Shown here: piece by piece, positions 1 through 64,000 of the stretch
Position numbering within the stretch: position 1 is the stretch's first letter
Layout of the letters: every line of letters starts with the position of its first letter
Origin: Opitutaceae bacterium
GTDB taxonomy: Bacteria > Verrucomicrobiota > Verrucomicrobiia > Opitutales > Opitutaceae
NCBI GenBank assembly: GCA_028280945.1
Contig: JANQKV010000060.1
Span: 1-64,000, forward strand
Direction of reading: 5' to 3'
Length of the DNA: 64,000 bases
Translations under genes and position numbers: made by a program
The notes under the pieces: generated by a model
Databases searched by the model: none
What the model was told of the DNA's origin: nothing
What the model saw: the letters and a program-made list of their open reading frames with translations, nothing else

Positions 1-1
1 G

Positions 2-1474
2 GCAGGCCGGTCGGAGGAAGCCCGGCTGCTGCTGGAGTCACGTGAATTTGAAGGCGAGGCGGATGCCGGCCGCCACATCCGGTTGGCGTTTCTGGCCCCG
101 TATCCGCAGCTGGCGTGGGACGCCCTGCAGGCGGCGGTGCAGAAAAATCCGCGTGATCCCGATGTGCGGAGTTTTCGCGGACAACTGCTCGAGCGCGCGG
201 GAGCAGCCGAACTGGCCCGGGTCGAATATGTCGCCGCGCTCGTGGCGGCCCCGGACGACGTGGTGAGGCGCGACCAACTGGCCCAGTTTTACCTGCGGCA
301 GGGCAACCCCGGCCTGGCCTTGCAGACCTGGCGGGACGGCCTGTCCGACGCGGCGCCCGATTTCCTCTGGTTGCGGGTCTTGTTTTGGGAGCGCCTCCTG
401 GGCAGCGACGATCCCCGCCTGCCGGCCCCTCCGGTGGGTGTATGGACAAGTTTGATACAGGCGCTGCGGGCCATGCCGGCGGACCAATTTTGGAACGATG
501 CCGGCATCGAGGATCCGGTATTGCGGCGCCGGGCGGCGCAACGGCCGGAGGTGGAGTTGTTGAGGGCGCTGGAGCACGTGCGCACCGGCCAGCTGACGGA
601 GGCGATGGAATTGTTTTCCACCTTGAGCGATGAGGCCCGGGCGTTGCAGCCAACGGCGGTGGCGGCGATTCGGGCCGTGTTGCGTTGGCGGATGCTTGAG
701 CTGGAGCCCGACTTCGGATTTCTGCCTCCCCCGGCGACCGGCACGGTGGAGCACACGTTGATGACGCAGTTGCGCACTTGGCCGGCCGATGGATTGGCCG
801 ATGACACCCGCCGGGTGTTGGCCGGGCCCGACATGGCGACGGCGCTCATGCTGGCGGCCGGTTGGCCGCAGGCCGCGCTGGTCATGCCGCGGAGCGAACT
901 TCGCGAGGATGACACCCCTCCTGAGTGGCTGCCTTTTGGCGTGACTGTCGCCTTGCAACAGGTGGAGGGTTCGGAAGTGGCGTTGGCTTATCTCAAGACC
1001 CTGCCACCGTCACCTTCGCTGCGGTTGCTGGCGGCCGAAATCACGTGGGGTGACAATCCCGAGCAGGCGCGGCCGCAATTGCGCAGCTTAAGCAAGCTGG
1101 ACGGTGATGTGGGGTTCCGCGCTTCCTGGTTGCTGGCGATGGCGGCGATGAACGAGGGCAAGGTGGCCGAGGCGGTCCATGTGATCGAATCCCATCCGCA
1201 GCTGCGGGAATCGATGACGGGTCGCGAACTTCTGGCGCGGGCGGCGTTGGCGTTGGGCATGGAGGAAAGGGCCGAGGAGATTTACGCCGAGCTGGGGGCC
1301 AGTTCCCTGGATGCCGGACTTTGGTTGGCGCGGGAAGCCTTCGTCGCCGGTGATTGGCAGCAGGCGCGCGAGTTGACCTTGGACCTGATTGACCGGTTTC
1401 CGGCCCAGGTTGAATTACGGCGGAACCTGGACCGCATCGATGAAGCCGAGGCGGCGGCGGAGGTCGCGCCATGA
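2..1474 (+). CDS. TPR-type protein of exosortase operon (5' partial)
   Basis: The reading frame is open to the left edge of the window, so the true start lies outside; a TTG at 83 is only an internal possibility. The protein is rich in Ala, Leu, Arg and Glu and built of helical pairs such as 'AELARVEYVAALVAAPDD', 'AEEIYAELGASSLDAGLWLA' and 'QARELTLDLIDRFPAQVELR', which is the pattern of degenerate tetratricopeptide repeats. No enzyme motif is visible. Its last four bases overlap the ATG of the exosortase gene, so the two are translationally coupled. TPR proteins are common partners in exosortase/EPS loci, where they are thought to act as scaffolds or in polymer secretion; that role here is inferred from context. 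Confidence 0.75.
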   Translation, partial: AGRSEEARLLLESREFEGEADAGRHIRLAFLAPYPQLAWDALQAAVQKNPRDPDVRSFRGQLLERAGAAELARVEYVAALVAAPDDVVRRDQLAQFYLRQGNPGLALQTWRDGLSDAAPDFLWLRVLFWERLLGSDDPRLPAPPVGVWTSLIQALRAMPADQFWNDAGIEDPVLRRRAAQRPEVELLRALEHVRTGQLTEAMELFSTLSDEARALQPTAVAAIRAVLRWRMLELEPDFGFLPPPATGTVEHTLMTQLRTWPADGLADDTRRVLAGPDMATALMLAAGWPQAALVMPRSELREDDTPPEWLPFGVTVALQQVEGSEVALAYLKTLPPSPSLRLLAAEITWGDNPEQARPQLRSLSKLDGDVGFRASWLLAMAAMNEGKVAEAVHVIESHPQLRESMTGRELLARAALALGMEERAEEIYAELGASSLDAGLWLAREAFVAGDWQQARELTLDLIDRFPAQVELRRNLDRIDEAEAAAEVAP

Positions 1475-2277
1475 AATCCGGACAGATGGCCGTGACGGCG
1501 GCGTTCGCGGCAACCGGGGCGTGGATCTGGTTGCGGCATCCGCTGGGTGAGTCACCGCAGGACCTGTGGCCGGCGTTGTTGGCGTTTCCGTTGTATGTCT
1601 GGCTTTCCCGGCCTTGGCGCTGGCGAAGCAAACCGGTGCCCGTGGCCGTTGGCCGGTTGGCGGCCGGGGTCGGCATGGTGGTGGCTGGCTTGGCGCTGGA
1701 TCACACGCTGCTTCTGGCCGTGGGCTGGGTGTTGACCTGGCGGGCGTGGCTGGGAGCCCAGCTCGAACCGGGATCAGCCGCCGCCACGTGGAAACCGATG
1801 GTTTTGCTGGTGGCGGGTTTTCCCTGGCTGGCCTTGGAAGGGCAGGCGATTGGGTGGTGGTTTCGTTTCAGTGGAGCCGGTGTGGCCGAGGGGTGGTTTG
1901 GGCTGCTCGGGTTCGCGGTGGAACGGGACGGAACCTTTTTGACCGTGCAGGGCATGCCGCTGGCCGTGGATGCAGCGTGCTCGGGATTGAATGCCCTGCA
2001 AAGCATGCTGGTGGCGGGAACGGTGTTGGCCTGGATGGTCTTGCCGGGGAACCGCTACTGGTGGGGCGTGGTGCTGCTGCCGGTGCTCGCGTGGTTGGCC
2101 AATGTGCTGCGCATCGTGACCCTGGGCATGGTCGGGCTGTCCTTTGGCCCGGAGGCGGCGATGGGCTGGTTTCACGACTGGGGCGGCTGGGCCGTGCTGA
2201 TGGTGATGTTTGTGCTGTGTTCAGTGGTCTTTAATGCCATGGCCCGGACCGCTGCACCGAAAGGAGCGGCGGCGTGA
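1471..2277 (+). CDS. Exosortase/archaeosortase family protein
   Basis: A 268-residue polytopic membrane protein, the usual length of exosortases, which are membrane cysteine proteases/transpeptidases that process C-terminal sorting tags such as PEP-CTERM. The family's catalytic triad is visible: Cys170 in 'DAACSGLNALQSM', Arg214 in 'NVLRIV' and His235 in 'GWFHDWGG', each beside a hydrophobic segment. The ATG overlaps the TPR gene's stop, and the 3' end overlaps the next ORF by ATGA-style coupling. The EpsI-like gene two ORFs downstream is a characteristic partner. I did not see an obvious target protein with a sorting tag inside the window. The sub-family (XrtA, XrtD and so on) cannot be assigned by eye. 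Confidence 0.9.
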   Translation: MKSGQMAVTAAFAATGAWIWLRHPLGESPQDLWPALLAFPLYVWLSRPWRWRSKPVPVAVGRLAAGVGMVVAGLALDHTLLLAVGWVLTWRAWLGAQLEPGSAAATWKPMVLLVAGFPWLALEGQAIGWWFRFSGAGVAEGWFGLLGFAVERDGTFLTVQGMPLAVDAACSGLNALQSMLVAGTVLAWMVLPGNRYWWGVVLLPVLAWLANVLRIVTLGMVGLSFGPEAAMGWFHDWGGWAVLMVMFVLCSVVFNAMARTAAPKGAAA

Positions 2278-2738
2278 AGGATCAACGCTCTCTGCAGCTC
2301 GCGGGCGGGGTGGCGCTGTTCGGACTCGGTTGGTTGAGCCGCGATGTCATTTGGGCCTGGCGCAACGCGCCTTACGATTGGGGCGCCGGCTGGATCGCGC
2401 TGGCTTGGGCCGGATGGGTGTTGTGGCACAGCTGGCGGCGAGGCCCGGAGCCACGGGCGTCGTGGCTGGGCGCGGGCATCGTGCTGGGACTCTTGAGTTG
2501 GATCGGGGAGTTGAATGCGGCGGCCCATGCCGGTTTGGTGTTGGCGGCGGCGGCGTGGCTGCCTCTGGCGAAGTTGCGGGTGGCAGGAGTCGTGATGGGA
2601 TTGGCCTGGCTGCCGGCATTTGGTTGGTTGGGATCAAACTTTGTGAGCCCCGTCATGATGCTGGCGGTGCGCGGCGCGCTGCTGGTCGGGGTGGGAATGA
2701 TTTGCCTGGGCCTGCGGGCGAAGGAGGACCCGTCATGA
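2274..2738 (+). CDS. Small hydrophobic membrane protein of exosortase operon
   Basis: A 154-residue protein that begins with GTG (GTG AAG GAT) overlapping the exosortase stop codon and ends overlapping the start of the EpsI-like gene. It is largely hydrophobic, with about five predicted membrane spans, for example 'VALFGLGWLSR', 'WIALAWAGWVLWHSW', 'WLGAGIVLGLLSWIG' and 'GALLVGVGMICLGLRA'. No conserved catalytic motif is seen. The tight coupling on both sides suggests that it belongs to the exosortase machinery. It resembles the extra hydrophobic ORFs that are sometimes split from longer exosortases, but a specific function cannot be named. Confidence 0.75.
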   Translation: MKDQRSLQLAGGVALFGLGWLSRDVIWAWRNAPYDWGAGWIALAWAGWVLWHSWRRGPEPRASWLGAGIVLGLLSWIGELNAAAHAGLVLAAAAWLPLAKLRVAGVVMGLAWLPAFGWLGSNFVSPVMMLAVRGALLVGVGMICLGLRAKEDPS

Positions 2739-3325
2739 ATGCTTCGACCAAGGCCCGTTTGATCTGGGGGGCGATGATCGCCGCGGTCGCGTTGGGGCTG
2801 TTGTGGCAGTTTTTCCCCTTGGCCGATGCCGCGGCCCGGCTGGCGGATTTACCGGAGCGCGGCATCATGATGCAATCGCGGGAGATCCCGGTGACGGAGG
2901 CGGAAGCGTCGATTTTTGCGGGAGCGACCGTGGTGAAGCGATTGGTCAAAGTGCGAAACCAGGCGGTGGTGCTCACGGTGATCGATGGCACGCGCAATCG
3001 CCACGCGGTGCACGATCCGGCGTTTTGTTTTCGCGGGGCCGGTTGGGAGGTGGAAGCGGAAGCGCCGTTTGCGGTGGAGTGGGGCGAAGCCCGGCGGGTG
3101 GCCTTGAGCCGCCGGGGGGAGGCGGCGGAAGCGCTCTACTGGTTCAGTGACGGGGAGCGGGCGTTTGGATCGCCACTGGGGTATTGGTGGCGAACCACCT
3201 TGCGCCGGGTGAGCCTGGGCGTTTCCGGGCAGGAACCGATTTTGATCGTGCTCACTCCCATCGACGACCGGTCCGTGGACTGGGATGCCTTGTTGGCGGG
3301 CTGGCCGGAGTTGGGGGCAATCTAA
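2735..3325 (+). CDS. EpsI-like exosortase-associated protein (DUF3485 type)
   Basis: A 196-residue protein with one N-terminal membrane anchor ('LIWGAMIAAVALGLLWQFF') and an extracytoplasmic domain. It carries 'HDPAFCFRGAGW' (His93, Cys98), which matches the 'HSPxxCLPGxGW' signature of EpsI/DUF3485 proteins that accompany exosortases in EPS loci. The ATG at 2735 overlaps the stop of the preceding gene (ATGA); an upstream in-frame extension exists but would overlap two genes. EpsI proteins are required for exopolysaccharide production in some species, although their biochemical role is unsettled. It is the last gene of the operon. Confidence 0.8.
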   Translation: MNASTKARLIWGAMIAAVALGLLWQFFPLADAAARLADLPERGIMMQSREIPVTEAEASIFAGATVVKRLVKVRNQAVVLTVIDGTRNRHAVHDPAFCFRGAGWEVEAEAPFAVEWGEARRVALSRRGEAAEALYWFSDGERAFGSPLGYWWRTTLRRVSLGVSGQEPILIVLTPIDDRSVDWDALLAGWPELGAI

Positions 3326-3389
3326 AACGCACGTCTTACTTAGGATCGGTCTGCCAAGGCACACGAATGCGATGAGGCCGGTTGTTTTC

Positions 3390-3495
3390 TTTTCACAGAG
3401 TCCACTGAGACGACCCTGAGGTTACTGAGAGAATTTATCGGCCGACATCTCTGTGTCCTCCGTGACTTCCTCTGCGCTCTCTGTGCCAAAAAAAC
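3390..3495. repeat. CACAGAG-type intergenic repeat
   Basis: The spacer between the exosortase operon and the convergent receiver gene holds quasi-repetitive text. On the minus strand it reads in pieces 'GGCACAGAGAGCGCAGAGG', 'AAGTCACGGAGGACACAGAG' and, further on, 'CAGTGGACTCTGTG'. This low-complexity CACAGAG/GCAGAGG pattern is one I associate with dispersed intergenic repeats of Verrucomicrobia and Planctomycetes genomes. No gene is visible. A role in termination between convergent genes is possible but not shown. Confidence 0.5.
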
Positions 3496-3521
3496 AGGGG
3501 AGTGGCTTCTTTGCTGCCCGA

Positions 3522-4151
3522 TTATTCGGGCAAAGCGTCGCGCAGGTGAGCGTCAGGAAAGAGGTCGATGCCGAGCACGGACTTTGCGAGGTAGAGCGCC
3601 AACAACGTGATGATCCCGAGGGCGAATATCGCACCGCAGGTGAGCACGGCGAGGGTCAACACGCGCGGCAGCGCGCGCAAGCCGGCCAGAAAAGTGGTGG
3701 GTTTGGCCTGGCGGGCGTCGGCGAGTTGCTGGCGGAGTTGGCGGTTCTCATCCCGACTCGCGAACAGATCTTTTACATGGGCGGCATCATGCAGCGCCGC
3801 CTCCACCGCCTGCACCAAAAGTCCGGGCTCTATGGGGAAGGCGAGGCACCGGAACAAATGGGTCTCGTTGATCAACGTCATCGCGAGATCACCGTCGATG
3901 GTCGGACACAGGAGAATGCGTTTTTGCCACGGCAGGGATTCCCGGTAGCGGGTCAGGAACATCAGGCCGGTCTCGTGGGGCAGGTCGTCGCGGCAGATGA
4001 GCACGTCAGCGGGCTTTCGAATCATGGCCAGTTCCGCCTCCACCACAGTGGTCACCGCGACAATGTTGGCCCGCTTTGCCAGATGCTCCTTCAGCTCACG
4101 GGTGCTGGTGCCCTGATGGTCGACGACCACGATGATTGGTTTCTCGTTCAT
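3522..4151 (-). CDS. Degenerate receiver-domain protein with C-terminal membrane anchor
   Basis: A 209-residue protein. Residues 1-120 look like a CheY-type receiver fold ('KPIIVVVDHQGTSTRELKEH', 'ADVLICRDDLPHETG', 'FRCLAFPIEPGLLVQAVEAA'). The phospho-acceptor region is degenerate: the position of the usual Asp reads Arg with Asp next to it, and the final 'KP' motif is replaced by 'FPIEP'. A coiled linker is followed by a strong membrane segment near 165-195 ('LTLAVLTCGAIFALGIITLL'). The start ATG overlaps the flippase stop, so it is the last gene of the leftward EPS operon. It could be a membrane-tethered pseudo-receiver that regulates polysaccharide export; this is inference. Confidence 0.7.
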   Translation of the reverse strand: MNEKPIIVVVDHQGTSTRELKEHLAKRANIVAVTTVVEAELAMIRKPADVLICRDDLPHETGLMFLTRYRESLPWQKRILLCPTIDGDLAMTLINETHLFRCLAFPIEPGLLVQAVEAALHDAAHVKDLFASRDENRQLRQQLADARQAKPTTFLAGLRALPRVLTLAVLTCGAIFALGIITLLALYLAKSVLGIDLFPDAHLRDALPE

Positions 4152-5653
4152 GAACTGGAGCGGAGGGAAAGGAAGATCCGCCGGCCCAACCAGCCGACGG
4201 GCGAGACCACCAGCAGTCCGCGCCAGACACAGTTCCAAAAATCTCCATCAGCTGGCAAGGGAGCAAAGACCAGCAGTGCCGCCAGGACCGCCAATCCCAC
4301 AGCCAGGGGCAGGGCAGCGGGTTTCACGATTTCAAACATCAGGCGAAGGACGGAGGTTTCGGCAAAACGCGCCGTCACCGGCAGCACCCACAACCAGCCC
4401 ACCAGGACCGTCGGGATCATCGTGCCCAGGGCCACGCCGAGCACGCCGAGTTGATGCACCAGAATCAGACTCAGGGTGAGGTTGGCGATTGCATCGACCA
4501 TGCTGATGCGCAGCAAGCGGCGCTCCCATCCGCACATCATCAGAATGCGTTTTGAGCAACTGTTGGTGATCAATGAACTGTAGGTTGCCAGCAACAGAGC
4601 CTGTCCCACCCAAAACGTGGCGGCTTCGAGCTCTTCCAATCCGGTCAGGATTTTCACCAAGGGCTCCAGGTAGGCTGCGCACAAAGCGTAGAGCGGGGTG
4701 GTCAGCAACAGCGTCAACGTGCTGCTTTTGAGCAACAGCTCGCGCAGCCCCGCCGTGTCCTTTTGGATGTTCATCTGGGCCGCCGCCGGCGTCAGTGCAT
4801 CCTGCATCTGCACCGAGAACATGCCAAACATCTCCGACACCTTGTAACCCGCCTGGTAGAGGGCGACAAACCCCACGCCGATGGAGAAACTGATGACAGC
4901 CTGGTCGGTGCGGGCCATGATCAGGTTGGTGAACGTGATCAGGTAGGCGACCAGCGAAAACGACAGCACACCGCGCACCGCGCTCCAACGATAGTGACGT
5001 GGATGCAGGCTGAATCCGGCGATCCGCGGGCGCACCATCAACCACGCCCCCGCGCTGGGCAGGACGGTCGTGACGACGCTTATCAGCACGATGGCGGGCA
5101 GCCCCCACCCGCTGAGGAGAGCCCAAGCCAACAGGCCGAGGTTCGCCAAGGTCGACCCGATCACCAACCAATTGGCCAGGTCGATGCGTTGCAGGCCCCG
5201 CAGCATTTCGGGGAAGATGCCCAGGGGAAAGGCGAGGGCCATGGCACAGAAGAAGATCACGTAGGCCAGGCCAAAGTCGGCGTGGTTTTCCGGCGATACG
5301 TGCGTCCACTCCAGAAACAATCCGCGGCCCGCGAGAAAGACGACCAACAACCCTCCTCCGATGGCGGTGAACGACCAGAAGATCGTCGCGAGGAGTTCAT
5401 TCAGGCGCTGCACCTTGCCGTCGGCGGAGTGTTCGGCCACCGCGCGTTGGGCGGTGAACCCCAGGCCGAAATCCAGCAGAATCGTGTATCCAAAAAGGGA
5501 CCACAGCAGGCTGTAGAACCCGAAGGCCTCCGTCGGCAGGTGTTCGAACGTCAGGCGAAAAAGGATGAGCCCGGCACCGAGGCGCAGCACCGTCCGCAGG
5601 TAGTTGGTGCCGGTATTGCGCCAAAAGTGGCGCTGCCAATCACGCGTGGGCAT
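4148..5653 (-). CDS. Wzx-type polysaccharide flippase (MATE/MOP superfamily)
   Basis: A 501-residue polytopic protein with about 12 hydrophobic segments, matching the size of Wzx/RfbX flippases that move lipid-linked sugar repeat units across the inner membrane. Typical text includes 'GAGLILFRLTFEHLPTEAFG', 'LLDFGLGFTAQRAVAEH', 'SFSIGVGFVALYQAGYK' and 'SSLITNSCSKRILMMCG'. I chose the ATG at 5653, which overlaps the end of the upstream glycosyltransferase by 14 bases, because the longer frame to 5824 reads Pro/Arg-rich text antisense to nothing plausible. The gene lies third in the leftward operon GT2, GT4, flippase, receiver-like. Confidence 0.88.
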   Translation of the reverse strand: MPTRDWQRHFWRNTGTNYLRTVLRLGAGLILFRLTFEHLPTEAFGFYSLLWSLFGYTILLDFGLGFTAQRAVAEHSADGKVQRLNELLATIFWSFTAIGGGLLVVFLAGRGLFLEWTHVSPENHADFGLAYVIFFCAMALAFPLGIFPEMLRGLQRIDLANWLVIGSTLANLGLLAWALLSGWGLPAIVLISVVTTVLPSAGAWLMVRPRIAGFSLHPRHYRWSAVRGVLSFSLVAYLITFTNLIMARTDQAVISFSIGVGFVALYQAGYKVSEMFGMFSVQMQDALTPAAAQMNIQKDTAGLRELLLKSSTLTLLLTTPLYALCAAYLEPLVKILTGLEELEAATFWVGQALLLATYSSLITNSCSKRILMMCGWERRLLRISMVDAIANLTLSLILVHQLGVLGVALGTMIPTVLVGWLWVLPVTARFAETSVLRLMFEIVKPAALPLAVGLAVLAALLVFAPLPADGDFWNCVWRGLLVVSPVGWLGRRIFLSLRSSS

Positions 5654-6884
5654 GGTCGCGGAAGGTGCCCTGCAGGTAGGCCTCGACTTGGTCCACGATG
5701 ACCGCGAGGTCGTAGCGCTCGACCACTTCCCGGCCGGCCGTGGCGGCGAGTTGGCGGCGCAGGCCGGCATCGCCGGCGAGGCGACGCACGCCGGCGGCAA
5801 GGGAAGTGGGATCCCGGGCCTCAAAGGCGATGGCGTTTTCGCCGTCCCTCACCAGTTCCCGTGAGCCTCCCATCAACGTGCTGACGACCGGCAGATGGCC
5901 GGACATGGCTTCAAGAGGGGTAAGGGCAAAGGGCTCTTCCCAGGCGGAAGTGAAGAGCAGGGCATCATAATCAGCGTAAACGCTTCGCATGCCGGCGGCA
6001 TCGGTCGATTTGAAGGCGACGCGGTCCTCCACGCCGAGCTCTGTCATGGCGGCCTTGAGGGTGGCCACGTAATCGTCGTCGCCGCGGCCGTAGAGATCGA
6101 GGGTGAAGTCCGGATGGCCGGACTTCGCCAGTTCGCCGAGCGCCTGGATCGCGGTAAGGGGATCCTTGTCGTCGTGCAGGCGCCCCACCCACAAGAGCTG
6201 CGTAAAACGATCCGTCGGCTCGCGCCGGGCGAAGGTCGCGGTGTCGACACCACAGTGGATGACAGCGGCATGCTGCACCGGCCAGCCGGCCTCCGCGGTG
6301 ATCTGCCTCAGGCGGTCGCTGCAAAAGTAGATGCGCGGAAACGCAATTTCGTCCCAGCGGGCAAAGGGGGCGGTTTTTTGCAACCGCGACCGTGCGCCGG
6401 TGGCCTTGAGCAGTCCGGCCAACCATCGGGCGGCGGTGGACTTGCTTTGGCCGTTCCACCAGCGCAGCCAGACATCGGCGCGCAGGCTCTGGGCAATCCA
6501 GTGGTCGGAAACATCATAAACCGTGGGGCGGTTCAGGTCTGCCAGCGTCAGGATCAGGGATTTACTCACGCCGCCGAGATTCCACACGTGCACCACATCG
6601 GGATCGAAGTCAGCGACGGCGGCACGCAGCTCGGCATGATTGTGTTCCTCGAGTTGGCGCAGGTCGCGAATGCCCAACCACGGATGGCCAAAGAATCCGT
6701 GAATACGGAGCCGCCGGTGAACGCCCGCTTCGTCGACGGCGGGTTCCGGCAACCCGTGGTGGGAAGTGAGCACCCGGATCTCGTGCCCCCGGTCGCGCAG
6801 CCGGTCCGTGATGTAGCGACAACGTTCCTCGTAACCCCCGATGGAGTGCGGTGGGTAGAGGTTGGACACGACGAGGATTTTCAC
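5640..6884 (-). CDS. Glycosyltransferase family 4 (GT-B) protein
   Basis: A 414-residue GT-B transferase. The N-terminal Rossmann half contains 'ILVVSNLYPPHSIGGYEERC' and the C-terminal half has 'TQLLWVGRLHDDKDPLTAI', 'LDLYGRGDDDY' and the nucleotide-sugar motif 'SAWEEPFALTPLEAMSGHLP' (E-x7-E). Family members add sugars to lipid-linked or polymer acceptors on the cytoplasmic face. The start is taken as GTG at 6884 because it overlaps the preceding stop (GTGA) and puts 'KILVVSNLYPP' at the N terminus; the longer frame adds a basic non-conserved leader. Acceptor and donor sugars cannot be read from the sequence. Confidence 0.9.
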   Translation of the reverse strand: MKILVVSNLYPPHSIGGYEERCRYITDRLRDRGHEIRVLTSHHGLPEPAVDEAGVHRRLRIHGFFGHPWLGIRDLRQLEEHNHAELRAAVADFDPDVVHVWNLGGVSKSLILTLADLNRPTVYDVSDHWIAQSLRADVWLRWWNGQSKSTAARWLAGLLKATGARSRLQKTAPFARWDEIAFPRIYFCSDRLRQITAEAGWPVQHAAVIHCGVDTATFARREPTDRFTQLLWVGRLHDDKDPLTAIQALGELAKSGHPDFTLDLYGRGDDDYVATLKAAMTELGVEDRVAFKSTDAAGMRSVYADYDALLFTSAWEEPFALTPLEAMSGHLPVVSTLMGGSRELVRDGENAIAFEARDPTSLAAGVRRLAGDAGLRRQLAATAGREVVERYDLAVIVDQVEAYLQGTFRDHAHA

Positions 6885-7762
6885 CCGGCGTCCCTTCCGT
6901 AGTGCTTCCAGCCGGCGTGGTAACCGTCGCGCTTGCCCAGCCGCTGGGAGAGCCGCACGCCGAGGGCATGCAACCATTCACGGCGCCGGCCTTCGCGGGC
7001 GCACCAGTGCCAGTCCTTGACCCCGTCGGCCATGGTTCCCCGCACCACGGTGTAGTGGTAGTTGTAGTTGCGGGGGGGCGTGGTGCTGTGGGCGGCGATC
7101 GCAAAGGTGTCGCCGTAGGATCTTTTGTAGGCCTGCCTGAAGGTGTAGTTGTGCGAGTGGATCGCCACGGATCCGAGGGCATAACCCACCCCCCAGCCGT
7201 GGGCCTTGAGGCGCCGGGACCACTCGTCGTCTTCGGCATATTGCAGGTCCTCACGAAAGGGCTGCTCCTCCCAGGCGGGCCGGTAAACGGCACAACTCAC
7301 CATGCTGAAAAAGTGATCCCAATGCACCGATTCGCGTTCGGGCCCGAAGCAGCGGTCGTAGTCGTGGGCGTAGACCGCCTGGCAGTCCGGTCGTGGAATC
7401 TGGCGGCTGAAAACGGTGCCGAGTTTTTCGCCGGAACGGGCGATTCTGAGCAACTCGGCCAGCCAGTGCGGGTTGGCCGGTTCGCCGTCGGAGTTGAGAA
7501 ATACCACCCAGTCGCCCTCCGACTCCCGCATGCCGCGGTTGAGCACGACTCCCGGCACGTATTCCGACGGCTTGATCTGGAAAAACTTGTGCGGTTCAAA
7601 CGATTGGATGATCGGCACCGTTTCATCGGTGGAACCCGAGTCGATGTGGATCAACTGCACCCCGCCGGGCACGTCCTCCTGCGCATGCACCATCCGCAGC
7701 GTGTCCCGGATGAGCGCTCCATCGTTGAAAGAACGCATGACAATGGAGATCGGAGCAGACAT
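6881..7762 (-). CDS. Glycosyltransferase family 2 (rhamnosyltransferase-like)
   Basis: A 293-residue GT-A transferase. It has 'PISIVMRSFNDGALIRDTL', 'LIHIDSGSTDETVPI', the metal-binding region 'WVVFLNSDGEP' and the acceptor-side 'YAEDDEWSRRLKAHGW' (ED-W motif typical of family 2). The C terminus 'FRQAYKRSYGDTFAIA' resembles rhamnosyltransferase-type members. The ATG at 7762 gives the canonical N terminus; upstream in-frame codons run towards the divergent pyrophosphatase gene. It is the first gene of the leftward operon, and the 82-bp gap to 7845 must hold divergent promoters. Confidence 0.88.
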   Translation of the reverse strand: MSAPISIVMRSFNDGALIRDTLRMVHAQEDVPGGVQLIHIDSGSTDETVPIIQSFEPHKFFQIKPSEYVPGVVLNRGMRESEGDWVVFLNSDGEPANPHWLAELLRIARSGEKLGTVFSRQIPRPDCQAVYAHDYDRCFGPERESVHWDHFFSMVSCAVYRPAWEEQPFREDLQYAEDDEWSRRLKAHGWGVGYALGSVAIHSHNYTFRQAYKRSYGDTFAIAAHSTTPPRNYNYHYTVVRGTMADGVKDWHWCAREGRRREWLHALGVRLSQRLGKRDGYHAGWKHYGRDAG

Positions 7763-7844
7763 GGTGAAGAGGCTGGCACTGGCCGCGCTTCGCAGCCATG
7801 ACCGATTTGTTACCGGTTGATCACGAATACCCAATCTGAAAACG

Positions 7845-9488
7845 GTGAAAAAACGACCGACAGTCTTTGTAGCGGGCCACCAGCGCCCCGATACCGATGC
7901 CACCGTCGCGGCCCATGTGTTGGCCCGGTTGCGCCGACGGCTTGACCGCAAACGCAGCTACCAGCCCATCATGCTGGGGCCGGCCAATCGCCAAACCGAG
8001 TGGTTGTTCAAACAGGCCCGGACCCGGTTGCCGCCATACCGGGCCGACATCCGCTGGACCGTGGGCGAGACCATGCGGAAGGACGCCATTCGACTGCCGG
8101 CCGACGCCCGGTTGGGCGATGCCGTGACCCTGCTGCAATCGCGGCGCATCAGCATGGTGCCGGTGGTCGATGACGAGGACCGACTGCTCGGCATCGTCAG
8201 CCCGCGGCTGCGCCGCAACGAATACTTCTTCAACTTCAACGTCGAAGACTATCTCGGGCACCTGCTGACCGTGGAAGATGTCGTCACGACGTTTTCCCTT
8301 CGCCCCATCCATGTCCATCGGTCCGGTCCGGCCAGCCTGCATCCGGGCACGTTCCGGGTCGCCAGTGGCGGCAAGCTTGAGGCCGGCCGGGGTGACGTGG
8401 TGTTTGGCCGGGCGGACTCCCGGTTGGTGCGGGCCGCCGAGCGGGCGGAGGTGCAGGCCGTGATCGTGGCCGACGCGCCCCTGGGCGAGGCCCGGGTGGC
8501 GGCCAAGGTCGCGAAACGCATGCCGGTGTATTATTACCCGGGATCGATGCTGGCCTTGCTTTCAGGACTGTCGCTGGCGATCCCGTTGCGGGCGGTGATG
8601 GATAATTCGGTGGAGCGGCTGGCCCCCGACCAGCGGCTCGATCAAGTCCTCGCCAAACTGGAGAAGGCCCGGCACGCCCTGCCGGTGGTGGACGCCGACG
8701 AGCGTTTGCTGGGGGTATTGTCACAGACCGATGCCATTACCCGGCCCGCGCGTCCGCTCATCCTGGTGGACCATTTCGAACGCACGCAGACGGTCAAAGG
8801 CGTGGAGGTCGCGAGCATTGAGGAGATTGTTGACCACCACCGGGTGGGAGCGATCGAAACCCTGATGCCGGCGCGGGTGGACTGCCGCCCCGTGGGCAGC
8901 ACGGCGACGATCATTGCCTGCCAATATGAGGAGGCGGGCCTCGAGCCGTCCGCCAAGGAAGCGATATTGCTGCTGGGGGCGTTGGTTTCGGACACGCTGC
9001 TGCTGACTTCGCCCACCACCACGGAAGTGGACCGGCGGGTCGCGCCGCGGTTGGCCAAGCGCGCGGGAGTCAAGCTGGCGGAGTTTGGCCGACAGGTGTT
9101 GCGACAAAATGACGAGCTCGCCGACGGGGAACCCGACCAGTTGGTCGAGCGTGACGTGAAGGCCTTTGTGCGCGGCGAGGTTGAGTTTGGCGCGGCCCAA
9201 TTGGAGACGGTGGACCTTGCCCAATTGACACCTGCGCGAACCGGAGAGTTGCGCGGTGCGCTCGAAGGACTGCGCCTGCGTTCAGGCTGGGCGATGGCGG
9301 CGTTGATCGTCACCGATGTGCTGGAGGGCAACAGTCAGTTGCTGGTGGTGGATGTGGACGAGGCCCGGCGCGACTGGATCCTCGAAGGGGCGCCGGCGAG
9401 GAAGGGGCGCCGGCACGCGGGCATGGTGTCGCGCAAAAAGCAACTCCTGCCGTTCCTGTTTGGCCGGCTGGACCGATTCGAAGAATGA
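7845..9488 (+). CDS. ppaC: Manganese-dependent inorganic pyrophosphatase (DHH/DHHA2) with CBS-DRTGG insert
   Basis: A 547-residue family II pyrophosphatase. The N terminus 'VFVAGHQRPDTDATVAAHVL' matches the GHxxPDTD motif, with Ala where Ser is more common. It is followed by CBS halves ('ISMVPVVDDEDRLLGIVSP', 'ALPVVDADERLLGVLSQ') around a DRTGG-like segment. The DHH motif lies in 'EEIVDHHRVG' and the DHHA2 domain ends in 'RKKQLLPFLFGRLDRF'. Such CBS-containing enzymes are regulated by adenine nucleotides. Removing pyrophosphate would drive sugar-nucleotide and polymer synthesis, in line with its GTGA/ATGA coupling to the following glycosyltransferase gene (overlap at 9485-9488). Confidence 0.92.
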   Translation: MKKRPTVFVAGHQRPDTDATVAAHVLARLRRRLDRKRSYQPIMLGPANRQTEWLFKQARTRLPPYRADIRWTVGETMRKDAIRLPADARLGDAVTLLQSRRISMVPVVDDEDRLLGIVSPRLRRNEYFFNFNVEDYLGHLLTVEDVVTTFSLRPIHVHRSGPASLHPGTFRVASGGKLEAGRGDVVFGRADSRLVRAAERAEVQAVIVADAPLGEARVAAKVAKRMPVYYYPGSMLALLSGLSLAIPLRAVMDNSVERLAPDQRLDQVLAKLEKARHALPVVDADERLLGVLSQTDAITRPARPLILVDHFERTQTVKGVEVASIEEIVDHHRVGAIETLMPARVDCRPVGSTATIIACQYEEAGLEPSAKEAILLLGALVSDTLLLTSPTTTEVDRRVAPRLAKRAGVKLAEFGRQVLRQNDELADGEPDQLVERDVKAFVRGEVEFGAAQLETVDLAQLTPARTGELRGALEGLRLRSGWAMAALIVTDVLEGNSQLLVVDVDEARRDWILEGAPARKGRRHAGMVSRKKQLLPFLFGRLDRFEE

Positions 9489-10744
9489 GTTTCGCCCGTC
9501 GCATCATCCATGTTCCGCGTCGGTTCGTCGCCCACGAGTGGGGCGGCACCGAAACAGTAATTGCGGAGATGTTGCGGGAACAGGCCCGCACGGGGGGGCA
9601 GCCGGAGATCCATACGTCGCTGGCCCTGAGTGACACCCGGCGTGAAACGTGGAACGGCCTGGAGATTTTTCGTTATCCCTACTGCTACCCCTTCTTTGGA
9701 CTGAACGCGGCCCAGCAACGGGCGATGGACAAGAAGGGGGGAAATCTCCTCTCGTGGTCGTTTTTTCGGGGTTTGTGGCGGCGGCCGGACGTGCGGTTGT
9801 TTCATGCGCATGCCCTGAAGCGTCTGGGGGGCGAGGTCTTCACGGTCGCACGCCTGCGGCGGAAGCCGTTTGTGGTCACGCTGCACGGCGGGGTGTTCGA
9901 CGTGCCGGCGGTTGAGATGGCGCAGCTCACCGAAGCCCAGGCGGGCAAGTTCGAGTGGGGCCGGGCGTTTGGAGCGTTGCTGCGGTCCCGCCGGATCCTG
10001 CATGAAGCGGACGCAGTCATTTGCGTGGGGGCAAGCGAGGCGGAAAAAGCCCGTGAGCAGTTGGGGCACGACCGGGTGCATCACCTGGGCAACGGGGTGA
10101 ATCCCGATCGCTTTGCCGGGGGAGACCGGATGGCTTGGCGGCAACAGCACGGCCTGCCCGCCGGGGCCGTGGTCTTCGCCTGCATCAGCCGGCTCGATCC
10201 GCAGAAGGACCAGCTCACCTTGGTCGATGCCTTTGACCAAGTGGCGGCCTTGCGGCCGGATGTGCATCTGGTGCTGGCCGGGCCGGCCACGGCGGCCGTT
10301 TACGTGGAACAGTTGGAAACCCGGCTGGCCGCGAGTCCGTTTGCCGAGCGTATCCATAAATTGGATGCGATTGATCCGTCGGGCCGGGATCTGGCCGATG
10401 CGCTGGCGGGCATCGATGTGTTTGTGCTGCCCTCGCGGCATGAGCCGTTCGGCATCGTGGTGCTGGAGGCGTGGTCGGCGGGCCGCCCGGTCATCGTGTC
10501 GCGGGTGGGTGGCTTGCAGGCGCTGGTTGCCGAGGGTCGCACCGGGGCGTTTTTTGCCGCGGGCGAAGCGGAAGAACTGGCCGCCCGCATGCGGGAATTG
10601 GCGACGGATGAGTCCAAACGGACCGCCTGGGGCCGGGCGGGTGAAGCCGAGGCCCGGAGCCGCCACACGTGGGCGCAGGTCACGGCGCGGACGGAGGAGA
10701 TTTACCAAGCGGCCGAGGACCGGGTGGCGGCGGGACGACGATGA
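9485..10744 (+). CDS. Glycosyltransferase family 4 (GT-B) protein
   Basis: A 419-residue GT-B enzyme. It has 'HVPRRFVAHEWGGTETVIAE', then 'HAHALKRLGGEVFTVARL', 'TLHGGVFDVPAVEMAQ', 'AVVFACISRLDPQKDQLTLV' and the donor-binding region 'LPSRHEPFGIVVLEAWSAG' (E-x7-E). It probably adds a sugar to a growing cell-surface glycan in the cytoplasm. Its start overlaps the pyrophosphatase stop and its end overlaps the ATG of the O-antigen ligase-like gene, so all four rightward genes form one operon. Confidence 0.9.
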   Translation: MSFARRIIHVPRRFVAHEWGGTETVIAEMLREQARTGGQPEIHTSLALSDTRRETWNGLEIFRYPYCYPFFGLNAAQQRAMDKKGGNLLSWSFFRGLWRRPDVRLFHAHALKRLGGEVFTVARLRRKPFVVTLHGGVFDVPAVEMAQLTEAQAGKFEWGRAFGALLRSRRILHEADAVICVGASEAEKAREQLGHDRVHHLGNGVNPDRFAGGDRMAWRQQHGLPAGAVVFACISRLDPQKDQLTLVDAFDQVAALRPDVHLVLAGPATAAVYVEQLETRLAASPFAERIHKLDAIDPSGRDLADALAGIDVFVLPSRHEPFGIVVLEAWSAGRPVIVSRVGGLQALVAEGRTGAFFAAGEAEELAARMRELATDESKRTAWGRAGEAEARSRHTWAQVTARTEEIYQAAEDRVAAGRR

Positions 10745-12084
10745 TCAAGGAGATCATCAAGTTTATGGTGGTGAGCGGCTGGTATGTCGTATTGCCGACC
10801 TTGCTGGGCTATTGGGTGAAGGGTAACCGCACGCGCCAGCGCTGGCTGATGGGGGGGCTGGTTTTTCTTACCTCGGCCCAAATCAACAAGTTCACCCTGA
10901 TGCTCAATTCGGTGGAATTCTACCGCGGGCACACCAAGGGATTTGAGGCCAGCCTGATCGTGGCCGGCGCATTGGCGTTGGTGTGGGCGGCGGCCTTTGA
11001 GAAATCAAAAGGCTTTCGTTGGGTGCCGCCGGGCCTGGGTTGGTGGTGGCTGTATTGCGCGGTGAGCATGATTTCGATCTTCGCGGCGCCCAATCCCACC
11101 TACACATTGATGGCGGGATGGAAGTTCTTCACGGCCGGGGCGATTCTGGCCGGGGCGTATTGTTATTTGCGTGACGAGGAGGATTTGCGGTGGGTGCTGC
11201 GGGCATTGGCCGTCACACTCGTGGTGCAGGCGATGGTGGTGCTGAAACTCAAGTATGTGGACGGCTACTATCAGGTGCGGGGATGGTTTGAGCACCAGAA
11301 CCCACTTTCGATGTGGGCTTACATGATCGGGTTGCCGTTGCTGGCGGTCTCCATGTCGAAGTGCTCGGTGCGGGACGGCCGGATATGGGTGGTAGGGTTT
11401 GTCTGTGCGGCGATCGTTGTGCAATCGGCGCTTTCTCGGGCCGCGTTGGCGGTGTTTGCGGTGGGCGTGATGGGTGTGTTTGTGGCAGGGTTTATCGACG
11501 GCATCACGGCGCGGCGGATTCGCTTTTTGTTGGGCTTGGGAATTGTGGGGCTGTTGGGGTTGGCCGTGACCGCCGACACGATCATTGCGCGGTTTGGCGA
11601 CCGCGGCAACCAAGCCAGCGGGGAGACGCGTGATGTGATGAACCTGGCGTCGCTGGCGATGCTGCGGGATTCCGCCATTGGGATTGGGTGGAACAACTTT
11701 GGCCTGACCATCAACCATCCGTTTCCCTACGGCGATGTCATTGATGACTGGAATCGGGCGCGTGGCCACAAGGTGGATGAGAGCTATGCCAAGGGAGTGG
11801 TGGAAAGCCACTACTGGTTGCTGTTGGCTGAGACCGGTTATGGCGGGCTGGTGACCTATCTGCTGTTCATCGGCGTGGTGGGGTGGTGGGCCTTGCGCGG
11901 AGCCTGGGCGAGGCGTGGGACTCTGGCGGGGGCGTTCCTGGGTGCAGTGGCGATCGCCTTCGCGTTGACCTATCTGCACAGCGATCTTGAACGGGTGTTA
12001 ACGCAGACCAAGAACCTGAGCATGTGGCTCATTCTCATCGGCTTGGTCTCCCGACTGGAGATGCAACGCAAAGGCCGGGCATGA
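10741..12084 (+). CDS. O-antigen ligase/polymerase-like membrane protein (Wzy/WaaL family)
   Basis: A 447-residue protein with 10-12 membrane spans and one large periplasmic loop near residues 290-370. The central segment 'MISIFAAPNPTYTLMAGWKF', the 'YYQVRGWFEHQNPLSMWAYM' region with Arg/His, and the loop 'IGIGWNNFGLTINHPFPYGD' followed by 'VESHYWLLLAETGYGGLVTY' are the usual O-antigen_lig (Wzy_C) pattern. The family joins or polymerises lipid-linked glycans at the periplasmic face. The ATG at 10741 overlaps the preceding stop. Polymerase and ligase cannot be distinguished by sequence alone. Confidence 0.85.
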   Translation: MIKEIIKFMVVSGWYVVLPTLLGYWVKGNRTRQRWLMGGLVFLTSAQINKFTLMLNSVEFYRGHTKGFEASLIVAGALALVWAAAFEKSKGFRWVPPGLGWWWLYCAVSMISIFAAPNPTYTLMAGWKFFTAGAILAGAYCYLRDEEDLRWVLRALAVTLVVQAMVVLKLKYVDGYYQVRGWFEHQNPLSMWAYMIGLPLLAVSMSKCSVRDGRIWVVGFVCAAIVVQSALSRAALAVFAVGVMGVFVAGFIDGITARRIRFLLGLGIVGLLGLAVTADTIIARFGDRGNQASGETRDVMNLASLAMLRDSAIGIGWNNFGLTINHPFPYGDVIDDWNRARGHKVDESYAKGVVESHYWLLLAETGYGGLVTYLLFIGVVGWWALRGAWARRGTLAGAFLGAVAIAFALTYLHSDLERVLTQTKNLSMWLILIGLVSRLEMQRKGRA

Positions 12085-12464
12085 TCGATCCGAGGTTGCA
12101 GCGAACCTGGTGGATCGCGGGAGCAGGGGTCGCGCTGGTCGTTGCGGTGGCACTGCTCGGCTGGAGCAGCCGGCGTTGCGCAATTGTAGTCCATAACGAT
12201 AGCGCCGTCCCACGAGGAGGAGTCTTGTTCATCACGGACGACTGGCGTTGGGAGGTGGAGTTGTTGCCGGCGGAAGGCAGTCGCCGTCGAACCGTGCCGA
12301 ATGATGTAGCGGGAGGCACCTGGCGGGTCGGTTTGGGGCAGACGGGTGACCCCGGGCGCGAACTTTGGTTTGAACCGGGGCCGGGCCGACGGCTCATGGT
12401 TCACATCCGCCGGGACGGCACCATCCGCTACGACACCCGGCCCGCTTGGTGGGAATTGCCCTGA
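12081..12464 (+). CDS. Small membrane-anchored protein of EPS operon
   Basis: A 127-residue protein starting at ATG 12081, which overlaps the previous stop (ATGA). It has one N-terminal membrane segment ('WWIAGAGVALVVAVALLGWS') followed by a basic, beta-rich extracytoplasmic domain ('WRWEVELLPAEGSRRRTVPN', 'WRVGLGQTGDPGRELWFEPG'). It has no recognised family motif. It is the last gene of the operon, with its stop only 3 bp from the convergent stop of the hybrid kinase. It may help glycan assembly, but this is contextual inference only. Confidence 0.65.
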   Translation: MIDPRLQRTWWIAGAGVALVVAVALLGWSSRRCAIVVHNDSAVPRGGVLFITDDWRWEVELLPAEGSRRRTVPNDVAGGTWRVGLGQTGDPGRELWFEPGPGRRLMVHIRRDGTIRYDTRPAWWELP

Positions 12465-12467
12465 GAC

Positions 12468-15419
12468 TTACGGTTGCAGAAACGGATATCGTCGGAGCAG
12501 CTCTGAGCGCCCCCTAAGCAGGGTTTTGCGGACCCGCGTCAGGCTCTGCTCGTCCAGAAAGACGTTCGAGTCGTATTCCATTTTGCCCAGGAGCTCGGCC
12601 GCGCGAGCCAATCCAAAATTGGCGGTGATGCCTCGGAGCGCGTGACATTTTTTAGGACCAAGAGTGGTGTCTCCCGTCATCTGGAACCGGGCGATTTCTT
12701 CCAAGGCTGGTTCCAGATCGTTCCAGAGTTCCGTCAACATGTTACGGAGTTCGGTTTGAGCCGCAGGATCATCGGTCGCGCCAAAAACACCATCGCTGAA
12801 GTGGGTATCCAAATCCGGAGTTTGGGCGGTGGGTTGAGTCACCCTCATCGTCGCGACGGGGGGCCTCGGGTCCGGTTGTTGGGGCGAAAGGTATTTTTGC
12901 AAGGTGCGTTGCAGGTCGGGCAGCCGGATGGGTTTGGCGAGGAAGTCGTCCATGCCGGCTTCAAAACAGTTTTGGCGAATTTCAGGTCGCACGTCGGCGG
13001 TGAGGGCAATGATGGGCACGTGGCGGGAGGCTTCGATGAGCACCTCCTCCCGGAGCAGTTTGGTGGCCTTGATGCCGTCGATGTCCGGCATGTGCAGATC
13101 CATCAGGATCACGGGAGGCAGGAATTCGGCGCAGTAGGCCATCGCATCGATGCCGTTTTGGCAGTGATGGATTTTCAGGCCAATGCGTTTGGCCATCAGG
13201 GAGAGCACGCGAGCATTGGCGGGATTGTCGTCCACCACCAGCAAGGGGTCGTCGATGGAGAACAGGGCGGTGTCCGACCGTGATTGCTGCGGTAGTTCGG
13301 CCAAAGGAAGGTCGAGGCTGACGCGAAAGACCGTGCCGGGCTCGGGACGTTGCTCGAGTTGGATCTCCCCCTCCATGAGCTCAATCAGGCGCCGGGAGAT
13401 CGCCAGCCCGAGTCCGGTGCCGCCGAATTTTTTGGTGCGGGACGAATCGAGCTGTTGGAACGGTTGGAACAGTTGGTCGACCTGGTCCGGCGGGATGCCA
13501 ATGCCGGAATCAGAGATGAAGAAATCCAAGTGCACGTCCTTGGGTCGACGGTCGAAATGGACGTCCAATTGGACACCACCGGAGTGCGTGAATTTAAATG
13601 CATTGCCGAGCAGGTTGACCAGCACTTGGCGCAGGCGGGTGGCGTCGACCATGACACCCAACCCCGGGGGCAGGGATTCCTGCACGTCAAACGACAATCC
13701 CTTCTGTTTCGCGACCGGTCGAAAGATCTGCGCCGTTTCCTCAATCATCGTCGCGAGGTCGGTCGGATCGGGAGCGAGCTCCAGGTGCCCGGCCTCAATT
13801 CGCGAGAGATCCAGCACGTCATTCAGCAGCGAATGCAAATGACTGGCTGAAGCGGTGATGGTTGAAACCGCTTCCTGTTGGTCGGAATCAAGCGCACCCG
13901 TTTGCAGGGAATCCGCGGCGCCAATCACACCGTTGAGCGGCGTGCGTATCTCGTGGCTGATGCTGGCCAGGAATTCGTCCTTGGCGTGGCTGGCCGCCTC
14001 CAGTTCACGGTTCAGGGTCACCAATTCCTGACTGCGAGCCTCGAGTTTTTGTTGTGATTGGGTGCGCTCGATGAACTGCGCGATCTGTGAACCGATGCCC
14101 GTGAGCACCTGTTCACGATCGTGATCCTCGGGTTCGGTGAGTCGGCCAAACAGTTCAAGCACGCCGAGAACGCGGTCGCCGATGCGGATCGGGCAGGCGA
14201 TGCCCGAGCGAAAGCCTTGGCCGCGGAGCGCCACAATGCGCGGAGGGTTGGCCGGGTCGGTCAGATCGTGATTCCAAACCGTGGTTCCCTGTGATCGTGC
14301 CCGGCCGGCGAGCACGTCCTCGTCGGTGACGGCATCCGGAACCAGATCGGGCCGGTGCCAATCGATCGGCGAGTCGGGCCGGTGCCAATCTGCCTTTGAG
14401 GCCAACACCTCCCCGGCTTCGGTGGTGATCCACAAAAGGCCCGCATCCCAGGCGAGTTCCGTGCCGATCGCGGCCAGCAGTTCCGCGGCGATCTCGTCGA
14501 AATCGGATGCGGAGGCGAGGAGTTGGGAAACCCGAAACTGGGCCCGGAGGTTGGCGCTGGCGGCGCGCTGGGCGGTCGTATCATTTTCGATCGCCATGAA
14601 ATGCAGGAGGTCGCCCTCGTCGTCGAAAATGGGCTGCACTTCAAACGCCACCCAGTAACGGCGGCCGGATTTATGGTAATTCAGGACTTCGGCACGAAAG
14701 GGGCGGCGGGCTTTTATCTGCTCGCGCATGTAGGCCACCGTATCGGGATCGGTGCCCGGACCCTGGAGAAAGTCGCCTGGCACTTTGTCCACCACCTCCT
14801 CGAGGGTGTAGCCGGTGAGCCGGGTAAAGCCGGCGTTCACCCATTGGGTGCGGCCATGGGGATCCGCCAACAACACGGCGTTGTCCGTGCGCTCCGCGAT
14901 CAGGGCGAGCCGGCGTTTTTCGGCCTCCTGTTCGGTAAGGAGGGCATTGGCTTCCTTGAGACGAGTGCGTTGCCCCTGCAGCTTTTTCGTCAGGCGTTTG
15001 AGGTCGCGCGTAGCCATCTGTTGCGTTCGCAGGATGTGCAACAGGTCGATGGCCGGATCGTGGATGGCGAAATCATCCACCCCGAGGCCGCGTTCACTCA
15101 ACTCCGTGGAGTCTGCGAACCACGGTGAACCGAGGAAGGCGAACCCGCCGTCCTCGTCCCCAACGATTTGCCCGCGCAGCAGCAGCCCGGTGGAGACCTC
15201 CTTGATCACGTAGAGAGTGCGCGGATCCTCGCGCATGGTCGGCAGGTCAAAGGGGTCTCCCGGGCGGAACGGGGCAAAAGACGCCATGAAATCCGTCCCG
15301 GTTTTAAGGTCGGGGCAGGCCTTGCGGAGTGACTCCCCGCAATTGCTGATGTGCCCGGTCCGGTCCACCTGCAGGTGGAAGGGAAAGAGCGATTCGATGC
15401 TGCCCTCGGGGAGACGCAT
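12468..15419 (-). CDS. HNOBA-PAS-GAF hybrid sensor histidine kinase with REC and HPt domains
   Basis: A 983-residue multi-domain kinase. The N terminus (about 1-160) is HNOBA-like: '[20 protein letters not shown]', '[20 protein letters not shown]' and '[20 protein letters not shown]'. A coiled coil, a PAS domain (about 185-305), a GAF domain (about 315-465), HisKA with '[18 protein letters not shown]' (His near 490) and an HATPase with '[20 protein letters not shown]' follow. The receiver has '[15 protein letters not shown]' (Asp near 773), and a C-terminal HPt has '[20 protein letters not shown]' (His near 925). The set allows a full internal phosphorelay. HNOBA domains transmit signals from H-NOX sensors, and the H-NOX gene lies 22 bp upstream. 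Start: the ATG at 15419 avoids overlap with H-NOX; an in-frame start at 15485 is possible. Confidence 0.88.
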
Positions 15420-15441
15420 GGGGGGCAACGCAGTCGGTGGA

Positions 15442-15984
15442 CTACCAGGTGACCTTAAAGATGTCGTGGTCGGCGCCCTCGGCACGACTGGCTTGCTGCG
15501 TGATCGTGGCGGGGGTCTTGAACATCTTGCCCAACCCTCTCACGAGCCCGACGACAAAGTGGGCCAGTCCATCGCGATGGGTGTGATAGTGGAGCAACAG
15601 CGATTGTTCGGTCACGTCCGAGACGTCGAAGCTTGGTGGTTGCAGCTTCGGATAGATCATGACGACCCGGGTGTGGAAGTTGGGCAGGTTGACGAGGAAC
15701 TCCTTCAGGTTTGATCCGCCTGCGTGCATCAGTTCGCCGTAGCCCTCGAGCGCGGTGCGGAGCACCCAGTGTTCGCCGAAGGCTTCGAGGATGTCGTTGG
15801 CCGGGGTCTGGGACAACTCGCTGGCGGCGGCCACGAGTCGGTAGGTGTAGTCGTCGGGGTATCCTTCGTTGGAGATGAAGACATCGACGTCGATGCCGGC
15901 CATCTCCTTGATCTTTTCCCAAGCCGCCTCGCCGTGGGTTTCGCAAACCATCTGCTCGATTGCCTGATTTACCATGCCATACAT
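15442..15984 (-). CDS. H-NOX heme domain protein (nitric oxide/oxygen sensor)
   Basis: A 180-residue protein of exactly family length, starting 'MYGMVNQAIEQMV' like typical H-NOX proteins; the ATG at 15984 is chosen for this reason over a 12-residue longer version. The heme ligand is His104 in 'LPNFHTRV', the conserved Pro lies in 'YPKLQPPSF', and the heme-propionate motif YxSxR appears as Tyr133-His-Thr-His-Arg137 with Thr for Ser. H-NOX proteins bind NO through ferrous heme and control partner kinases or cyclases. The hybrid kinase immediately downstream carries the HNOBA partner domain, so the two form a probable NO-sensing pair. Confidence 0.93.
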   Translation of the reverse strand: MYGMVNQAIEQMVCETHGEAAWEKIKEMAGIDVDVFISNEGYPDDYTYRLVAAASELSQTPANDILEAFGEHWVLRTALEGYGELMHAGGSNLKEFLVNLPNFHTRVVMIYPKLQPPSFDVSDVTEQSLLLHYHTHRDGLAHFVVGLVRGLGKMFKTPATITQQASRAEGADHDIFKVTW

Positions 15985-16095
15985 GGGGCGGAGCGTGGTT
16001 TGGCGGGGGGAAAGAGGCAAATACCTAAATAAAGCTCCAAATTTGGCCTTGCACAGGGGAGAGCGTTTTCTAGCTTCCGCCCTCCTTTGACTAAC

Positions 16096-16173
16096 GTCCC
16101 TATCGTCTAGTCAGGTCTAGGACACCACCCTTTCACGGTGAGAACCGGGGTTCGAATCCCCGTGGGGACGCCA
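16096..16173 (+). tRNA. tRNA-Glu (anticodon TTC)
   Basis: A complete cloverleaf can be drawn. The acceptor stem GTCCCTA pairs with TGGGGAC (one T:G), the anticodon stem-loop is 'CACCCTTTCACGGTG' with TTC, and the T-arm is 'CCGGGGTTCGAATCCCCG'. The discriminator G is at 16170, followed by an encoded CCA at 16171-16173. Its 3' end contains the 21-bp att core of the mobile element. The integrase gene of that element ends on the opposite strand inside this tRNA. Confidence 0.95.
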
Positions 16174-17436
16174 TTTTTTTTCTAAGTCAGATTGCGACAA
16201 ATCGCGACCAAGCGCCTCTGAACCAGCAGGTTCCGAGGCGTTGTCGTTTGTGGTGGTTGTGACAGCATGAGACAAGAAAAGCCTCTCTGTGCCTGATTTT
16301 TGTGGGGCTATTTGTGGGTGTGTTCCGTTTTCGCCGTCATTTGTGGCGCTCAGCCAAGGCAAAGACTTCACCGCCGAAAAAGTCGGTAGGTGTTTAGGGT
16401 CGGTGTAGACCTTCGCGGTGAGCTTCGGATCGCTGTGCCGCATCAATTCTTGGGTCGTGCGCTGGCTGGTTCCTTCGACAGCCAGATTGGTCGCGAACGT
16501 ATAACGCAAGGCATGAAAATCCAGCTTACGGCCCATTGCATCAATGCGCTCGATACTGGCGCGTGCCATGTCCCGACGGATTGCATGGGAGATGTCCCGC
16601 ATCTTCGGAAATACCGCCGTATCAAGTGAGGCGTTCGCCGGTCGGGTCTCATTGAGCATGTCAGCAAGCTGCGGATGCAAGGGAAGTGCAGCATCCTTGC
16701 TGTCCTTGGTCGTTACCGCCCGCGCCCAGATATAGGCATGGTCCGCCTCAAAGCGAATGTCGCCCCAGACCAATCCGATGAGTTCTGATTTGCGCAACCC
16801 GGTATAGGCTGCGGTGAGGTAAACAAGCTGACGGTTTGGATTGGCTGCTTTCAGCAACGCAATGAATTCGTCTTTGGTAAAAGCCCGGCGTTGTTGCTGG
16901 TGGCCGCGCGTATCCACCTTTTTAACACGGGCGAGGGGATTGGCGACGATGCGCTGCCTATCGATCATCCAGTTCAACAAAGCCCGCACGGCATCAAGAT
17001 GGTCATTCAGGGTCTTTGGCGAATAGCCATCCTGGCGCGTTCGCCAAAGTCCAAAGCTGTCTGCACTGATGTCTTGAGCAAAGGTCCATTGGCATTCGGT
17101 TAGCAGTCGATTAACGCGCGTATTCAGTCGATCGGTATAGTCTTTACCCCTTTTGAGTGACTTCAAATCGTCCAAGAAGTCTTGGAGATGGTCGCACAGC
17201 GGTGTTTTTGCCGCCTCTCGTTGCGCGGTTGGTGCAATGATACCCGCCCTTTCGCGCTCCTTCGCCTTGATGATGTTGCTGAGCTTCTTTTCGGCGGTTT
17301 GCTTGTCCGGTGTGCCAAGCGCGACTTCTTTAACGGAGAAATCCCCGTCAAGGCGATAACGGCCCCGGTAGAGCCGTGCAGGAACGGATTTGCCCGCCGC
17401 ATTTTTGCGCCGGGGCTTGTAGACATGTGCGATCAT
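16117..17436 (-). CDS. Tyrosine recombinase (integrase) of the tRNA-Glu element
   Basis: A 439-residue phage-type integrase. The N-terminal arm-binding/core-binding region (1-175) starts 'MIAHVYKPRRKNAAGKSVPA'. The catalytic domain has Arg in 'AAYTGLRKSELIGLVWG', the HxxR box 'FHALRYTFATNLA', His in 'LMRHSDPKLTAKVYTD' and the nucleophile Tyr in 'KVYTD'. The gene points towards attL and its last residues (about 424-439) are encoded antisense to the tRNA: 'PHGDSNP' is the att core, then 9 more residues to a TAG at 16117. In the excised circle the frame would run on into sequence now at attR (see 38500-38691). An excisionase-like gene lies 96 bp upstream. Confidence 0.93.
   Translation of the reverse strand: MIAHVYKPRRKNAAGKSVPARLYRGRYRLDGDFSVKEVALGTPDKQTAEKKLSNIIKAKERERAGIIAPTAQREAAKTPLCDHLQDFLDDLKSLKRGKDYTDRLNTRVNRLLTECQWTFAQDISADSFGLWRTRQDGYSPKTLNDHLDAVRALLNWMIDRQRIVANPLARVKKVDTRGHQQQRRAFTKDEFIALLKAANPNRQLVYLTAAYTGLRKSELIGLVWGDIRFEADHAYIWARAVTTKDSKDAALPLHPQLADMLNETRPANASLDTAVFPKMRDISHAIRRDMARASIERIDAMGRKLDFHALRYTFATNLAVEGTSQRTTQELMRHSDPKLTAKVYTDPKHLPTFSAVKSLPWLSATNDGENGTHPQIAPQKSGTERLFLSHAVTTTTNDNASEPAGSEALGRDLSQSDLEKKWRPHGDSNPGSHRERVVS
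16147..16167 (+). repeat. attL core: left copy of 21-bp direct repeat in tRNA-Glu
   Basis: These 21 bases of the tRNA T-arm and acceptor strand (from GGGGTTCGAATCCCC to GTGGGG) recur exactly at 38692-38712 in the same orientation. Between the copies lies a 22,545-bp lower-GC segment with an integrase at its left end, which is the classic signature of tRNA-targeted integration. Confidence 0.93.
16298..16319 (+). promoter_or_regulatory. Putative integrase arm-type binding sites, left (paired TTTGTGGG)
   Basis: A 22-bp string identical to 38612-38633. It contains TTTGTGGG twice with a 12-bp period (16299-16306 and 16311-16318). Related TTTGTGG copies lie at 16247 and 16340, all in the same orientation and inside the 3' part of the integrase gene. 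The distance to the att core is 130 bp. Direct repeats on both sides of the core are the hallmark of arm-type sites bound by the N-terminal domain of tyrosine integrases. The function is inferred. Confidence 0.65.
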
Positions 17437-17527
17437 AAAAGGTGAAATGGAATAGCGCTGCGCAGGCGATTTGATCCCTTCAATTGCCCCCGCCAGCCTC
17501 TGCGAATATACCAGTGAAATCCGACAT

Positions 17528-17546
17528 GTGAGTCAAGTTGACTCAC
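17528..17546. promoter_or_regulatory. Perfect 19-bp palindrome between int and xis
   Basis: GTGAGTCAA-G-TTGACTCAC is a perfect 9+1+9 inverted repeat overlapping the stop codon of the excisionase-like gene and lying about 90 bp upstream of the integrase start. It could be an operator controlling int, a Xis/AlpA site or a stem in the message; it has no T-tract, so a simple terminator is less likely. Confidence 0.45.
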
Positions 17547-17748
17547 GCAAGGTTTGGCGATTTCTGGCATCCCGCAACCGATCCAAATAGGCGGTCAGGT
17601 CGCTTTCGTAGAGCTTGGAAGCTCCGCCCACTTTGACTGGTGGCGGCAATTCCTTGCGGGCCATCAGACGATACAACCCGCGCACCGACACATCTAAACG
17701 ATGGGCCGACTTGGCTAAAGAGATTAGACTGTCTGTAGATGTATCCAA
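17533..17748 (-). CDS. AlpA/excisionase-type winged-helix DNA-binding protein
   Basis: A 71-residue protein with the MerR-like helix-turn-helix of AlpA/Xis proteins: 'SLISLAKSAHRLDVSVRGLY', then 'LPPPVKVGGASKLYESDL' and 'TAYLDRL'. Such small proteins act as directionality factors that favour excision or activate integrase expression. It sits 96 bp upstream of, and in the same direction as, the integrase gene. The ATG at 17748 gives a normal-length family member. About 260 bp upstream of it (17749-18009) hold no gene I can support. Confidence 0.8.
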   Translation of the reverse strand: MDTSTDSLISLAKSAHRLDVSVRGLYRLMARKELPPPVKVGGASKLYESDLTAYLDRLRDARNRQTLREST

Positions 17749-18009
17749 AGTTCGGGGATCAGCTTTACCTAACCAACGTATCTCAGAGCCCTTACTTCCG
17801 GAATTCAGACAAGATTAACTCTTTCTAGGCATCTCAACGTCATCTGAATAGGCAACCAGACAAGCGCCCAGAAACAAATTCATGCACTTGGGTCAGCGAT
17901 CCCACACTCGTGAGCAACGCGCAGTTAAACGGACAATTTTAATCCGCAAATCTGTCCTGGCTGACGAAAACACCAGCAGATCGCGATCAGAATGATAGAT
18001 GCAATCCGT

Positions 18010-18540
18010 CTAATCAATGAGGCCGGATGCCTCTAATATGTAGTGTCCACCGATAATGAATAACGATATCCATTCGGCCCAGAACAGCGTAAGTGGCCCC
18101 GTCAACCATGCTGCAAGCGTAGCGACGATGATCGCAACCAGCACAACCTTGAACCACAACTCCTTTTTTGAAGTATATAGAACCATAGCCACGCCATTCC
18201 CCACAAAGAAACCAATAGCGAAAATAGCGTGAGGAACGGCAAAATCATCGTGATTAAAAAGAACAACTCCTGCCAACATAATGCCCAGCATCGTATTGTA
18301 AAATTTCCCCTTTTTAACCACACCATTTGTTACAAATAACATAAACGCAACGGTCAATGGCACGTAGAACATCATTGCATTACCCATGTCATAGTATGCA
18401 CTTATGCTATTCCGAAAGCCCTTCGCTCCAGTGTCGGCCAAATACATTAGGCCGGGGGCCACAATACAAACAATTCCCAAAATTCGCTCTAGCCGGGCGA
18501 ACTTAGTAATCTTCTCTATGCCATCAGTAAAGGATTTCAT
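18010..18540 (-). CDS. Polytopic membrane protein, unknown function (cargo)
   Basis: A 176-residue AT-rich gene with about five membrane spans, for example 'ILGIVCIVAPGLMYLADTG', 'AMMFYVPLTVAFMLFVTN', 'TMLGIMLAGVVLFNHDDFAV' and 'IFAIGFFVGNGVAMVLY'. The 'RNSISAYYDMGN' stretch resembles the SISAYY motif of a widespread family of uncharacterised membrane proteins (DUF998-like). I prefer the ATG at 18540; a GTG 13 codons upstream is possible. Its base composition is well below that of the neighbouring backbone genes, so it was probably acquired separately. Confidence 0.65.
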   Translation of the reverse strand: MKSFTDGIEKITKFARLERILGIVCIVAPGLMYLADTGAKGFRNSISAYYDMGNAMMFYVPLTVAFMLFVTNGVVKKGKFYNTMLGIMLAGVVLFNHDDFAVPHAIFAIGFFVGNGVAMVLYTSKKELWFKVVLVAIIVATLAAWLTGPLTLFWAEWISLFIIGGHYILEASGLID

Positions 18541-18713
18541 GGTTAATGCATTTTGGTAGTTCTTATTGATATCCTTCACAATTCGAGGGGCGATCCGGAT
18601 ACCCCTACAAGCAGGGACTAATCCCTAAAACGAATAGAAACTCCCAGATCTTTCAGCAAATTTCAAAAAGCATCTTCATCTAATGGCCAGACATGAAAAC
18701 ACGCAAAAAGCGC

Positions 18714-18917
18714 TCACCGCTCCCGTCCGCTTTGCATCCCTCGGAAACGCTTTGCTTCAATCTGCTTCCGCCGGACAAAAACCATCTTTTCCCGCTTGAG
18801 GGATTCAACTAGTGCCTTGCGCTTAATAGGGTCCGGCTTTTGGCCCAGCGTGCGAGCAAGGATTTCAACGTCGCGCTCGGTAGCGATTTGCTTAGGAAGG
18901 TTGTTGGCGGTGTTCAT
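18714..18917 (-). CDS. Small basic protein coupled to sigma factor gene
   Basis: A 67-residue basic protein ('LARTLGQKPDPIKRKALVES', 'FVRRKQIEAKRFRGMQSG') whose ATG overlaps the stop of the sigma-like gene (ATGA at 18914-18917). No family is recognised. The coupling suggests a joint role with the sigma factor, such as a modulator, but this is inference. Confidence 0.6.
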   Translation of the reverse strand: MNTANNLPKQIATERDVEILARTLGQKPDPIKRKALVESLKREKMVFVRRKQIEAKRFRGMQSGRER

Positions 18918-19549
18918 GAGAGAGTGCTTTCTGCGTTGTTAAGGTAAGTAACGATGGCCGCTTTGCTGAGTGCGACCCAATCGCCGACAGTGGAAACCGG
19001 CTTGCCGATGCGCTCGGCGATTTCCTGAAAGGTGTATCCGTAGCGCAGGCTCAGCCAAGCGGCTTTGCGTTGGGGTTCGGTCAGTTCAATGCCGGGAAGC
19101 TCTGCCCAGAATTTTGCCTCAAACCGGGCTTCTTCCTGTTCACTGGCCGGGCTGGTTGGTGGCGCAATCGCGGCGGGCATGTCTTCGACATTTTCCACCA
19201 CGGTTTCACGGGATTTCTGCCGCCGGTAATGATCCAGAAACAGCAGGTAGGCTTTGCGGCGCAGCAGCGGCAATTGGCCGATTTTTTCAAGCGGCACATG
19301 CTTGAGGCAGTAACGCCAGAGATCAGACACGATGTTTTCCGCGTCCTGCCATTGCCGCGTATAGCGATAGGTCAGCCGCACCAGATATTCATGATACCGG
19401 TCAACGGCCTGCGTGACACGCTCAAGGCGCAGATCAAATTCAGCTTCGGCTTGGTCGGAGGTTTGGGTTTTGGCGGAGAGAAGCATGACAGGTTGGTTGC
19501 TTACCCCTGTAACGCAGCCGGATCGGAAGAAATCCGGCGCGGTTGGCAT
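18914..19549 (-). CDS. ECF-like RNA polymerase sigma factor
   Basis: A 211-residue protein with a sigma-70 region 2-like segment ('YLVRLTYRYTRQWQDAENIV', 'RRKAYLLFLDHYRRQKSR') and a C-terminal region 4 helix-turn-helix ('YTFQEIAERIGKPVSTVGDW'). It lacks other sigma regions, as in extracytoplasmic-function sigma factors. It lies in a leftward cluster with the coupling-protein gene and two small genes of similar base composition, so it may direct transcription of the element's transfer genes. The ATG at 19549 is used; an internal ATG at 19486 would shorten the N terminus by 21 residues. Confidence 0.75.
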   Translation of the reverse strand: MPTAPDFFRSGCVTGVSNQPVMLLSAKTQTSDQAEAEFDLRLERVTQAVDRYHEYLVRLTYRYTRQWQDAENIVSDLWRYCLKHVPLEKIGQLPLLRRKAYLLFLDHYRRQKSRETVVENVEDMPAAIAPPTSPASEQEEARFEAKFWAELPGIELTEPQRKAAWLSLRYGYTFQEIAERIGKPVSTVGDWVALSKAAIVTYLNNAESTLS

Positions 19550-19579
19550 TTTTCTTAAAAACTTTTGCTGGCTCCCGTC

Positions 19580-19936
19580 TTACCGTCCTCGCGATTGGCC
19601 AAAGTCTTTTTTGGCCATGTTCTTTCGGGCTTTGAGCCGGGCCTCCTCATACCGCAAATCCGCCGCCGCCTTTTTGAGGTTCTTTTGCTTGGCGCTGACC
19701 ATGCCGGGGGGCGGCGGAGGTTCGGGCCTCATGCCGGCTTGTTGCAACTTGGCCTTCTTTTGCATGATGGCCTGTTTGCTGACCGCGCCCCGGTGGGCGG
19801 TCTTGGCCGGCTCCTTCTTCTGATGAGTGGAGGTCGCCTGCTTGAAGTCCTTACCGGCTTTGGGGGCGTTTGGTGCGCTCATCGGAAAAGCTGAGCCATA
19901 TTGCTTGGTTTGGTGCGGTTTCTGTCCGTCAGCCAT
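19580..19936 (-). CDS. Small basic, low-complexity protein of transfer cluster
   Basis: A 118-residue very basic protein rich in Lys, Ala and Gln ('KKEPAKTAHRGAVSKQAIMQ', 'KQKNLKKAAADLRYEEARLK') with a proline run in the middle. It has no signal peptide or known domain. It sits 36 bp downstream of the coupling-protein gene and 30 bp upstream of the sigma-like gene, in the same direction. It could be a DNA-binding or accessory mobilisation protein; unproven. Confidence 0.6.
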   Translation of the reverse strand: MADGQKPHQTKQYGSAFPMSAPNAPKAGKDFKQATSTHQKKEPAKTAHRGAVSKQAIMQKKAKLQQAGMRPEPPPPPGMVSAKQKNLKKAAADLRYEEARLKARKNMAKKDFGQSRGR

Positions 19937-19972
19937 AAGTCAGGGTCGTCAGGGATTAATGGCTATGTGGGT

Positions 19973-22219
19973 CTATCGCCCCTGGAAATCCGGATCAGGA
20001 TCATAGCGATTGGACCGACGACCGGGGTTCAATCTTTCAGCGAGGGTCTTTCGGTAATAAGGCACTTTTTCGATCAGCAGCGGGTGCTCACCAGCACGCA
20101 GGATATATTGCAGGCCGGTCGAGGTGCCGACTTCCAGCCGCACAGCGCTCGGATCCCGCAGCGGGATCGCGTTGGATGCGGTGGTCATGCTGAGCGCACC
20201 TGTGGTGGACCGGGTGCCCAGCTCCTTGCTGACATATTCGCGAGTGAAAGGGTCATCGACCGAAAAGGCCTGCACGGCGCGGCAGTTGCCCAGGAATGTA
20301 TCCATGTCTTTGGGATAGTATTTTTTGAGCTGAGAGAGGCTCTGCACAAATGGCCAGAGGGTTAGATTGTAGCTAGCAGCGACAGAAAACGCGCTGACCA
20401 CTTCCTCCATATGGCCGAGTTCTGGAAACTCATCCATGAGCATCAGCACCGGAGTTTTTGATCGGCCGCCCTGGTAGATCTGACGGATCACCAGATTCAC
20501 AAAGAGCCGCAAAAACCTCTTGTTGGCTTTGATGTCGCTGGGCGGCAGGACGAGATAAACGGTGGTCGGCTTTTCTTTGAGCTCCTGAAAGGAAAAGGTC
20601 GGGTCATCCGACATGGTGGCGGCGATATCACTGTTACGCAGCCATTCGGTCTGCGCGTTAGCGTTGGACAGGATGTTCTTAATCTCCTGCGTATCCAGCC
20701 CGTCAATGATGCGGGCTGCCGTTTCCATCGGTATTTTCCCGGCCCCGTCATTGACGCTCATGGAAGCATAGAGGTCGGCTTTCTCCTCATCCCCATAGCT
20801 GAAAAACTCCCGGATCAGGGAGAGGGAGGCCTGATGGCTGAATTCCGGGCTGGTCAGCATGTGGGCAATGAAGCCGCGCAAAACGGTTTTAGCACCTTCG
20901 CTCCAATGGTCATCCTCCTTCTTGGTTGGATCGGACACGACCAGCGCATTGACGATAAAATCAATGTCGCGATGGATGGAGCCCCTTCTCGGGTTAAACC
21001 CTTCAAGTGGGTTAAAGCTGTTCATATACCTGCCTGGTAGCACCTGCATGGGATCGATGACATACACGTTCTGTCCCATCTGCCTACGTCTGCGTGCGGT
21101 CACCGCTGCATTGGTGCCTTTGGGGTCAATTACCACGCAGCTTCCTTTCCATTCCAACAGATTCGGAATTATCGCCGTGGTGCCTTTGCCGCCTCTGGTT
21201 CCGGCAATGGTCAGCATATGCCGGTCATCTTTCAGATAGAGGCGCTGAAAGGGATTGAACATCGATGCGCCCAGAAACAACCCGCCTGAGTTATTCTCAG
21301 GGAGGTAGCGCCATTCCTCAATCATCCCTTCAAAACGTCCCGCACCGCCAAACCCCATCCGGCCTTGATCGAGGAATTTCAGGATAGGGCTGATGCATTT
21401 GAAGACAACGCTTCGGCCGACACCGGCGAAGAGTAGTGATAGCACTGTGGCGATGGACAACAACAGTAACAAATTGTCACGCAATGCGTATAGCCATATT
21501 GTTAATGCGATTTTAGGAATATTATACTCTTCCAATCCCTCGCGTGCTTTCTCGAGTGCTTTTTGCTCTTCTCCCTTAAACACCAATAAGATTAAGCTAT
21601 CTTGATCTAGGGCGAATGGCTCCGTTCCAGGTGGAACCACCGTGCTATAAGGAATTCCATTCTCTACCTTGATGACACTCATCATCACCCCCACTTGAAT
21701 TGCCATTTTCGCTAAAATCTCTCTTTCGGAACCAACTCCAAATAATATATACGAGTGGATATCCCGATATATTTTTGTATATCGGTTAGGGAGATCTGAA
21801 CCTTCAGCGAGTAGTAGCCCATTTTTAATATAGGCTTTGGTTGTTGCCCGATCCCATGTGCCTTGATGAAACAGTGATCCTATAGAGCCGATGAAAACCA
21901 GCGTCATAATAACGATACAAATCCACGCAACGCCCTGGCAGCGCCTTACGAATTTTGTGGCGGTAAATCTCTGCGCATTGGGGAATACCCCTCCCACCAT
22001 GTAGCGGAACACCGGTCCGATGATAAACCAGAGGATGACGGCCCAGATCACGACCTGAATGTAGAATTCGGCGGACCGGTCGAGCCCGTCAGTTGGGGCC
22101 AGCGCCATGCTGACAAAGGCCACCGAAATCAGCCCAAAAAGCGCCACATCACTTAAAATCGGAGCAAGGTGCCAGGCCAGCAGCACGGCGACAAAAAACA
22201 AGATGATCTTACGCAGCAT
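19973..22219 (-). CDS. Type IV coupling protein (VirD4/TraG family)
   Basis: A 748-residue membrane ATPase. The N-terminal ~250 residues hold several hydrophobic segments ('IILFFVAVLLAWHLAPILSD', 'IQVVIWAVILWFIIGPVF'). Walker A is 'IAGTRGGKGTTAIIPNLL' (around 338-350), followed by 'KGSCVVIDPKGTNAAVTARR', and Walker B is 'PVLMLMDEFPELGHMEEV' (around 590-605). The family couples the relaxase-DNA complex to a type IV secretion channel. No VirB genes are visible, so the element probably borrows a channel from a helper. It leads the leftward backbone cluster (coupling protein, small basic protein, sigma, small protein). Confidence 0.92.
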   Translation of the reverse strand: MLRKIILFFVAVLLAWHLAPILSDVALFGLISVAFVSMALAPTDGLDRSAEFYIQVVIWAVILWFIIGPVFRYMVGGVFPNAQRFTATKFVRRCQGVAWICIVIMTLVFIGSIGSLFHQGTWDRATTKAYIKNGLLLAEGSDLPNRYTKIYRDIHSYILFGVGSEREILAKMAIQVGVMMSVIKVENGIPYSTVVPPGTEPFALDQDSLILLVFKGEEQKALEKAREGLEEYNIPKIALTIWLYALRDNLLLLLSIATVLSLLFAGVGRSVVFKCISPILKFLDQGRMGFGGAGRFEGMIEEWRYLPENNSGGLFLGASMFNPFQRLYLKDDRHMLTIAGTRGGKGTTAIIPNLLEWKGSCVVIDPKGTNAAVTARRRRQMGQNVYVIDPMQVLPGRYMNSFNPLEGFNPRRGSIHRDIDFIVNALVVSDPTKKEDDHWSEGAKTVLRGFIAHMLTSPEFSHQASLSLIREFFSYGDEEKADLYASMSVNDGAGKIPMETAARIIDGLDTQEIKNILSNANAQTEWLRNSDIAATMSDDPTFSFQELKEKPTTVYLVLPPSDIKANKRFLRLFVNLVIRQIYQGGRSKTPVLMLMDEFPELGHMEEVVSAFSVAASYNLTLWPFVQSLSQLKKYYPKDMDTFLGNCRAVQAFSVDDPFTREYVSKELGTRSTTGALSMTTASNAIPLRDPSAVRLEVGTSTGLQYILRAGEHPLLIEKVPYYRKTLAERLNPGRRSNRYDPDPDFQGR

Positions 22220-22380
22220 GATATATGGTTAGCTCTGTTGCGGTTGCCGGCTTGCGGGTTATATAGTAGATGAGGTTGGCGTGGTGTTTTCTTGGCTGGG
22301 CTTGCAAAAAAGAAACATCCCTTGCCGCCTGCCTTGTGGGGGCGCGGCAAGGAATGTGAGAGAGTTAAGGTGGACGAGAA

Positions 22381-22737
22381 TTACCGTTCCCTGTGTCTTC
22401 CTCCCCGTTGCTTAGCTCGAATGCTCTCTCGCTGGGCTGCTCTGCGTTGGTCAAAATGACCTTGCAGATGCTCATAGGGCGTTCTTCCGAATTTTTGTGT
22501 GAATGCGCCGATGATTTCCAGCTTGGCGTCCTGCGGTTCCGTGCCCTTCGCAGCGGCAAATCCATCCGCCATATCAGCCAGCTTGTCCCCAAACTGTCCG
22601 TGGCGGTCGATCTCGTTCTTCACGGAAAAGATCAGCCCCTCCATATTCTCTGCTTGTTTGGCTTTGATGGCGGTTTGGTCAGGGGCGGATTGTGTGTTCT
22701 GGTTCTCAGGCGTTTTTACTGCGGTTGCTGTGCTCAT
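22381..22737 (-). CDS. Small hydrophilic protein upstream of coupling protein
   Basis: A 118-residue helical protein ('NMEGLIFSVKNEIDRHGQFG', 'IGAFTQKFGRTPYEHLQGHF', then a basic tail) with no recognised domain. It lies 161 bp upstream of the coupling-protein gene in the same direction and has backbone-like base composition, so it probably belongs to the transfer module. An accessory or regulatory role is possible. Confidence 0.6.
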   Translation of the reverse strand: MSTATAVKTPENQNTQSAPDQTAIKAKQAENMEGLIFSVKNEIDRHGQFGDKLADMADGFAAAKGTEPQDAKLEIIGAFTQKFGRTPYEHLQGHFDQRRAAQRESIRAKQRGGRHRER

Positions 22738-22857
22738 GCGTTCGATTGATTGACGGTTGGATTGTGCCGTAGCGGCGGTTCATCAGGTCTAACGCAGTAT
22801 CCACCCCCTTTTAACCGAAATTGCGCACGATTATTTCTGTCCATTAGAACCAAACCT

Positions 22858-23580
22858 TCACTTAGCTGTTGATTCGGAGGAATTCTGCAAATTCTCCGAC
22901 TTCAGGTATTTTTCTAATTTTACTGCTATGAGAAAATCTCTCACCGCAGAATATACTACAAAGCTCGTAAGCCCTAGCAATAGGGAATAGATCACAAATA
23001 CAATTCTAAGCCCCATGTCGACTTGTGCGCCGAAGATACTTCCGGACACCACAATCATAAGTGAGAATATAAAAAATCCAAAAAACAGCAAGCCAACCGC
23101 AACCGAACCGTAGTAATTAATCTGATACCGAAACTTGGTAATGCCCAGTCCAAGATCCCCATTTTTTTCCCTAACGTAAGGCAGCACACTTTGCACGTCG
23201 CGCCATTCAATCGGACAGTCTTCGGACTGGATTATTGGTTCAAAGAACGTTCTTTGCTTTTTTGTTAGTTTGAATCCAAACACATCAATCCAAACTCGCT
23301 GTTCCATCTCATACTCCAAATCATCCCGCATCTTATCAGTCAGCTTAAGCTTAAGATATTCCTCTATGTGAAATATCTGTTTTCGACGAATATTAAAAAC
23401 CCCGTAGTGTTTTGCTAAATAGAACTTAAAAAAAATCGGAACTAGCGTTAGAACGATCCCTGTGAAAACAATCAGTTGTAATACCGAGAAAGCTGCGAAT
23501 TTTTCAAAGAACCAATCGAACATCTCAGTTACAGAACCGACGTCATTCACAGTCGCCAAAATATTTGAGATCATACGCAT
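22858..23580 (-). CDS. AT-rich membrane protein of unknown function (cargo)
   Basis: A 240-residue protein with a first membrane span near 30-55 ('VLQLIVFTGIVLTLVPIFFK'), a soluble middle region of about 110 residues and two spans near 160-215 ('VAVGLLFFGFFIFSLMIVVS', 'IVFVIYSLLLGLTSFVVYS'). No catalytic motif is recognised. It is markedly AT-rich compared with the backbone, is not coupled to neighbours, and lies directly upstream of a repeat copy. It might be a defence- or abortive-infection-type membrane effector, but nothing in the sequence proves this. Confidence 0.6.
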   Translation of the reverse strand: MRMISNILATVNDVGSVTEMFDWFFEKFAAFSVLQLIVFTGIVLTLVPIFFKFYLAKHYGVFNIRRKQIFHIEEYLKLKLTDKMRDDLEYEMEQRVWIDVFGFKLTKKQRTFFEPIIQSEDCPIEWRDVQSVLPYVREKNGDLGLGITKFRYQINYYGSVAVGLLFFGFFIFSLMIVVSGSIFGAQVDMGLRIVFVIYSLLLGLTSFVVYSAVRDFLIAVKLEKYLKSENLQNSSESTAK

Positions 23581-23603
23581 TAAACGCGCGTTCGACCGAT
23601 TTT

Positions 23604-23816
23604 CTTTCAGAAATTTTTAAATTTCCCGCCCGCAGACTTCCGCTTTGCCCTGATCTTGGGCTACATCGCCTCATACTGCGGCATTTCTGCTCCCGGCCTG
23701 AGCAAAGCGGAAGACAGCTCCCTCCCTTCTTTTAGCAAAAGAACCAAAAGGGCCGCGCAGTCTCAGACAGCACAAACAAGGTGTTTGCACCGACTGCTTG
23801 GTGCGCGGCTATCCAG
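23604..23816 (+). repeat. Long direct repeat, copy 1
   Basis: About 213 bp from 'CTTTCAGAAATTTTT' to 'GCGCGGCTATCCAG' that recur at 26328-26538 with high similarity and a few small differences. It includes the shared block 'AGCAAAAGAACCAAAAGGGC'. No stable gene runs through either copy. The two copies bracket two AT-rich genes, suggesting an insertion or duplication event in the cargo region. Confidence 0.85.
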
Positions 23817-24206
23817 AACAATATAAAACCCACTGTGGGCTACCTATTTCTCGAATTCGCTATCTTACTCTGTGGCTGTTACAGCGTCTTTGCGTAATGG
23901 TTGAAACCGATCTGATCTAAGTAGAAGTCTCACGTCGCTCCGGCACGAGCAATTTCTTGGCTCGGCAAAATTCAAAACCTATAAGGGAATAAACTCTGCT
24001 GAACAGGATTTCGTTAAGGGAAGAGCCAGGCTCCCTTAAATAGACATCTGCGTTCAAGAGTTAAAGAGAAAGGTGGTTAAAATGAACCAGCATTTGAATC
24101 CTCTTTGTCACGTAGTTAAACCAGCTGATCGAGAATCTCGCGAGTCTAGTGAACTTAATGAGTTGTTTCCTCATGTTGTAGGCATAAGAACCACCACTAA
24201 GTTTAT
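23817..24206. other. AT-rich intergenic region, no gene seen
   Basis: Nearly 390 bp between repeat copy 1 and the next gene. I found no convincing coding frame, tRNA, or strong terminator here. Confidence 0.5.
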
Positions 24207-24878
24207 TTAGTTCACTATTTTCATTACCCTAACCCAAATGCTTGGGCTGACAAATCTAGAAAATATCAAAAGTGCGGTGATGCTGGAGATGAACGCGATC
24301 ACAAGTATATTGGGATCCAATTGGGGATTAACCCAAGGGGCTAAAACAAAGCAAACGATTAGAGTTAAAAATAACTGAATGAATCCACCCCATGAAATTG
24401 CATTGGCTTTGAGCATAACATCTTTGAGCTCGGATTCGATTTTAGACAGAATTTTGTCTATCCTTTTTTCAATTTCAACTGCTTTGCTAACAGCATCTTC
24501 GAAGCATGCATCTGACCGGAATTTGGCTCCTGCTTCCTTGGCGTGTTTAAGTGCAACAAGAACCTCATCATGGATTCGGTCATTTAATTCTAAGCACTCA
24601 GCTCTCGTCACCATTAGGGCATGGTCAAATTCTCCTAGAAAATCTTGGCCGTGTTGCTGTTCGATTTCCGTTTGAACTTCCAAGAGATCCAAGGATTTTT
24701 GGAGTTCGTCAAAGTCGAAATTAGAGGCATATCGCCATTCCCCATTTGGTGGATCTTGTTTTTTCCTCTCGTTACTAGCGTGGTGTGAGATCACCAATTT
24801 GACAGCAACCTTTCCCATTTTAGCCAGCTTCATCAACTTCCAACTAAGGTAAAGTGATTGAAGATCCGTTGTCTGCAT
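24207..24878 (-). CDS. Two-span membrane protein with coiled N-terminal half (cargo)
   Basis: A 223-residue AT-rich protein. Residues 1-160 are hydrophilic and helical ('LDLLEVQTEIEQQHGQDFLG', 'AVEIEKRIDKILSKIESELK'). Two adjacent membrane spans follow ('GGFIQLFLTLIVCFVLAPWV', 'ILVIAFISSITALLIFSRF'). A long soluble region ending in a two-helix membrane unit recalls SLATT-like effector designs, but no family can be named with confidence. It lies between the two copies of the long repeat, with a helical-protein gene upstream in the same direction. Confidence 0.6.
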   Translation of the reverse strand: MQTTDLQSLYLSWKLMKLAKMGKVAVKLVISHHASNERKKQDPPNGEWRYASNFDFDELQKSLDLLEVQTEIEQQHGQDFLGEFDHALMVTRAECLELNDRIHDEVLVALKHAKEAGAKFRSDACFEDAVSKAVEIEKRIDKILSKIESELKDVMLKANAISWGGFIQLFLTLIVCFVLAPWVNPQLDPNILVIAFISSITALLIFSRFVSPSIWVRVMKIVN

Positions 24879-24962
24879 TAATACAAGAAAAGGTGTGGCG
24901 CCTTTAGGGTGCCAAATTAAAACCCACCAATTTGAGGGTTAGATTAGGGTAACTCTGATTCC

Positions 24963-25451
24963 TTAGCGCTCTAGAAAATTTTGAAGTCCTTTGTCGAACA
25001 ATAACTTCACATCTTTTCTGTGGCTCTCCATACTCTCGACATACCATTCGGTGATCGTATCTGCCAATTTATTTTCACCTATCGATCCAAGGAATTTTGC
25101 ATAAGTATCCATCGCCTCTATCGCCGTGGCGAGTTCGTGATCGATTTGATCCTTCAAGTTCAAAGGCGGCTTCTCTGAAGCCATGAAGACCGATAGCCTT
25201 GTGAGGTGATTTAAGATTCTTCTGCAGGCATAACACACGATGCGCGGGGCATCGGTGTTTTGATGATCCAGTTCAGTTCCCTGAAGTTTGTTCAATTGCC
25301 CGACAGCGCCCGACAGTTCGGCAATGAAATGGGTTAACTCATCAAGCAGGCCATCAACCGGACTTACGACTGGTTGCACTGAAACATCTCCAAAATTTTT
25401 TGCTAAACCCAACTGACTACCTTTCTGTTTGAAATGATCCTTGCATGCCAA
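24963..25451 (-). CDS. Helical soluble protein, unknown function (cargo)
   Basis: A 162-residue mostly helical protein ('GLLDELTHFIAELSGAVGQL', 'IDHELATAIEAMDTYAKFLG'). The only early start is TTG at 25451, since no ATG lies near the N terminus, so the start is uncertain and the gene may be a 5'-truncated remnant. It is followed 84 bp downstream by the two-span membrane protein gene and may form a pair with it. Both are enclosed by the long direct repeats. Confidence 0.45.
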   Translation of the reverse strand: MACKDHFKQKGSQLGLAKNFGDVSVQPVVSPVDGLLDELTHFIAELSGAVGQLNKLQGTELDHQNTDAPRIVCYACRRILNHLTRLSVFMASEKPPLNLKDQIDHELATAIEAMDTYAKFLGSIGENKLADTITEWYVESMESHRKDVKLLFDKGLQNFLER

Positions 25452-26327
25452 ACGTAGCTTCTGCTGGCCGGAGAAAATCCGGTCTCGAACTCAAAGGCAC
25501 AGTTAATTTCTGGTGAACTGCCGTGAATTGGTGACTCGCACATCTACCCCAAAAGAGTGAGGAGCAAATGAACTCAGAGAGCAACCGTATCCAGGAACAG
25601 AATACACTAACGCATCCAAACCCTCCGATACCTTTCTTCATGTGCACCCCCGTTGAATGCGTTTGAACGCGTTGGTGGAGGAATTTCATGGTTGGCAGTA
25701 GGTGTGCAGGATCAAAAGGCGACATTCGGTTCTCTTCGAAGATAGGGCTGCGACTTCCGACCCTAAAGGTTGTTGGTCTTTCTGCTACAACTCTCTATCA
25801 ACTAGGAGGATGAGTCAACTGATGATCTGCATTTTTTGGATTGGCGAAGGCTGAACCAAGAGGTTTTGGCAAAGGATTAGCTATTAGCGCAAGTCCAAAG
25901 ACTAAGACATTGCACATTAAGTTAACTTATTCTGTGCTTAAATTGCATGGAATTTTCTAACTAACATAAAATTGAGAGAATGAGTAATCGATAAATGGAT
26001 ACACAGTCACTCTTCTCGCCTTAATTCTGTAATTCAATTGACAATACATTCAGATCTACGTAACAAGATAATGGATACTAAAGCCTAAGGTAGAAACCCC
26101 ATCGAGGTTCTATCCAAAGATACGATCTACCCACGGAGTCATAGGGATAATGCCTCATAATCGTGAGGGTCTGCGGTTTTCTTCCAAAACAAAGAGAAGC
26201 AATCTAGTGGTCACATTAATGAGCCTTAGCGGCAAGTCGTCGGGTCTAGCGCCTCGTTTCGCAGGTATAACCGGAGAGAAAAGGGGAATAAGCATGTCTC
26301 TGTTGAAACGTCGTCAATTGACCAGAT
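25452..26327. other. AT-rich gene-poor stretch
   Basis: About 875 bp with short open frames only, none with codon use or a ribosome site that supports expression. One frame on the plus strand (26150-26572) crosses the repeat copy and is judged spurious. It could hold the promoter of the upstream helical gene or decayed DNA. Confidence 0.5.
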
Positions 26328-26538
26328 CTTTCAGGAATTCTGAATTTCCCGCCCACAGACTTCCACTTTGCCTAGGCCGTGGCTCCATCGCTTCATCCTT
26401 CGGTATTTCCGCTCCCGGCCTAGGCAAAGCGGAAGACAGTTCCCTCCCTTCTTTTAGCAAAAGAACCAAAAGGGCCGCGCAGTCTCAGACAGCACAAACA
26501 GGGTGTTCGCACCGACTGCCTGGTGCGCGGCTATCCAG
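26328..26538 (+). repeat. Long direct repeat, copy 2
   Basis: About 211 bp matching 23604-23816 in the same orientation with scattered substitutions and a 1-bp length difference near the left end. Similarity stops sharply after 'GCGGCTATCCAG'. It lies 90 bp upstream of the AlpA-like gene of the second integration module. Confidence 0.85.
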
Positions 26539-26631
26539 CCCCTTGTATCAGTATTTTCGCTACACCCCTTGATGTTCTCCATTTGTTCTGATACAAACTG
26601 CTGTTCCGAAATCTAAAGAAAGGAGTCATCC

Positions 26632-26985
26632 ATGTTCTTAATCAAAAGTGCGTGGAACCAGGTAGCGAAAAGCCCCGACGGGAAAAACCAACCGATTGGT
26701 CTGTATGGAGATTTGGCGCGATCAGACCTCATCAAAATGATTGGCTCGCTTGAGGCAAAAGTCGCCAGACTTAGTAATCAAATGCTGAACAAGAAAGAAG
26801 TCGCCATGCGGGCAGGCATGACCGTTTCGTGGCTTGATAACAGTCGAAGTCCTAAAGCGTGCAAACTTCGCGCTATCGGGATACGATATGGTTCGACGCA
26901 GACTTCGCCGGTGCGATATCCACTTTCTGAGGTAGTGGATATCTGCCTTGAGGACGAATCTAGATCGGTAAGCCAAATCCAGTAA
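26632..26985 (+). CDS. AlpA-like DNA-binding protein of second integration module
   Basis: A 117-residue protein preceded by a strong ribosome site (AAAGGAG, 7 bases before the ATG). The C-terminal half has an AlpA/Xis-type helix-turn-helix: 'LNKKEVAMRAGMTVSWLDNS', then 'IRYGSTQTSPVRYPLSEV'. The N-terminal half is hydrophilic. It converges on the P4-type integrase gene, overlapping its 3' end by 26 bp. AlpA proteins activate or direct their cognate P4-type integrase, so this is the likely excisionase/activator for module 2. Confidence 0.7.
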   Translation: MFLIKSAWNQVAKSPDGKNQPIGLYGDLARSDLIKMIGSLEAKVARLSNQMLNKKEVAMRAGMTVSWLDNSRSPKACKLRAIGIRYGSTQTSPVRYPLSEVVDICLEDESRSVSQIQ

Positions 26986-28141
26986 GCCGATCCGCCCACC
27001 ATTGCATCATGTCGCGCCGCTCATCCAGATACTCGGCCCGGTTGTAGCTCGCCCGGACGCTGTTCTTATCAACGTGCGATAGTTGCCTCTCAATTACGAG
27101 CGAGCGGAATAATCCGCTTTCATGCAAAGCAGTTGAACCGGTGGTCCTAAAACCATGCACCGTCGCTTTGCCCTTATAACCCATGTCCCACATGGCTTTG
27201 GTCATGGTATTTTCGCTCATGTAGGGATGTTTGCCCGATTCACTGGGAAATAAATACTCTCCATCGCTGTAGTCCTTCCGCATCTCCTCGAGCAGATCGA
27301 TGCATTGGCTGGATAAAGGGACCAAATGATCGCGTCTCATTTTCATGCGTTCGGCCGGAATGCTCCAAACCCGGTTTGCGAAGTCGATTTCATGCCACAT
27401 TGCTTTTCGTAACTCAGATGTTCGGGTCAGCGTCAGTAGAATCAAAAGGAGCCCATATTTCCCACGCCATTTACGAGAGGTATTGTCCAGTTTTTCAAAA
27501 AACTCCGGCAACTGATCTTTTGGTAAAAAGGCAAGATGCTTGGGCCGGTGTTTCTTAAAAGCGTCCCGGATATCCGCAGCCACATCACGTTCGGCTTTGC
27601 CAATAGCAATGGCATAGCGAAATATGTTTCCGAGATATCCTCTGGCATCCGCCAAAGCGTCCAGTGCATCACGTTCCTCGAACTTTCGCAACGCTCTGAT
27701 TAGCTGAGGAGCGGTGATTTCACCAATCACTTCGTTTCCGATGTCCGGAAATATGTCTCTTTCCAGAAGTCGTAGAATACGAACTGACCGTCTGGTCGAC
27801 CAATCACCCGACCGCTTTGAATGCCATTCGCGGGCTACCTTTTCAAAAGAGCTCTCGTAAGCGGCTTTCTCCTGCCTTTTTCGACTAGCCTTCTCAGCGC
27901 CTGGGTCGACTCCGTCCTCTATCATTTGACGGGCTGCAAAAGCTTTCTCTCTCGCTCGTTTGAGACTTATCTCCGGGTAACGACCGACACCATAGGTCTT
28001 CCTCTTCCCATTAAAACGGTAATCCATTCGCCAGAACTTTCCACCCGATGGAGTGACATACAGGTATAGTGAATTGGCGTCAGCCAACTTGTATGATTTT
28101 TCTCTTCCTTCAGCCTGCTGGCAGACTATCGCCGTTAGCAT
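26960..28141 (-). CDS. P4-family tyrosine integrase (DUF4102 type)
   Basis: A 393-residue integrase of usual P4 length. The N-terminal arm-binding domain is 'SYKLADANSLYLYVTPSGGK' plus 'GVGRYPEISLKRAREKAFAA'. The catalytic Arg lies in 'LTRTSELRKAMW', the HxxR box in 'TVHGFRTTGSTALHE', His in 'QLSHVDKNSVRASYNRAEYL' and the nucleophile Tyr in the same stretch. A ribosome site AAAGGAGG precedes the ATG at 28141. This family typically inserts into tRNA-Leu and other tRNA genes; about 180 bp upstream lies a tRNA-Leu 3'-end-like core flanked by arm repeats. It is intact, so module 2 should be functional. Confidence 0.92.
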   Translation of the reverse strand: MLTAIVCQQAEGREKSYKLADANSLYLYVTPSGGKFWRMDYRFNGKRKTYGVGRYPEISLKRAREKAFAARQMIEDGVDPGAEKASRKRQEKAAYESSFEKVAREWHSKRSGDWSTRRSVRILRLLERDIFPDIGNEVIGEITAPQLIRALRKFEERDALDALADARGYLGNIFRYAIAIGKAERDVAADIRDAFKKHRPKHLAFLPKDQLPEFFEKLDNTSRKWRGKYGLLLILLTLTRTSELRKAMWHEIDFANRVWSIPAERMKMRRDHLVPLSSQCIDLLEEMRKDYSDGEYLFPSESGKHPYMSENTMTKAMWDMGYKGKATVHGFRTTGSTALHESGLFRSLVIERQLSHVDKNSVRASYNRAEYLDERRDMMQWWADRLTGFGLPI

Positions 28142-28167
28142 TAGCCGCCTCCTTTCTCTGGTAAGAT

Positions 28168-28198
28168 ATACCGTCGATTATACCGTCATATACCGTCA
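28168..28198 (+). promoter_or_regulatory. Arm-type repeats (TATACCGTC x3), int side of attP2
   Basis: TATACCGTC occurs at 28168, 28180 and 28190 in the same orientation. The first two, with a 12-bp period, form a 21-bp string (28169-28189) that recurs exactly at 28397-28417 on the other side of the tRNA-Leu-like core. They lie in the 5' leader of the P4-type integrase, where they could also autoregulate it. Confidence 0.65.
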
Positions 28199-28319
28199 GT
28201 GTAAATATGAAATTATAGATATGTATATAGGATCTATTTCCTATTTCCTTCTGTAATTCATGATGAAAGCCAAAAATTAGAATAAAATATAATAGGAAAA
28301 TATGTCTATTTTGAGATAA

Positions 28320-28343
28320 TGGTGCCCAGGAAAGGACTTGAAG
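28320..28343 (-). other. Putative attP2 core: tRNA-Leu 3'-end-like sequence
   Basis: On the minus strand this reads as the T-loop and 3' acceptor part of a tRNA-Leu: 'CTTCAAGTCC' then 'TTTCCTGGGCACCA', including CCA. The sequence before it cannot form the matching T-stem or any cloverleaf, so it is not a gene but a 3'-end copy, as carried in attP of P4-type elements. TATACCGTC repeats flank it on both sides. Confidence 0.65.
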
Positions 28344-28395
28344 GAGGGCTCTAACCTATTGATTCGACTTCAAAACCTATTTCTCGGTTTTCACA

Positions 28396-28416
28396 CATAC
28401 CGTCGATTATACCGTC
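28396..28416 (+). promoter_or_regulatory. Arm-type repeats (ATACCGTC x2), distal side of attP2
   Basis: CATACCGTC at 28396 and TATACCGTC at 28408 with a 12-bp period reproduce the integrase-side pair. The gap to the core is 53 bp. The presence of arms on both sides indicates an unrecombined attP rather than an attL or attR. Confidence 0.62.
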
Positions 28417-28443
28417 AGTTGATTCCTTCACACCAAGCAGCCT

Positions 28444-28481
28444 CTCACCCTTGGTGAGGGTAGACTAATATATAATTAGTC
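28444..28481. promoter_or_regulatory. Two small inverted repeats between attP2 and oriT
   Basis: CTCACC-CTT-GGTGAG (28444-28458) and GACTAAT-ATATA-ATTAGTC (28463-28481) are perfect inverted repeats in an AT-rich spacer. They could be operators or small stem-loops; no partner protein can be assigned. Confidence 0.35.
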
Positions 28482-28639
28482 GAAAGTAACGGAATTATTT
28501 CATCTTAGATGAAATCGACCGATTTACAGTTTAATTCTATGTGGCATAGTAACGCATAGTTTACACCAGAATTCCGATTCCACCGCCCCGCGCCAATGCT
28601 GGCCGAGGCTTTTTTGTTCATAGCCGATACGGATTAACC

Positions 28640-28760
28640 GCGCTGCCGCGCTGACTGGCCTGCGGCGTTTGCAGGATAGCAAGCTGTGTTTTTGTAAACA
28701 AAAACGCTTGCAAGGGGGTTAGGCACCCCCGTTGACCCCGCCACCCGTGCGCAGGTGTGC
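28640..28760. other. Putative origin of transfer (oriT) with IncP-like nic motif
   Basis: Upstream of mobC lie a minus-strand TATCCTGC (28678 to 28671), matching the YATCCTG|Y nic consensus of MOBP systems, then GTTTTTGT-AA-ACAAAAAC and GGGGGT-TAGGC-ACCCCC inverted repeats. No gene occupies it. Its place directly before mobC and the relaxase gene is where oriT is normally found. The exact nic position is inferred. Confidence 0.6.
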
Positions 28761-28818
28761 GCACTTGTTCCTGCGACCGGTTATCCCTGTCGGCCCCATC
28801 GTAAAAGGAGTTATACGA

Positions 28819-29163
28819 ATGGCCCGTCCCCGGAAACCTCACTGCCAGCGCAAAACCCGTGTCGTCAGCTTTAGGCTGACCGATACGGAATTTGCGGGCT
28901 TTGCCGCTTTGGCGGCGAAAGCCAATCTGCGCGTCAATGACCTGGTGCGCGTGGTGGCGCTTTCGCGCCGTGAGCACGTTACCATCAAGACCTATGCCGC
29001 TTACGATCCTGCTTTGCTGGCCCAGCTTCACAAAATCGGTGTGAACCTCAACCAGCTTACCAAGCACGCCCATGCCGGGCGTATGTCCTCACAGATTGAG
29101 CATCTGTGCGACCAGATTGAAGCCCTTATCTGCGATGCCGCAGAAAAGGAGCTTAATCCATGA
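28819..29163 (+). CDS. MobC-like mobilisation accessory protein (ribbon-helix-helix)
   Basis: A 114-residue protein; the ATG at 28819 follows AAAGGAG with good spacing. It begins 'MARPRKPHCQRKTRVVSFRL' with an RHH-type strand-helix pattern and ends in the MobC-like segment 'DPALLAQLHKIGVNLNQLTK'. MobC proteins bind oriT and help the relaxase to melt and nick DNA. Its last bases overlap the relaxase ATG (ATGA at 29160), so the two are made together. Confidence 0.85.
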   Translation: MARPRKPHCQRKTRVVSFRLTDTEFAGFAALAAKANLRVNDLVRVVALSRREHVTIKTYAAYDPALLAQLHKIGVNLNQLTKHAHAGRMSSQIEHLCDQIEALICDAAEKELNP

Positions 29164-30596
29164 ACCCGGACATCACGCGCGGCGGGTGCAGCTTCAAGGG
29201 CGCGTTTCAGTATTATCTGCATGACCACGGCACAGATACGCGCGAGCGCATCGCATGGACTGAAACTGAGAACATGCTCACTGGTGACCCGGACAAGGCT
29301 TGGAAGGTCATGGCCTATACGGCCACGCACCAGGACCGGCTTAAAATGGCCTCCGGCCAAAACCCATCCGGCCGTAAACTCGAAAAGCCGGTCATGGCCT
29401 ATTCGCTTAACTGGCATCCTGAACAAGACCCATCCCGCGACCATATGCTGGATGTGGCGCGGCAATCTATGGTCGTGCTGGGCTTGCAGGAGCATGAAGC
29501 GATCATCGTGGCCCATCGCGATACGCCGCACCGACACGTTCATGTCATGGTTAACCGGGTGCATCCGGTGACCGGTATGGTTGCCAGTAACTCAAACTCC
29601 AAACGGAAGCTGCAAAACTACGCCCGCGTCTACGCCAAGGAACACGGTCTCACCTACAGCCCCATGCGTGAAGAAAATGCTCAGAAGCGGGAAGCCGGAG
29701 AGCCCACGCCCAAAGTCGATCAAAATATGCAAGACGCATGGCGGCAGTCTGACAGTGGCAAGGGGTTGATCGCCGCTCTTGATGAACGTGGCTTTAAGGG
29801 GGCGCAGGGCCGTAAGGCCCGGTTCGTTGTCGTGGACCGGTATGGTGACATCAAAAACCCTGTGCGCCTGATTCCCGGCATCCGCACGAAGGACATGCAT
29901 GAGCGTTTGAGGGACGTGGATGTTTCCACGCTCCCGGATGCTGATGCGCTAGCCAAGCAGCGACGCACGGAGCACGCCCAACAAAAGCCAGAAAAGAGCA
30001 GACAGGCCGCGTTGGACCGCGCGCCGGATCTCAAACAAAAGGTTGAAAAGGCTGTGGGACAGGAAACGCCCAAACCAAAGCTGAAGCTCGCCTTCGATCA
30101 GGCCCGCGAGAGGGATCGACAGCTTGGCGAGAAGATCGGTGAAAAATTGGCCAATCTGCAAAGCCGACAACTGGATGAACGCGGCAAGCTGGCCCAGAAA
30201 CACGCATTGAGGCTCACGCGGCTAAAGGAGGAGCTATCTGCTTTCTACCAGTTACCAGAACAGCGCGATAAGATCACCGCTCTACAGGAAAAGTGCCGCA
30301 ATCCGTCCATCTGGCGCAGACTGTTCGGACAGGCTCGCAGGGACCGGCAGGAACTGATTGATACCACTAAATCTTTCCGCAATGCACAGATGCGCTGTAA
30401 GGAACGCATGGATAGCTTAAAGGTGCAGAACACTGCCGAAATGAATATGCTCAAGTCTCGCCAGCAATTGGTTCGGACTAATGCAAACCAAAGGCTATTC
30501 AGAGACAGAGGTAGGATCATAGGTCATTACGCCGATGCGCGGATGTCAGAACGGAATGACAATTCAGAAAAACTGTATACCCAGCGCGGGCGATGA
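29160..30596 (+). CDS. MOBP-type relaxase (mobilisation nuclease)
   Basis: A 478-residue protein. The N-terminal relaxase domain has candidate catalytic tyrosines Tyr18/Tyr19 in 'SFKGAFQYYLHD', and the metal-binding three-His motif in 'HRDTPHRHVHVMVNR' (His119 then His124, His126, His128). The C-terminal half is basic and helical ('EKIGEKLANLQSRQLDERGK'), with probable DNA-binding or coiled regions. It nicks oriT and leads single-stranded DNA into a recipient. Text such as 'IAWTETENM' and 'MAYTATHQDR' recalls relaxases of alphaproteobacterial mobile elements. The stop lies 1 bp from the convergent TIR-like gene. Confidence 0.92.
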   Translation: MNPDITRGGCSFKGAFQYYLHDHGTDTRERIAWTETENMLTGDPDKAWKVMAYTATHQDRLKMASGQNPSGRKLEKPVMAYSLNWHPEQDPSRDHMLDVARQSMVVLGLQEHEAIIVAHRDTPHRHVHVMVNRVHPVTGMVASNSNSKRKLQNYARVYAKEHGLTYSPMREENAQKREAGEPTPKVDQNMQDAWRQSDSGKGLIAALDERGFKGAQGRKARFVVVDRYGDIKNPVRLIPGIRTKDMHERLRDVDVSTLPDADALAKQRRTEHAQQKPEKSRQAALDRAPDLKQKVEKAVGQETPKPKLKLAFDQARERDRQLGEKIGEKLANLQSRQLDERGKLAQKHALRLTRLKEELSAFYQLPEQRDKITALQEKCRNPSIWRRLFGQARRDRQELIDTTKSFRNAQMRCKERMDSLKVQNTAEMNMLKSRQQLVRTNANQRLFRDRGRIIGHYADARMSERNDNSEKLYTQRGR

Positions 30597-30597
30597 C

Positions 30598-31725
30598 TTA
30601 ACTTTCCTGCTCAGGTCCGTCGATAAGTCCCTCTCGTTCCAGAACCCGCCGAATTTCTTCAAAAGTGTCGGATATCTTCCCTTTTGGAAATCTGATCTGA
30701 CCAAGACCATGAACGTTGCTGAATTCTTCACAGTCCTCCTCCAAAAGTATGATTGCGCGCTCAAATCCAAGTCTACCTTGGAAAAGACCAGCTTCGTGAA
30801 TCACGTTCATCCGGGCGTGCTGCTTCCCATCAGCTTGTTCATCTTCCGCTGTTAGAATTAGGAACGCAATTTCCGCATCATCTAGCATCTGAAGTAGTCG
30901 GCTAATGGTTGTCATTCCTGCTACAGGAACGCGGTTGAACTCATCGCAAGGTAGCCTCAGGCGTTCACGAACAAAATCGCGTAATTCCTTCCAGGCACTT
31001 GAACGACCATGTCCCAAAAAAACATGGGTTCCTTGTCGTGAAATCGTTTTTTCTTTCTTTTCTAGGCTTTGAAAATGTGACGCTCCTCGTCGAGCATGCT
31101 TAGCCAGGCTTTTACATAAGATAAATGGTTGGCGCCAAGTTCCAATCAACGCCAGCATGTGAATGTGTGGCGGCGTCTGGATTCCCTGCCCAGCGGCAAC
31201 AGAATCTCGGGTAAAAAACTTCCCCTTGCCTTGGAAAAACCGTGCAAAGTCTGAATGACCCAACACCTTCTCTTTGCTTATTTTTTCCTCAAGAGTCTGA
31301 AGAAAGTTGTCATTCGCAAACTCAGATCTCCAACGAGTAAGCGCTGACAAAATTTCCTCTTTAGCATCCTCAAAATATTCTACGGTTTCCCTAGCTTCAG
31401 CAGTGAGTTGTTCGGTATCGGGCTTTCCAGCGCGTTCTTCGATCTGCGAGATAACCCAGTCAAAATCATATTCTCCCCAACTGCCAACAGTCTCATTACT
31501 GAATTGATCTCCAAACCCCCATTCAGAGCTGAATCGAGCTCCAGGTGGAGTCGGATCCAGATTTTCATAATATACACGCGAATGATAGCCAAGCCATGAT
31601 CCACTCCAAGCTTTCGCAATCTGAGTCGAAGCTTCTTCAATTCTATCAATCATCGATTTATTTATAGCCTTGGATCTATCGCTTAAATCGTCAGCAATTT
31701 TAAATATATCTTCCGCTTTAGACAT
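30598..31725 (-). CDS. TIR-like domain protein (CAP12/PF10137 type), putative defence effector
   Basis: A 375-residue protein. The C-terminal domain (about 235-370) matches the predicted nucleotide-binding TIR-like family: 'THVFLGHGRSSAWKELRDFV', 'MTTISRLLQMLDDAEIAFLI', 'ARMNVIHEAGLFQGRLGFER' (likely catalytic Glu in 'HEAGLFQG', near 312) and 'QIRFPKGKISDTFEEI'. Such domains degrade NAD+ in CBASS-, Pycsar- or TIR-type immunity. The N-terminal ~220 residues are helical, charged and unrecognised, possibly a sensor. No cyclase or SMODS gene is adjacent, so it would be a stand-alone system. It is AT-rich cargo, convergent with the relaxase. Confidence 0.78.
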   Translation of the reverse strand: MSKAEDIFKIADDLSDRSKAINKSMIDRIEEASTQIAKAWSGSWLGYHSRVYYENLDPTPPGARFSSEWGFGDQFSNETVGSWGEYDFDWVISQIEERAGKPDTEQLTAEARETVEYFEDAKEEILSALTRWRSEFANDNFLQTLEEKISKEKVLGHSDFARFFQGKGKFFTRDSVAAGQGIQTPPHIHMLALIGTWRQPFILCKSLAKHARRGASHFQSLEKKEKTISRQGTHVFLGHGRSSAWKELRDFVRERLRLPCDEFNRVPVAGMTTISRLLQMLDDAEIAFLILTAEDEQADGKQHARMNVIHEAGLFQGRLGFERAIILLEEDCEEFSNVHGLGQIRFPKGKISDTFEEIRRVLEREGLIDGPEQES

Positions 31726-32054
31726 TGTGCTTTTGTTTCATGATTTTAAATAAACACAAGTATGACGTGGGCCAGCTTATAACCTCAAAACACACACAAT
31801 GCGAGATTTAAATCTCATTACAAAGCTCATTGAATGGTCTAAGTAACGGAGCCCACTAACTAAACTTTCGAACCAGGAACTGGTTTTACGTCTATTATTT
31901 GAGTCTCTTAAGAAGCTCTACAACTCCCACTATCGAACAGTCAATGAAGGATACTGAGGGAAAACCATTGTAGGATGAAAAGAGCCAACTTTCTCGCCTT
32001 ACATAGGTTATAGTTATACTTCCATATCGGCCCTGTGGAATATTCCCTTACTGC
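31726..32054. other. AT-rich intergenic region, no gene seen
   Basis: About 330 bp between the TIR-like gene and the exported nuclease gene, with stop codons in all frames. It must hold the promoter of the TIR-like gene; no clear motif stands out. Confidence 0.45.
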
Positions 32055-32840
32055 CTAAGGACTGGCGGTAAGCGCCCATGTAGCGTTACCTGCCTCCAAC
32101 TCCTCCTCCGTCTTGTCATCGAGCATCGGAAGAAAATCAAGGCCAGCCAGTTCTTCGATCTCATCTATGGTCTTATTTGTAATAAGATCTGTTTTTTTAT
32201 ATTTATGTTCAGAATCATCTTCCTGCCAAACTATAACAGTTTTGATCTTGGTCTCGTTCGTCTCCTCATCGAAATCCGTTATGATTTTGAAAAAACCATC
32301 GGGTAGCTCGATTTTGGTCCTACGAACTCGTTCACGATGATCGTCATAAAGTGGACCGGTGATAACCCATACACCTCTTCTGTTTGTAGCTTCGTTGTTT
32401 GCCACATCGTCCTCGAGTCCTTCCCATATCTGTTGATTCAGGCTTGGAGCTTGAGGAACCACGTTGGACATAAAAAAAGTCTCTCTTTGTGCATTTACTC
32501 CAAACCTTGATGCAATCGCATAGTTCGGACACATGTGCCCACGATCCCAACCACTATTGGTGTAGTCATCGTGAGAAACCCTAGCTTTGGTTTTCTTGTC
32601 TATAAGGAAGGTCGAACGCCGCTTTAGTGTCGGATGTTTTCTATCAGGTGGAATATAGTAACAAACCCAAGCAGGATTCCTGTAGGTTTCATCGTAACCA
32701 ACGGTGTAGGCTGTGTTCACTAAAATGGTTATTTTATTCGGGTAACCATCTCGAACAGGCAGACCAGCATAGTCATGCTGGCCAACAAGGGCATTGGCCC
32801 ACAAGCCTCCCAGTAGGAGCATAAATGGCGGAAGCTTCAT
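32055..32840 (-). CDS. Exported DNA/RNA non-specific endonuclease (NUC1 family)
   Basis: A 261-residue protein with a signal-like N terminus ('MKLPPFMLLLGGLWANALVG') if started at ATG 32840; a TTG 13 codons upstream is less likely. It carries the beta-beta-alpha-metal signature 'SGWDRGHMCPNYAIASRF' (catalytic His near residue 100) and the metal-ligand segment 'FFMSNVVPQAPSLNQQIWEG'. This family cuts DNA and RNA outside the cytoplasm. It sits next to an exported EEP-family gene in the same direction, 184 bp downstream of it. Nutrient scavenging, or degradation of incoming or competitor DNA, are both possible. Confidence 0.88.
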   Translation of the reverse strand: MKLPPFMLLLGGLWANALVGQHDYAGLPVRDGYPNKITILVNTAYTVGYDETYRNPAWVCYYIPPDRKHPTLKRRSTFLIDKKTKARVSHDDYTNSGWDRGHMCPNYAIASRFGVNAQRETFFMSNVVPQAPSLNQQIWEGLEDDVANNEATNRRGVWVITGPLYDDHRERVRRTKIELPDGFFKIITDFDEETNETKIKTVIVWQEDDSEHKYKKTDLITNKTIDEIEELAGLDFLPMLDDKTEEELEAGNATWALTASP

Positions 32841-33024
32841 AGCTTTTAATTTTGGAATGATATATTTTGCTAATAGCAATCTAAATCAACATAGATTATG
32901 ATTTATACTACTCCGATTCACAAGATAATATATATGCGCGGACGGAGTTACATCCTGCTTCAGACATCATAAATGGAGAACTTTAGGCCGTAATCCATGT
33001 AAGGCAAAAAGCTAACTTATAAAA

Positions 33025-33924
33025 CTAATTTATGTCAAACTTCACGGTAACCGGATAGTGGTCTGAAACGCTTTTATCTACTTTGTCTATCTTGGCCTCG
33101 CCGATTTGTCGCACTCCACGAAACAGGACATGGTCAAACGTAGTTGCGGAATACCTACCACTTGCTGGATGAGTAATTCGGTCTGCCAACGGTCTTGAAC
33201 CAAATGCATTCTCAAAGCCATAGAGCTGAATTTGCTGCATGGTTCTTTCTGCGGCTCTCTCAGGCTTATCCCCTGGAATTTCAGTATTGAAATCACCTGC
33301 TATGATGAGCTTGTCAAAACTAAGCTTCTTTCTTCGGTCGGCTGGATTTTGCAGGTAGGCACCTTCCGCATGATCGATAATTGTTCTAGCCGAACTTTCC
33401 CGTTTTCTAAAATTGTCTTTCGGGGTCTGATTTTCAGAGGTTTTGTTGCTCTTCAGATGAACTGAATATACGCCAAGGTATTTATCATCAATCTCGAAAG
33501 CGGCGAATACTAACCCGCGTGGAGGATCCACCCTGCCATCCCTTTCAAATTCCCTGCGATAAGTGAATAACGCATTCTCTTTGGCAAGAATTGCTACTTG
33601 CTGGTCATCAATGCCGTCTGGGTCGCGAGGGTGAGAGGCATCAAATCGGCTAACGGTAATGACCTTCAAGCCTGTGCCTGCCTTGGCTGCAAGTTTCTCA
33701 ACGCTGTCTTTGTTTAAGACTTCCTGTAAAAGTAAAATATCAGGATCGATTTTTTTAAGCACTTTCGCAACTGCATCAATATGTGATGCTTTCGCGTCTT
33801 CTGAAGTTTGACCCATCCCACCCGGAAACCACTTAAGGTTCCATGTCGTAACCTTAATGGTTTCAGCAAAGGCAGAGGACGAAACGAATAGAAAAACCAG
33901 CAGGACAATTGATCGAAAAGCCAT
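33025..33924 (-). CDS. Exported endonuclease/exonuclease/phosphatase family protein
   Basis: A 299-residue protein with a clear signal peptide ('IVLLVFLFVSSSAFAETI') and the EEP motifs in order: Asn in 'VTTWNLKWFPGG', Glu in 'DILLLQEVLN', 'LIIAGDFNTEIPG' and 'SVSDHYPVTVKF'. It is DNase I/exonuclease III-fold, and probably acts as a nuclease or phosphodiesterase in the periplasm or outside the cell. A strong ribosome site AAGGAGGAG precedes the ATG. It is located upstream of the NUC1-type nuclease and shares its AT-rich composition, suggesting joint acquisition. Confidence 0.88.
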   Translation of the reverse strand: MAFRSIVLLVFLFVSSSAFAETIKVTTWNLKWFPGGMGQTSEDAKASHIDAVAKVLKKIDPDILLLQEVLNKDSVEKLAAKAGTGLKVITVSRFDASHPRDPDGIDDQQVAILAKENALFTYRREFERDGRVDPPRGLVFAAFEIDDKYLGVYSVHLKSNKTSENQTPKDNFRKRESSARTIIDHAEGAYLQNPADRRKKLSFDKLIIAGDFNTEIPGDKPERAAERTMQQIQLYGFENAFGSRPLADRITHPASGRYSATTFDHVLFRGVRQIGEAKIDKVDKSVSDHYPVTVKFDIN

Positions 33925-33996
33925 AACTCCTCCTTAAACGCAGGCAAAACACATGATCTTTCAACGATTTTGTCTGCTCCCGCAGTGAGTTGCCGT

Positions 33997-34020
33997 GCAA
34001 CAGAATATCCATTCGGTTGC
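33997..34020 (+). repeat. Core-like recombination site A (inverted repeat left of small recombinase)
   Basis: Imperfect palindrome GCAACAGAAT-ATCC-ATTCGGTTGC. The 18 bases 34003-34020 are the exact reverse complement of 34655-34672. The shape, two 10-bp arms around a 4-bp centre, resembles a tyrosine-recombinase crossover site. Confidence 0.6.
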
Positions 34021-34071
34021 AGCACGTCAATAGGTGCAGAATTCACGGTGAAGACTCAAGGTGGAATCATC

Positions 34072-34680
34072 CTAATTCTGCCAAATTTTGCTTATCAGAT
34101 CCCGTTCATCTTTGCCGACGAAATCTAGGTATATGGCTGTGTTCTCAAGGCTGGCGTGGCCCATCCACTTCTTCAGCTTTGTGAGCGGGATATTCTGCAT
34201 GACACAAGAAATCGCAAAGCTGTGTCGCAGACCCCGTGCGGTCGCTTTTACGCCCTTGAGCCCGGCGTGAGCCATGACCTTTTTGATCCGCCGCCAGCCG
34301 GTGGAGCGAACAAAGCCCCAAATCCGATCATCCGGTTTAAGGTCGGCATTCTGGATAATCTGGCGGAATAGGTTCAACAGTTCATCCGGTATTGGAATGA
34401 CCCGATATTGACCTTTCTTGCGCTGTTTAAGGGTTTCCAAGACGAGGCACCCTTCAGCTAAATCAATGTGACTGGCGGTTAGGCGCAGGGCTTCAGTCAT
34501 GCGGCAGCCAGTGTAGAAGAAAATTAGGCAGAAAGCCTGATCTAGCGGGGATTCCAACGCCTTGGCAGCATCGTAGAAGCACCCACGTTCCAGCGCGTTG
34601 AGATACTTTCTGTATCCATCCTTATCATACAGTCTTGTCGCGATTTTCACCCCCGCAACCGAATGGATATTCGGTTTCAA
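34072..34680 (-). CDS. Short tyrosine recombinase (FimB/FimE-sized)
   Basis: A 202-residue recombinase with essentially only the catalytic domain: Arg in 'FFYTGCRMTEALRL', Lys in 'TLKQRKKGQYR', box II 'ATARGLRHSFAISCVM' with Arg where His is usual, then 'LTKLKKWMGHASLENTAIYL' with the nucleophile Tyr. Similar short enzymes are found on plasmids and as DNA invertases. The first codons lie inside inverted-repeat site B, and a matching site A lies just beyond the stop. It is neither needed for nor obviously linked to the tRNA-Glu integration. Confidence 0.85.
   Translation of the reverse strand: MKPNIHSVAGVKIATRLYDKDGYRKYLNALERGCFYDAAKALESPLDQAFCLIFFYTGCRMTEALRLTASHIDLAEGCLVLETLKQRKKGQYRVIPIPDELLNLFRQIIQNADLKPDDRIWGFVRSTGWRRIKKVMAHAGLKGVKATARGLRHSFAISCVMQNIPLTKLKKWMGHASLENTAIYLDFVGKDERDLISKIWQN
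34655..34678 (-). repeat. Core-like recombination site B (overlaps start of small recombinase)
   Basis: GCAACCGAAT-GGAT-ATTCGGTTTC, a near-perfect palindrome whose first 18 bases are the exact reverse complement of 34003-34020. It overlaps the ATG and codons 2-9 of the recombinase gene, so recombination here could affect its own expression. Confidence 0.6.
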
Positions 34681-34735
34681 CTTACTCAGCAGGATAACAC
34701 GTCACATCACACTAATCATCAATGCTTTAAGTATA

Positions 34736-34873
34736 ATGGGAAAGAAATACGAAAAGATCGGCCAAGCGGACATTTACCGTGAAAAGAAAGAAAGCGGCTG
34801 CGGCACAATTATCGGGGTGGCAGTCATGCTGTTCATCCTCTTCGCGATCATTGGGTCATGCTCCAACTCCTAG
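34736..34873 (+). CDS. Small single-span membrane protein
   Basis: A 45-residue protein: charged start ('MGKKYEKIGQADIYREKKE') then one hydrophobic span ('TIIGVAVMLFILFAIIGS') and a Cys-Ser-Asn end. It lies 6 bp upstream of the exported-protein gene at 34880 in the same direction, and its composition is like the transfer backbone. Short proteins of this type are common in mobile-element backbones; function unknown. Confidence 0.55.
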   Translation: MGKKYEKIGQADIYREKKESGCGTIIGVAVMLFILFAIIGSCSNS

Positions 34874-34879
34874 GTCGCG

Positions 34880-35434
34880 ATGAAATCCACACTCTGTTAC
34901 CTGAGCGTGTTTCTGGTGCTCGGTCTCAGCCTGCGGGCTGGGGCCGAAACACCCGCAACAGAACTCACCCCCTCAACGCTCGTCCCGGATAAACAGGGCA
35001 TCTTGCGCCTTCAGGCCGGCAATGACGGTAAATCAGCCCTCACTCTGGCTGAGGAGCTATCCTTCAAGCCAGGAATCGGCTATCTGGTCATCACCGTTCT
35101 AACAAATGAAAAGCATGAGAAGCAGGCCATCTCTCACGCGCTCAAGCTTCAGGACTGGTTTGAAAAACAGATCAGCACCAAGGACCATGTCCCTATCGTT
35201 CTATACAGGAACGAGCGCGGTGTTGGCTATATCTACCACATGGGCGGCTTGCCGTATTTTCATGATGAACACGCCAAATTCCCGGATGGTGTCATGACTG
35301 TGCAGGGCAGTGCCTCAGCTTTGAATGACGCACGCCTTTACCATCTGGCTCGCGTCAGAATGGAATTCACCGGTGAGTTGGCTGAATGGCGTAAACGGAT
35401 GGCCCAGGCAAAATCTAAGGCAAACGAACGGTAA
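34880..35434 (+). CDS. Exported protein of unknown function (backbone)
   Basis: A 184-residue protein with a signal peptide ('YLSVFLVLGLSLRAGAETPA') and a soluble domain ('LSFKPGIGYLVITVLTNEKH', 'VGYIYHMGGLPYFHDEHAKF'). The pattern of a strand-rich first half followed by 'ALKLQDWFEK' weakly recalls TPM/thioredoxin-like folds, but no family is assigned. It is probably co-transcribed with the small membrane protein gene and overlaps the 3' end of the convergent coiled-coil gene by 20 bp. Confidence 0.65.
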   Translation: MKSTLCYLSVFLVLGLSLRAGAETPATELTPSTLVPDKQGILRLQAGNDGKSALTLAEELSFKPGIGYLVITVLTNEKHEKQAISHALKLQDWFEKQISTKDHVPIVLYRNERGVGYIYHMGGLPYFHDEHAKFPDGVMTVQGSASALNDARLYHLARVRMEFTGELAEWRKRMAQAKSKANER

Positions 35435-36137
35435 AATCAGGCGTCACTTCAACTGCCTGTTCTACCCGCTGTTCTTTGGTCGGTTGATCTGTCAGCTCGC
35501 CAAATTCTGCTTCAATCTGCAAATGGCGTGCAGGATTGGCAGTCTGATAGTCGTCTCGCAGGGCGATTAAGGATTCTTGCAACTTTCGATCAGAATTAAT
35601 TCGTTCACTCATGGCCTCCGATTGGGAGGTAAGGCTGTCGCCCGCTTCATGGGCTGCTATTTTCTCAGCTTCCAATCTCTGCGTCAGTTCCTTCGCTGTT
35701 AGGCCTGCCGCTTCTGGGCCGAGCAGGGCAATCAGACGCTCCCGCTCTTCTGCCAAAATCCCGTCCTTGATCGCTTCGATCAGATCATCGGCCTCAAACC
35801 CACGCTCATAGGTTTCCTGGGCAGCATCCAGCAATACCTGGCGTTGCTCGATGAGTTGAGCAATTCGCGTCTCCAATTCCGCAATCCTGCGGTCCATCGC
35901 GCGTAGATACGCCTCCACCCGCGAAAGCTGCATAATAAAGTCACCAGACTTCTCTCGCTTGTCGCGCTCCACCCGTAGCTGATTGTCCTTTGCCGCAGTC
36001 AACGATGCAACCCCGGCAATTGGCACCGTCTCAGGAGATAGATTACCCATTTCAATGTTCTGAGCGACGTTCTCTGCCCTGAGCGCATCTCCACGTTCAG
36101 TCAGTTCAGTCCAAGTCTCATCAACATACTTCACCAT
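35415..36137 (-). CDS. Coiled-coil protein of unknown function
   Basis: A 240-residue hydrophilic protein dominated by helix with a heptad-like segment ('LRAMDRRIAELETRIAQLIE') and 'LTAKELTQRLEAEKIAAHEA'. It has no signal peptide, membrane span or catalytic motif. Composition is close to the transfer backbone, unlike the AT-rich DUF4365 gene upstream. A structural or partner role, for example in DNA processing, is possible but unproven. Confidence 0.6.
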   Translation of the reverse strand: MVKYVDETWTELTERGDALRAENVAQNIEMGNLSPETVPIAGVASLTAAKDNQLRVERDKREKSGDFIMQLSRVEAYLRAMDRRIAELETRIAQLIEQRQVLLDAAQETYERGFEADDLIEAIKDGILAEERERLIALLGPEAAGLTAKELTQRLEAEKIAAHEAGDSLTSQSEAMSERINSDRKLQESLIALRDDYQTANPARHLQIEAEFGELTDQPTKEQRVEQAVEVTPDFTVRLP

Positions 36138-36213
36138 GCATATATTTTAGAATAAAGAGATTAATAAATAATGAATACGTTTATGAATCCGAAGATTCCT
36201 TCTAATATAGTAT

Positions 36214-37788
36214 CTAATCTCTTTCGTCAGGATCACCTTCCCCGTAATTCAGGACTAGGTGTGGTTCCTCACGGGGTAGCACCTTTAGTGTCCAGTTCCC
36301 ATCATCATCTGTAACTTTGATTAGTTCCACAGAGGACGGCTTAAGCTCTAAAAATCCCGTTTCTATTTCATATCCAATCAATCTAACCTTGTAAGGTGAC
36401 TGAATCTCAAGAAACCCAGTTATTCTATTTTCATCCCCCTTAAAAACTTTTGTTATTTCTTCATTAGGTTCAAAGACCAAATACTCTTTTTCCTGTCTAC
36501 CTGTTTTGGCAAACTGAATAGCGTCCAAGGTATATCTTATTTGTAAATCAGTAAGATCATACAAGTTAGGAATAATTGGATTTATCTTAAAATACTGCGC
36601 CGCATAGTATGATTCAGATAAAAAATTACTCCACCATGCAGCCGACTCAAATATGCTGGAAAAAGGATGCGTCCGTTTTGGCCTCCACATACATTTGTCA
36701 TTTATCCATACCTCCAATTTAATTCCATTTGCATCCCGTAACCGCTTGCAAATGCGAGCGGTGTCAGCAATGCTATTAACTTCCAAAAGCCTCATTCCAT
36801 TCCACTTGCTAGCGTCAAACGATATGTTAAATCTCGCATGACCACCCTTCTTGCCGGGCATATCCATAGTGAGATTGAAAATAAAAACAGATGAGGCATC
36901 CGATGTGAAACAGACACCTGAGTTGCCGGCCGAAAGAACACCATCTATTACAAGTGAATCTTTGAAATTGGAAACTGATCTAAGGATGATTTTGGCAGCT
37001 ACAGCATTGCCTGATAGGGCTAATTCATACCGACTATGCAGTTTTGATATCTCATCAAAAAGCGGGGATCCTTTGATACTGAGTTCTTTTGGTTGTAACT
37101 TGCTTGGCTTCCCCCACTTAAAAGTTTCGTTTAGTTCCTTTAACTGGTTTTCAGTTATTCCCGATAGTCTGACAGACAGGTCAACTGGATCATCCGAATT
37201 CGGTGTAATATGAAACCGATTCTGTTTTCTATTTGAGGACAAGTTAACGCTAAATCTCGGGTCGAGTTCCTCAAATTTTTGCTCAACACCCCGGATTGCA
37301 GCTTGAGGTGATGAGGGGAATAGCTCTCTGAGCCGAAGGTCTGATTGCTTAACCACATCTATCAGTTCATCTGGCTCCAGTATCTCAGTTTCAGGTATCT
37401 TGATGCTTACAGAATTTCTTTTACCTCTCTTTGAAAGAAAAGCCGGATCGTCATAAAGATGAAGAACCGAAGTATAATACATAACTTTGGTTATTACATC
37501 AGCAATGATTATAAAAACTGGCCTCCTGCACGTCCTCCAGTAGTCAAGGTGTTTCCACTTTATAGACTTTGATACATAGCCGGATGATTTTTTAATCTTC
37601 CTTGTTCCCTTTAGCTGCACATAGGCTGTTAAGGCAGTGGGTTCGCCTTCAGTTTTGTGTTCGATTTCATAGTCTATGTGGATGTCTGGATCACGTTCAC
37701 GCACGGTCCACTTATTCCGTAATCTGTCCTTCAGAAGCAATTGAGCCGCTTCATCAACCTCAGATTGTTCCGAAATAGTCTTACCCAT
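36214..37788 (-). CDS. DUF4365 domain protein (putative PD-(D/E)XK nuclease)
   Basis: A 524-residue AT-rich protein. The N-terminal ~160 residues match DUF4365: 'RDPDIHIDYEIEHKTEG' followed by 'LTAYVQLKGTRKIKKS' and 'RRPVFIIIADVITKVMYYTS'. The spaced Asp, Glu and Gln-x-Lys are the PD-(D/E)XK-like core. The remaining ~360 residues are beta-rich and unrecognised, perhaps a ligand- or target-binding part. DUF4365 proteins turn up in anti-phage and restriction-like contexts, so a defence role is a reasonable inference here, in the cargo near attR. Confidence 0.7.
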   Translation of the reverse strand: MGKTISEQSEVDEAAQLLLKDRLRNKWTVRERDPDIHIDYEIEHKTEGEPTALTAYVQLKGTRKIKKSSGYVSKSIKWKHLDYWRTCRRPVFIIIADVITKVMYYTSVLHLYDDPAFLSKRGKRNSVSIKIPETEILEPDELIDVVKQSDLRLRELFPSSPQAAIRGVEQKFEELDPRFSVNLSSNRKQNRFHITPNSDDPVDLSVRLSGITENQLKELNETFKWGKPSKLQPKELSIKGSPLFDEISKLHSRYELALSGNAVAAKIILRSVSNFKDSLVIDGVLSAGNSGVCFTSDASSVFIFNLTMDMPGKKGGHARFNISFDASKWNGMRLLEVNSIADTARICKRLRDANGIKLEVWINDKCMWRPKRTHPFSSIFESAAWWSNFLSESYYAAQYFKINPIIPNLYDLTDLQIRYTLDAIQFAKTGRQEKEYLVFEPNEEITKVFKGDENRITGFLEIQSPYKVRLIGYEIETGFLELKPSSVELIKVTDDDGNWTLKVLPREEPHLVLNYGEGDPDERD

Positions 37789-37819
37789 ACTTTGCGCGGT
37801 AATAGTTCTTTATACTGTC

Positions 37820-37939
37820 TCAGTCGTCGAGAAATTGCGGCATCTTTCGAAAGGTGAAATCAGGACTATTTGAAGCTTGCTGAAGCTTCACGGCGTCTAG
37901 ATCAGCTTCCATTTCGTGTAGTTGCACCAATATTTCCAT
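37820..37939 (-). CDS. Possible 39-residue ORF upstream of DUF4365 gene
   Basis: A short frame starting ATG at 37939: 'MEILVQLHEMEADLDAVKLQ' then a hydrophilic end 'FTFRKMPQFLDD'. It is helical at first, and lies 31 bp upstream of the DUF4365 gene on the same strand. It has no obvious ribosome site, so it is a weak call; it might be a small partner protein or chance. Confidence 0.3.
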   Translation of the reverse strand: MEILVQLHEMEADLDAVKLQQASNSPDFTFRKMPQFLDD

Positions 37940-38024
37940 TTATCATAAGATGGTCAAATGGCACCCTTCAAATGCACTTTTTGCTGCGATGCTATACAGT
38001 TAAGAAAAATGACCTCATATACAG

Positions 38025-38465
38025 TTAGGGAAAACAGAAGATATCTGAAGCGTAGATCAGGACCCTGTCCTCTTCAATCTGTGATTTTTTCCCTACACTT
38101 GGATGACAGGATGATTTCAGGTTAGCGAATAATGGACCGAGAATCGATGCATCACGAATTGGATTCGCTGCTGGGTCCGAAAAATACAGTGCTATTTCAG
38201 AGCATTGTTCACTAAAAAACTCATCAATGTGAATGAAAGAAGCTGAGGTATCTGCCCATTTGCGTGCAATTTCGGCTTCCTTTTCGTAATCACGGATCAC
38301 CGTTCCGGTCTCGGTTTCCTGGACCACGTATGAGACCATGAGTGCACGTGTTACCATACATGCATTACCGCATTGACGAAGCGCATTCTGTTTCTTCTCA
38401 GCGCCATGCCTATCAAGCTCCTGCAGTCTTTGTATCAGCGACAGTAAGATATTTTCGAGACTCAT
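38025..38465 (-). CDS. Hypothetical soluble protein near attR (cargo)
   Basis: A 146-residue protein ('NILLSLIQRLQELDRHGAEK', 'FIHIDEFFSEQCSEIALYFS') without signal peptide or recognised family. Start ATG at 38465. Just downstream, two near-identical TATACAGTTA strings (37994 and 38018) of unknown role are seen. It is the last gene on the right of the element. Its composition is AT-rich, like other cargo. Confidence 0.55.
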   Translation of the reverse strand: MSLENILLSLIQRLQELDRHGAEKKQNALRQCGNACMVTRALMVSYVVQETETGTVIRDYEKEAEIARKWADTSASFIHIDEFFSEQCSEIALYFSDPAANPIRDASILGPLFANLKSSCHPSVGKKSQIEEDRVLIYASDIFCFP

Positions 38466-38499
38466 TGGCTATAAGTTTTAAATCTGATTTTTACAGAAT

Positions 38500-38691
38500 T
38501 TAAACGTGTTGACTTGAATTTGCAATTATCATGATCGCTTGCTTGAGATGATGGGGGAGACGATCCCATCGGGAGACTACCAATGCCAATTTTGGACAAG
38601 AGGTGACGATATTTTGTGGGGCTATTTGTGGGTTTTGACCTCCGTTAGATTTTAACTTGCTAGCATCTAACTGCTTACCTTCAGCTTCCAA
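38500..38691 (-). other. Alternative C-terminal tail of integrase, encoded at attR
   Basis: Reading leftwards from the att core in the same frame as the integrase, 63 codons follow 'PHGDSNP' before a stop at 38500: 'LEAEGKQLDASKLKSNGGQN', 'LALVVSRWDRLPHHLKQAIM', ending 'ANSSQHV'. Within it, 'NPQIAPQ' echoes 'HPQIAPQ' in the integrase itself, because both are translations of the arm repeat. After excision, joining at the core would give a 493-residue integrase. In the integrated state this DNA has no start of its own. Confidence 0.6.
38612..38633 (+). promoter_or_regulatory. Putative integrase arm-type binding sites, right (paired TTTGTGGG)
   Basis: A 22-bp string identical to 16298-16319, with TTTGTGGG twice at a 12-bp period. 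It lies 58 bp from the attR core, inside the element, so in the circular form the core would have such a pair on each side. Confidence 0.65.
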
Positions 38692-38712
38692 GGGGTTCGA
38701 ATCCCCGTGGGG
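38692..38712 (+). repeat. attR core: right copy of 21-bp direct repeat
   Basis: Exact copy of 16147-16167. The following bases (GCCGCCA) resemble, but no longer match, the tRNA 3' end (ACGCCA), as expected of a displaced, unselected tRNA fragment. Host-like high-GC sequence resumes right after. Confidence 0.92.
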
Positions 38713-38806
38713 GCCGCCAAGTTGATTTTCGAATTTCGATTTTAAGTTATCGATTGGCTGAGGGGCAGCGAATGGAGGTGAGCATTGGGGAGACGAGCGG
38801 GATGAC

Positions 38807-39205
38807 CTACTCAAACCGCCGCCAGCTCACCAACTGACCGTCTTGCCAGCGGAGGTGGTATTCCACGATTTCGTAGATGGGTACGTCTTCATAGGTGGGA
38901 ATGCCCCCACCGGAGGGGCTCAGCGCGCCCTCTGATTTCTCGGTTTTGTAACCCACAATTTCGCGTTGGGAGTAAACCCAGATCTCATCGAGGCCGGTAT
39001 CGGCGGGCTGCGACCGACGCTCCCGCGGCTCACCAAATACCGCAAACAGCTCAGCCTGTGTCTGACCGGTCTCCAGCGCCCTCCAGGCTGTGTTGAACTC
39101 CCGCTCGGTTATGCCTTGGCCAATCGTTTCGCAACCGGTCCCGAGCAGGGAAAGCGCCAGCCATCCGATAGTGAACGTGGAGCGAAAATCGAAACGAGGG
39201 CGCAT
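38807..39205 (-). CDS. Small outer-membrane-type lipoprotein
   Basis: A 132-residue protein starting at ATG 39205 with a lipoprotein signal: 'FTIGWLALSLLGTGC' ends in a lipobox LGTGC. The mature part 'WRALETGQTQAELFAVFGEP' recalls the SmpA/OmlA-type 'G-x-T-x-x-x-V-x-x-x-x-G-x-P' pattern, and the C terminus 'YEIVEYHLRWQDGQLVSWRR' fits a small beta-rich domain. Function unknown, cell envelope location likely. Divergent from the DUF1800 gene. Confidence 0.75.
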   Translation of the reverse strand: MRPRFDFRSTFTIGWLALSLLGTGCETIGQGITEREFNTAWRALETGQTQAELFAVFGEPRERRSQPADTGLDEIWVYSQREIVGYKTEKSEGALSPSGGGIPTYEDVPIYEIVEYHLRWQDGQLVSWRRFE

Positions 39206-39366
39206 GGTTCGGATGGAGGTGGAAGGGTTGATCACTAGATTCGCCGGATTAGCGCTCAACTCTGAGCACCCCGATACCCCTTACCCTGAGTGTTCTGATG
39301 TCAAAGAATGTTCAAAACGTTCGCGTTTGCCGGTCGTTCTGGAACCGCCGGTTTGCTTGGGGCGTC

Positions 39367-42300
39367 ATGCCAACAATGCGGACAGTGATGGCAGTCTTCC
39401 TGGGGGTGCTGGGCGGAGCCCCGGCTGGGGGCGCGCCGCAGAGTGAACGGTTGCTCAACCTTTCCTCCCGGGCCTGGGTGGGTGAGGGGTCGGATGTAGT
39501 GATCGCGGGTTTTGTGATTGAGCCGGGGCCCGCCAAGCAGGTGCTGGTGCGGGCCGTGGGACCGGAGTTGGCTCGGTATGGGGTGTCGCAGCCGGTAGAC
39601 CGGCCCGAACTTCAGATTGTTAACGGAGCAGGTGAGCTTGTGGCCAGCAACGAGGGATGGTCCCCCGTATTGGCGGATGCCTTCGCGACGGTTGGGGCGT
39701 TTGGTTTGGTCGAAGGGAGCCGCGATGCCGCTTTGGTGGCGGAATTGTCGCCGGGAGTTTACACGGCCATCGCTCGGACAGGGCAGCCCAATGGCTTTGG
39801 CACAGGCTTGATCGAGGTTTATGATCTGGAGGGCTCCGCCCGGCTGCGAAATCTATCCACGCGGGCTCGTGTCGAGGCTGATTCCACGTTGGTGATTGGC
39901 GGTTTGATTGTCGCTTCGGAAGGCGCCGGACGCCGCGTGCTGTTACGCGCGGTCGGTCCGTCTTTGGTTGGACTGGCCGAGGCCGATCGATTGGCTGACC
40001 CGATCTTTTCACTCGTGCGGCAGTCCGATGGGCTTGAGATCGCGGGCAACGACAACTGGGAAACGGGCAACAATCCGGCAGTGTTGGCGGATGCGTTTGC
40101 GGCCGCCGGGGCTTTTCCCCTCGAGTCCGGATCGAAGGATGCAGCGCTGTTGCTCGATTTACCCGGGGGCGCTTACACGCTGCTGGTCAGTGGGGCTGCC
40201 GGAGCGGGTGGCACGGCCTTGGTGGAGGTTTACGACATCACGCCATCGGAAGGAGCCTGGGTAGGGGCCACGGCGACACGTGCTTCCACCGATACCGCAC
40301 CGGGGTCGGCGCCCGGACAGATCGTCATCAGTCGCGTGGGTGATACGACGGCTGCTTTGACGGTGAACCTGGCCTACGGTGGCGAAGCACGGATGGGCAC
40401 GGATTATGTGTTCATGCCCTCTTCGGTGTCCTTCGAGCCGGGTCAGTCATCGTTCGTGCTCGAAGTTACTCCCTATGCCAATACGAACGTCCAGACTTTC
40501 AACAAAGACGTTCGGGTGTCGGTGCTGCCGGGTGAGGGATATGCGGTGGGTTCTACGGCCGCCGCGGAAGTCACGATTTTCTACAGTGCCGGGACACTCT
40601 ATCTCGCCAACCTGCAGCCCGTTGTGCCGGGGTCCGGGGCGTTCGGCACGGTGTCGGTTCAGCTCGCTTCCGACGAATCGTCGCTCGTCATCAGCGCGTC
40701 GTTTTCCAACCTATCGTCGCCTCAGACCGAAGCTTACCTGCGGTTGGGCGAACCGGGTGAGAGTGGGGAGTTGCTGCTGGCGCTTCCCACCGGGTCGTCG
40801 ACAAACCTGCAATGGTCGATTCAAGCCGTGGGTCCTTATACCGCGGAGGAGGTTCTGGCAGCCCTGCGTGAAGGCCGGATTTATGCGAGTGTTGCCACGG
40901 CCAATCATCCGACCGGCGAGCTGGTGGGCTCGGCGGTGCGTTACGCGGGATCGCATGCTTTTGCTCCTCCCGCTTCGGCGCCGGCCGCACCCACTGTTGC
41001 CAACACTTCCCGTGAAGCTGCTCGGTTTTTGATGCAAACCACGTTTGGGCCGACGCGGACGGAAATCAACACGATGGTCGGTCGGGCTTACGCCGACTGG
41101 ATCGACGAGCAAATTGCGTTGCCGATGTCGAAGCACGAAGCGGAGACCTACGCCGAGCTCGAACGTTACGGTGAACCCAATTTCGACGACCGGCCGGATC
41201 GTCAACATCGCTATGGTGCATTCTGGAACATCGCGTTGCGCGGCGAAGACCAGCTGCGGCAGCGCGTCGCTTTTGCCTTGAGCCAGATCCTGGTGGCGTC
41301 CGACGAAAACGGCACCGTCTACAACTGGCAGGAGGGGCTGGCGCACTACCACGACACGTTGGCGACCCATGCGTTTGGCAATTTCCGCGACCTGCTCGAA
41401 GCGGTCACGCTGCACCCCATCATGGGCGTTTACCTGAGCCACCTGCGCAACGCCAAGGCCGACCCGGAGACGGGTTCGGTGCCGGACGAGAACTTTGCCC
41501 GCGAGATCATGCAGTTGTTTTCCATCGGTCTCGTCGAACTGCACCCCGACGGGACGCTCAAACTAGACGGCAATGGCCTGCCCATCCAAACCTACGACCA
41601 AACCACCATCACGGAAATGGCGAAGGTCTTCACGGGTTGGACGTTCCAACAGGAGAACCCGCAGGACTGGATGTGGCGTTGGGGTGAACCCAATTTCACC
41701 GCTCCGATGATGAATTATCCCGCCTATCACGACGACGGTCCCAAGACCATCGTGACGGGGCGGCAGCTCCCCGCCGGGCAAGGGGCGCTCAAAGACCTCA
41801 ACGATACGCTCGACACGCTTTTCGCTCATCCGAACACCGGGCCGTTCATTTCGCGACAGCTCATCCAACGCCTGATCACCAGCAACCCCAGTCCGGGCTA
41901 CGTTTATCGGGTGGCCCGGGTGTTCGCCGACAACGGGGCCGGGGTGCGGGGTGATCTCAGGGCAGTTGTGCGTGCCATCCTGTTGGATCATGAAGCACGT
42001 TCGCTGGAGGTCGCCGCTCAACCGAATTTTGGCAAGGTCCGCGAACCTCTTATCCGGCTGGTCTCCCTCTGGCGGGCGATGGATGTGGAACTGGCCAGTG
42101 GTCAGATCTATTACTTCTGGTCCAATTATGATCTCTCCCAGGGACCGCTGACTTCCCCTTCGGTTTTTAATTTCTATCGGCCTGATTATGTCCCGGTGGG
42201 AGACTTGGCCCGCGCTGGACTCTTTGCTCCGGAACTGCAGATCCACACCGACACTTCCGCCATGAGCGTGCCCAATCGTCTGGCGGTTTACGCGTTTTCA

Positions 42301-42558
42301 AATTGGGCGGACCCGCGGGCTTGGGACGATAACGCCGTCATCCTCAAAATCGAAGATCTCCGCACCCTGTGGCCGGACACGGCCGCCATCCTGGCCGAGT
42401 TGGACCTGCGGCTTTGTGCCGGGATGATGACTCCCGAGACCCGGGACCGTATCGTCCAAGGCATCAACGAACTCCCCAACTGGGTGAACCCCGACCAATC
42501 GATCAGCGCAATCATTTACCTCGTGGCCACGAGCCCGGAGGCTGCGATCCAACTTTAG
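39367..42558 (+). CDS. Large exported DUF1800 protein with Calx-beta-like and CHRD-like domains
   Basis: A 1063-residue protein starting at ATG 39367, which gives a signal peptide ('VMAVFLGVLGGAPAGGAP'). Residues ~25-290 hold two repeats beginning 'RLLNLSSRAWVGEGSD' and 'RLRNLSTRARVEADST'. A Calx-beta-like region ('ARMGTDYVFMPSSVSFEPGQ') and a CHRD-like domain ('LYLANLQPVVPGSGAFGTVS') follow. The C-terminal DUF1800 domain begins 'AARFLMQTTFGPTRTEI' and contains 'NFAREIMQLFSIGLVELHPD' and 'EMAKVFTGWTFQ'. DUF1800 proteins are exported and of unknown activity, and almost always pair with DUF1501, as here 14 bp downstream. Confidence 0.88.
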   Translation: MPTMRTVMAVFLGVLGGAPAGGAPQSERLLNLSSRAWVGEGSDVVIAGFVIEPGPAKQVLVRAVGPELARYGVSQPVDRPELQIVNGAGELVASNEGWSPVLADAFATVGAFGLVEGSRDAALVAELSPGVYTAIARTGQPNGFGTGLIEVYDLEGSARLRNLSTRARVEADSTLVIGGLIVASEGAGRRVLLRAVGPSLVGLAEADRLADPIFSLVRQSDGLEIAGNDNWETGNNPAVLADAFAAAGAFPLESGSKDAALLLDLPGGAYTLLVSGAAGAGGTALVEVYDITPSEGAWVGATATRASTDTAPGSAPGQIVISRVGDTTAALTVNLAYGGEARMGTDYVFMPSSVSFEPGQSSFVLEVTPYANTNVQTFNKDVRVSVLPGEGYAVGSTAAAEVTIFYSAGTLYLANLQPVVPGSGAFGTVSVQLASDESSLVISASFSNLSSPQTEAYLRLGEPGESGELLLALPTGSSTNLQWSIQAVGPYTAEEVLAALREGRIYASVATANHPTGELVGSAVRYAGSHAFAPPASAPAAPTVANTSREAARFLMQTTFGPTRTEINTMVGRAYADWIDEQIALPMSKHEAETYAELERYGEPNFDDRPDRQHRYGAFWNIALRGEDQLRQRVAFALSQILVASDENGTVYNWQEGLAHYHDTLATHAFGNFRDLLEAVTLHPIMGVYLSHLRNAKADPETGSVPDENFAREIMQLFSIGLVELHPDGTLKLDGNGLPIQTYDQTTITEMAKVFTGWTFQQENPQDWMWRWGEPNFTAPMMNYPAYHDDGPKTIVTGRQLPAGQGALKDLNDTLDTLFAHPNTGPFISRQLIQRLITSNPSPGYVYRVARVFADNGAGVRGDLRAVVRAILLDHEARSLEVAAQPNFGKVREPLIRLVSLWRAMDVELASGQIYYFWSNYDLSQGPLTSPSVFNFYRPDYVPVGDLARAGLFAPELQIHTDTSAMSVPNRLAVYAFSNWADPRAWDDNAVILKIEDLRTLWPDTAAILAELDLRLCAGMMTPETRDRIVQGINELPNWVNPDQSISAIIYLVATSPEAAIQL

Positions 42559-42571
42559 CTCCGCTTTCATC

Positions 42572-43978
42572 ATGCCCCGCAACCGAGCGTTCCAGTCTTC
42601 CACCCGCCGCCAGTTCATTGGCCAGTGTTGTGCCGCCGTCGGGTCGATGGGCGTGTTGTCGACCCTTGCCCAAATGCGTCTGATGGGAGCTGTGGCGAGC
42701 CCGGGTTCGGTGTTGGGGGCGACCGGTCAGGCCCAGTCCGACTTTCGGGCGTTGGTTTGTCTGTTTCTCAATGGCGGCAACGACACCAACAACGTCATCG
42801 TGCCGCGCGACACCTCGGACTACCAAGCCTACGCTTGGGCGCGCGGAGGCCTGGCGGTCAGTCGCGACGACTTGCTGGAGCTGAATCCCGTCAACTCCGA
42901 TGGCCGCGCGTGGGGCATGCACCCCTCTTTGGCCAGCGTGAGGGAACTCTTTGTCGGTGGTCAAATGGCGGTGCTCGCCAATGTTGGCACGTTGCTGCAC
43001 CCGACCACCAAGGCCCAATATGAAGCCGGTTCGGTGCCGCTGCCGCCGCAGCTCTTTTCCCACAGCGACCAATCGGTGCAGTGGCAAAGCAGCGTCGCCG
43101 ACCAGGCTTTCCAGACCGGTTGGGGGGGACGATTGGCCGACCTCACCAACGCCTTTAACGAGAACAATCAGATCTCGATGAACATCACGCTCGACGGGAA
43201 AAACTCCTTCCAGGTCGGGCGGGACGTCGTGCAATATGCGGTCGGCACGGAGGGTCCGGTCAGCCTCTGGTGGCACGATGGCGACGACGACTCGGTCGCC
43301 CCGCGAATCTCCGCGTTGCGCGACGTGCAGACCCAGGAACACGCCAACCTCATGCGCACGGCGTTTGGCCAGGTAACGGACAACGCTTTGGCCAGCAGTG
43401 AATTGCTGGGCGGCATTCTCGATGCGGCCGATCCCCTGGCGGCGACTTTTCCGGACACGGAACTCGGCGGGCAGCTCGCCATGATTGCGCGGCTCATCGG
43501 CGTGCGGGAGCAGCTGGGTTTGCGCCGCCAGATTTTCTTCGCGCGCCTCGGGGGGTGGGACCTCCACGACAGCCAGATCGGGGCCCATGAAACCCTGCTG
43601 GCCGAACTTTCCGACGCGATGAAAGCGTTTTACGATGCCACCACCGAAATGGGGGTGGCAAACGATGTGACGACCTTCACTGCCTCCGACTTTGGCCGCA
43701 CCATGGTGACCAATGGCGACGGCTCGGATCATGGCTGGGGCAGCCACCACTTCATCATGGGTGGTGCGGTGCAAGGCGGCCAGTTCTACGGGGCCATGCC
43801 CGACCTTGCGGTGGGCGGTCCCGACGACACGGATCACGGCCGGTGGATTCCGACGGTGAGTGTCGATGAATACAACGCGACGTTGGCGCGATGGTTTGGG
43901 GTGAGCGATACCGACATGCCGTTGATTCTGCCCAACATCGGCCGGTTTGCGCAACCGGACCTGGGATTCATGGGGTGA
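42572..43978 (+). CDS. DUF1501 family protein with Tat-type signal
   Basis: A 468-residue protein. The N terminus 'SSTRRQFIGQCCAAVGSMGV' is a twin-arginine export signal. Family motifs include 'ALVCLFLNGGNDTNNVIVPR', 'LFSHSDQSVQWQS', 'GWDLHDSQIGAHETLLAELS' and 'TFTASDFGRTMVTNGDGSDH'. DUF1501 proteins belong to a sulfatase/alkaline-phosphatase-like group of unknown substrate. It follows the DUF1800 gene by 14 bp, the usual pairing, and its stop overlaps the GTG start of the next gene. Confidence 0.9.
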   Translation: MPRNRAFQSSTRRQFIGQCCAAVGSMGVLSTLAQMRLMGAVASPGSVLGATGQAQSDFRALVCLFLNGGNDTNNVIVPRDTSDYQAYAWARGGLAVSRDDLLELNPVNSDGRAWGMHPSLASVRELFVGGQMAVLANVGTLLHPTTKAQYEAGSVPLPPQLFSHSDQSVQWQSSVADQAFQTGWGGRLADLTNAFNENNQISMNITLDGKNSFQVGRDVVQYAVGTEGPVSLWWHDGDDDSVAPRISALRDVQTQEHANLMRTAFGQVTDNALASSELLGGILDAADPLAATFPDTELGGQLAMIARLIGVREQLGLRRQIFFARLGGWDLHDSQIGAHETLLAELSDAMKAFYDATTEMGVANDVTTFTASDFGRTMVTNGDGSDHGWGSHHFIMGGAVQGGQFYGAMPDLAVGGPDDTDHGRWIPTVSVDEYNATLARWFGVSDTDMPLILPNIGRFAQPDLGFMG

Positions 43979-44505
43979 AACACCGTGCCGCCTACGCGGG
44001 CTTGGTGATCCTGAGCGCCGTAATCATTTATTGGATACTCGAACGGAAGCCGCCGGGGTTGGAACCAGCCTTGATCCCACCGCCCCCTGAGTCGGTTTCA
44101 CCGTCGGGCCAGCGGGAGGGAACGGTGGCACGTTCGTTTGTTGTTGTCGGCGAGGACCCGATCGCCGGTCGTGTGGGCGCAGGGTTGAATGCGGTGGATG
44201 GCACCGCCCGGCGCGACCTCGCCATTCTCCAAAGCGTGTTCGCGGCCTGGCGGACCAACGCCCCGGGGCAGGGCAATCCGGTCGGCACGAATCAGGAAAT
44301 CACCGCCGCCCTGACCGGGCAGAATCGTTGGGGTTTTGCCATCATTCCACCTGATCACCCGGCCATCAACGCCCGCGGTGAACTGTGCGACCGCTGGGGA
44401 TCTCCGTTGTTTTTTCATCAACTCTCGGGCGAACGGATGGAAATCCGATCCCTCGGTCCCGATCGCACCAGCGGCACGGATGACGACATTATCGTGGTGC
44501 CGTAG
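43975..44505 (+). CDS. Pseudopilin-like anchored protein
   Basis: A 176-residue protein starting with GTG at 43975 that overlaps the DUF1501 stop (GTGA). It has one N-terminal span ('AYAGLVILSAVIIYWILE') and a C terminus typical of type II secretion pseudopilins: 'LCDRWGSPLFFHQLSGERME' and 'RSLGPDRTSGTDDDIIV' (Asp-rich calcium-binding end). The classical prepilin cleavage motif GFTLIE is missing. Probably functions with the DUF1800/DUF1501 pair at the cell surface. Confidence 0.65.
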   Translation: MKHRAAYAGLVILSAVIIYWILERKPPGLEPALIPPPPESVSPSGQREGTVARSFVVVGEDPIAGRVGAGLNAVDGTARRDLAILQSVFAAWRTNAPGQGNPVGTNQEITAALTGQNRWGFAIIPPDHPAINARGELCDRWGSPLFFHQLSGERMEIRSLGPDRTSGTDDDIIVVP

Positions 44506-44634
44506 AATCTTGAGTGCCGGGGTGAACGGCTTTTTCCGGAGCATACACAGAAAAGGACAAGAAGTAGGAAGCGCACCTCCGGTGGTTTTCGGCAAACTGC
44601 CGGGCTCCGTTTCATCCCCATCCCCCTATCGTCC

Positions 44635-44922
44635 ATGGCAATCAAAGTTCTTATCTTCCGTCACGGTGGTCCCGAAATCTATGAGGATCTTCAGCCCCTC
44701 CTCCAACGCCTTCGTGCGCTGGCCCTTGCCCAACCCGGCTACGTCTCGGGAGAAACCTACTGCAACGTCAAGGACTCCGGCGAGTATTTGGTGATCAGCA
44801 CCTGGTCATCCTTGGAGGCTTGGACGGCCTGGCACGACCACGAGGAACGCATGGCGGTGCAGGGTCAGATCGACGCGCTGTTGGGAGAGCCCACGGCGTA
44901 TCATGTTTTTCAACACGTCTGA
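44635..44922 (+). CDS. Antibiotic biosynthesis monooxygenase (ABM) domain protein
   Basis: A 95-residue ferredoxin-like fold protein: 'IKVLIFRHGGPEIYEDLQPL', 'YVSGETYCNVKDSGEYLVIS', 'WSSLEAWTAWHDHEERMA' and 'GEPTAYHVFQHV' match the ABM (PF03992) pattern. Members are small dimeric monooxygenases or heme/quinone-handling proteins; the substrate cannot be predicted. ATG at 44635. It is isolated from the genes on either side. Confidence 0.8.
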   Translation: MAIKVLIFRHGGPEIYEDLQPLLQRLRALALAQPGYVSGETYCNVKDSGEYLVISTWSSLEAWTAWHDHEERMAVQGQIDALLGEPTAYHVFQHV

Positions 44923-44947
44923 TGGGAGCCGGCCGCTTGGTTGAGCC

Positions 44948-45790
44948 CTAGTTTGGATTCAGCCAGCCCCCGTCCTGCATCCACTCGATCATGCGATCGG
45001 GGAAGTTGCGGATGCTGATGAGATCGGATCGGTGGCCCATGTTGAAGCCGTGGCCGCCGGCGGCGTAGAGATGCGCTTCGACCGGGATGCCGAGGGCCTG
45101 GTATTTCGGGAGCACGGCAAGGATGGGGGCGACGTGGAAGGCATCGTCCACCGCGCAAATGAACAACGTCGGCGGCGTTTCCGGGGACATTTCCCCGGCG
45201 GGAAATCCCAAGGGACCGGGATAAACGCTGATGTGGAAATCGGGGCGGCAGCTGACCCGATCCACAGGGTCCTCAGCCTGTGGATCCCCTCGGTGTTTTC
45301 CAAAGGACACCATGGCTGCAAGTTCACCGCCGGCTGACCAGCCCTGGATGCCGATGCGGTTCGCATCGATGCCGAAATCGCTCGCGTGGTGCCGGACCAG
45401 TCGCATCGCCCGCCGTGCATCTGCCGCCGCGTCCTGCAGCGAGTAGGGGGACTGGGGTTCACGGGCGAGTCGGTATTTGACCGCAAAGGCGGTCACTCCG
45501 CGTCTGGCAAACCACCGGGCAGGCTCCAGGCCTTCGGGCGGGAAAACCAGTTCCCGATGACCACCTCCCGGAAAGATCACCACGGCCGCCCCGGTGGCGA
45601 CCGCGGGATCAGCGGGAATGACGGTGATCGAGGGGTTATGAATGCTCTTCACCCACCAGTCCCGGGCTTGCTCGGGAATGTTGCGTTGCGCTTCGGAACC
45701 GGGAGCACCGTCCTGCCAAAGGGGAATGACTTGCGGTTCGGCGACGAGCAGGGATGCCGCGAGAGGGATCAGGCAGAATAAGCGGGGCAT
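44948..45790 (-). CDS. Exported alpha/beta-hydrolase (BD-FAE/esterase-like)
   Basis: A 280-residue protein with a signal peptide ('LFCLIPLAASLLVAEPQ'). The oxyanion-hole region is 'VVIFPGGGHRELVFPPEG', the nucleophile elbow 'IGIQGWSAGGELAAMV' (GxSxGG), Asp in 'LFICAVDDAFHVAPI' and the catalytic His in 'YAAGGHGFNMG'. It resembles xylan/pectin acetylesterase-like or feruloyl-esterase-like enzymes in Verrucomicrobia. The substrate is probably a plant or algal polysaccharide ester, by inference. Confidence 0.85.
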   Translation of the reverse strand: MPRLFCLIPLAASLLVAEPQVIPLWQDGAPGSEAQRNIPEQARDWWVKSIHNPSITVIPADPAVATGAAVVIFPGGGHRELVFPPEGLEPARWFARRGVTAFAVKYRLAREPQSPYSLQDAAADARRAMRLVRHHASDFGIDANRIGIQGWSAGGELAAMVSFGKHRGDPQAEDPVDRVSCRPDFHISVYPGPLGFPAGEMSPETPPTLFICAVDDAFHVAPILAVLPKYQALGIPVEAHLYAAGGHGFNMGHRSDLISIRNFPDRMIEWMQDGGWLNPN

Positions 45791-45854
45791 GGTTCCACGC
45801 CATCACGCGGCTGGAACACGGTCACGGTGTTAACCCGACAATGTTAACCGATGA

Positions 45855-47039
45855 TCAGCGGAAGTATTCGCGCAGATTGATCTCGGTCGTGCCGGCGACG
45901 GCCACGCCGTTCTCAAGGGCAGGATAGAACAGCATCTCGCCCACGATGTCGGAGACGACCGGTGGCAGCGCCCGCCCGTTGGCCTCCATCCCGGTTACCT
46001 GACCGCTGGCGTCGACCTGCACGGTGACGGGGCAATCGAGTTGGGCGGGACGATCGGCCGAAACAAGTGCATCGGGCGCGAGTGACCAGACGGGTTCCGG
46101 AGGCAGGGCACCGCCACGTTTGGCGCCTTCGCGCTGGGTCGACATGAACCCAAGGTAGCTGATGGCCTGTTCGCGGGAGAGAGCGATTTGCTTCTCGGAT
46201 TCGCTGGTGGGAAGTTCCGTGCCCTCGTCGAAAAGGTGAAGCCGAACATCAACCAACTCGTATCCTTCCGGCAGACCCGTTTTCTCGAGCACGATTGGAC
46301 GGGGCTGATGATTGATCAGCGCAACTTCCTTAAACACGAGCACAACGTTGATTTCGCCTTCGGGATCCCGGACGTGCACTATGGCGACAACATAGGCGTG
46401 CCGGATGGGACGGTCGGTTCTTAGGTCGGCCTCGATTCTCAATGCGTCGGGTTTCTTGGTGATGTCATCGGCCAGGGAATCGGAATAGAAGGTCGGATCC
46501 GTGAGCTGATCGGGGAGAAGAGCGGAATTGTCGATTGCCGGTGGAAGAATTGGACCATCAAAGTTAGCCTGCACTTGGACGGGGTTCTGTAGTTGGGGTG
46601 AATTGGCGACGGCGGTCTGCAATTCCATTTCACGCACGGTTTGACCCCACTCGATATCTTCCCTTTGGGCCCCGTAAGCCTGAAGGGCCGTCTGGTTGCG
46701 CAACACCTCCATGCGTTCGGCGGCGTTGTCCACGAACACTTCCGTGGTGATGTCTGCAACCTGAACCGGAGCGCGTCCGATTTTGATGGAGTGGACAAAC
46801 TTCATTTCGTCCGTGCTGCGGAGGTTGAGGCTCTTGCCGTCCTCTTTTTTCAGATGAAGCAGATGGTTTTTGAAATCGGTCACCTGCATCGTTTCACCAC
46901 CCTCGCGGGCTTCCACGTCGACCCCAACAAACATACGATACTCAAGAGCTTCGGCGGCGGAAGGTGGTTGGGCGGCGCTGGCGAGTCCAAGTACAACGCT
47001 GAGGCCGATGAAGCGGAGGATTAAATGCAGGTGGGACAT
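45855..47039 (-). CDS. TonB-C-like exported protein, paralogue 1 of 3
   Basis: A 394-residue protein starting at ATG 47039 (AAGGAA upstream) with a signal peptide ('FIGLSVVLGLASAAQPP'). The N-terminal two thirds share motifs with the next two genes: 'EYRMFVGVDVEA', 'VDNAAERMEVLRNQ', 'DQLTDPTFYSDSL'. The C-terminal ~80 residues resemble TonB_C: 'LDCPVTVQVDASGQVTGM' and 'GEMLFYPALENGVAVAGTTE', ending 'INLREYFR'. No membrane anchor other than the signal is seen. It probably acts in the periplasm with the TonB/ExbBD operon next door. Confidence 0.7.
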   Translation of the reverse strand: MSHLHLILRFIGLSVVLGLASAAQPPSAAEALEYRMFVGVDVEAREGGETMQVTDFKNHLLHLKKEDGKSLNLRSTDEMKFVHSIKIGRAPVQVADITTEVFVDNAAERMEVLRNQTALQAYGAQREDIEWGQTVREMELQTAVANSPQLQNPVQVQANFDGPILPPAIDNSALLPDQLTDPTFYSDSLADDITKKPDALRIEADLRTDRPIRHAYVVAIVHVRDPEGEINVVLVFKEVALINHQPRPIVLEKTGLPEGYELVDVRLHLFDEGTELPTSESEKQIALSREQAISYLGFMSTQREGAKRGGALPPEPVWSLAPDALVSADRPAQLDCPVTVQVDASGQVTGMEANGRALPPVVSDIVGEMLFYPALENGVAVAGTTEINLREYFR

Positions 47040-47118
47040 GGCAGGAATTCCTTGTGGTTGAACCGTTCGTGGTGGCTGTTTCTCATTCATGCGTGGGCCA
47101 GGTGCATTAGTAATAAAC

Positions 47119-47138
47119 TCTTCTATGTTAATAGAAGA
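47119..47138. promoter_or_regulatory. Inverted repeat upstream of paralogue 1
   Basis: TCTTCTAT-GTTA-ATAGAAGA is a perfect 8-bp inverted repeat in a short AT-rich spacer, 80 bp upstream of the paralogue 1 start. Its position fits an operator or promoter element; a second small hairpin, TCCGACT-CTC-AGTCGGA, lies at 47228-47244. Confidence 0.4.
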
Positions 47139-47267
47139 TTAGATTCATAAATGCCAATATGGAAAGCAATGCTCTATCTTGGCTGACCAAGGGGCGGATT
47201 ACGTTGCCGCGTTGTCCTGAGCGCTCCTCCGACTCTCAGTCGGAAGGGGGGCTCGGGTTGTTTGCGC

Positions 47268-48449
47268 TCAGCGGAAGTATTCGCGCAGGTTGATCTCCGC
47301 AGTGCCGGCGACGGCGACGCCGTTTGCGAGAGCGGGGTAGAAGATCAATTCCTCGACAATGGCTGCAACATGGGCCGGCACGATTTGGTTGCCGGCATCC
47401 ATCGCGGTGACCTGACCGCGCTGATCAACTTTTACCATCATGGGAAAGTCGAGGTTGTCGGGGCGGTCGGTTGAAAGAAGTTCACTTGGGGCCAGGGCCC
47501 AAACGGGTTCGGGTGGCAGGGTTTTGCCTCGATTGCTGGAGACCCGTTCCAGGGAGACATACTCCAAGGCCTCCTCGCGAGTGAGGGCGAATTGCTTCTC
47601 GGACTCGCTGGTCGTGAGCTCCATGCCTTCGTGGTAGAGGTGGAGCTTGAGTTCGAGCAGCTCGAAGTCCTCCGGGAGTCCGGTCCTCTTGGCGTAGATT
47701 TCACGAGGCCTTTGGTCCACCACCGGGATTTCTTGAAAGATGAGCACGTCGGTGACCTCCCCTTCCTGATCTCGCACCCGGGCAACACCCACCATGTAGG
47801 CATCACGCACGGCGTAGTCCGACTGCACGGTGGCAGTGATTTCCAAGGCGTCGGGATCCCCTCTCATCGCGTCGTTGAGGCGATCGGAATAGAAGGTGGA
47901 ATCGGTCAGCTGGTCGGTTCTTACCTCACGATCAGCAAGGGCGGTGGGCGTGGGTCGTTCAGGTTCGGGCAGTTGGCCAGGGGCAAGATCTCCTTCGTTG
48001 GTATTGCCGAAGTTTTCCAACTGACCAATGGCAACAGCTTCAGCCAAGGCGAAGTCTTGGCGGTCCTGTCCATAGGTCAGGAGTCCGGCTTGGGAACGAA
48101 GGGTTTCCATGCGGTCCGCTGCATTGTCGACGATACGCTCGGAGTTGACCTCGGCGATCGTGACAGGAGCACGCCCTAGTTTGGTTGCGTGCACAAATTT
48201 TACTTCTTCGATGCTACGCAACGAAACATTCTCCTCTGCTTCGCCGGCGAGCTGCAGGCGTTGATTTTCGAAATTGGCCACGTTGACCATCTCGGTGCCT
48301 TGGCGGACTTTTACATCTATTCCGACAAAGAGTCGGTAGTTGCGCTCGGGGGCGGGGCGGGAGCTGATGGAACGAGGTTGGGCCAGGGCAGGCGAAAGAC
48401 AAACCGCGCCAAGCAAAACGAGGCGGAAGAGGGTGAGGCGGCGGTTCAT
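47268..48449 (-). CDS. TonB-C-like exported protein, paralogue 2 of 3
   Basis: A 393-residue protein with a signal peptide ('LFRLVLLGAVCLSPALAQP'). It shares 'NYRLFVGIDVKV', 'VDNAADRMETLRSQ', 'DQLTDSTFYSDRL' and the C-terminal 'INLREYFR' with paralogue 1, and has 'DFPMMVKVDQRGQVTAMDAG' as the TonB_C-like start. The ATG overlaps the stop of paralogue 3 (ATGA), so 3 and 2 are coupled. Between paralogues 2 and 1 is a 228-bp spacer with hairpins, so paralogue 1 may have its own promoter. Confidence 0.7.
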   Translation of the reverse strand: MNRRLTLFRLVLLGAVCLSPALAQPRSISSRPAPERNYRLFVGIDVKVRQGTEMVNVANFENQRLQLAGEAEENVSLRSIEEVKFVHATKLGRAPVTIAEVNSERIVDNAADRMETLRSQAGLLTYGQDRQDFALAEAVAIGQLENFGNTNEGDLAPGQLPEPERPTPTALADREVRTDQLTDSTFYSDRLNDAMRGDPDALEITATVQSDYAVRDAYMVGVARVRDQEGEVTDVLIFQEIPVVDQRPREIYAKRTGLPEDFELLELKLHLYHEGMELTTSESEKQFALTREEALEYVSLERVSSNRGKTLPPEPVWALAPSELLSTDRPDNLDFPMMVKVDQRGQVTAMDAGNQIVPAHVAAIVEELIFYPALANGVAVAGTAEINLREYFR

Positions 48450-49642
48450 TCGAAGAAATCCTTGAGATTGATGTGGGCGACGCCCGCGACGGGTTGTCCT
48501 TGGTCAAGGGCAGGGAAGAACAACAGGTCTTGGACGATTTCGGTAACATGGGTAGGCGCGATTGTCTCCTTCGCAACTCCGGTGACCTGTCCGCTTGCGT
48601 CGACGTTGACAGTCAAAGGGTAGTCGAGGGCGTGGGTACTTTCCGCGGAAAGCAGGTCGGGGGGCGCCAAACTCCAGGCGGGTTCGGGAGCCCGATCCTG
48701 ATGGGGATAGTCATCCATCTGCTGCAGAGCGAGATACTGGAGGGCCTCCGCGCGGGTGAGGGGGATCTGCTTGGAAGATTGATTGGTCGCGAGTTCCTGG
48801 CCGTTGCGGTAGACATGGATCTGTACGTCGATGACTTCAAAATCGACGGGCAATCCCTGTTTGATGACCTTGATCCGCTTGGGTTTCTGGTCGAGCCGCC
48901 CCACGCGGTCGAAAAACAGCACATCCTGGCTCGCACTTTCCTCGGTGCTGATTCGTGCCCGGCCGATGATGTAGGCGTCGTTGATGCGGTTGGGAGAGCT
49001 CAGCTCGGCGGTGATCAGCAGCGCGGTCGGCGATTCCCCGTCGGTCCGCTCCATCTGATCAGAGAAATCGGTTTCGTTGGTGATTTTGTTCGTGAGCGTG
49101 TCAAAATCGCTCATTGCCGTCATGGCGTCTGAAATCGCCGCGGTGTCGGGCTCAATGATAAGTTCCCCACTATCATCGAACTGGCCCCCGGCGCTGGCAC
49201 TTCGCAGGTCCGACTCCAGTCGTGCCATCTGGCCGTCGCGAAACTCTGCCAACGACATCTGGTCTCGCATGGCTTTAAGCGCGGCGTTGCGGGTGTCGGC
49301 GATCTGGTCTGTTTGCACGTTTTTGACCGTTAACGGTTTGCGGCTGAGTTTTGGTTTGTAGGTAAACCGCATGTTGTCGATGTGGCGGAGCGAGGTCAGT
49401 CCGGTCGACAGGTCTGTGCGAACGCGGTTGTTCACGTAACCTTCCACCAAGGCGTAGTTGTTTTCCTGGCTCACCTCCACGTCGAGCCCCACATAGAGGC
49501 GATAACCGCGCTCCACACTCGGTTGGGAGTTCACGGTGGGGGGACTGTTGGCCAACGCAACGCCGGCCAGCAACACGTTGATCGGGAGGGTCCAGCGCAG
49601 CATGGGCGCCGGACGCGCGGAGGAGAGGGTCTGGAGGGGCAT
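48446..49642 (-). CDS. TonB-C-like exported protein, paralogue 3 of 3
   Basis: A 398-residue protein with an N-terminal signal-like segment ('LPINVLLAGVALANSPP'). It shares 'GYRLYVGLDVEVSQENN', 'SAESTHALDYPLTVNVDASG' and a C terminus 'LFFPALDQGQPVAGVAH' with its neighbours, but is more diverged. An internal ATG at 49603 would shorten it by 13 residues. It lies 21 bp downstream of the TPR gene, so transcription from the TonB operon probably continues into it. Confidence 0.68.
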   Translation of the reverse strand: MPLQTLSSARPAPMLRWTLPINVLLAGVALANSPPTVNSQPSVERGYRLYVGLDVEVSQENNYALVEGYVNNRVRTDLSTGLTSLRHIDNMRFTYKPKLSRKPLTVKNVQTDQIADTRNAALKAMRDQMSLAEFRDGQMARLESDLRSASAGGQFDDSGELIIEPDTAAISDAMTAMSDFDTLTNKITNETDFSDQMERTDGESPTALLITAELSSPNRINDAYIIGRARISTEESASQDVLFFDRVGRLDQKPKRIKVIKQGLPVDFEVIDVQIHVYRNGQELATNQSSKQIPLTRAEALQYLALQQMDDYPHQDRAPEPAWSLAPPDLLSAESTHALDYPLTVNVDASGQVTGVAKETIAPTHVTEIVQDLLFFPALDQGQPVAGVAHINLKDFFE

Positions 49643-49663
49643 GGGGGTAGGGGGGGAAATTGA

Positions 49664-51070
49664 CTAGGAATCGGCCGCGCTTTGGGCCAACGCCTCGAGT
49701 CGAGCAATTTGACTGCGAATAGCAGGAGTTGTTTCCAAACTATCCGCCCGTCGCAGGTGGACGATGGCTTGGGCAAACTGGCGGCTCACCAAAGCGATGT
49801 TGGCGAGTTCAAGGGAGGCGCGATGGGCGCTGCTCTCGATTTCCAGGGCCTGTTCGAAGACGAATTGGGCGCGGGATACGTCCCCGGCAGAGTGCAGGGA
49901 TTGGCCCAGCCCCAGCAGGGCATAGCCGTTAAGGGGCTCCTGCTGAAGCACCCCGCGGTAGGCCAGCTCGGCGTTTTCCCATTCGCTGCGCGCGGTGGCC
50001 AATTCCGCTTCGGCAAACCGGCGGGCCCGAACTTGGTTCCACACCGTTGAAATGGGCAATTTTTCCAAAACCTGGGCGGCCTTGCCCAGTTCTTCCTTGG
50101 CAATAAGTGCCCGGGCATAGGCCAGGAGGCGCGCCTGGCCCAGTTCGTCCTCGCTGCCGGGAATCGCCTGGTAGGCCGCGATCGCTTCCGGCACGAGACC
50201 GAGATTGACATAGAGGTCGCCCAACAGGCCCAGGGACTCCCGGTCGGCGACGCCGAGTTGTCGGGCGATTTCCAATTGCGTGGCGGCTTCCAGGGGCCGC
50301 TCCAACGTAACCAGGAGACTGGCGTAAAGCATCCAATGCCTGGGCTTGTCCGGCTCAATCCGCACCATCTCGCGCACCAACGACTCGGATTGGGCATGGC
50401 GACCGTTGGCGAAGTAGAGCTCCAGCAGACCGCCGATCCAATTGGGATCCTCGGGGTTGGCGGTCATGGCTTGCATGAACGCCATTTCGGCCCCGAGGGT
50501 ATTGCCGGTTTGTCGCATGCTGAAGGCAAGCAGGCCAAAGGTCTGGGCATCGCGATCGCCCAGATTTACCGCTCGAGCGAAGGCCGTGGCGGCTTCGGCC
50601 CATTCGCGGCGCTGGTAGTGGATCATGCCAATGTTGTTCCAGCCGCGCAAAAACTCCGGATACTTCTCCACGGCATCGAGGTAGCGCGCAAGGGCTTCAT
50701 CAACGCGTTCCTCGGCGAAATAGAGATTACCCAATGCCAGGTCGAACGCCGCGCTGTCCTCCTCCTTGTCATTGAGCATGGTTTCCAAAAGCTGGAGGGC
50801 GAAGTCGGCGTTGGTTTCGACCATGGAGGACATGCGTTCGTAGAGCGCAAACTCCGCTGCCGTCATGTCCGGCTCGCGCTCTTTGCGGAAGTTCATCGAC
50901 TCATTGATGATGCGGTAGGGGTCGACATCCGGTTCGCCGCTGTCCAGCTCGAGGAATTCGGTCAGGTCAATCTGTTCGGCCGGCTCCTCGGTGGCTTGAG
51001 GTTGGGCGAAGAGCGAAGCGCTCACGGCAATCGCGATCATTAACCGGGAAACAACGGGAAGGAATGCCAT
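49664..51070 (-). CDS. Exported TPR protein of the TonB operon
   Basis: A 468-residue protein; ATG 51070 gives a signal peptide ('VVSRLMIAIAVSASLFAQPQ'). An acidic N-terminal part ('LTEFLELDSGEPDVDPYRII') is followed by at least nine TPR units, such as 'ALARYLDAVEKYPEFLRGWN', 'AEMAFMQAMTANPEDPNWIG' and 'AQFVFEQALEIESSAHRASL'. TPR proteins at this place in DUF3450-ExbB-ExbD-TonB operons are common and are thought to help TonB-dependent uptake. It is 5 bp downstream of the TonB gene. Confidence 0.85.
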   Translation of the reverse strand: MAFLPVVSRLMIAIAVSASLFAQPQATEEPAEQIDLTEFLELDSGEPDVDPYRIINESMNFRKEREPDMTAAEFALYERMSSMVETNADFALQLLETMLNDKEEDSAAFDLALGNLYFAEERVDEALARYLDAVEKYPEFLRGWNNIGMIHYQRREWAEAATAFARAVNLGDRDAQTFGLLAFSMRQTGNTLGAEMAFMQAMTANPEDPNWIGGLLELYFANGRHAQSESLVREMVRIEPDKPRHWMLYASLLVTLERPLEAATQLEIARQLGVADRESLGLLGDLYVNLGLVPEAIAAYQAIPGSEDELGQARLLAYARALIAKEELGKAAQVLEKLPISTVWNQVRARRFAEAELATARSEWENAELAYRGVLQQEPLNGYALLGLGQSLHSAGDVSRAQFVFEQALEIESSAHRASLELANIALVSRQFAQAIVHLRRADSLETTPAIRSQIARLEALAQSAADS

Positions 51071-51075
51071 GGGAA

Positions 51076-51789
51076 TCAGATTGAGAACGGAGACTTGCTG
51101 CGGGGAGGCTTGATGCGGACGGATTGAATCACGTGGCAGTTGACGGGCACACCGTTGCGCAGGGCGGGGCGAAACTGCCACTGGGCGAGGGCGTCAATCA
51201 CCTCGTAGTCGATGTTATCGATGCCGGAAGACTCGACCAGGGTGATGTTGCGCACACCGCCGGCCCGGGTGACGACCATGCTTACGACAACCCGGGGACT
51301 GCCGCGGTTTTTGAAATCGGCGAACTTCACCGTAGGCTTGACCCGGCTGACCACGACTGGGCGTTGGTCCACATCGCGGTATTGGAAAATGTGATCCGGG
51401 TTGCGCTCCGCATCAACGGAATCGGGGCGGAAGGCATCGAGTGAAATCTCCAGGACGGGTTCCGCTTCCGGCATCGGCACTTCATAGGTCAGGGGGGCCA
51501 CCGCGATCTTCACCACATTGTCGGAGGGTAGGGGTTCCAAATCCAAAATGGTGGGTGGTGGCGGCTCCCGCATGGCGATTTCCGGGGGCGGCGGGGGTGG
51601 GGGCTCGAGCACGACGGCCTGGACATTGAGCGAGGGCGGCGGCGGTTCCACGTAGTCCGCACGCTGAATGTGCGCCAAGGTCATCAGGATGGCGCCACTC
51701 ATGGTGATGCCCGCCACCCATTTGACCAAGCGCCGCATCCCCCCGCGGGAGGGATCGAGGTCAAGTTCGAGCAAGCGTGTATCCGACAT
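51076..51789 (-). CDS. tonB: TonB-type energy transducer
   Basis: A 237-residue protein with a single N-terminal anchor ('WVAGITMSGAILMTLAHI'), a proline-rich spacer ('EPPPPPPPEIAMREPPPP') that would span the periplasm, and a C-terminal TonB domain ('RVVVSMVVTRAGGVRNITLV', 'DALAQWQFRPALRNGVPVNC'). It transmits the proton-driven energy of ExbB/ExbD to outer-membrane receptors. Starts 16 bp downstream of exbD; the ATG at 51789 is chosen because upstream codons overlap that gene. Confidence 0.9.
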   Translation of the reverse strand: MSDTRLLELDLDPSRGGMRRLVKWVAGITMSGAILMTLAHIQRADYVEPPPPSLNVQAVVLEPPPPPPPEIAMREPPPPTILDLEPLPSDNVVKIAVAPLTYEVPMPEAEPVLEISLDAFRPDSVDAERNPDHIFQYRDVDQRPVVVSRVKPTVKFADFKNRGSPRVVVSMVVTRAGGVRNITLVESSGIDNIDYEVIDALAQWQFRPALRNGVPVNCHVIQSVRIKPPRSKSPFSI

Positions 51790-51805
51790 TTGGTGACAGC
51801 AGGAT

Positions 51806-52225
51806 TCAGGGTGAACCGGCGCCCAGCCGGGCAGTGGCGAATTGGACGTTGGCCAGGCCGGCGCGTTTGGCCTCACCGTAGACCCCTGCGAAGATCCCGT
51901 GGCTGGAGCGGCGGTCGGCGCGAATGATGACGGTGGCGTCGTCGCTGAAGCTGGCCTGGCTAAGGGCGGAGGCGACTTGATCCAGGCGGATTCGCTGGCC
52001 ATCGAAGTAAATGCCATCGTCGGCGGAAATCGCGATCAGCAGGGCGTTGCGGTCGGTAATGGCTTCCCCTCGAGTGTCGGGGCGTTCGACTTCTATGCCC
52101 GGATCCTCCACAAACACACTGGTAACGATAAAGAAGATCAGCAGGATGAAGACGCAGTCGATCATCGGGGCCAGGTCGATGGCCACGGATTGGCGGCGTC
52201 GGGCGCCGGCGGTGGACTTCATCAT
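51806..52225 (-). CDS. exbD: ExbD/TolR family biopolymer transport protein
   Basis: A 139-residue protein with a short basic N terminus and one anchor with the proton-path Asp: 'SVAIDLAPMIDCVFILLIFF'. The periplasmic domain 'GIYFDGQRIRLDQVASALSQ' and 'DDATVIIRADRRSSHG' match ExbD/TolR. It couples the proton motive force to TonB together with the ExbB-like proteins. It overlaps the ExbB gene stop by 4 bp. Confidence 0.92.
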   Translation of the reverse strand: MMKSTAGARRRQSVAIDLAPMIDCVFILLIFFIVTSVFVEDPGIEVERPDTRGEAITDRNALLIAISADDGIYFDGQRIRLDQVASALSQASFSDDATVIIRADRRSSHGIFAGVYGEAKRAGLANVQFATARLGAGSP

Positions 52226-52716
52226 ACGGCGGCCTCCATTAACGTGCTCTCGACACGAACGAGATTCTGTTCGCCGTGCTGCACATGGCGCTGGGCGAAG
52301 TGGAGCAGGATGACCGCGGGAATCGCGATCGCGAGACCGGTTTCGGTGGTGATCAAGGCGATGGAAATCCCGTCGGCCAGGCCTTCAAATGACTTCTGGC
52401 CGGTGCGCTCAATCAGGCTTTCGAAGGTGCTGATCATGCCGGTCACCGTGCCGAGCAATCCCATCAGGGGGGCGGTCGCGATCAGCGTGGTGATGACAAA
52501 TCGCTGCTGTTCAAACGTCTCGGTAAGGTCGGCCCGCAGGGAGCGCACCCGGCCAAGCGACCCGAAGTGTTCCAGCCGGGTCGCGGCGATGCGCCGGTGG
52601 GCCCGTCGCATGGTCAGGTAGAGTCCGAAGCACCGGGCGTAGAGCACCACGGACAGGAGGATGAGGGGCACCATCAGGATGCCACCGCGATCCAGGAGTT
52701 CTTGCAGGGCCGTCAT
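52222..52716 (-). CDS. exbB: ExbB/TolQ family proton channel protein
   Basis: A 164-residue protein with three membrane spans and the family signature 'LIATAPLMGLLGTVTGMIST' followed by 'ISIALITTETGLAIAIPAVI'. It is shorter than E. coli ExbB (244 residues), as usual in this operon type. The ATG at 52716 overlaps the stop of the longer ExbB-like gene (ATGA). Works with ExbD to form the proton-conducting motor. Confidence 0.92.
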   Translation of the reverse strand: MTALQELLDRGGILMVPLILLSVVLYARCFGLYLTMRRAHRRIAATRLEHFGSLGRVRSLRADLTETFEQQRFVITTLIATAPLMGLLGTVTGMISTFESLIERTGQKSFEGLADGISIALITTETGLAIAIPAVILLHFAQRHVQHGEQNLVRVESTLMEAAV

Positions 52717-54119
52717 TGAGCGGTGGTTTTGTGGTCCTCGGAGGCGGCGACAAACTCCACCGCGTAGCGTTCGAGCAGAGAGAGATCCTTCTGTGTGCGG
52801 TAGGACAGGAATCCGTGCAGCACGAGCGCGGGGATGGCGACCGATAGCCCCAGTTCGGTGGTGACCAGGGCCTCCGAGATACCGCTGGAAAGTTTGCCGG
52901 CGTTGCCGGTTCCGAAGACGGTGATCAGGGTGAAGGTTTTGACCATGCCCACCACCGTGCCGAGCAGGCCGAGCAAGGGGGACGCAGCCGCGATGACTGC
53001 CAGCATGGGCAACCAACGTTCATGTTGCAGGCGTTCCCGCAGAATGAAGGCATAGAGATGTTCCTCGATGACTTCCTTGGGTTTGGCGAAATGGCGCAGT
53101 CCCGTGGCAAACAGATCGCGGCTCGTGGCGTGCAGTTTCTTCAACAGCGGCTCACTGCCGGCCTCCCCTTGATCCGTGACGTGATCAAGCAACGACTGCG
53201 CGGCTATCGGGGAATCAACCGACAGCTTGCGCAGGTCGATGAGTTTGATGATGGCCGTGAGCAGGGCGAAGGCCCCCATGCCCAGAATTACATAACCCAC
53301 CACGCCGCCTTTATTGATGTGGTCGATCCAATCTCCCTGGCTTTGCCGCAATTGCAGGGCTTTGCCTCCCGCGACGTCCAGCGGAACCTCGGCCACTTCT
53401 CCGGCGAGCAAGGCTGAGGCCGAGGCGGCATCCCAACCCGGCACCTCGTGAACCAAGGGCGTCTCACCTTCGTCGCGCGTTCGCACGGTGCCGAAGGTGG
53501 TGCCGTCGTCCCCGACAAACAGGGTTTCCGGGCCCAGCAGGATGAAGTTGCCGTTGGAGATTTCCCGTGCCTCGGCGGAGACGGCGGTGCCCGGATGGGC
53601 TTGCCCTCCCAAGGCGGCCTGCACGCGAGCAAACACGTGTTCGGCAGTTTCCGCCGCGGCGGTGATGTCGGGCATGGCGTTGGCCGGGTCGAGTCGAGAA
53701 CGCAGTTCGGCAATACGGGCAGCCTGTTCGCCCAGCCCGAGCGAGCCCGCCGTATTGCCCCAGGTGGTGAGTCCCTCGGCGGCGGCGGTGGCGAGAAAAC
53801 TGATGTTCAACCGCTGGGCTTCGGCCTCCTGTTCGCGTCGGGCGAGGTTGGCCCCGAGGTTGCCGGCGATGATGCGTTGCCGGTCCATCTCGGCCCGCAG
53901 GCGCAGGATGCGATCCTCCGCGGCCCGGAGGGCGTTGAGTTGCGGCACCTTCTCCTCCGCTATCCGGGTGCGGGTGGCATTCAATTCGGCCGTGGCCGCC
54001 TCGATGCGTTCGGTGTAAGTAACGGCGACATCGGCCAACTTGGCGTCAAACTCCGCTGCGTCCTGGGCCTGGCCCGGGGAGGCCAGCAAAATGGCGAGCA
54101 GAGGAAGCAACTGCCTCAT
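52713..54119 (-). CDS. Long MotA/TolQ/ExbB protein with periplasmic coiled-coil N terminus
   Basis: A 468-residue protein. After a signal peptide ('LLPLLAILLASPGQAQDAA'), residues ~25-100 are coiled coil ('AATAELNATRTRIAEEKVPQ'), then a soluble domain follows. The C-terminal 200 residues form the MotA/TolQ/ExbB unit: 'GYVILGMGAFALLTAIIKL', 'AAASPLLGLLGTVVGMVKTF' and 'EALVTTELGLSVAIPALVLH'. Such long ExbB variants occur in DUF3450 operons of marine bacteria, where the extra domain may touch the DUF3450 partner. Its ATG overlaps that gene's stop. Confidence 0.88.
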   Translation of the reverse strand: MRQLLPLLAILLASPGQAQDAAEFDAKLADVAVTYTERIEAATAELNATRTRIAEEKVPQLNALRAAEDRILRLRAEMDRQRIIAGNLGANLARREQEAEAQRLNISFLATAAAEGLTTWGNTAGSLGLGEQAARIAELRSRLDPANAMPDITAAAETAEHVFARVQAALGGQAHPGTAVSAEAREISNGNFILLGPETLFVGDDGTTFGTVRTRDEGETPLVHEVPGWDAASASALLAGEVAEVPLDVAGGKALQLRQSQGDWIDHINKGGVVGYVILGMGAFALLTAIIKLIDLRKLSVDSPIAAQSLLDHVTDQGEAGSEPLLKKLHATSRDLFATGLRHFAKPKEVIEEHLYAFILRERLQHERWLPMLAVIAAASPLLGLLGTVVGMVKTFTLITVFGTGNAGKLSSGISEALVTTELGLSVAIPALVLHGFLSYRTQKDLSLLERYAVEFVAASEDHKTTAQ

Positions 54120-54895
54120 TGCTCACCTCCCGTCAGCTGGATGGGCAGGGAGACAAAGTCGGGCGGAATATCATCCTGTCGCACGGCGATCAGCTTGGTC
54201 GCCTCGTTGGCGAGCCCGGGCACATTTTCCCACTGCCACACGCCATCAACGGGTCGACCGACAAACGCCTCGTTGGCCGAGCGATCCAAGGCACAGGCCT
54301 GGGCCAGGCCGAAATACACGATTTCGAGCAACCGCGGTTGGCTTTCCGTCCCGAGGGTCAAGACCTCTTCGGTTATGACGAAGGTTTGGTCAAACTGCTG
54401 GCATCGATTGAGAATCGCCATGGTGTGCCGCATGCGATCAGCCGGACTGAGATCAGGATTGGCCAGGGTGCGGAAAGACAGGTCGAGGGCGGCGGAAAGC
54501 CGGGGCGGCAAGGCCGGTCGCAGATCCACCAGTTGTTTGGCAAGGTCGGCAATGCGGGCGGTGGCGACCATTAGCTTCTCGGCGCGCGTTTGGTTGGCCG
54601 AGGTGAGTTGATCAACCTCCTGCTGGGCCTCGGCGGACTCCGCGACGAAGGCCTGGTGCTGCAGCTCGAGCTGTTCAGCCTGGGTGTTCAGGTTTGTGAT
54701 GGAGGCTTCGAGCAGTGCCCGCTCTGCCAGCCACTCGGTGTCCAGCCGGGCAGTTTCCGAGCGCAGGCGCGCCCATTCAGAGGCGGCTTCCTGCACGTCG
54801 TTAAGCGGGGTTGCGTTGAGGCTTGAGATCAGGACGGCGGCTGGAGGCAAGCAGCGGCAGTGCCGGGACCAGACAGCAACAGGGAGTCGGAGCAT
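54116..54895 (-). CDS. DUF3450 family protein, first gene of TonB operon
   Basis: A 259-residue protein from ATG 54895. A signal-like N terminus is followed by a long coiled coil (about 35-130; 'ASITNLNTQAEQLELQHQAF', 'VDQLTSANQTRAEKLMVATA') and a globular part with 'PALPPRLSAALDLSFRTLA', 'ADRMRHTMAILNRCQQFDQT' and 'LEIVYFGLAQACALDRSANE', typical of DUF3450. These proteins are periplasmic and travel with ExbB/D and TonB. The 284-bp gap to the divergent S9-like gene should hold the operon's promoter. Confidence 0.8.
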   Translation of the reverse strand: MLRLPVAVWSRHCRCLPPAAVLISSLNATPLNDVQEAASEWARLRSETARLDTEWLAERALLEASITNLNTQAEQLELQHQAFVAESAEAQQEVDQLTSANQTRAEKLMVATARIADLAKQLVDLRPALPPRLSAALDLSFRTLANPDLSPADRMRHTMAILNRCQQFDQTFVITEEVLTLGTESQPRLLEIVYFGLAQACALDRSANEAFVGRPVDGVWQWENVPGLANEATKLIAVRQDDIPPDFVSLPIQLTGGEQ

Positions 54896-55179
54896 AAAGT
54901 GAAGCACCACTTGGTGAGTTGAAAGCAATCTCGCCCGGACAGGAGGGGCTGCCGGGGCGAAGGGGTGAAGAGAAGCAAATGGTAATCTGAAGGCGGGGCG
55001 AGCCTGAGATTTGATTTTTCCAGGCAACGTTCAAAGGCTCGGACGCTTCCGAAAACCGCAGGTCGGACTCCATTTTGTCCCGGAGCGGTGCCCGCTTGGC
55101 CATGCCGTTAACGTCTTATAGCCCTCGGGTTGGCTCCGGGGCGGTGACCGTTGCAAGATCCCGGCAACTTACCCTCCCC

Positions 55180-57228
55180 ATGATTCGATTGAAACTTGCT
55201 GACAAGCCGTGGTCACAAGCCGCCGTCTGGGCGGTCGTATTTGGCCTGGCGAATTGTGTAACTTTGCGGGCCGATCTCGGTATTGAGCGCGTGCAGCCGG
55301 TGCCCGAGGGCGAGCCGATCCCGCTGGTCGATTTCTTTCGACCGCCGCTGTTCGACTCCCCCCGCCTTAATCCCGCGGGCACCCACGTCGCGGCGCTTTC
55401 GTCGGGCGGCCAGGACGTGGTGCAGGTCGTCGTCACGGATTTAGCCACCAACGAATCCTGGCAGATTTCCGGCGTGGAGGGGCAACACGTTCACGAGCTG
55501 CACTGGCTCGACGACGACCATCTCATCTTCCGCGCTTCGGCCAACGAATCATTCCGCACGTCGTGGTTTGCGGCGCGGGAAAAAGGTGCCCGCAAGGCCT
55601 ACCCGATCTTGCAATTGGCCAGCATGAGCGTTGTTGGGATTCCACTCGAAGATCCCCTGCATCCTGTCGTCTGGCTCGATTCCGGCGAAGTGACCGAGCA
55701 GTATGGCGAAGTCGTCACGCTCGATTTGGCCAACTTCACCTCGGCGCGGGAAGCACTGTCCCGGCGGGGCAACATCAGCGCGTCTGACCGGCGTTTCATC
55801 GAAGAGCAAAACCGCATGGTCATGGATCAGCGGGTCACCCGGCTCGCCCGGGGAGGTCGAGCCACGTTTGGCGCCTCCGCCCTGGGCCAGCTGTCATACG
55901 GTATCACCTATCAGGACGGTCTGGAGACGCTCCACGTGTGGGAGAAAGGTCGTTGGCAGGAATCCAGGGTGGACATGGAGACCATCGATATCATCGGGCC
56001 CGGTCCCGAGGAAAACCAAGTCGTCGTGCTGCGCACCCTCTATGACGGCGAGCCCGGGGCGGTTCATCTGATGGACCTCTCCAACGGCAGGCTGGGGGAT
56101 GAAATTTTCCGCGATAAGAATTACGATCTCAATGGTGGCCTGATCGTCGATCCCGGCACGCGCGCCTTGGTGGGATTGTCCCATAACCGGCCAATGCCGA
56201 CGTTCATTTGGTACGACGAAGGCTACCAGAGGTTGCACGAAACCTTCCGCCAGAGTTTCCCCAACAAGATCGTGCGCATCGAGAGCGCCAACTTTGCCGA
56301 CGATGTTTTTGTGCTGGGGGTCTATGATGACCGTGAGCCGACCACCTACCACGTTGCCAACTTGAAGGAGCGCACGATGGGGCCGTTGCAGTATTCCCGC
56401 CCCTGGCTTGACGCGAAGCGGTTGGCGCGCGTCAGCGTGATCAAATACAAGACGAGCGACGGCCAGCAGCTGGATGCGTTTGTCACGGTGCCGGCCGGCG
56501 CGTCGCCCAAGAAGCCCGTGCCCCTGGTGGTGTTGCCTAACGCGACATTAAACCCGTTCTCACTCAATCGTTCACGGGTGAATCTGGGCTATCACGAGAT
56601 GGCCCAGTTTCTGGCGAGCCGCGGTTACGGTGTGCTGCAACCCCACACCCGCGGCATGCCCGGCACGGATTGGATGTTCCCCCAGACCGATCGCTGGGAT
56701 CTGAACAAGATGACGGACGACGTCCTCCAGGCGGCCAGGACAGCGTTGAAGACCAAGCTCTTTGATGCCGACCGCATAGCCATCCTAGGGGAAAACTTTG
56801 GCGGCCACCTTGCCGTGGCCGGGGCGGTGGAAGCCCCCGACATGTTCGTCTGCGTGGTGGGTATTTCCGGTTTCTACAACTGGCAGCGCGTCGTCGACGA
56901 CCTGTGGGAGTCGCGCTTCACCAACCCGGTCTATGCGCGGCTGGTGCGTGAGTGGGGACATCCGTCGCGAGATGGGGCGCGCTACGACACGATGAACCCC
57001 TTGCTTAGGATCGACCGTATGAAGGCGCCGATGCTTGTCACCCACGGGCGCAACATCTCTGATTTCTCCCGACCGGAATCCGATCGCATGGTCTCGGCCC
57101 TGCGCCGAGCGAAAGTGCCGGTGGAGCAGATTTACACCGACCGGGAGGGATGGGGTCACCTCGATATGGAGAATCGCCTGAAGGTCCTCGCCAAAGTCGA
57201 ATCCTTCCTTGCCGAACACTTGCGGTAG
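55180..57228 (+). CDS. S9 prolyl-oligopeptidase-like protein lacking the catalytic Ser (pseudopeptidase 1)
   Basis: A 682-residue exported protein ('AVWAVVFGLANCVTLRA' signal at ATG 55180). A beta-propeller-like N-terminal region (to about 430) is followed by an alpha/beta-hydrolase domain ('SDGQQLDAFVTVPAGASPKK', 'LASRGYGVLQPHTRGMPGTD'). The nucleophile elbow GxSxGG reads Gly537-Glu-Asn539-Phe-Gly-Gly ('IAILGENFGGHLAVAG'), so Ser is replaced by Asn. A histidine in 'EGWGHLDMEN' remains at the expected place, while the Asp loop ('VTHGRNISDFSRPESDRM') is altered. A simple serine-peptidase mechanism is unlikely; a binding or scaffolding role is possible. A terminator follows. Confidence 0.85.
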   Translation: MIRLKLADKPWSQAAVWAVVFGLANCVTLRADLGIERVQPVPEGEPIPLVDFFRPPLFDSPRLNPAGTHVAALSSGGQDVVQVVVTDLATNESWQISGVEGQHVHELHWLDDDHLIFRASANESFRTSWFAAREKGARKAYPILQLASMSVVGIPLEDPLHPVVWLDSGEVTEQYGEVVTLDLANFTSAREALSRRGNISASDRRFIEEQNRMVMDQRVTRLARGGRATFGASALGQLSYGITYQDGLETLHVWEKGRWQESRVDMETIDIIGPGPEENQVVVLRTLYDGEPGAVHLMDLSNGRLGDEIFRDKNYDLNGGLIVDPGTRALVGLSHNRPMPTFIWYDEGYQRLHETFRQSFPNKIVRIESANFADDVFVLGVYDDREPTTYHVANLKERTMGPLQYSRPWLDAKRLARVSVIKYKTSDGQQLDAFVTVPAGASPKKPVPLVVLPNATLNPFSLNRSRVNLGYHEMAQFLASRGYGVLQPHTRGMPGTDWMFPQTDRWDLNKMTDDVLQAARTALKTKLFDADRIAILGENFGGHLAVAGAVEAPDMFVCVVGISGFYNWQRVVDDLWESRFTNPVYARLVREWGHPSRDGARYDTMNPLLRIDRMKAPMLVTHGRNISDFSRPESDRMVSALRRAKVPVEQIYTDREGWGHLDMENRLKVLAKVESFLAEHLR

Positions 57229-57256
57229 AACTGGCGACACCGTCCGACTTCGATCA

Positions 57257-57284
57257 AGCCGACCTTTCCCAAGGTCGGCTTTTT
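57257..57284 (+). terminator. Rho-independent terminator after pseudopeptidase 1
   Basis: AGCCGACCTT-TCCC-AAGGTCGGCT followed by TTTT: a 10-bp perfect stem 28 bp after the stop codon. The downstream paralogue must therefore use its own promoter or read-through. Confidence 0.85.
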
Positions 57285-57409
57285 GCTGGGGGAGTAAGTG
57301 AAATTTCGGCGTGCGGTGGAACCCGAGGTTTGTTTCGGTCGTCGTTTTCTCCTTTCCCATCCCTTCGCCTCCCGGGCGGAGCGGATGTCTTCAGCCCCTC
57401 GTTTCAATC

Positions 57410-59476
57410 ATGGCTCTTTTCCGTCATTTGACCCTCTGCCGGCTCCTTCTGGGATTTGGCGTCCTTCTTTCCTCCAGCCTTCTGTCCGCCCAGGATGAGG
57501 AAACCCCGACCGTTTCGTTCCCGCCCCCGGGTGGCGAAGCGACCTCGGCGGCGCCTGCTTCCGCCGAGGCGGCGACTCCGGAGGCAGCGGTCGAAACGGG
57601 GCCGATCCCCTTGGCCGACTTCATGCGCGCGCCGCTTATTCGCGGCCCGCTGCTCAATCGGGCCGGCACCCACCTGGCCGCCCTTTACTCCGCGGGCGGT
57701 CCCCGCTACCAGCTCGTGGTCCGCGACCTTCGCACGGAGGAGGACATTTACCTCGGGGGAGGCGAGATCGCCGTTGTCGATGAATTCCGCTGGCTGGGCA
57801 ATGATCACATCGCCTTTAACCTCGTCGCTCCAAACGGGGCTGACCTGGGGCTGATGGTCGCCGCCCTTGATGATCCCGAAAACGCGTATCCCATCTATCA
57901 ATACGGTGCCGCCCGGATCGTGGCGGTGCAGCCCGACAAGCCGCTCCGGCCCCTCGCTTGGGTTGCGGTGGGAACCCCGGAGGGGGAACCGGCGGTTGTC
58001 GAAATTGACGCCACCAAGAACCACGGCGGATTCGTCGACATTCGGGAGGACAATGCGGAAACTGGCATGGCGGAGGTGGTGCGCCGTCACAACGAGAGTA
58101 TTCTCAGCGTCGTGCCGTTGCCGGAAGGCGAGCAACTCGGCTACCTGCCCGACCACGAAGGTCGTCTGGGCTTTGCCTACACGTTGATCGAGGGCACCGT
58201 TGTCATGCACGTTTGGAACGGGACCGAATGGCTGCGTTCCCCGCTCGGCTTTGACAACGCCACCGTGGTTGATGTGGGGGAGGAGCCGGCCCAGCTGATC
58301 ATGCTGATCCCCAGTGCGAGCGGCGAGCCCTCGATGATTCGGTTTGTGAATGCCCTCACGGGTGAACTCGGTGAAATGCTGCTTCAGGACAAGGAGTATG
58401 ACTTCAATGGTTCGGTCTTCCGCGACCCGGCCAGCCGTGCCATCGTGGGCGCATTCTATGATCGCAACGGTCCGACCTCCACTTGGTTTGATGAGGGCTA
58501 CCGCGAACTGCAGACTTCTTTGAACGGTTACTTCCCGGGTCGGGTCGTGCGGCTGGTCGACCTCAGTGACGAGGGCAAGATGATGTTGGTGGCGGTGACT
58601 TCAGACCGGGATCCGGTCAGCTACTTCAGCATCGATCTTGAAGCGGCGAGGATCTCGGTGGTGCAGGGCGAACGGCCGTGGCTGCCGAGCAACCGCCTGA
58701 GCCCCACAAGTATCCTAAAATTCACTACCACCGACGGCCACCAGCTCGATGCTTACGTCACGCTGCCCGCCGGCACCGACAGGGAGAATCCGGCGCCGTT
58801 GATCGTCCTGCCGCACGGAGGTCCGTGGGCACGTTCGACTTGGGGGTTTGATTCCGAGGCGCAATTGCTGGCGAGTCGTGGTTATGCGGTGATTCAACCG
58901 AACTATCGCGGATCCACTGGCTACAACTGGATGTTCTCCCGCAGCGAGCGGAGTGACCTCACCATGATGCACTCGGATGTCACCGAGGCGGTCCGCACGG
59001 TGATCAAAACCGGCATGATTGACCCGGATCGGATCGGGATTTCCGGCGGCGGGTTTGGGGGATACCTGGCCGTGACCGGCCTGGTGGAGGAGTCCGATCT
59101 TTACGCCTGTGGAGTATCGGTCACCGGCATTTATGACTGGCAGCGGTTGGCCAACGAACTTGGTGACAACCGGGAGGCCCACCCGACCTACGGCATCTTG
59201 TTCCAGCTTCTGGGAGATCCCGGCTCGGAGGCGGCCAAGTATGACGCGATCTCCTCCGGGCGCCGGGTGGACCAAATAGACGACCCTGTCCTGGTTGTGC
59301 GGGATGCCAGTGGAACTTCACCCGAGTCGCAGGAGGCGGCTGAGTTTATCGACGATCTGTTGTCGGCGGGCGTGCCTTACGAGGTGCACAACCTCGAGGG
59401 TTCGATCCTGGATCTCGAGACTCGGGTTGCCCTCTTTGAGCGCATGCTCGGCTTCTTCGACCAACACCTGAAGTAA
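57410..59476 (+). CDS. S9 prolyl-oligopeptidase-like protein lacking the catalytic triad (pseudopeptidase 2)
   Basis: A 688-residue paralogue of the previous gene, exported ('LLLGFGVLLSSSLLSAQDEE' from ATG 57410). The propeller shares motifs such as 'IPLADFMRAPLIRGPLLNRA', and the hydrolase domain 'DGHQLDAYVTLPAGTDREN' and 'VLPHGGPWARSTWGFDSEAQ'. The elbow reads Gly546-Gly-Gly548-Phe-Gly-Gly, so Gly replaces Ser. At the C terminus the usual Asp and His are also absent ('PVLVVRDASGTSPESQEAAE', 'YEVHNLEGSILDLETRVALF'). It looks intact and is not frameshifted, so loss of catalysis, not gene decay, seems the better reading. Confidence 0.85.
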   Translation: MALFRHLTLCRLLLGFGVLLSSSLLSAQDEETPTVSFPPPGGEATSAAPASAEAATPEAAVETGPIPLADFMRAPLIRGPLLNRAGTHLAALYSAGGPRYQLVVRDLRTEEDIYLGGGEIAVVDEFRWLGNDHIAFNLVAPNGADLGLMVAALDDPENAYPIYQYGAARIVAVQPDKPLRPLAWVAVGTPEGEPAVVEIDATKNHGGFVDIREDNAETGMAEVVRRHNESILSVVPLPEGEQLGYLPDHEGRLGFAYTLIEGTVVMHVWNGTEWLRSPLGFDNATVVDVGEEPAQLIMLIPSASGEPSMIRFVNALTGELGEMLLQDKEYDFNGSVFRDPASRAIVGAFYDRNGPTSTWFDEGYRELQTSLNGYFPGRVVRLVDLSDEGKMMLVAVTSDRDPVSYFSIDLEAARISVVQGERPWLPSNRLSPTSILKFTTTDGHQLDAYVTLPAGTDRENPAPLIVLPHGGPWARSTWGFDSEAQLLASRGYAVIQPNYRGSTGYNWMFSRSERSDLTMMHSDVTEAVRTVIKTGMIDPDRIGISGGGFGGYLAVTGLVEESDLYACGVSVTGIYDWQRLANELGDNREAHPTYGILFQLLGDPGSEAAKYDAISSGRRVDQIDDPVLVVRDASGTSPESQEAAEFIDDLLSAGVPYEVHNLEGSILDLETRVALFERMLGFFDQHLK

Positions 59477-59505
59477 GCCGGCTTTAGAGTTCCATTTACC
59501 TGGAA

Positions 59506-59535
59506 AAAACGCCGTGTCTTCGGACACGGCGTTTT
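59506..59535. terminator. Bidirectional terminator between convergent genes
   Basis: AAAACGCCGTGTC-TTCG-GACACGGCGTTTT: a 13-bp perfect stem with a UUCG tetraloop, with A- and T-tracts on both sides. It sits between the rightward pseudopeptidase 2 gene and the leftward thioredoxin-like gene and can serve both. Confidence 0.93.
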
Positions 59536-59563
59536 GGTTGGAAGCGGAAACGGAAGGGAGGGC

Positions 59564-60703
59564 TCAGCCTCCCCAGGGCGAGATGTCGTCGAGGGCCGGC
59601 AGGATGAGCCGGCGCAGTTCGAGGAAATCGAGTATGCCGGTGTGGCGATAGATGATCTCGCCCTTTTCGTTGACCACGAGGGTATGGGGCAGGGCGCCGC
59701 CCCATTCGGGATCAATGGCCTCGATATTGGCGTATTTGTCGGTATCACCAAAGATGTAGTTTCTCATCGAAGCGTGCTGTTTCTGGAGAAACCGGAGTGC
59801 CTTGTCTTCCATCTTGGGATACTCGGCGGCGATGGTGACCATCTCGAAATCGCGGCCGCGGAAACGGATGTTGGTTTCGACCAGATCGGGAAACTCAGCC
59901 ACGCAGGGGCCGCACCACGTGGCCCAAACGTTGATCAGGCGGATTTTGCCGGAATCCTTGTTTTCGCGCAGGGCGACGAAGTCGGCCGCGGTGGCCTGCT
60001 CGAGGGTGACCGGTTCCTTCTTTAGGTTCTCCGCCCAGGTCTTGTTGTAGCCCTCAGCCTTTTCGGCCCATTTGACCGAGCAACCGAAGGCGGGTGTGGT
60101 TTCCCGTTCGAGCGCCTGGCCGGCGAGCAGATTGTCGAGCACGTTGCGCAGGGTGTGCTCCTTCACGTAGGCCGGATATTCGGCGTCGTCGATGCGGCCC
60201 TGGAAGACGAGTTTGCGGTCTGCGTCGTAGACAAAGACGTGTGGGGTAGCGACGGGGCCGACCTGGCGCGAAAAGGCCTGGGTGGGACCGTCGTCGAGGT
60301 AGGGGAAATTGAAGCCTTTGTGCTCGGCGCGAATCACCATCTCATCGAAGGTGTCGCCGAGATCGGAGTAACCCAGTTCATCGATACGGACCGCTTCGGC
60401 TTTGTTGGGATTCACGGCGACGACCGCGACACCCTTGTCGGTGTAGTCGTTGGTCAGTTCGATCAACCGGTCTTCGTAGAGCTGGGCGGTGGGGCAGTGA
60501 TTCGAGGTGAAGACCAAGGCGAGCAGTTTGGCATCGGCAAATGACTCGGGTGTGTAGGTCTTGCCACTTACGCTGGGCAATTCGAAGTGGGGCAACGGGG
60601 TTCCGATGGCATTGGGTTTGGGAGATTCGCCGTCAGCGGCGAACGATGGGGCGACCAGAACGGCGGCAAAAATGAGGGCGGCAGGGGAGAAAAACCGATT
60701 CAT
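59564..60703 (-). CDS. Exported two-domain thioredoxin-fold protein (AhpC/Redoxin plus TlpA-like)
   Basis: A 379-residue protein with a signal peptide ('AALIFAAVLVAPSFAADGE'). The first thioredoxin-like domain (about 30-215) has a single active-site-like Cys in 'LVFTSNHCPTAQLYEDRL', as in redoxin/peroxiredoxin-like proteins. The second (about 240-375) has a full CxxC in 'INVWATWCGPCVAEFPDLVE' and the cis-Pro region 'GALPHTLVVNEKGEI'. The fusion suggests periplasmic thiol redox work, for example reduction or peroxide handling, with the C-terminal domain recycling the first. It is upstream of the shared bidirectional terminator. Confidence 0.85.
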   Translation of the reverse strand: MNRFFSPAALIFAAVLVAPSFAADGESPKPNAIGTPLPHFELPSVSGKTYTPESFADAKLLALVFTSNHCPTAQLYEDRLIELTNDYTDKGVAVVAVNPNKAEAVRIDELGYSDLGDTFDEMVIRAEHKGFNFPYLDDGPTQAFSRQVGPVATPHVFVYDADRKLVFQGRIDDAEYPAYVKEHTLRNVLDNLLAGQALERETTPAFGCSVKWAEKAEGYNKTWAENLKKEPVTLEQATAADFVALRENKDSGKIRLINVWATWCGPCVAEFPDLVETNIRFRGRDFEMVTIAAEYPKMEDKALRFLQKQHASMRNYIFGDTDKYANIEAIDPEWGGALPHTLVVNEKGEIIYRHTGILDFLELRRLILPALDDISPWGG

Positions 60704-60773
60704 GGCGGCACGGAAGCCCGGGTTGCGGCGCTGCGCAAGTTGCGGCGTCGCTGCCTGTTGAGCAGATGTTGGC

Positions 60774-61307
60774 TCAACCGCGGTTGCGGCGGTAGGTGCT
60801 CTTGGTCAGTGTGGCGTTGAGCGCCACGGTGCCGACGTGGGTAAAGGCCTTTGCCGCGCCCGTGTCTTTGAACAGGGGAATGCCTCCACCGAGCAATACC
60901 GGAACCCGCGTCAGGATTATTTCGTCAACCAAGTCCTCACGCAGAAGACTTTGGATGAGCCTGCCGCCATCAACGTAGAGATTTTTCACCCCCTCGTTCT
61001 CCAGCTCGGTCAAAATGCTCACCGGGGAGCCGTGGTGCAGCTTGACCTTTTTGGCCAAACGCTCGGGCACTGCTGTCAGCGACGTGCTCAACACGTGAAC
61101 CGGCTTTTGGTAGGGCCAGTCCCCAAACGCGACCACGGTTTCAAAGGTGCCCCGGCCCATCAGGATGGCATCGATCCGATTGTTGAATTCCTGCCAGCCA
61201 TAGTCGCTGTTTTCGGGGTTGGGAATGTTGTTCAGCCAGTCGAGTCCACCGCTTTCGTCGGCGATGAAACCATCAAGACTGGTCGCGATGTAGACGATGC
61301 TGTGCAT
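60774..61307 (-). CDS. Dihydrofolate reductase-like (RibD C-terminal domain) protein
   Basis: A 177-residue protein, start ATG 61307. Motifs 'SIVYIATSLDGFIADESGGL', 'DAILMGRGTFETVVAFGDWP', 'GVKNLYVDGGRLIQSLLRED' and 'VDEIILTRVPVLLGGGIPLF' match the RibD_C/YwjB-type family, NADPH-dependent reductases related to DHFR. The substrate is unknown. It is 13 bp downstream of the cupin gene in the same direction. Confidence 0.88.
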   Translation of the reverse strand: MHSIVYIATSLDGFIADESGGLDWLNNIPNPENSDYGWQEFNNRIDAILMGRGTFETVVAFGDWPYQKPVHVLSTSLTAVPERLAKKVKLHHGSPVSILTELENEGVKNLYVDGGRLIQSLLREDLVDEIILTRVPVLLGGGIPLFKDTGAAKAFTHVGTVALNATLTKSTYRRNRG

Positions 61308-61320
61308 GACGCCCTGAGTC

Positions 61321-61698
61321 TCAAATCGGCCGCAGTTGGTCGTCGAGGCTCCTGGTGAGTTCGGATTGCTCCGTCCCGGTGTGCGCGGTCTGCTTCTTCT
61401 CAAACACGAGCACGTGGCACTCCTCGTTGGCGATGGGACGGTGACGCACGCCGGCCGGAATCACGCAAAGTTCGCCGGCGTCTAGCGTGAGGGTCTGCGC
61501 TTCCAGTTCGATGGTCAGATGCCCCTTGATCACAAGAAACAGTTCGTCCTCGTGATCGTGGGCATGCCAGACGAACTCGCCTTTCAGTTTGGCGATTTTC
61601 GCCAAGTGAGTGCCATCGAGCCCCCCGATCACGCGGGGCGACCAATGCTCGTCGAGCTTGGCAAATTTTTCGGCGAGATTGATTTTGGTGATCATCAC
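61321..61698 (-). CDS. Single-domain cupin protein
   Basis: A 125-residue protein with both cupin motifs: 'FVWHAHDHEDELFLVIKGHL' (His-x-His...Glu) and 'LCVIPAGVRHRPIANEECHV' with the second metal-binding His. A typical length for small cupins, which often bind Mn, Fe or Zn; catalytic or sugar-binding roles are possible. Probably co-transcribed with the RibD-like gene. Confidence 0.85.
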   Translation of the reverse strand: MMITKINLAEKFAKLDEHWSPRVIGGLDGTHLAKIAKLKGEFVWHAHDHEDELFLVIKGHLTIELEAQTLTLDAGELCVIPAGVRHRPIANEECHVLVFEKKQTAHTGTEQSELTRSLDDQLRPI

Positions 61699-61749
61699 GG
61701 AGCCATCATGAACTCCATGACCCCGCGTCGTCGAAGCCGGAGTGCGGAT

Positions 61750-62778
61750 CTATACTTCCGAGTTTTTCTTCATGTAGGCCAGCAGCTCGTCAACCTGGCA
61801 GTGGCACAGGGCGGTGTAGGTGTCGGAAGCGCCGTAGTAGATGGAGATGCGGCCGGTCTTGGCGTCGGTGAGGGCGGAGACAGGGAAGCAGACGTTGGGC
61901 ACGAATCCACGGGTCTCGTAGTCCTTCTCCGGCGTCAGCAGATAGTCCCGGGTGCGGTAGAGCACTTTCTCCGGTCGATCGAGATCGTGGAGGGAGGCGC
62001 CGATGGAGTAGACGTAGCCGTTGCACGTGCCGGTAACCCCGTGATAGAACACCAGCCAACCTTCCGAGGTCTCGATGGGGATGGGGCCGGCGCCGATCTT
62101 GAGGCTTTGCCACCAACCGCTGCCGCCCGCTTTCATGACCAGGCGGTGTTTGCCCCAGTAAACCAGGTCTTTCGAGTGGCTCAGGATGACATCGCCGAAG
62201 GGAGTGTGGGCGCTGTCCGACGGTCGGGAAAACAGGACGTATTCACCGTTGATCTTGCGGGGGAAGAGCACGCCGTTGCGGTTGAACGGCATCAGCGGGT
62301 TCTCGAGGCGAATGAAGGTTTTAAAATCCTTGGTGCGGCCCATGCCGATGGAGGCGCCGGGGAAGTCATCACACCAAGTGATGTAATACCAGCTGCCGAG
62401 TTTCACGACGCGCGGGTCGTAACCGTAGGAAGGCGTGGCCGGCTTGCCGTTCTCGTCGACCCACTTGATGGGCTTGTCGTTGATCTTGAAATTCAGTCCG
62501 TCGGGCGAAGTGCCGAAGTGCAGGGCAGCGCGGCTGTTGCGGCCGTCAGCGCGGAACACGCCCGCGAAACCCTTGCCGAAAGGCACCGGCGCGGAGTTGT
62601 AGACGCGGGCCGTGTTGGGGGTGGGATTCCAGCCAATCAACGGATTGGCGCTGCTGCGCCACATGACGTGGGGATCGCCCTTAGGTTTTTCTTCCCAGGG
62701 AATGTTGGGCAGGTTGCGGCCAATGATGGTGGTGGTGGATTTCGGAGCGGACTCTTTCACGATGAAATCGGGTTGCAA
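61750..62778 (-). CDS. Glycoside hydrolase/phosphorylase family 130 protein
   Basis: A 342-residue five-bladed beta-propeller-type enzyme. It shows GH130 patterns: 'RVYNSAPVPFGKGFAGVFRA', 'SYGYDPRVVKLGSWYYITWC', 'MPFNRNGVLFPRKINGEYVL' and 'GWLVFYHGVTGTCNGYVYSI'. Family members phosphorolyse beta-mannosidic linkages to give mannose 1-phosphate. No signal peptide, so it is cytoplasmic, as expected of mannan-oligosaccharide phosphorylases. The exact oligosaccharide is uncertain. Confidence 0.88.
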   Translation of the reverse strand: MQPDFIVKESAPKSTTTIIGRNLPNIPWEEKPKGDPHVMWRSSANPLIGWNPTPNTARVYNSAPVPFGKGFAGVFRADGRNSRAALHFGTSPDGLNFKINDKPIKWVDENGKPATPSYGYDPRVVKLGSWYYITWCDDFPGASIGMGRTKDFKTFIRLENPLMPFNRNGVLFPRKINGEYVLFSRPSDSAHTPFGDVILSHSKDLVYWGKHRLVMKAGGSGWWQSLKIGAGPIPIETSEGWLVFYHGVTGTCNGYVYSIGASLHDLDRPEKVLYRTRDYLLTPEKDYETRGFVPNVCFPVSALTDAKTGRISIYYGASDTYTALCHCQVDELLAYMKKNSEV

Positions 62779-62941
62779 TGAGAGGGCAGGTAAGTGGCAA
62801 ACCGGTCGGCGGGTCGATGATGGTGCTTGTGAACGTCTAGTAGGCGGCGGTGGAGGCTTTGGTGTCGCGGGGTGTTTTCGATGCGATTACTTGCAGTTGG
62901 GGGGTTGTCTGCTGGTAGTGAAAGCGGATTTCCCAATCGTA

Positions 62942-64000
62942 ATGATTACTCTGCTTCGTCCCCTCCGCTTCATTGTCCTTGTTTTCGTCACGACCGGCAT
63001 GTCTTGGGCTGGTCCTGATGCCGAACTGGCCGCCGAACGCGCCGACTGGGACGAGATTCGTCTGCTGTCCCATGCCAAGGATCTGCATGATTCTTTCCTG
63101 ACGCTCGACACTCACCTTGATGTGCCGATCGTGCTGCGCCGGCCCGGATTCGACATCAGCCAGGAGCACTCCTGGGTGGATGATGCAAGCCAGGTGGATT
63201 TCCCGCGCATGCGGAAGGGTGGACTCGATGGCGGGTTCTTTGTTGTGTTTGTGCGGCAGGGGCCGCTGACCTTGGAACGGCGTTTGCAGGCAGTCGACGA
63301 AGGCATGCTGATCACGCGCTTGATTCGCGAGACCACCGAGGTGCACGCCGATTTAGCGGGATTGGCCACCACTCCGCGGGAGGCGAGACGGCTGCGTGAG
63401 GAAGGCAAACACGTTGTCTTCATGGGGATCGAGAACGGCTACGTGATTGGGCGGAACGTTGATCTGTTGGAGCAGTATTACGATCTGGGCGTGCGCTATT
63501 TCGGTCTCGTGCACACGCGCAACAACGACCTGGCCGATTCCTCCACCGATCGAGGTGGGCCTCAGCACTACGGGCTCTCCGACATGGGCCGGGCGGTCGT
63601 CGACGAATGCAATCGCCTGGGCATGATGATCGATGTCTCCCATGCCTCGGATAAAACCGTCTGGGATGTGCTGGAACGATCGAAAGCCCCGTTGCTGGCT
63701 TCACACAGCGGGAGCTATGCCATGTACCCGCACGCCCGAAACCTGAACGACCCCCTGCTTCGGCAAATCGCGGCGGGCGGTGGCGTGGTGCAGATGAATT
63801 TCTTCAGCCTGTATTTGATGGACACCGTGCCCGATGCAGAGCGTGACGCCGAAATCGACGCCTGGCGGGAGCGTTATGCTACTCCTCAGCCACTCCCGAT
63901 GGACGTCGATATCCAACGTCGGATTGAGATCAACCAGATCCGGGGTCGCTATCCGTCCATGCATTCGGACTTGCCCACGGCCGTGGACCATATCGACCAC
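62942..64000 (+). CDS. Exported membrane dipeptidase, M19 family (3' partial)
   Basis: An open frame of 353 codons runs off the right edge. ATG 62942 gives a signal peptide ('FIVLVFVTTGMSWAGPDA'). The dinuclear zinc ligands of renal dipeptidase-like enzymes are all visible: His58 and Asp60 ('LTLDTHLDVPI'), Glu164 ('VVFMGIENGYVIG'), His234 ('MMIDVSHASDKTV') and His255 ('LLASHSGSYAMYPHARN'). The protein continues 'IRGRYPSMHSDLPTAVDHID' at the edge, close to the usual C-terminal part. It cleaves dipeptides, probably outside the cytoplasm, for peptide or cell-wall recycling. Confidence 0.92.
   Translation, partial: MITLLRPLRFIVLVFVTTGMSWAGPDAELAAERADWDEIRLLSHAKDLHDSFLTLDTHLDVPIVLRRPGFDISQEHSWVDDASQVDFPRMRKGGLDGGFFVVFVRQGPLTLERRLQAVDEGMLITRLIRETTEVHADLAGLATTPREARRLREEGKHVVFMGIENGYVIGRNVDLLEQYYDLGVRYFGLVHTRNNDLADSSTDRGGPQHYGLSDMGRAVVDECNRLGMMIDVSHASDKTVWDVLERSKAPLLASHSGSYAMYPHARNLNDPLLRQIAAGGGVVQMNFFSLYLMDTVPDAERDAEIDAWRERYATPQPLPMDVDIQRRIEINQIRGRYPSMHSDLPTAVDHIDH

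Follow-up and report, generated by a model that had tools for sequence, protein, structure and literature searches.

The window, a 64,000-nucleotide stretch of a contig from an Opitutaceae bacterium, contains a 22.5-kb island at a single locus, approximately 16146-38712, with tRNA-Glu(TTC) as its host gene (Table 1). This is the sole tRNA that ARAGORN reported in the window region. The enzyme that docked the island there is presumably integrase 1, whose orthologues, 50-55% identical, lie by tRNA-Ser, tRNA-Glu and tmRNA in the related islands E2, E4 and E3, respectively. Its reading frame terminates within the tRNA-Glu gene (window 16117-16173), so that its last codons are supplied by the target after insertion, and the frames of the Xer-like integrases of E2, E3 and E4 likewise reach or cross the end of their tRNA or tmRNA.

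Table 1. Features of the tRNA-Glu island, by position in the window
Feature	Position	Strand	Basis or remark
attL of the resident island	16146..16173	+	3' part of tRNA-Glu(TTC); whole gene 16096-16173
Integrase 1, Xer-like tyrosine recombinase at the tRNA end	16117..17436	-	family matches and orthologues
Sigma-70 region 4-like regulator, backbone gene	18914..19549	-	family search and relatives
VirD4/TraG-type coupling protein	19973..22219	-	family matches
Small protein, putatively DNA-binding; 'AlpA-like' as judged by eye only	26632..26985	+	context
Integrase 2, P4-type tyrosine integrase, full length	26960..28141	-	Pfam
Integrase-side arm repeats of attP	28167..28197	.	three TATACCGTC
attP core, tRNA-Leu-like 3' end, T-loop to CCA	28320..28342	-	TTCAAGTCCTTTCCTGGGCACCA, 23 nt
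Distal arm repeats of attP	28396..28417	.	21-bp repeat of the integrase-side arm
Putative oriT, hairpin then TATCCTG|C	28671..28711	-	conserved in relatives
MobC/NikA-like accessory protein	28732..29163	+	family match
MobA/VirD2-type relaxase	29160..30596	+	family matches
int3, third tyrosine recombinase, 202 aa, conserved backbone gene	34072..34680	-	relatives
attR	38692..38712	+	21-bp copy of the tRNA-Glu 3' part

Counting int3, the island holds three tyrosine recombinases; int3 is reminiscent in size of FimB-type invertases and is kept in at least seven related loci at 34-49% identity. A TIR-domain protein like the CAP12/Pycsar effectors (30598-31725, minus strand) and a DUF4365 protein are likely to be defence cargo, and no cyclase partner for the TIR protein was recognised among the genes scanned. 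Two direct repeats of about 200 bp (23615-23816 and 26338-26538), 89-92% identical and each with an inverted repeat inside, enclose a 2.5-kb segment just ahead of the AlpA-like gene.

The mobilisation block begins with a putative oriT placed between attP and mobC, in which a hairpin and CATCTTGCTATCCTG are conserved upstream of mobC in relatives, and whose DNA fold has a z of -3.3. Its motif resembles the MOBP/IncP nic consensus, which would place nic at 28672|28671. The true start of the MobC/NikA-like protein is probably 28819. An integrase of its own with att borders, a relaxase, a putative oriT marked by the conserved hairpin and nic-like motif, and no complete mating-pore apparatus that I could recognise are the features of an integrative and mobilizable element. 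Apart from the coupling protein, none of the 20 window ORFs scanned matched a mating-pore family, and I therefore class the island as such an element and not as a P4 satellite phage. Capture of a 'P4-like circle', as the preliminary description had suggested, finds no support here: the element ORFs scanned include no P4 replication primase/helicase or satellite regulatory gene, and the neighbours of the P4-type integrase are the oriT-like site, MobC, the relaxase and VirD4.

A second integrase and its attP

Integrase 2 was correctly described at the outset as a P4-family enzyme. Pfam recognises its Arm-DNA-bind_3, Phage_int_M and Phage_integrase domains, so that arm-binding, central and catalytic parts are all present, and the expected catalytic residues R240, K267, H329, R332, H356 and Y366 are intact in it and invariant in the four islands that carry the unit. 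The label AlpA-like for the small gene beside it fared less well, as the protein has no match in Pfam, NCBIfam or PHROG, and none on plasmids. It accompanies the P4 integrase in 4/4 islands with the unit and is a candidate recombination directionality factor. A tblastn search of plasmids returned many P4-type integrases, all below 60% identity, and relaxases with less than 80% coverage; there was no match to the whole element. Judged by the plasmid-borne relaxase relatives and by named integrase loci, the class to which the compared genomes belong is probably Alphaproteobacteria.

The core sits about 180 bp upstream of integrase 2. Its description as a copy of a tRNA-Leu 3' end that cannot itself form a tRNA holds in substance, since it is Leu-like and ARAGORN finds no tRNA there, although it extends over 28320-28342 and not to 28343. 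Chance similarity is not borne out: at up to three mismatches the core has a single match in the 64-kb window, and dinucleotide shuffles give a mean of 0.00. It differs by three mismatches from host tRNA-Leu(GAG) and by three from a 3' fragment of tRNA-Leu(TAG), by 5-6 from the other host Leu tRNAs, and by at least six from each of 36 tRNA-like 3' ends of the host, none of them Leu, that were compared. In relatives, every match at up to two mismatches that coincides with an ARAGORN gene call is a tRNA-Leu. No exact copy was found in the host assembly, although the host may still have one, since a whole tRNA-Leu(UAG) gene is missing from its assembly. Nor was one found in 95 relatives and 384 class genomes (overlapping sets), among which the nearest matches, both tRNA-Leu, have one mismatch; most of the genomes are drafts. 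The closest matches found, in the host and in related genomes, are tRNA-Leu, as expected in the preliminary description, but not exact. Searches of viral contigs gave no exact second copy of this core and no matches to the cores of E2 and E3.

Other tRNA-like sequences occur in the assembly that includes the window's contig (G000:C56). The 3' half of a tRNA-Leu(TAG), from the anticodon loop onward and without its 5' half (L004, G000:C63:70865-70913), looks like an att remnant. A phage-like array at G000:C70:105699-107200 (L089) contains at least seven divergent tRNA genes, and on the window's contig itself a tmRNA-type 3' end occurs twice, 13 kb apart (142000-142023 and 155068-155091), probably marking another integrated element.

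The attP as a whole spans 28167-28417 and has the layout of P4-type sites: one core, integrase-side arms between this tRNA 3' end and the integrase, and a second, matching set of arms beyond the core. The 21-bp direct repeat ATACCGTCGATTATACCGTCA reported on both sides is exact (28168-28188 and 28397-28417); it had been said to hold two motif copies on each side, but the integrase-side arm has a third TATACCGTC (28189-28197), and in the distal arm the first copy is CATACCGTC, leaving one exact TATACCGTC there. The two flanks of the core have a 21-mer in common, against a longest common word of 12 in 200 mononucleotide shuffles. Of 11 related P4-type integrase loci in bacterial genomes, 10 have a tRNA or tmRNA immediately upstream of the integrase, and in most there are tandem arm repeats between core and integrase. 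One of them, L007, is integrated at tRNA-Arg; its attL holds one arm pair, and the second pair is found at the far end, in attR, next to a 16-bp core copy, with arm-core spacing similar to that in the window. Because the equivalent arm pairs of an integrated element are split between its two ends, as had been argued earlier from the window, the window attP can be read as unrecombined. Judged from its sequence, the attP of integrase 2 is intact, and the proposal that two integration systems share one tRNA-Glu element is upheld.

A P4-type element nested inside the tRNA-Glu island, or lying in a tandem accretion, would make this 'attP' an attL/attR junction. Accretion of integrative elements is well documented (PMC5357655, PMC5704250), and in viral contigs many P4-type integrases have upstream of them a junction with a core but no full tRNA, probably as a result of tandem accretion; of 43 P4 integrase loci there, 29 are without a called tRNA on the same strand within 700 bp. 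In the window such an origin is disfavoured and I consider it highly improbable: nesting should leave at least two core copies, whereas there is no second copy in 64 kb of the window, 86 kb around E2 or 100 kb around E3, and the arms form a matched pair. Moreover, synteny with E2, E3 and a third related locus, E5, extends to either side of the core, so the integrase side and the oriT-mobilisation side belong to one element.

The unit in related islands

Related islands were sought in 252 family genomes with the integrase and relaxase as queries. Three of those found have target-gene repeats at their borders, separated by 29.4 kb in E2 (G015:C87; tRNA-Ser), 32.8 kb in E3 (G233:C54; tmRNA) and 31.3 kb in E4 (G015:C143; tRNA-Glu). 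They share with the window island the Xer-like terminal integrase, the sigma-like gene, the coupling protein, the MobC-relaxase pair and int3. The P4 module is present at 4/17 relaxase loci. E2, E3 and E5 (G447:C174) repeat the window's order and orientation of AlpA-like gene, P4 integrase, attP, oriT side, MobC and relaxase, and in each a CCA-ended core of its own (ACTCCTCCCGAGCGCGCCA in E2, GAATCCCATCCTCACCTCCA in E3 and TCGACTCCGGTCCGTGCCTCCA in E5) stands between two sets of arms, at distances comparable to those in the window. In E2 and E3, as in the window, the bounding integrase is Xer-like and not P4-type, and sits in another tRNA or tmRNA; borders were searched for E5 and none were located. 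Three further islands with the same unit, order and orientation speak against the one-off capture or fusion that had been envisaged. Between the window and E2 or E3, the P4 integrase, the relaxase and integrase 1 are all 46-55% identical, and this similar degree of divergence fits an old association of the three.

The preliminary description also looked to related elements docked at tRNA-Leu by this integrase, and here the search came back empty: no family member integrated through its P4 site was found, and no backbone genes, as a sign of reciprocal docking, lie within 10 kb of tRNA-integrated P4 integrase loci. A class-wide profile search added P4-type integrases that lack an adjoining tRNA and have a CCA-ended core between two sets of arms. 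The intact-looking P4 attPs of G358, G362, G392 and G437:C27 are not counted here towards dual docking, as they lie in elements without located borders, where tandem accretion is possible. In G519, a P4 integrase from this search adjoins a MobA/MobL relaxase, a TraG-like protein and another tyrosine integrase. This locus (L158/L159, G519:C2, about 70-90 kb) is a different mobilisable island, which also carries type I restriction and HipA, and its P4 integrase has a core with arms on both sides.

The P4 integrase and attP could instead be a passenger, a functional but unused leftover that came with the mobilisation module by fusion or recombination of circles and is carried only for its position beside oriT and mobC. 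The patchy distribution of the P4 module is as modular exchange would give, as are the unrelated tyrosine recombinases that three P4-less relatives (G063:C17, G587:C3 and G447:C155) have 0.3-1 kb upstream of mobC, and a matching target was not found in the host. Leftovers should decay, yet the integrase ORF and its catalytic residues are intact and the arm sets still match in four diverged islands, and I regard the passenger origin as possible but doubtful.

Two probable docking systems in one element

Because the arrangement recurs in related islands, the P4 module looks like a second docking system that has been kept, and not like an accident. I consider it probable, from anatomy and comparison, that the island is a two-attP mobilisable element that integrase 1 docked while integrase 2 and its attP stand in reserve. 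Its circle would carry two attPs, of which integrase 1 has used one, in tRNA-Glu; the other, placed between integrase 2 and the oriT/MobC/relaxase block, would remain unrecombined inside the island, since it was integrase 1 that inserted the present copy. On this view integrase 2 would be active and might offer the choice of insertion site that the preliminary description envisaged, and selection would keep the module. After conjugation integrase 2 could then dock the circle at a matching tRNA-Leu gene of the recipient, and in a cell that offers both targets the island could be divided by a second recombination, as bipartite ICEs are. Since that step splits bipartite ICEs, an intact second attP may be seen mainly in hosts without a good second target. 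A further step, which I put forward tentatively, is that a mobilisable-island lineage of alphaproteobacterial type keeps a swappable second integrase-attP unit by its oriT and either docks at one or the other tRNA gene, according to the recipient, or splits between the two; equally tentatively, such a lineage might be a small mobilisable counterpart of the bipartite ICEs.

If integrase 2 works, the island could settle in recipients that lack its first target or have it altered or occupied. This would mean a wider bacterial host range and coexistence with resident elements. It would also offer a tractable 22.5-kb model for the first step in the evolution of bipartite elements, so far known in the cited literature from large symbiosis ICEs. 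I found no description of two integration systems in mobilisable islands in the open-access literature. A caution for annotation follows: the border of an island is not necessarily where a P4-type integrase and its tRNA-like core are found.

In the bipartite symbiosis ICEs, a two-attP circle enters one site, and the second attP then recombines with another chromosomal target, splitting the element and inverting or deleting the chromosome between the targets (PMC9174649); tripartite ICEs have three integrases and three attPs (PMC5882170). The island might be such an element before its second step, or unable to take it. This overlaps the two-attP reading that I prefer; the difference is that being split would be the usual state. 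The published topology after step one is identical, and step one would freeze without a good tRNA-Leu target. A circle with more than one integrase and an attP for each is likewise predicted here from sequence, but the window island is not spread over two or more loci, E2, E3 and E4 are each bounded at a single locus, and no split family member was seen; a normally split state is thus unlikely.

The Bradyrhizobium and Mesorhizobium bi- and tripartite ICEs (ICEMcSym1271; PMC9174649, PMC5882170) nevertheless remain close parallels, in that one circle carries several tyrosine integrases with their own attPs and another attP stays intact within the element after the first integration. They are large, conjugative and normally split, whereas the window island is 22.5 kb, mobilisable and unsplit, and its second integrase is P4-type and lies beside oriT; the likeness drawn here is one of arrangement. 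CGI48/GI21 of Shewanella putrefaciens (PMC8978831) also has a second integrase system within a tRNA-gene island, but there the inner island has recombined and both attL21 and attR21 are present, in contrast to the single unrecombined core of the window. Known integrative and mobilizable elements (PMC5704250, PMC5357655) share the tRNA-targeted integrase, oriT-like site, MobC and relaxase, with no mating-pore genes recognised; the window island goes beyond them in its second complete integrase-attP system and its own VirD4-type coupling protein. Finally, the P4-type integrase islands at tRNA and tmRNA genes (L006-L016) resemble the window in integrase family, arms and core spacing, but they are integrated through the P4 site, and the window copy is not.
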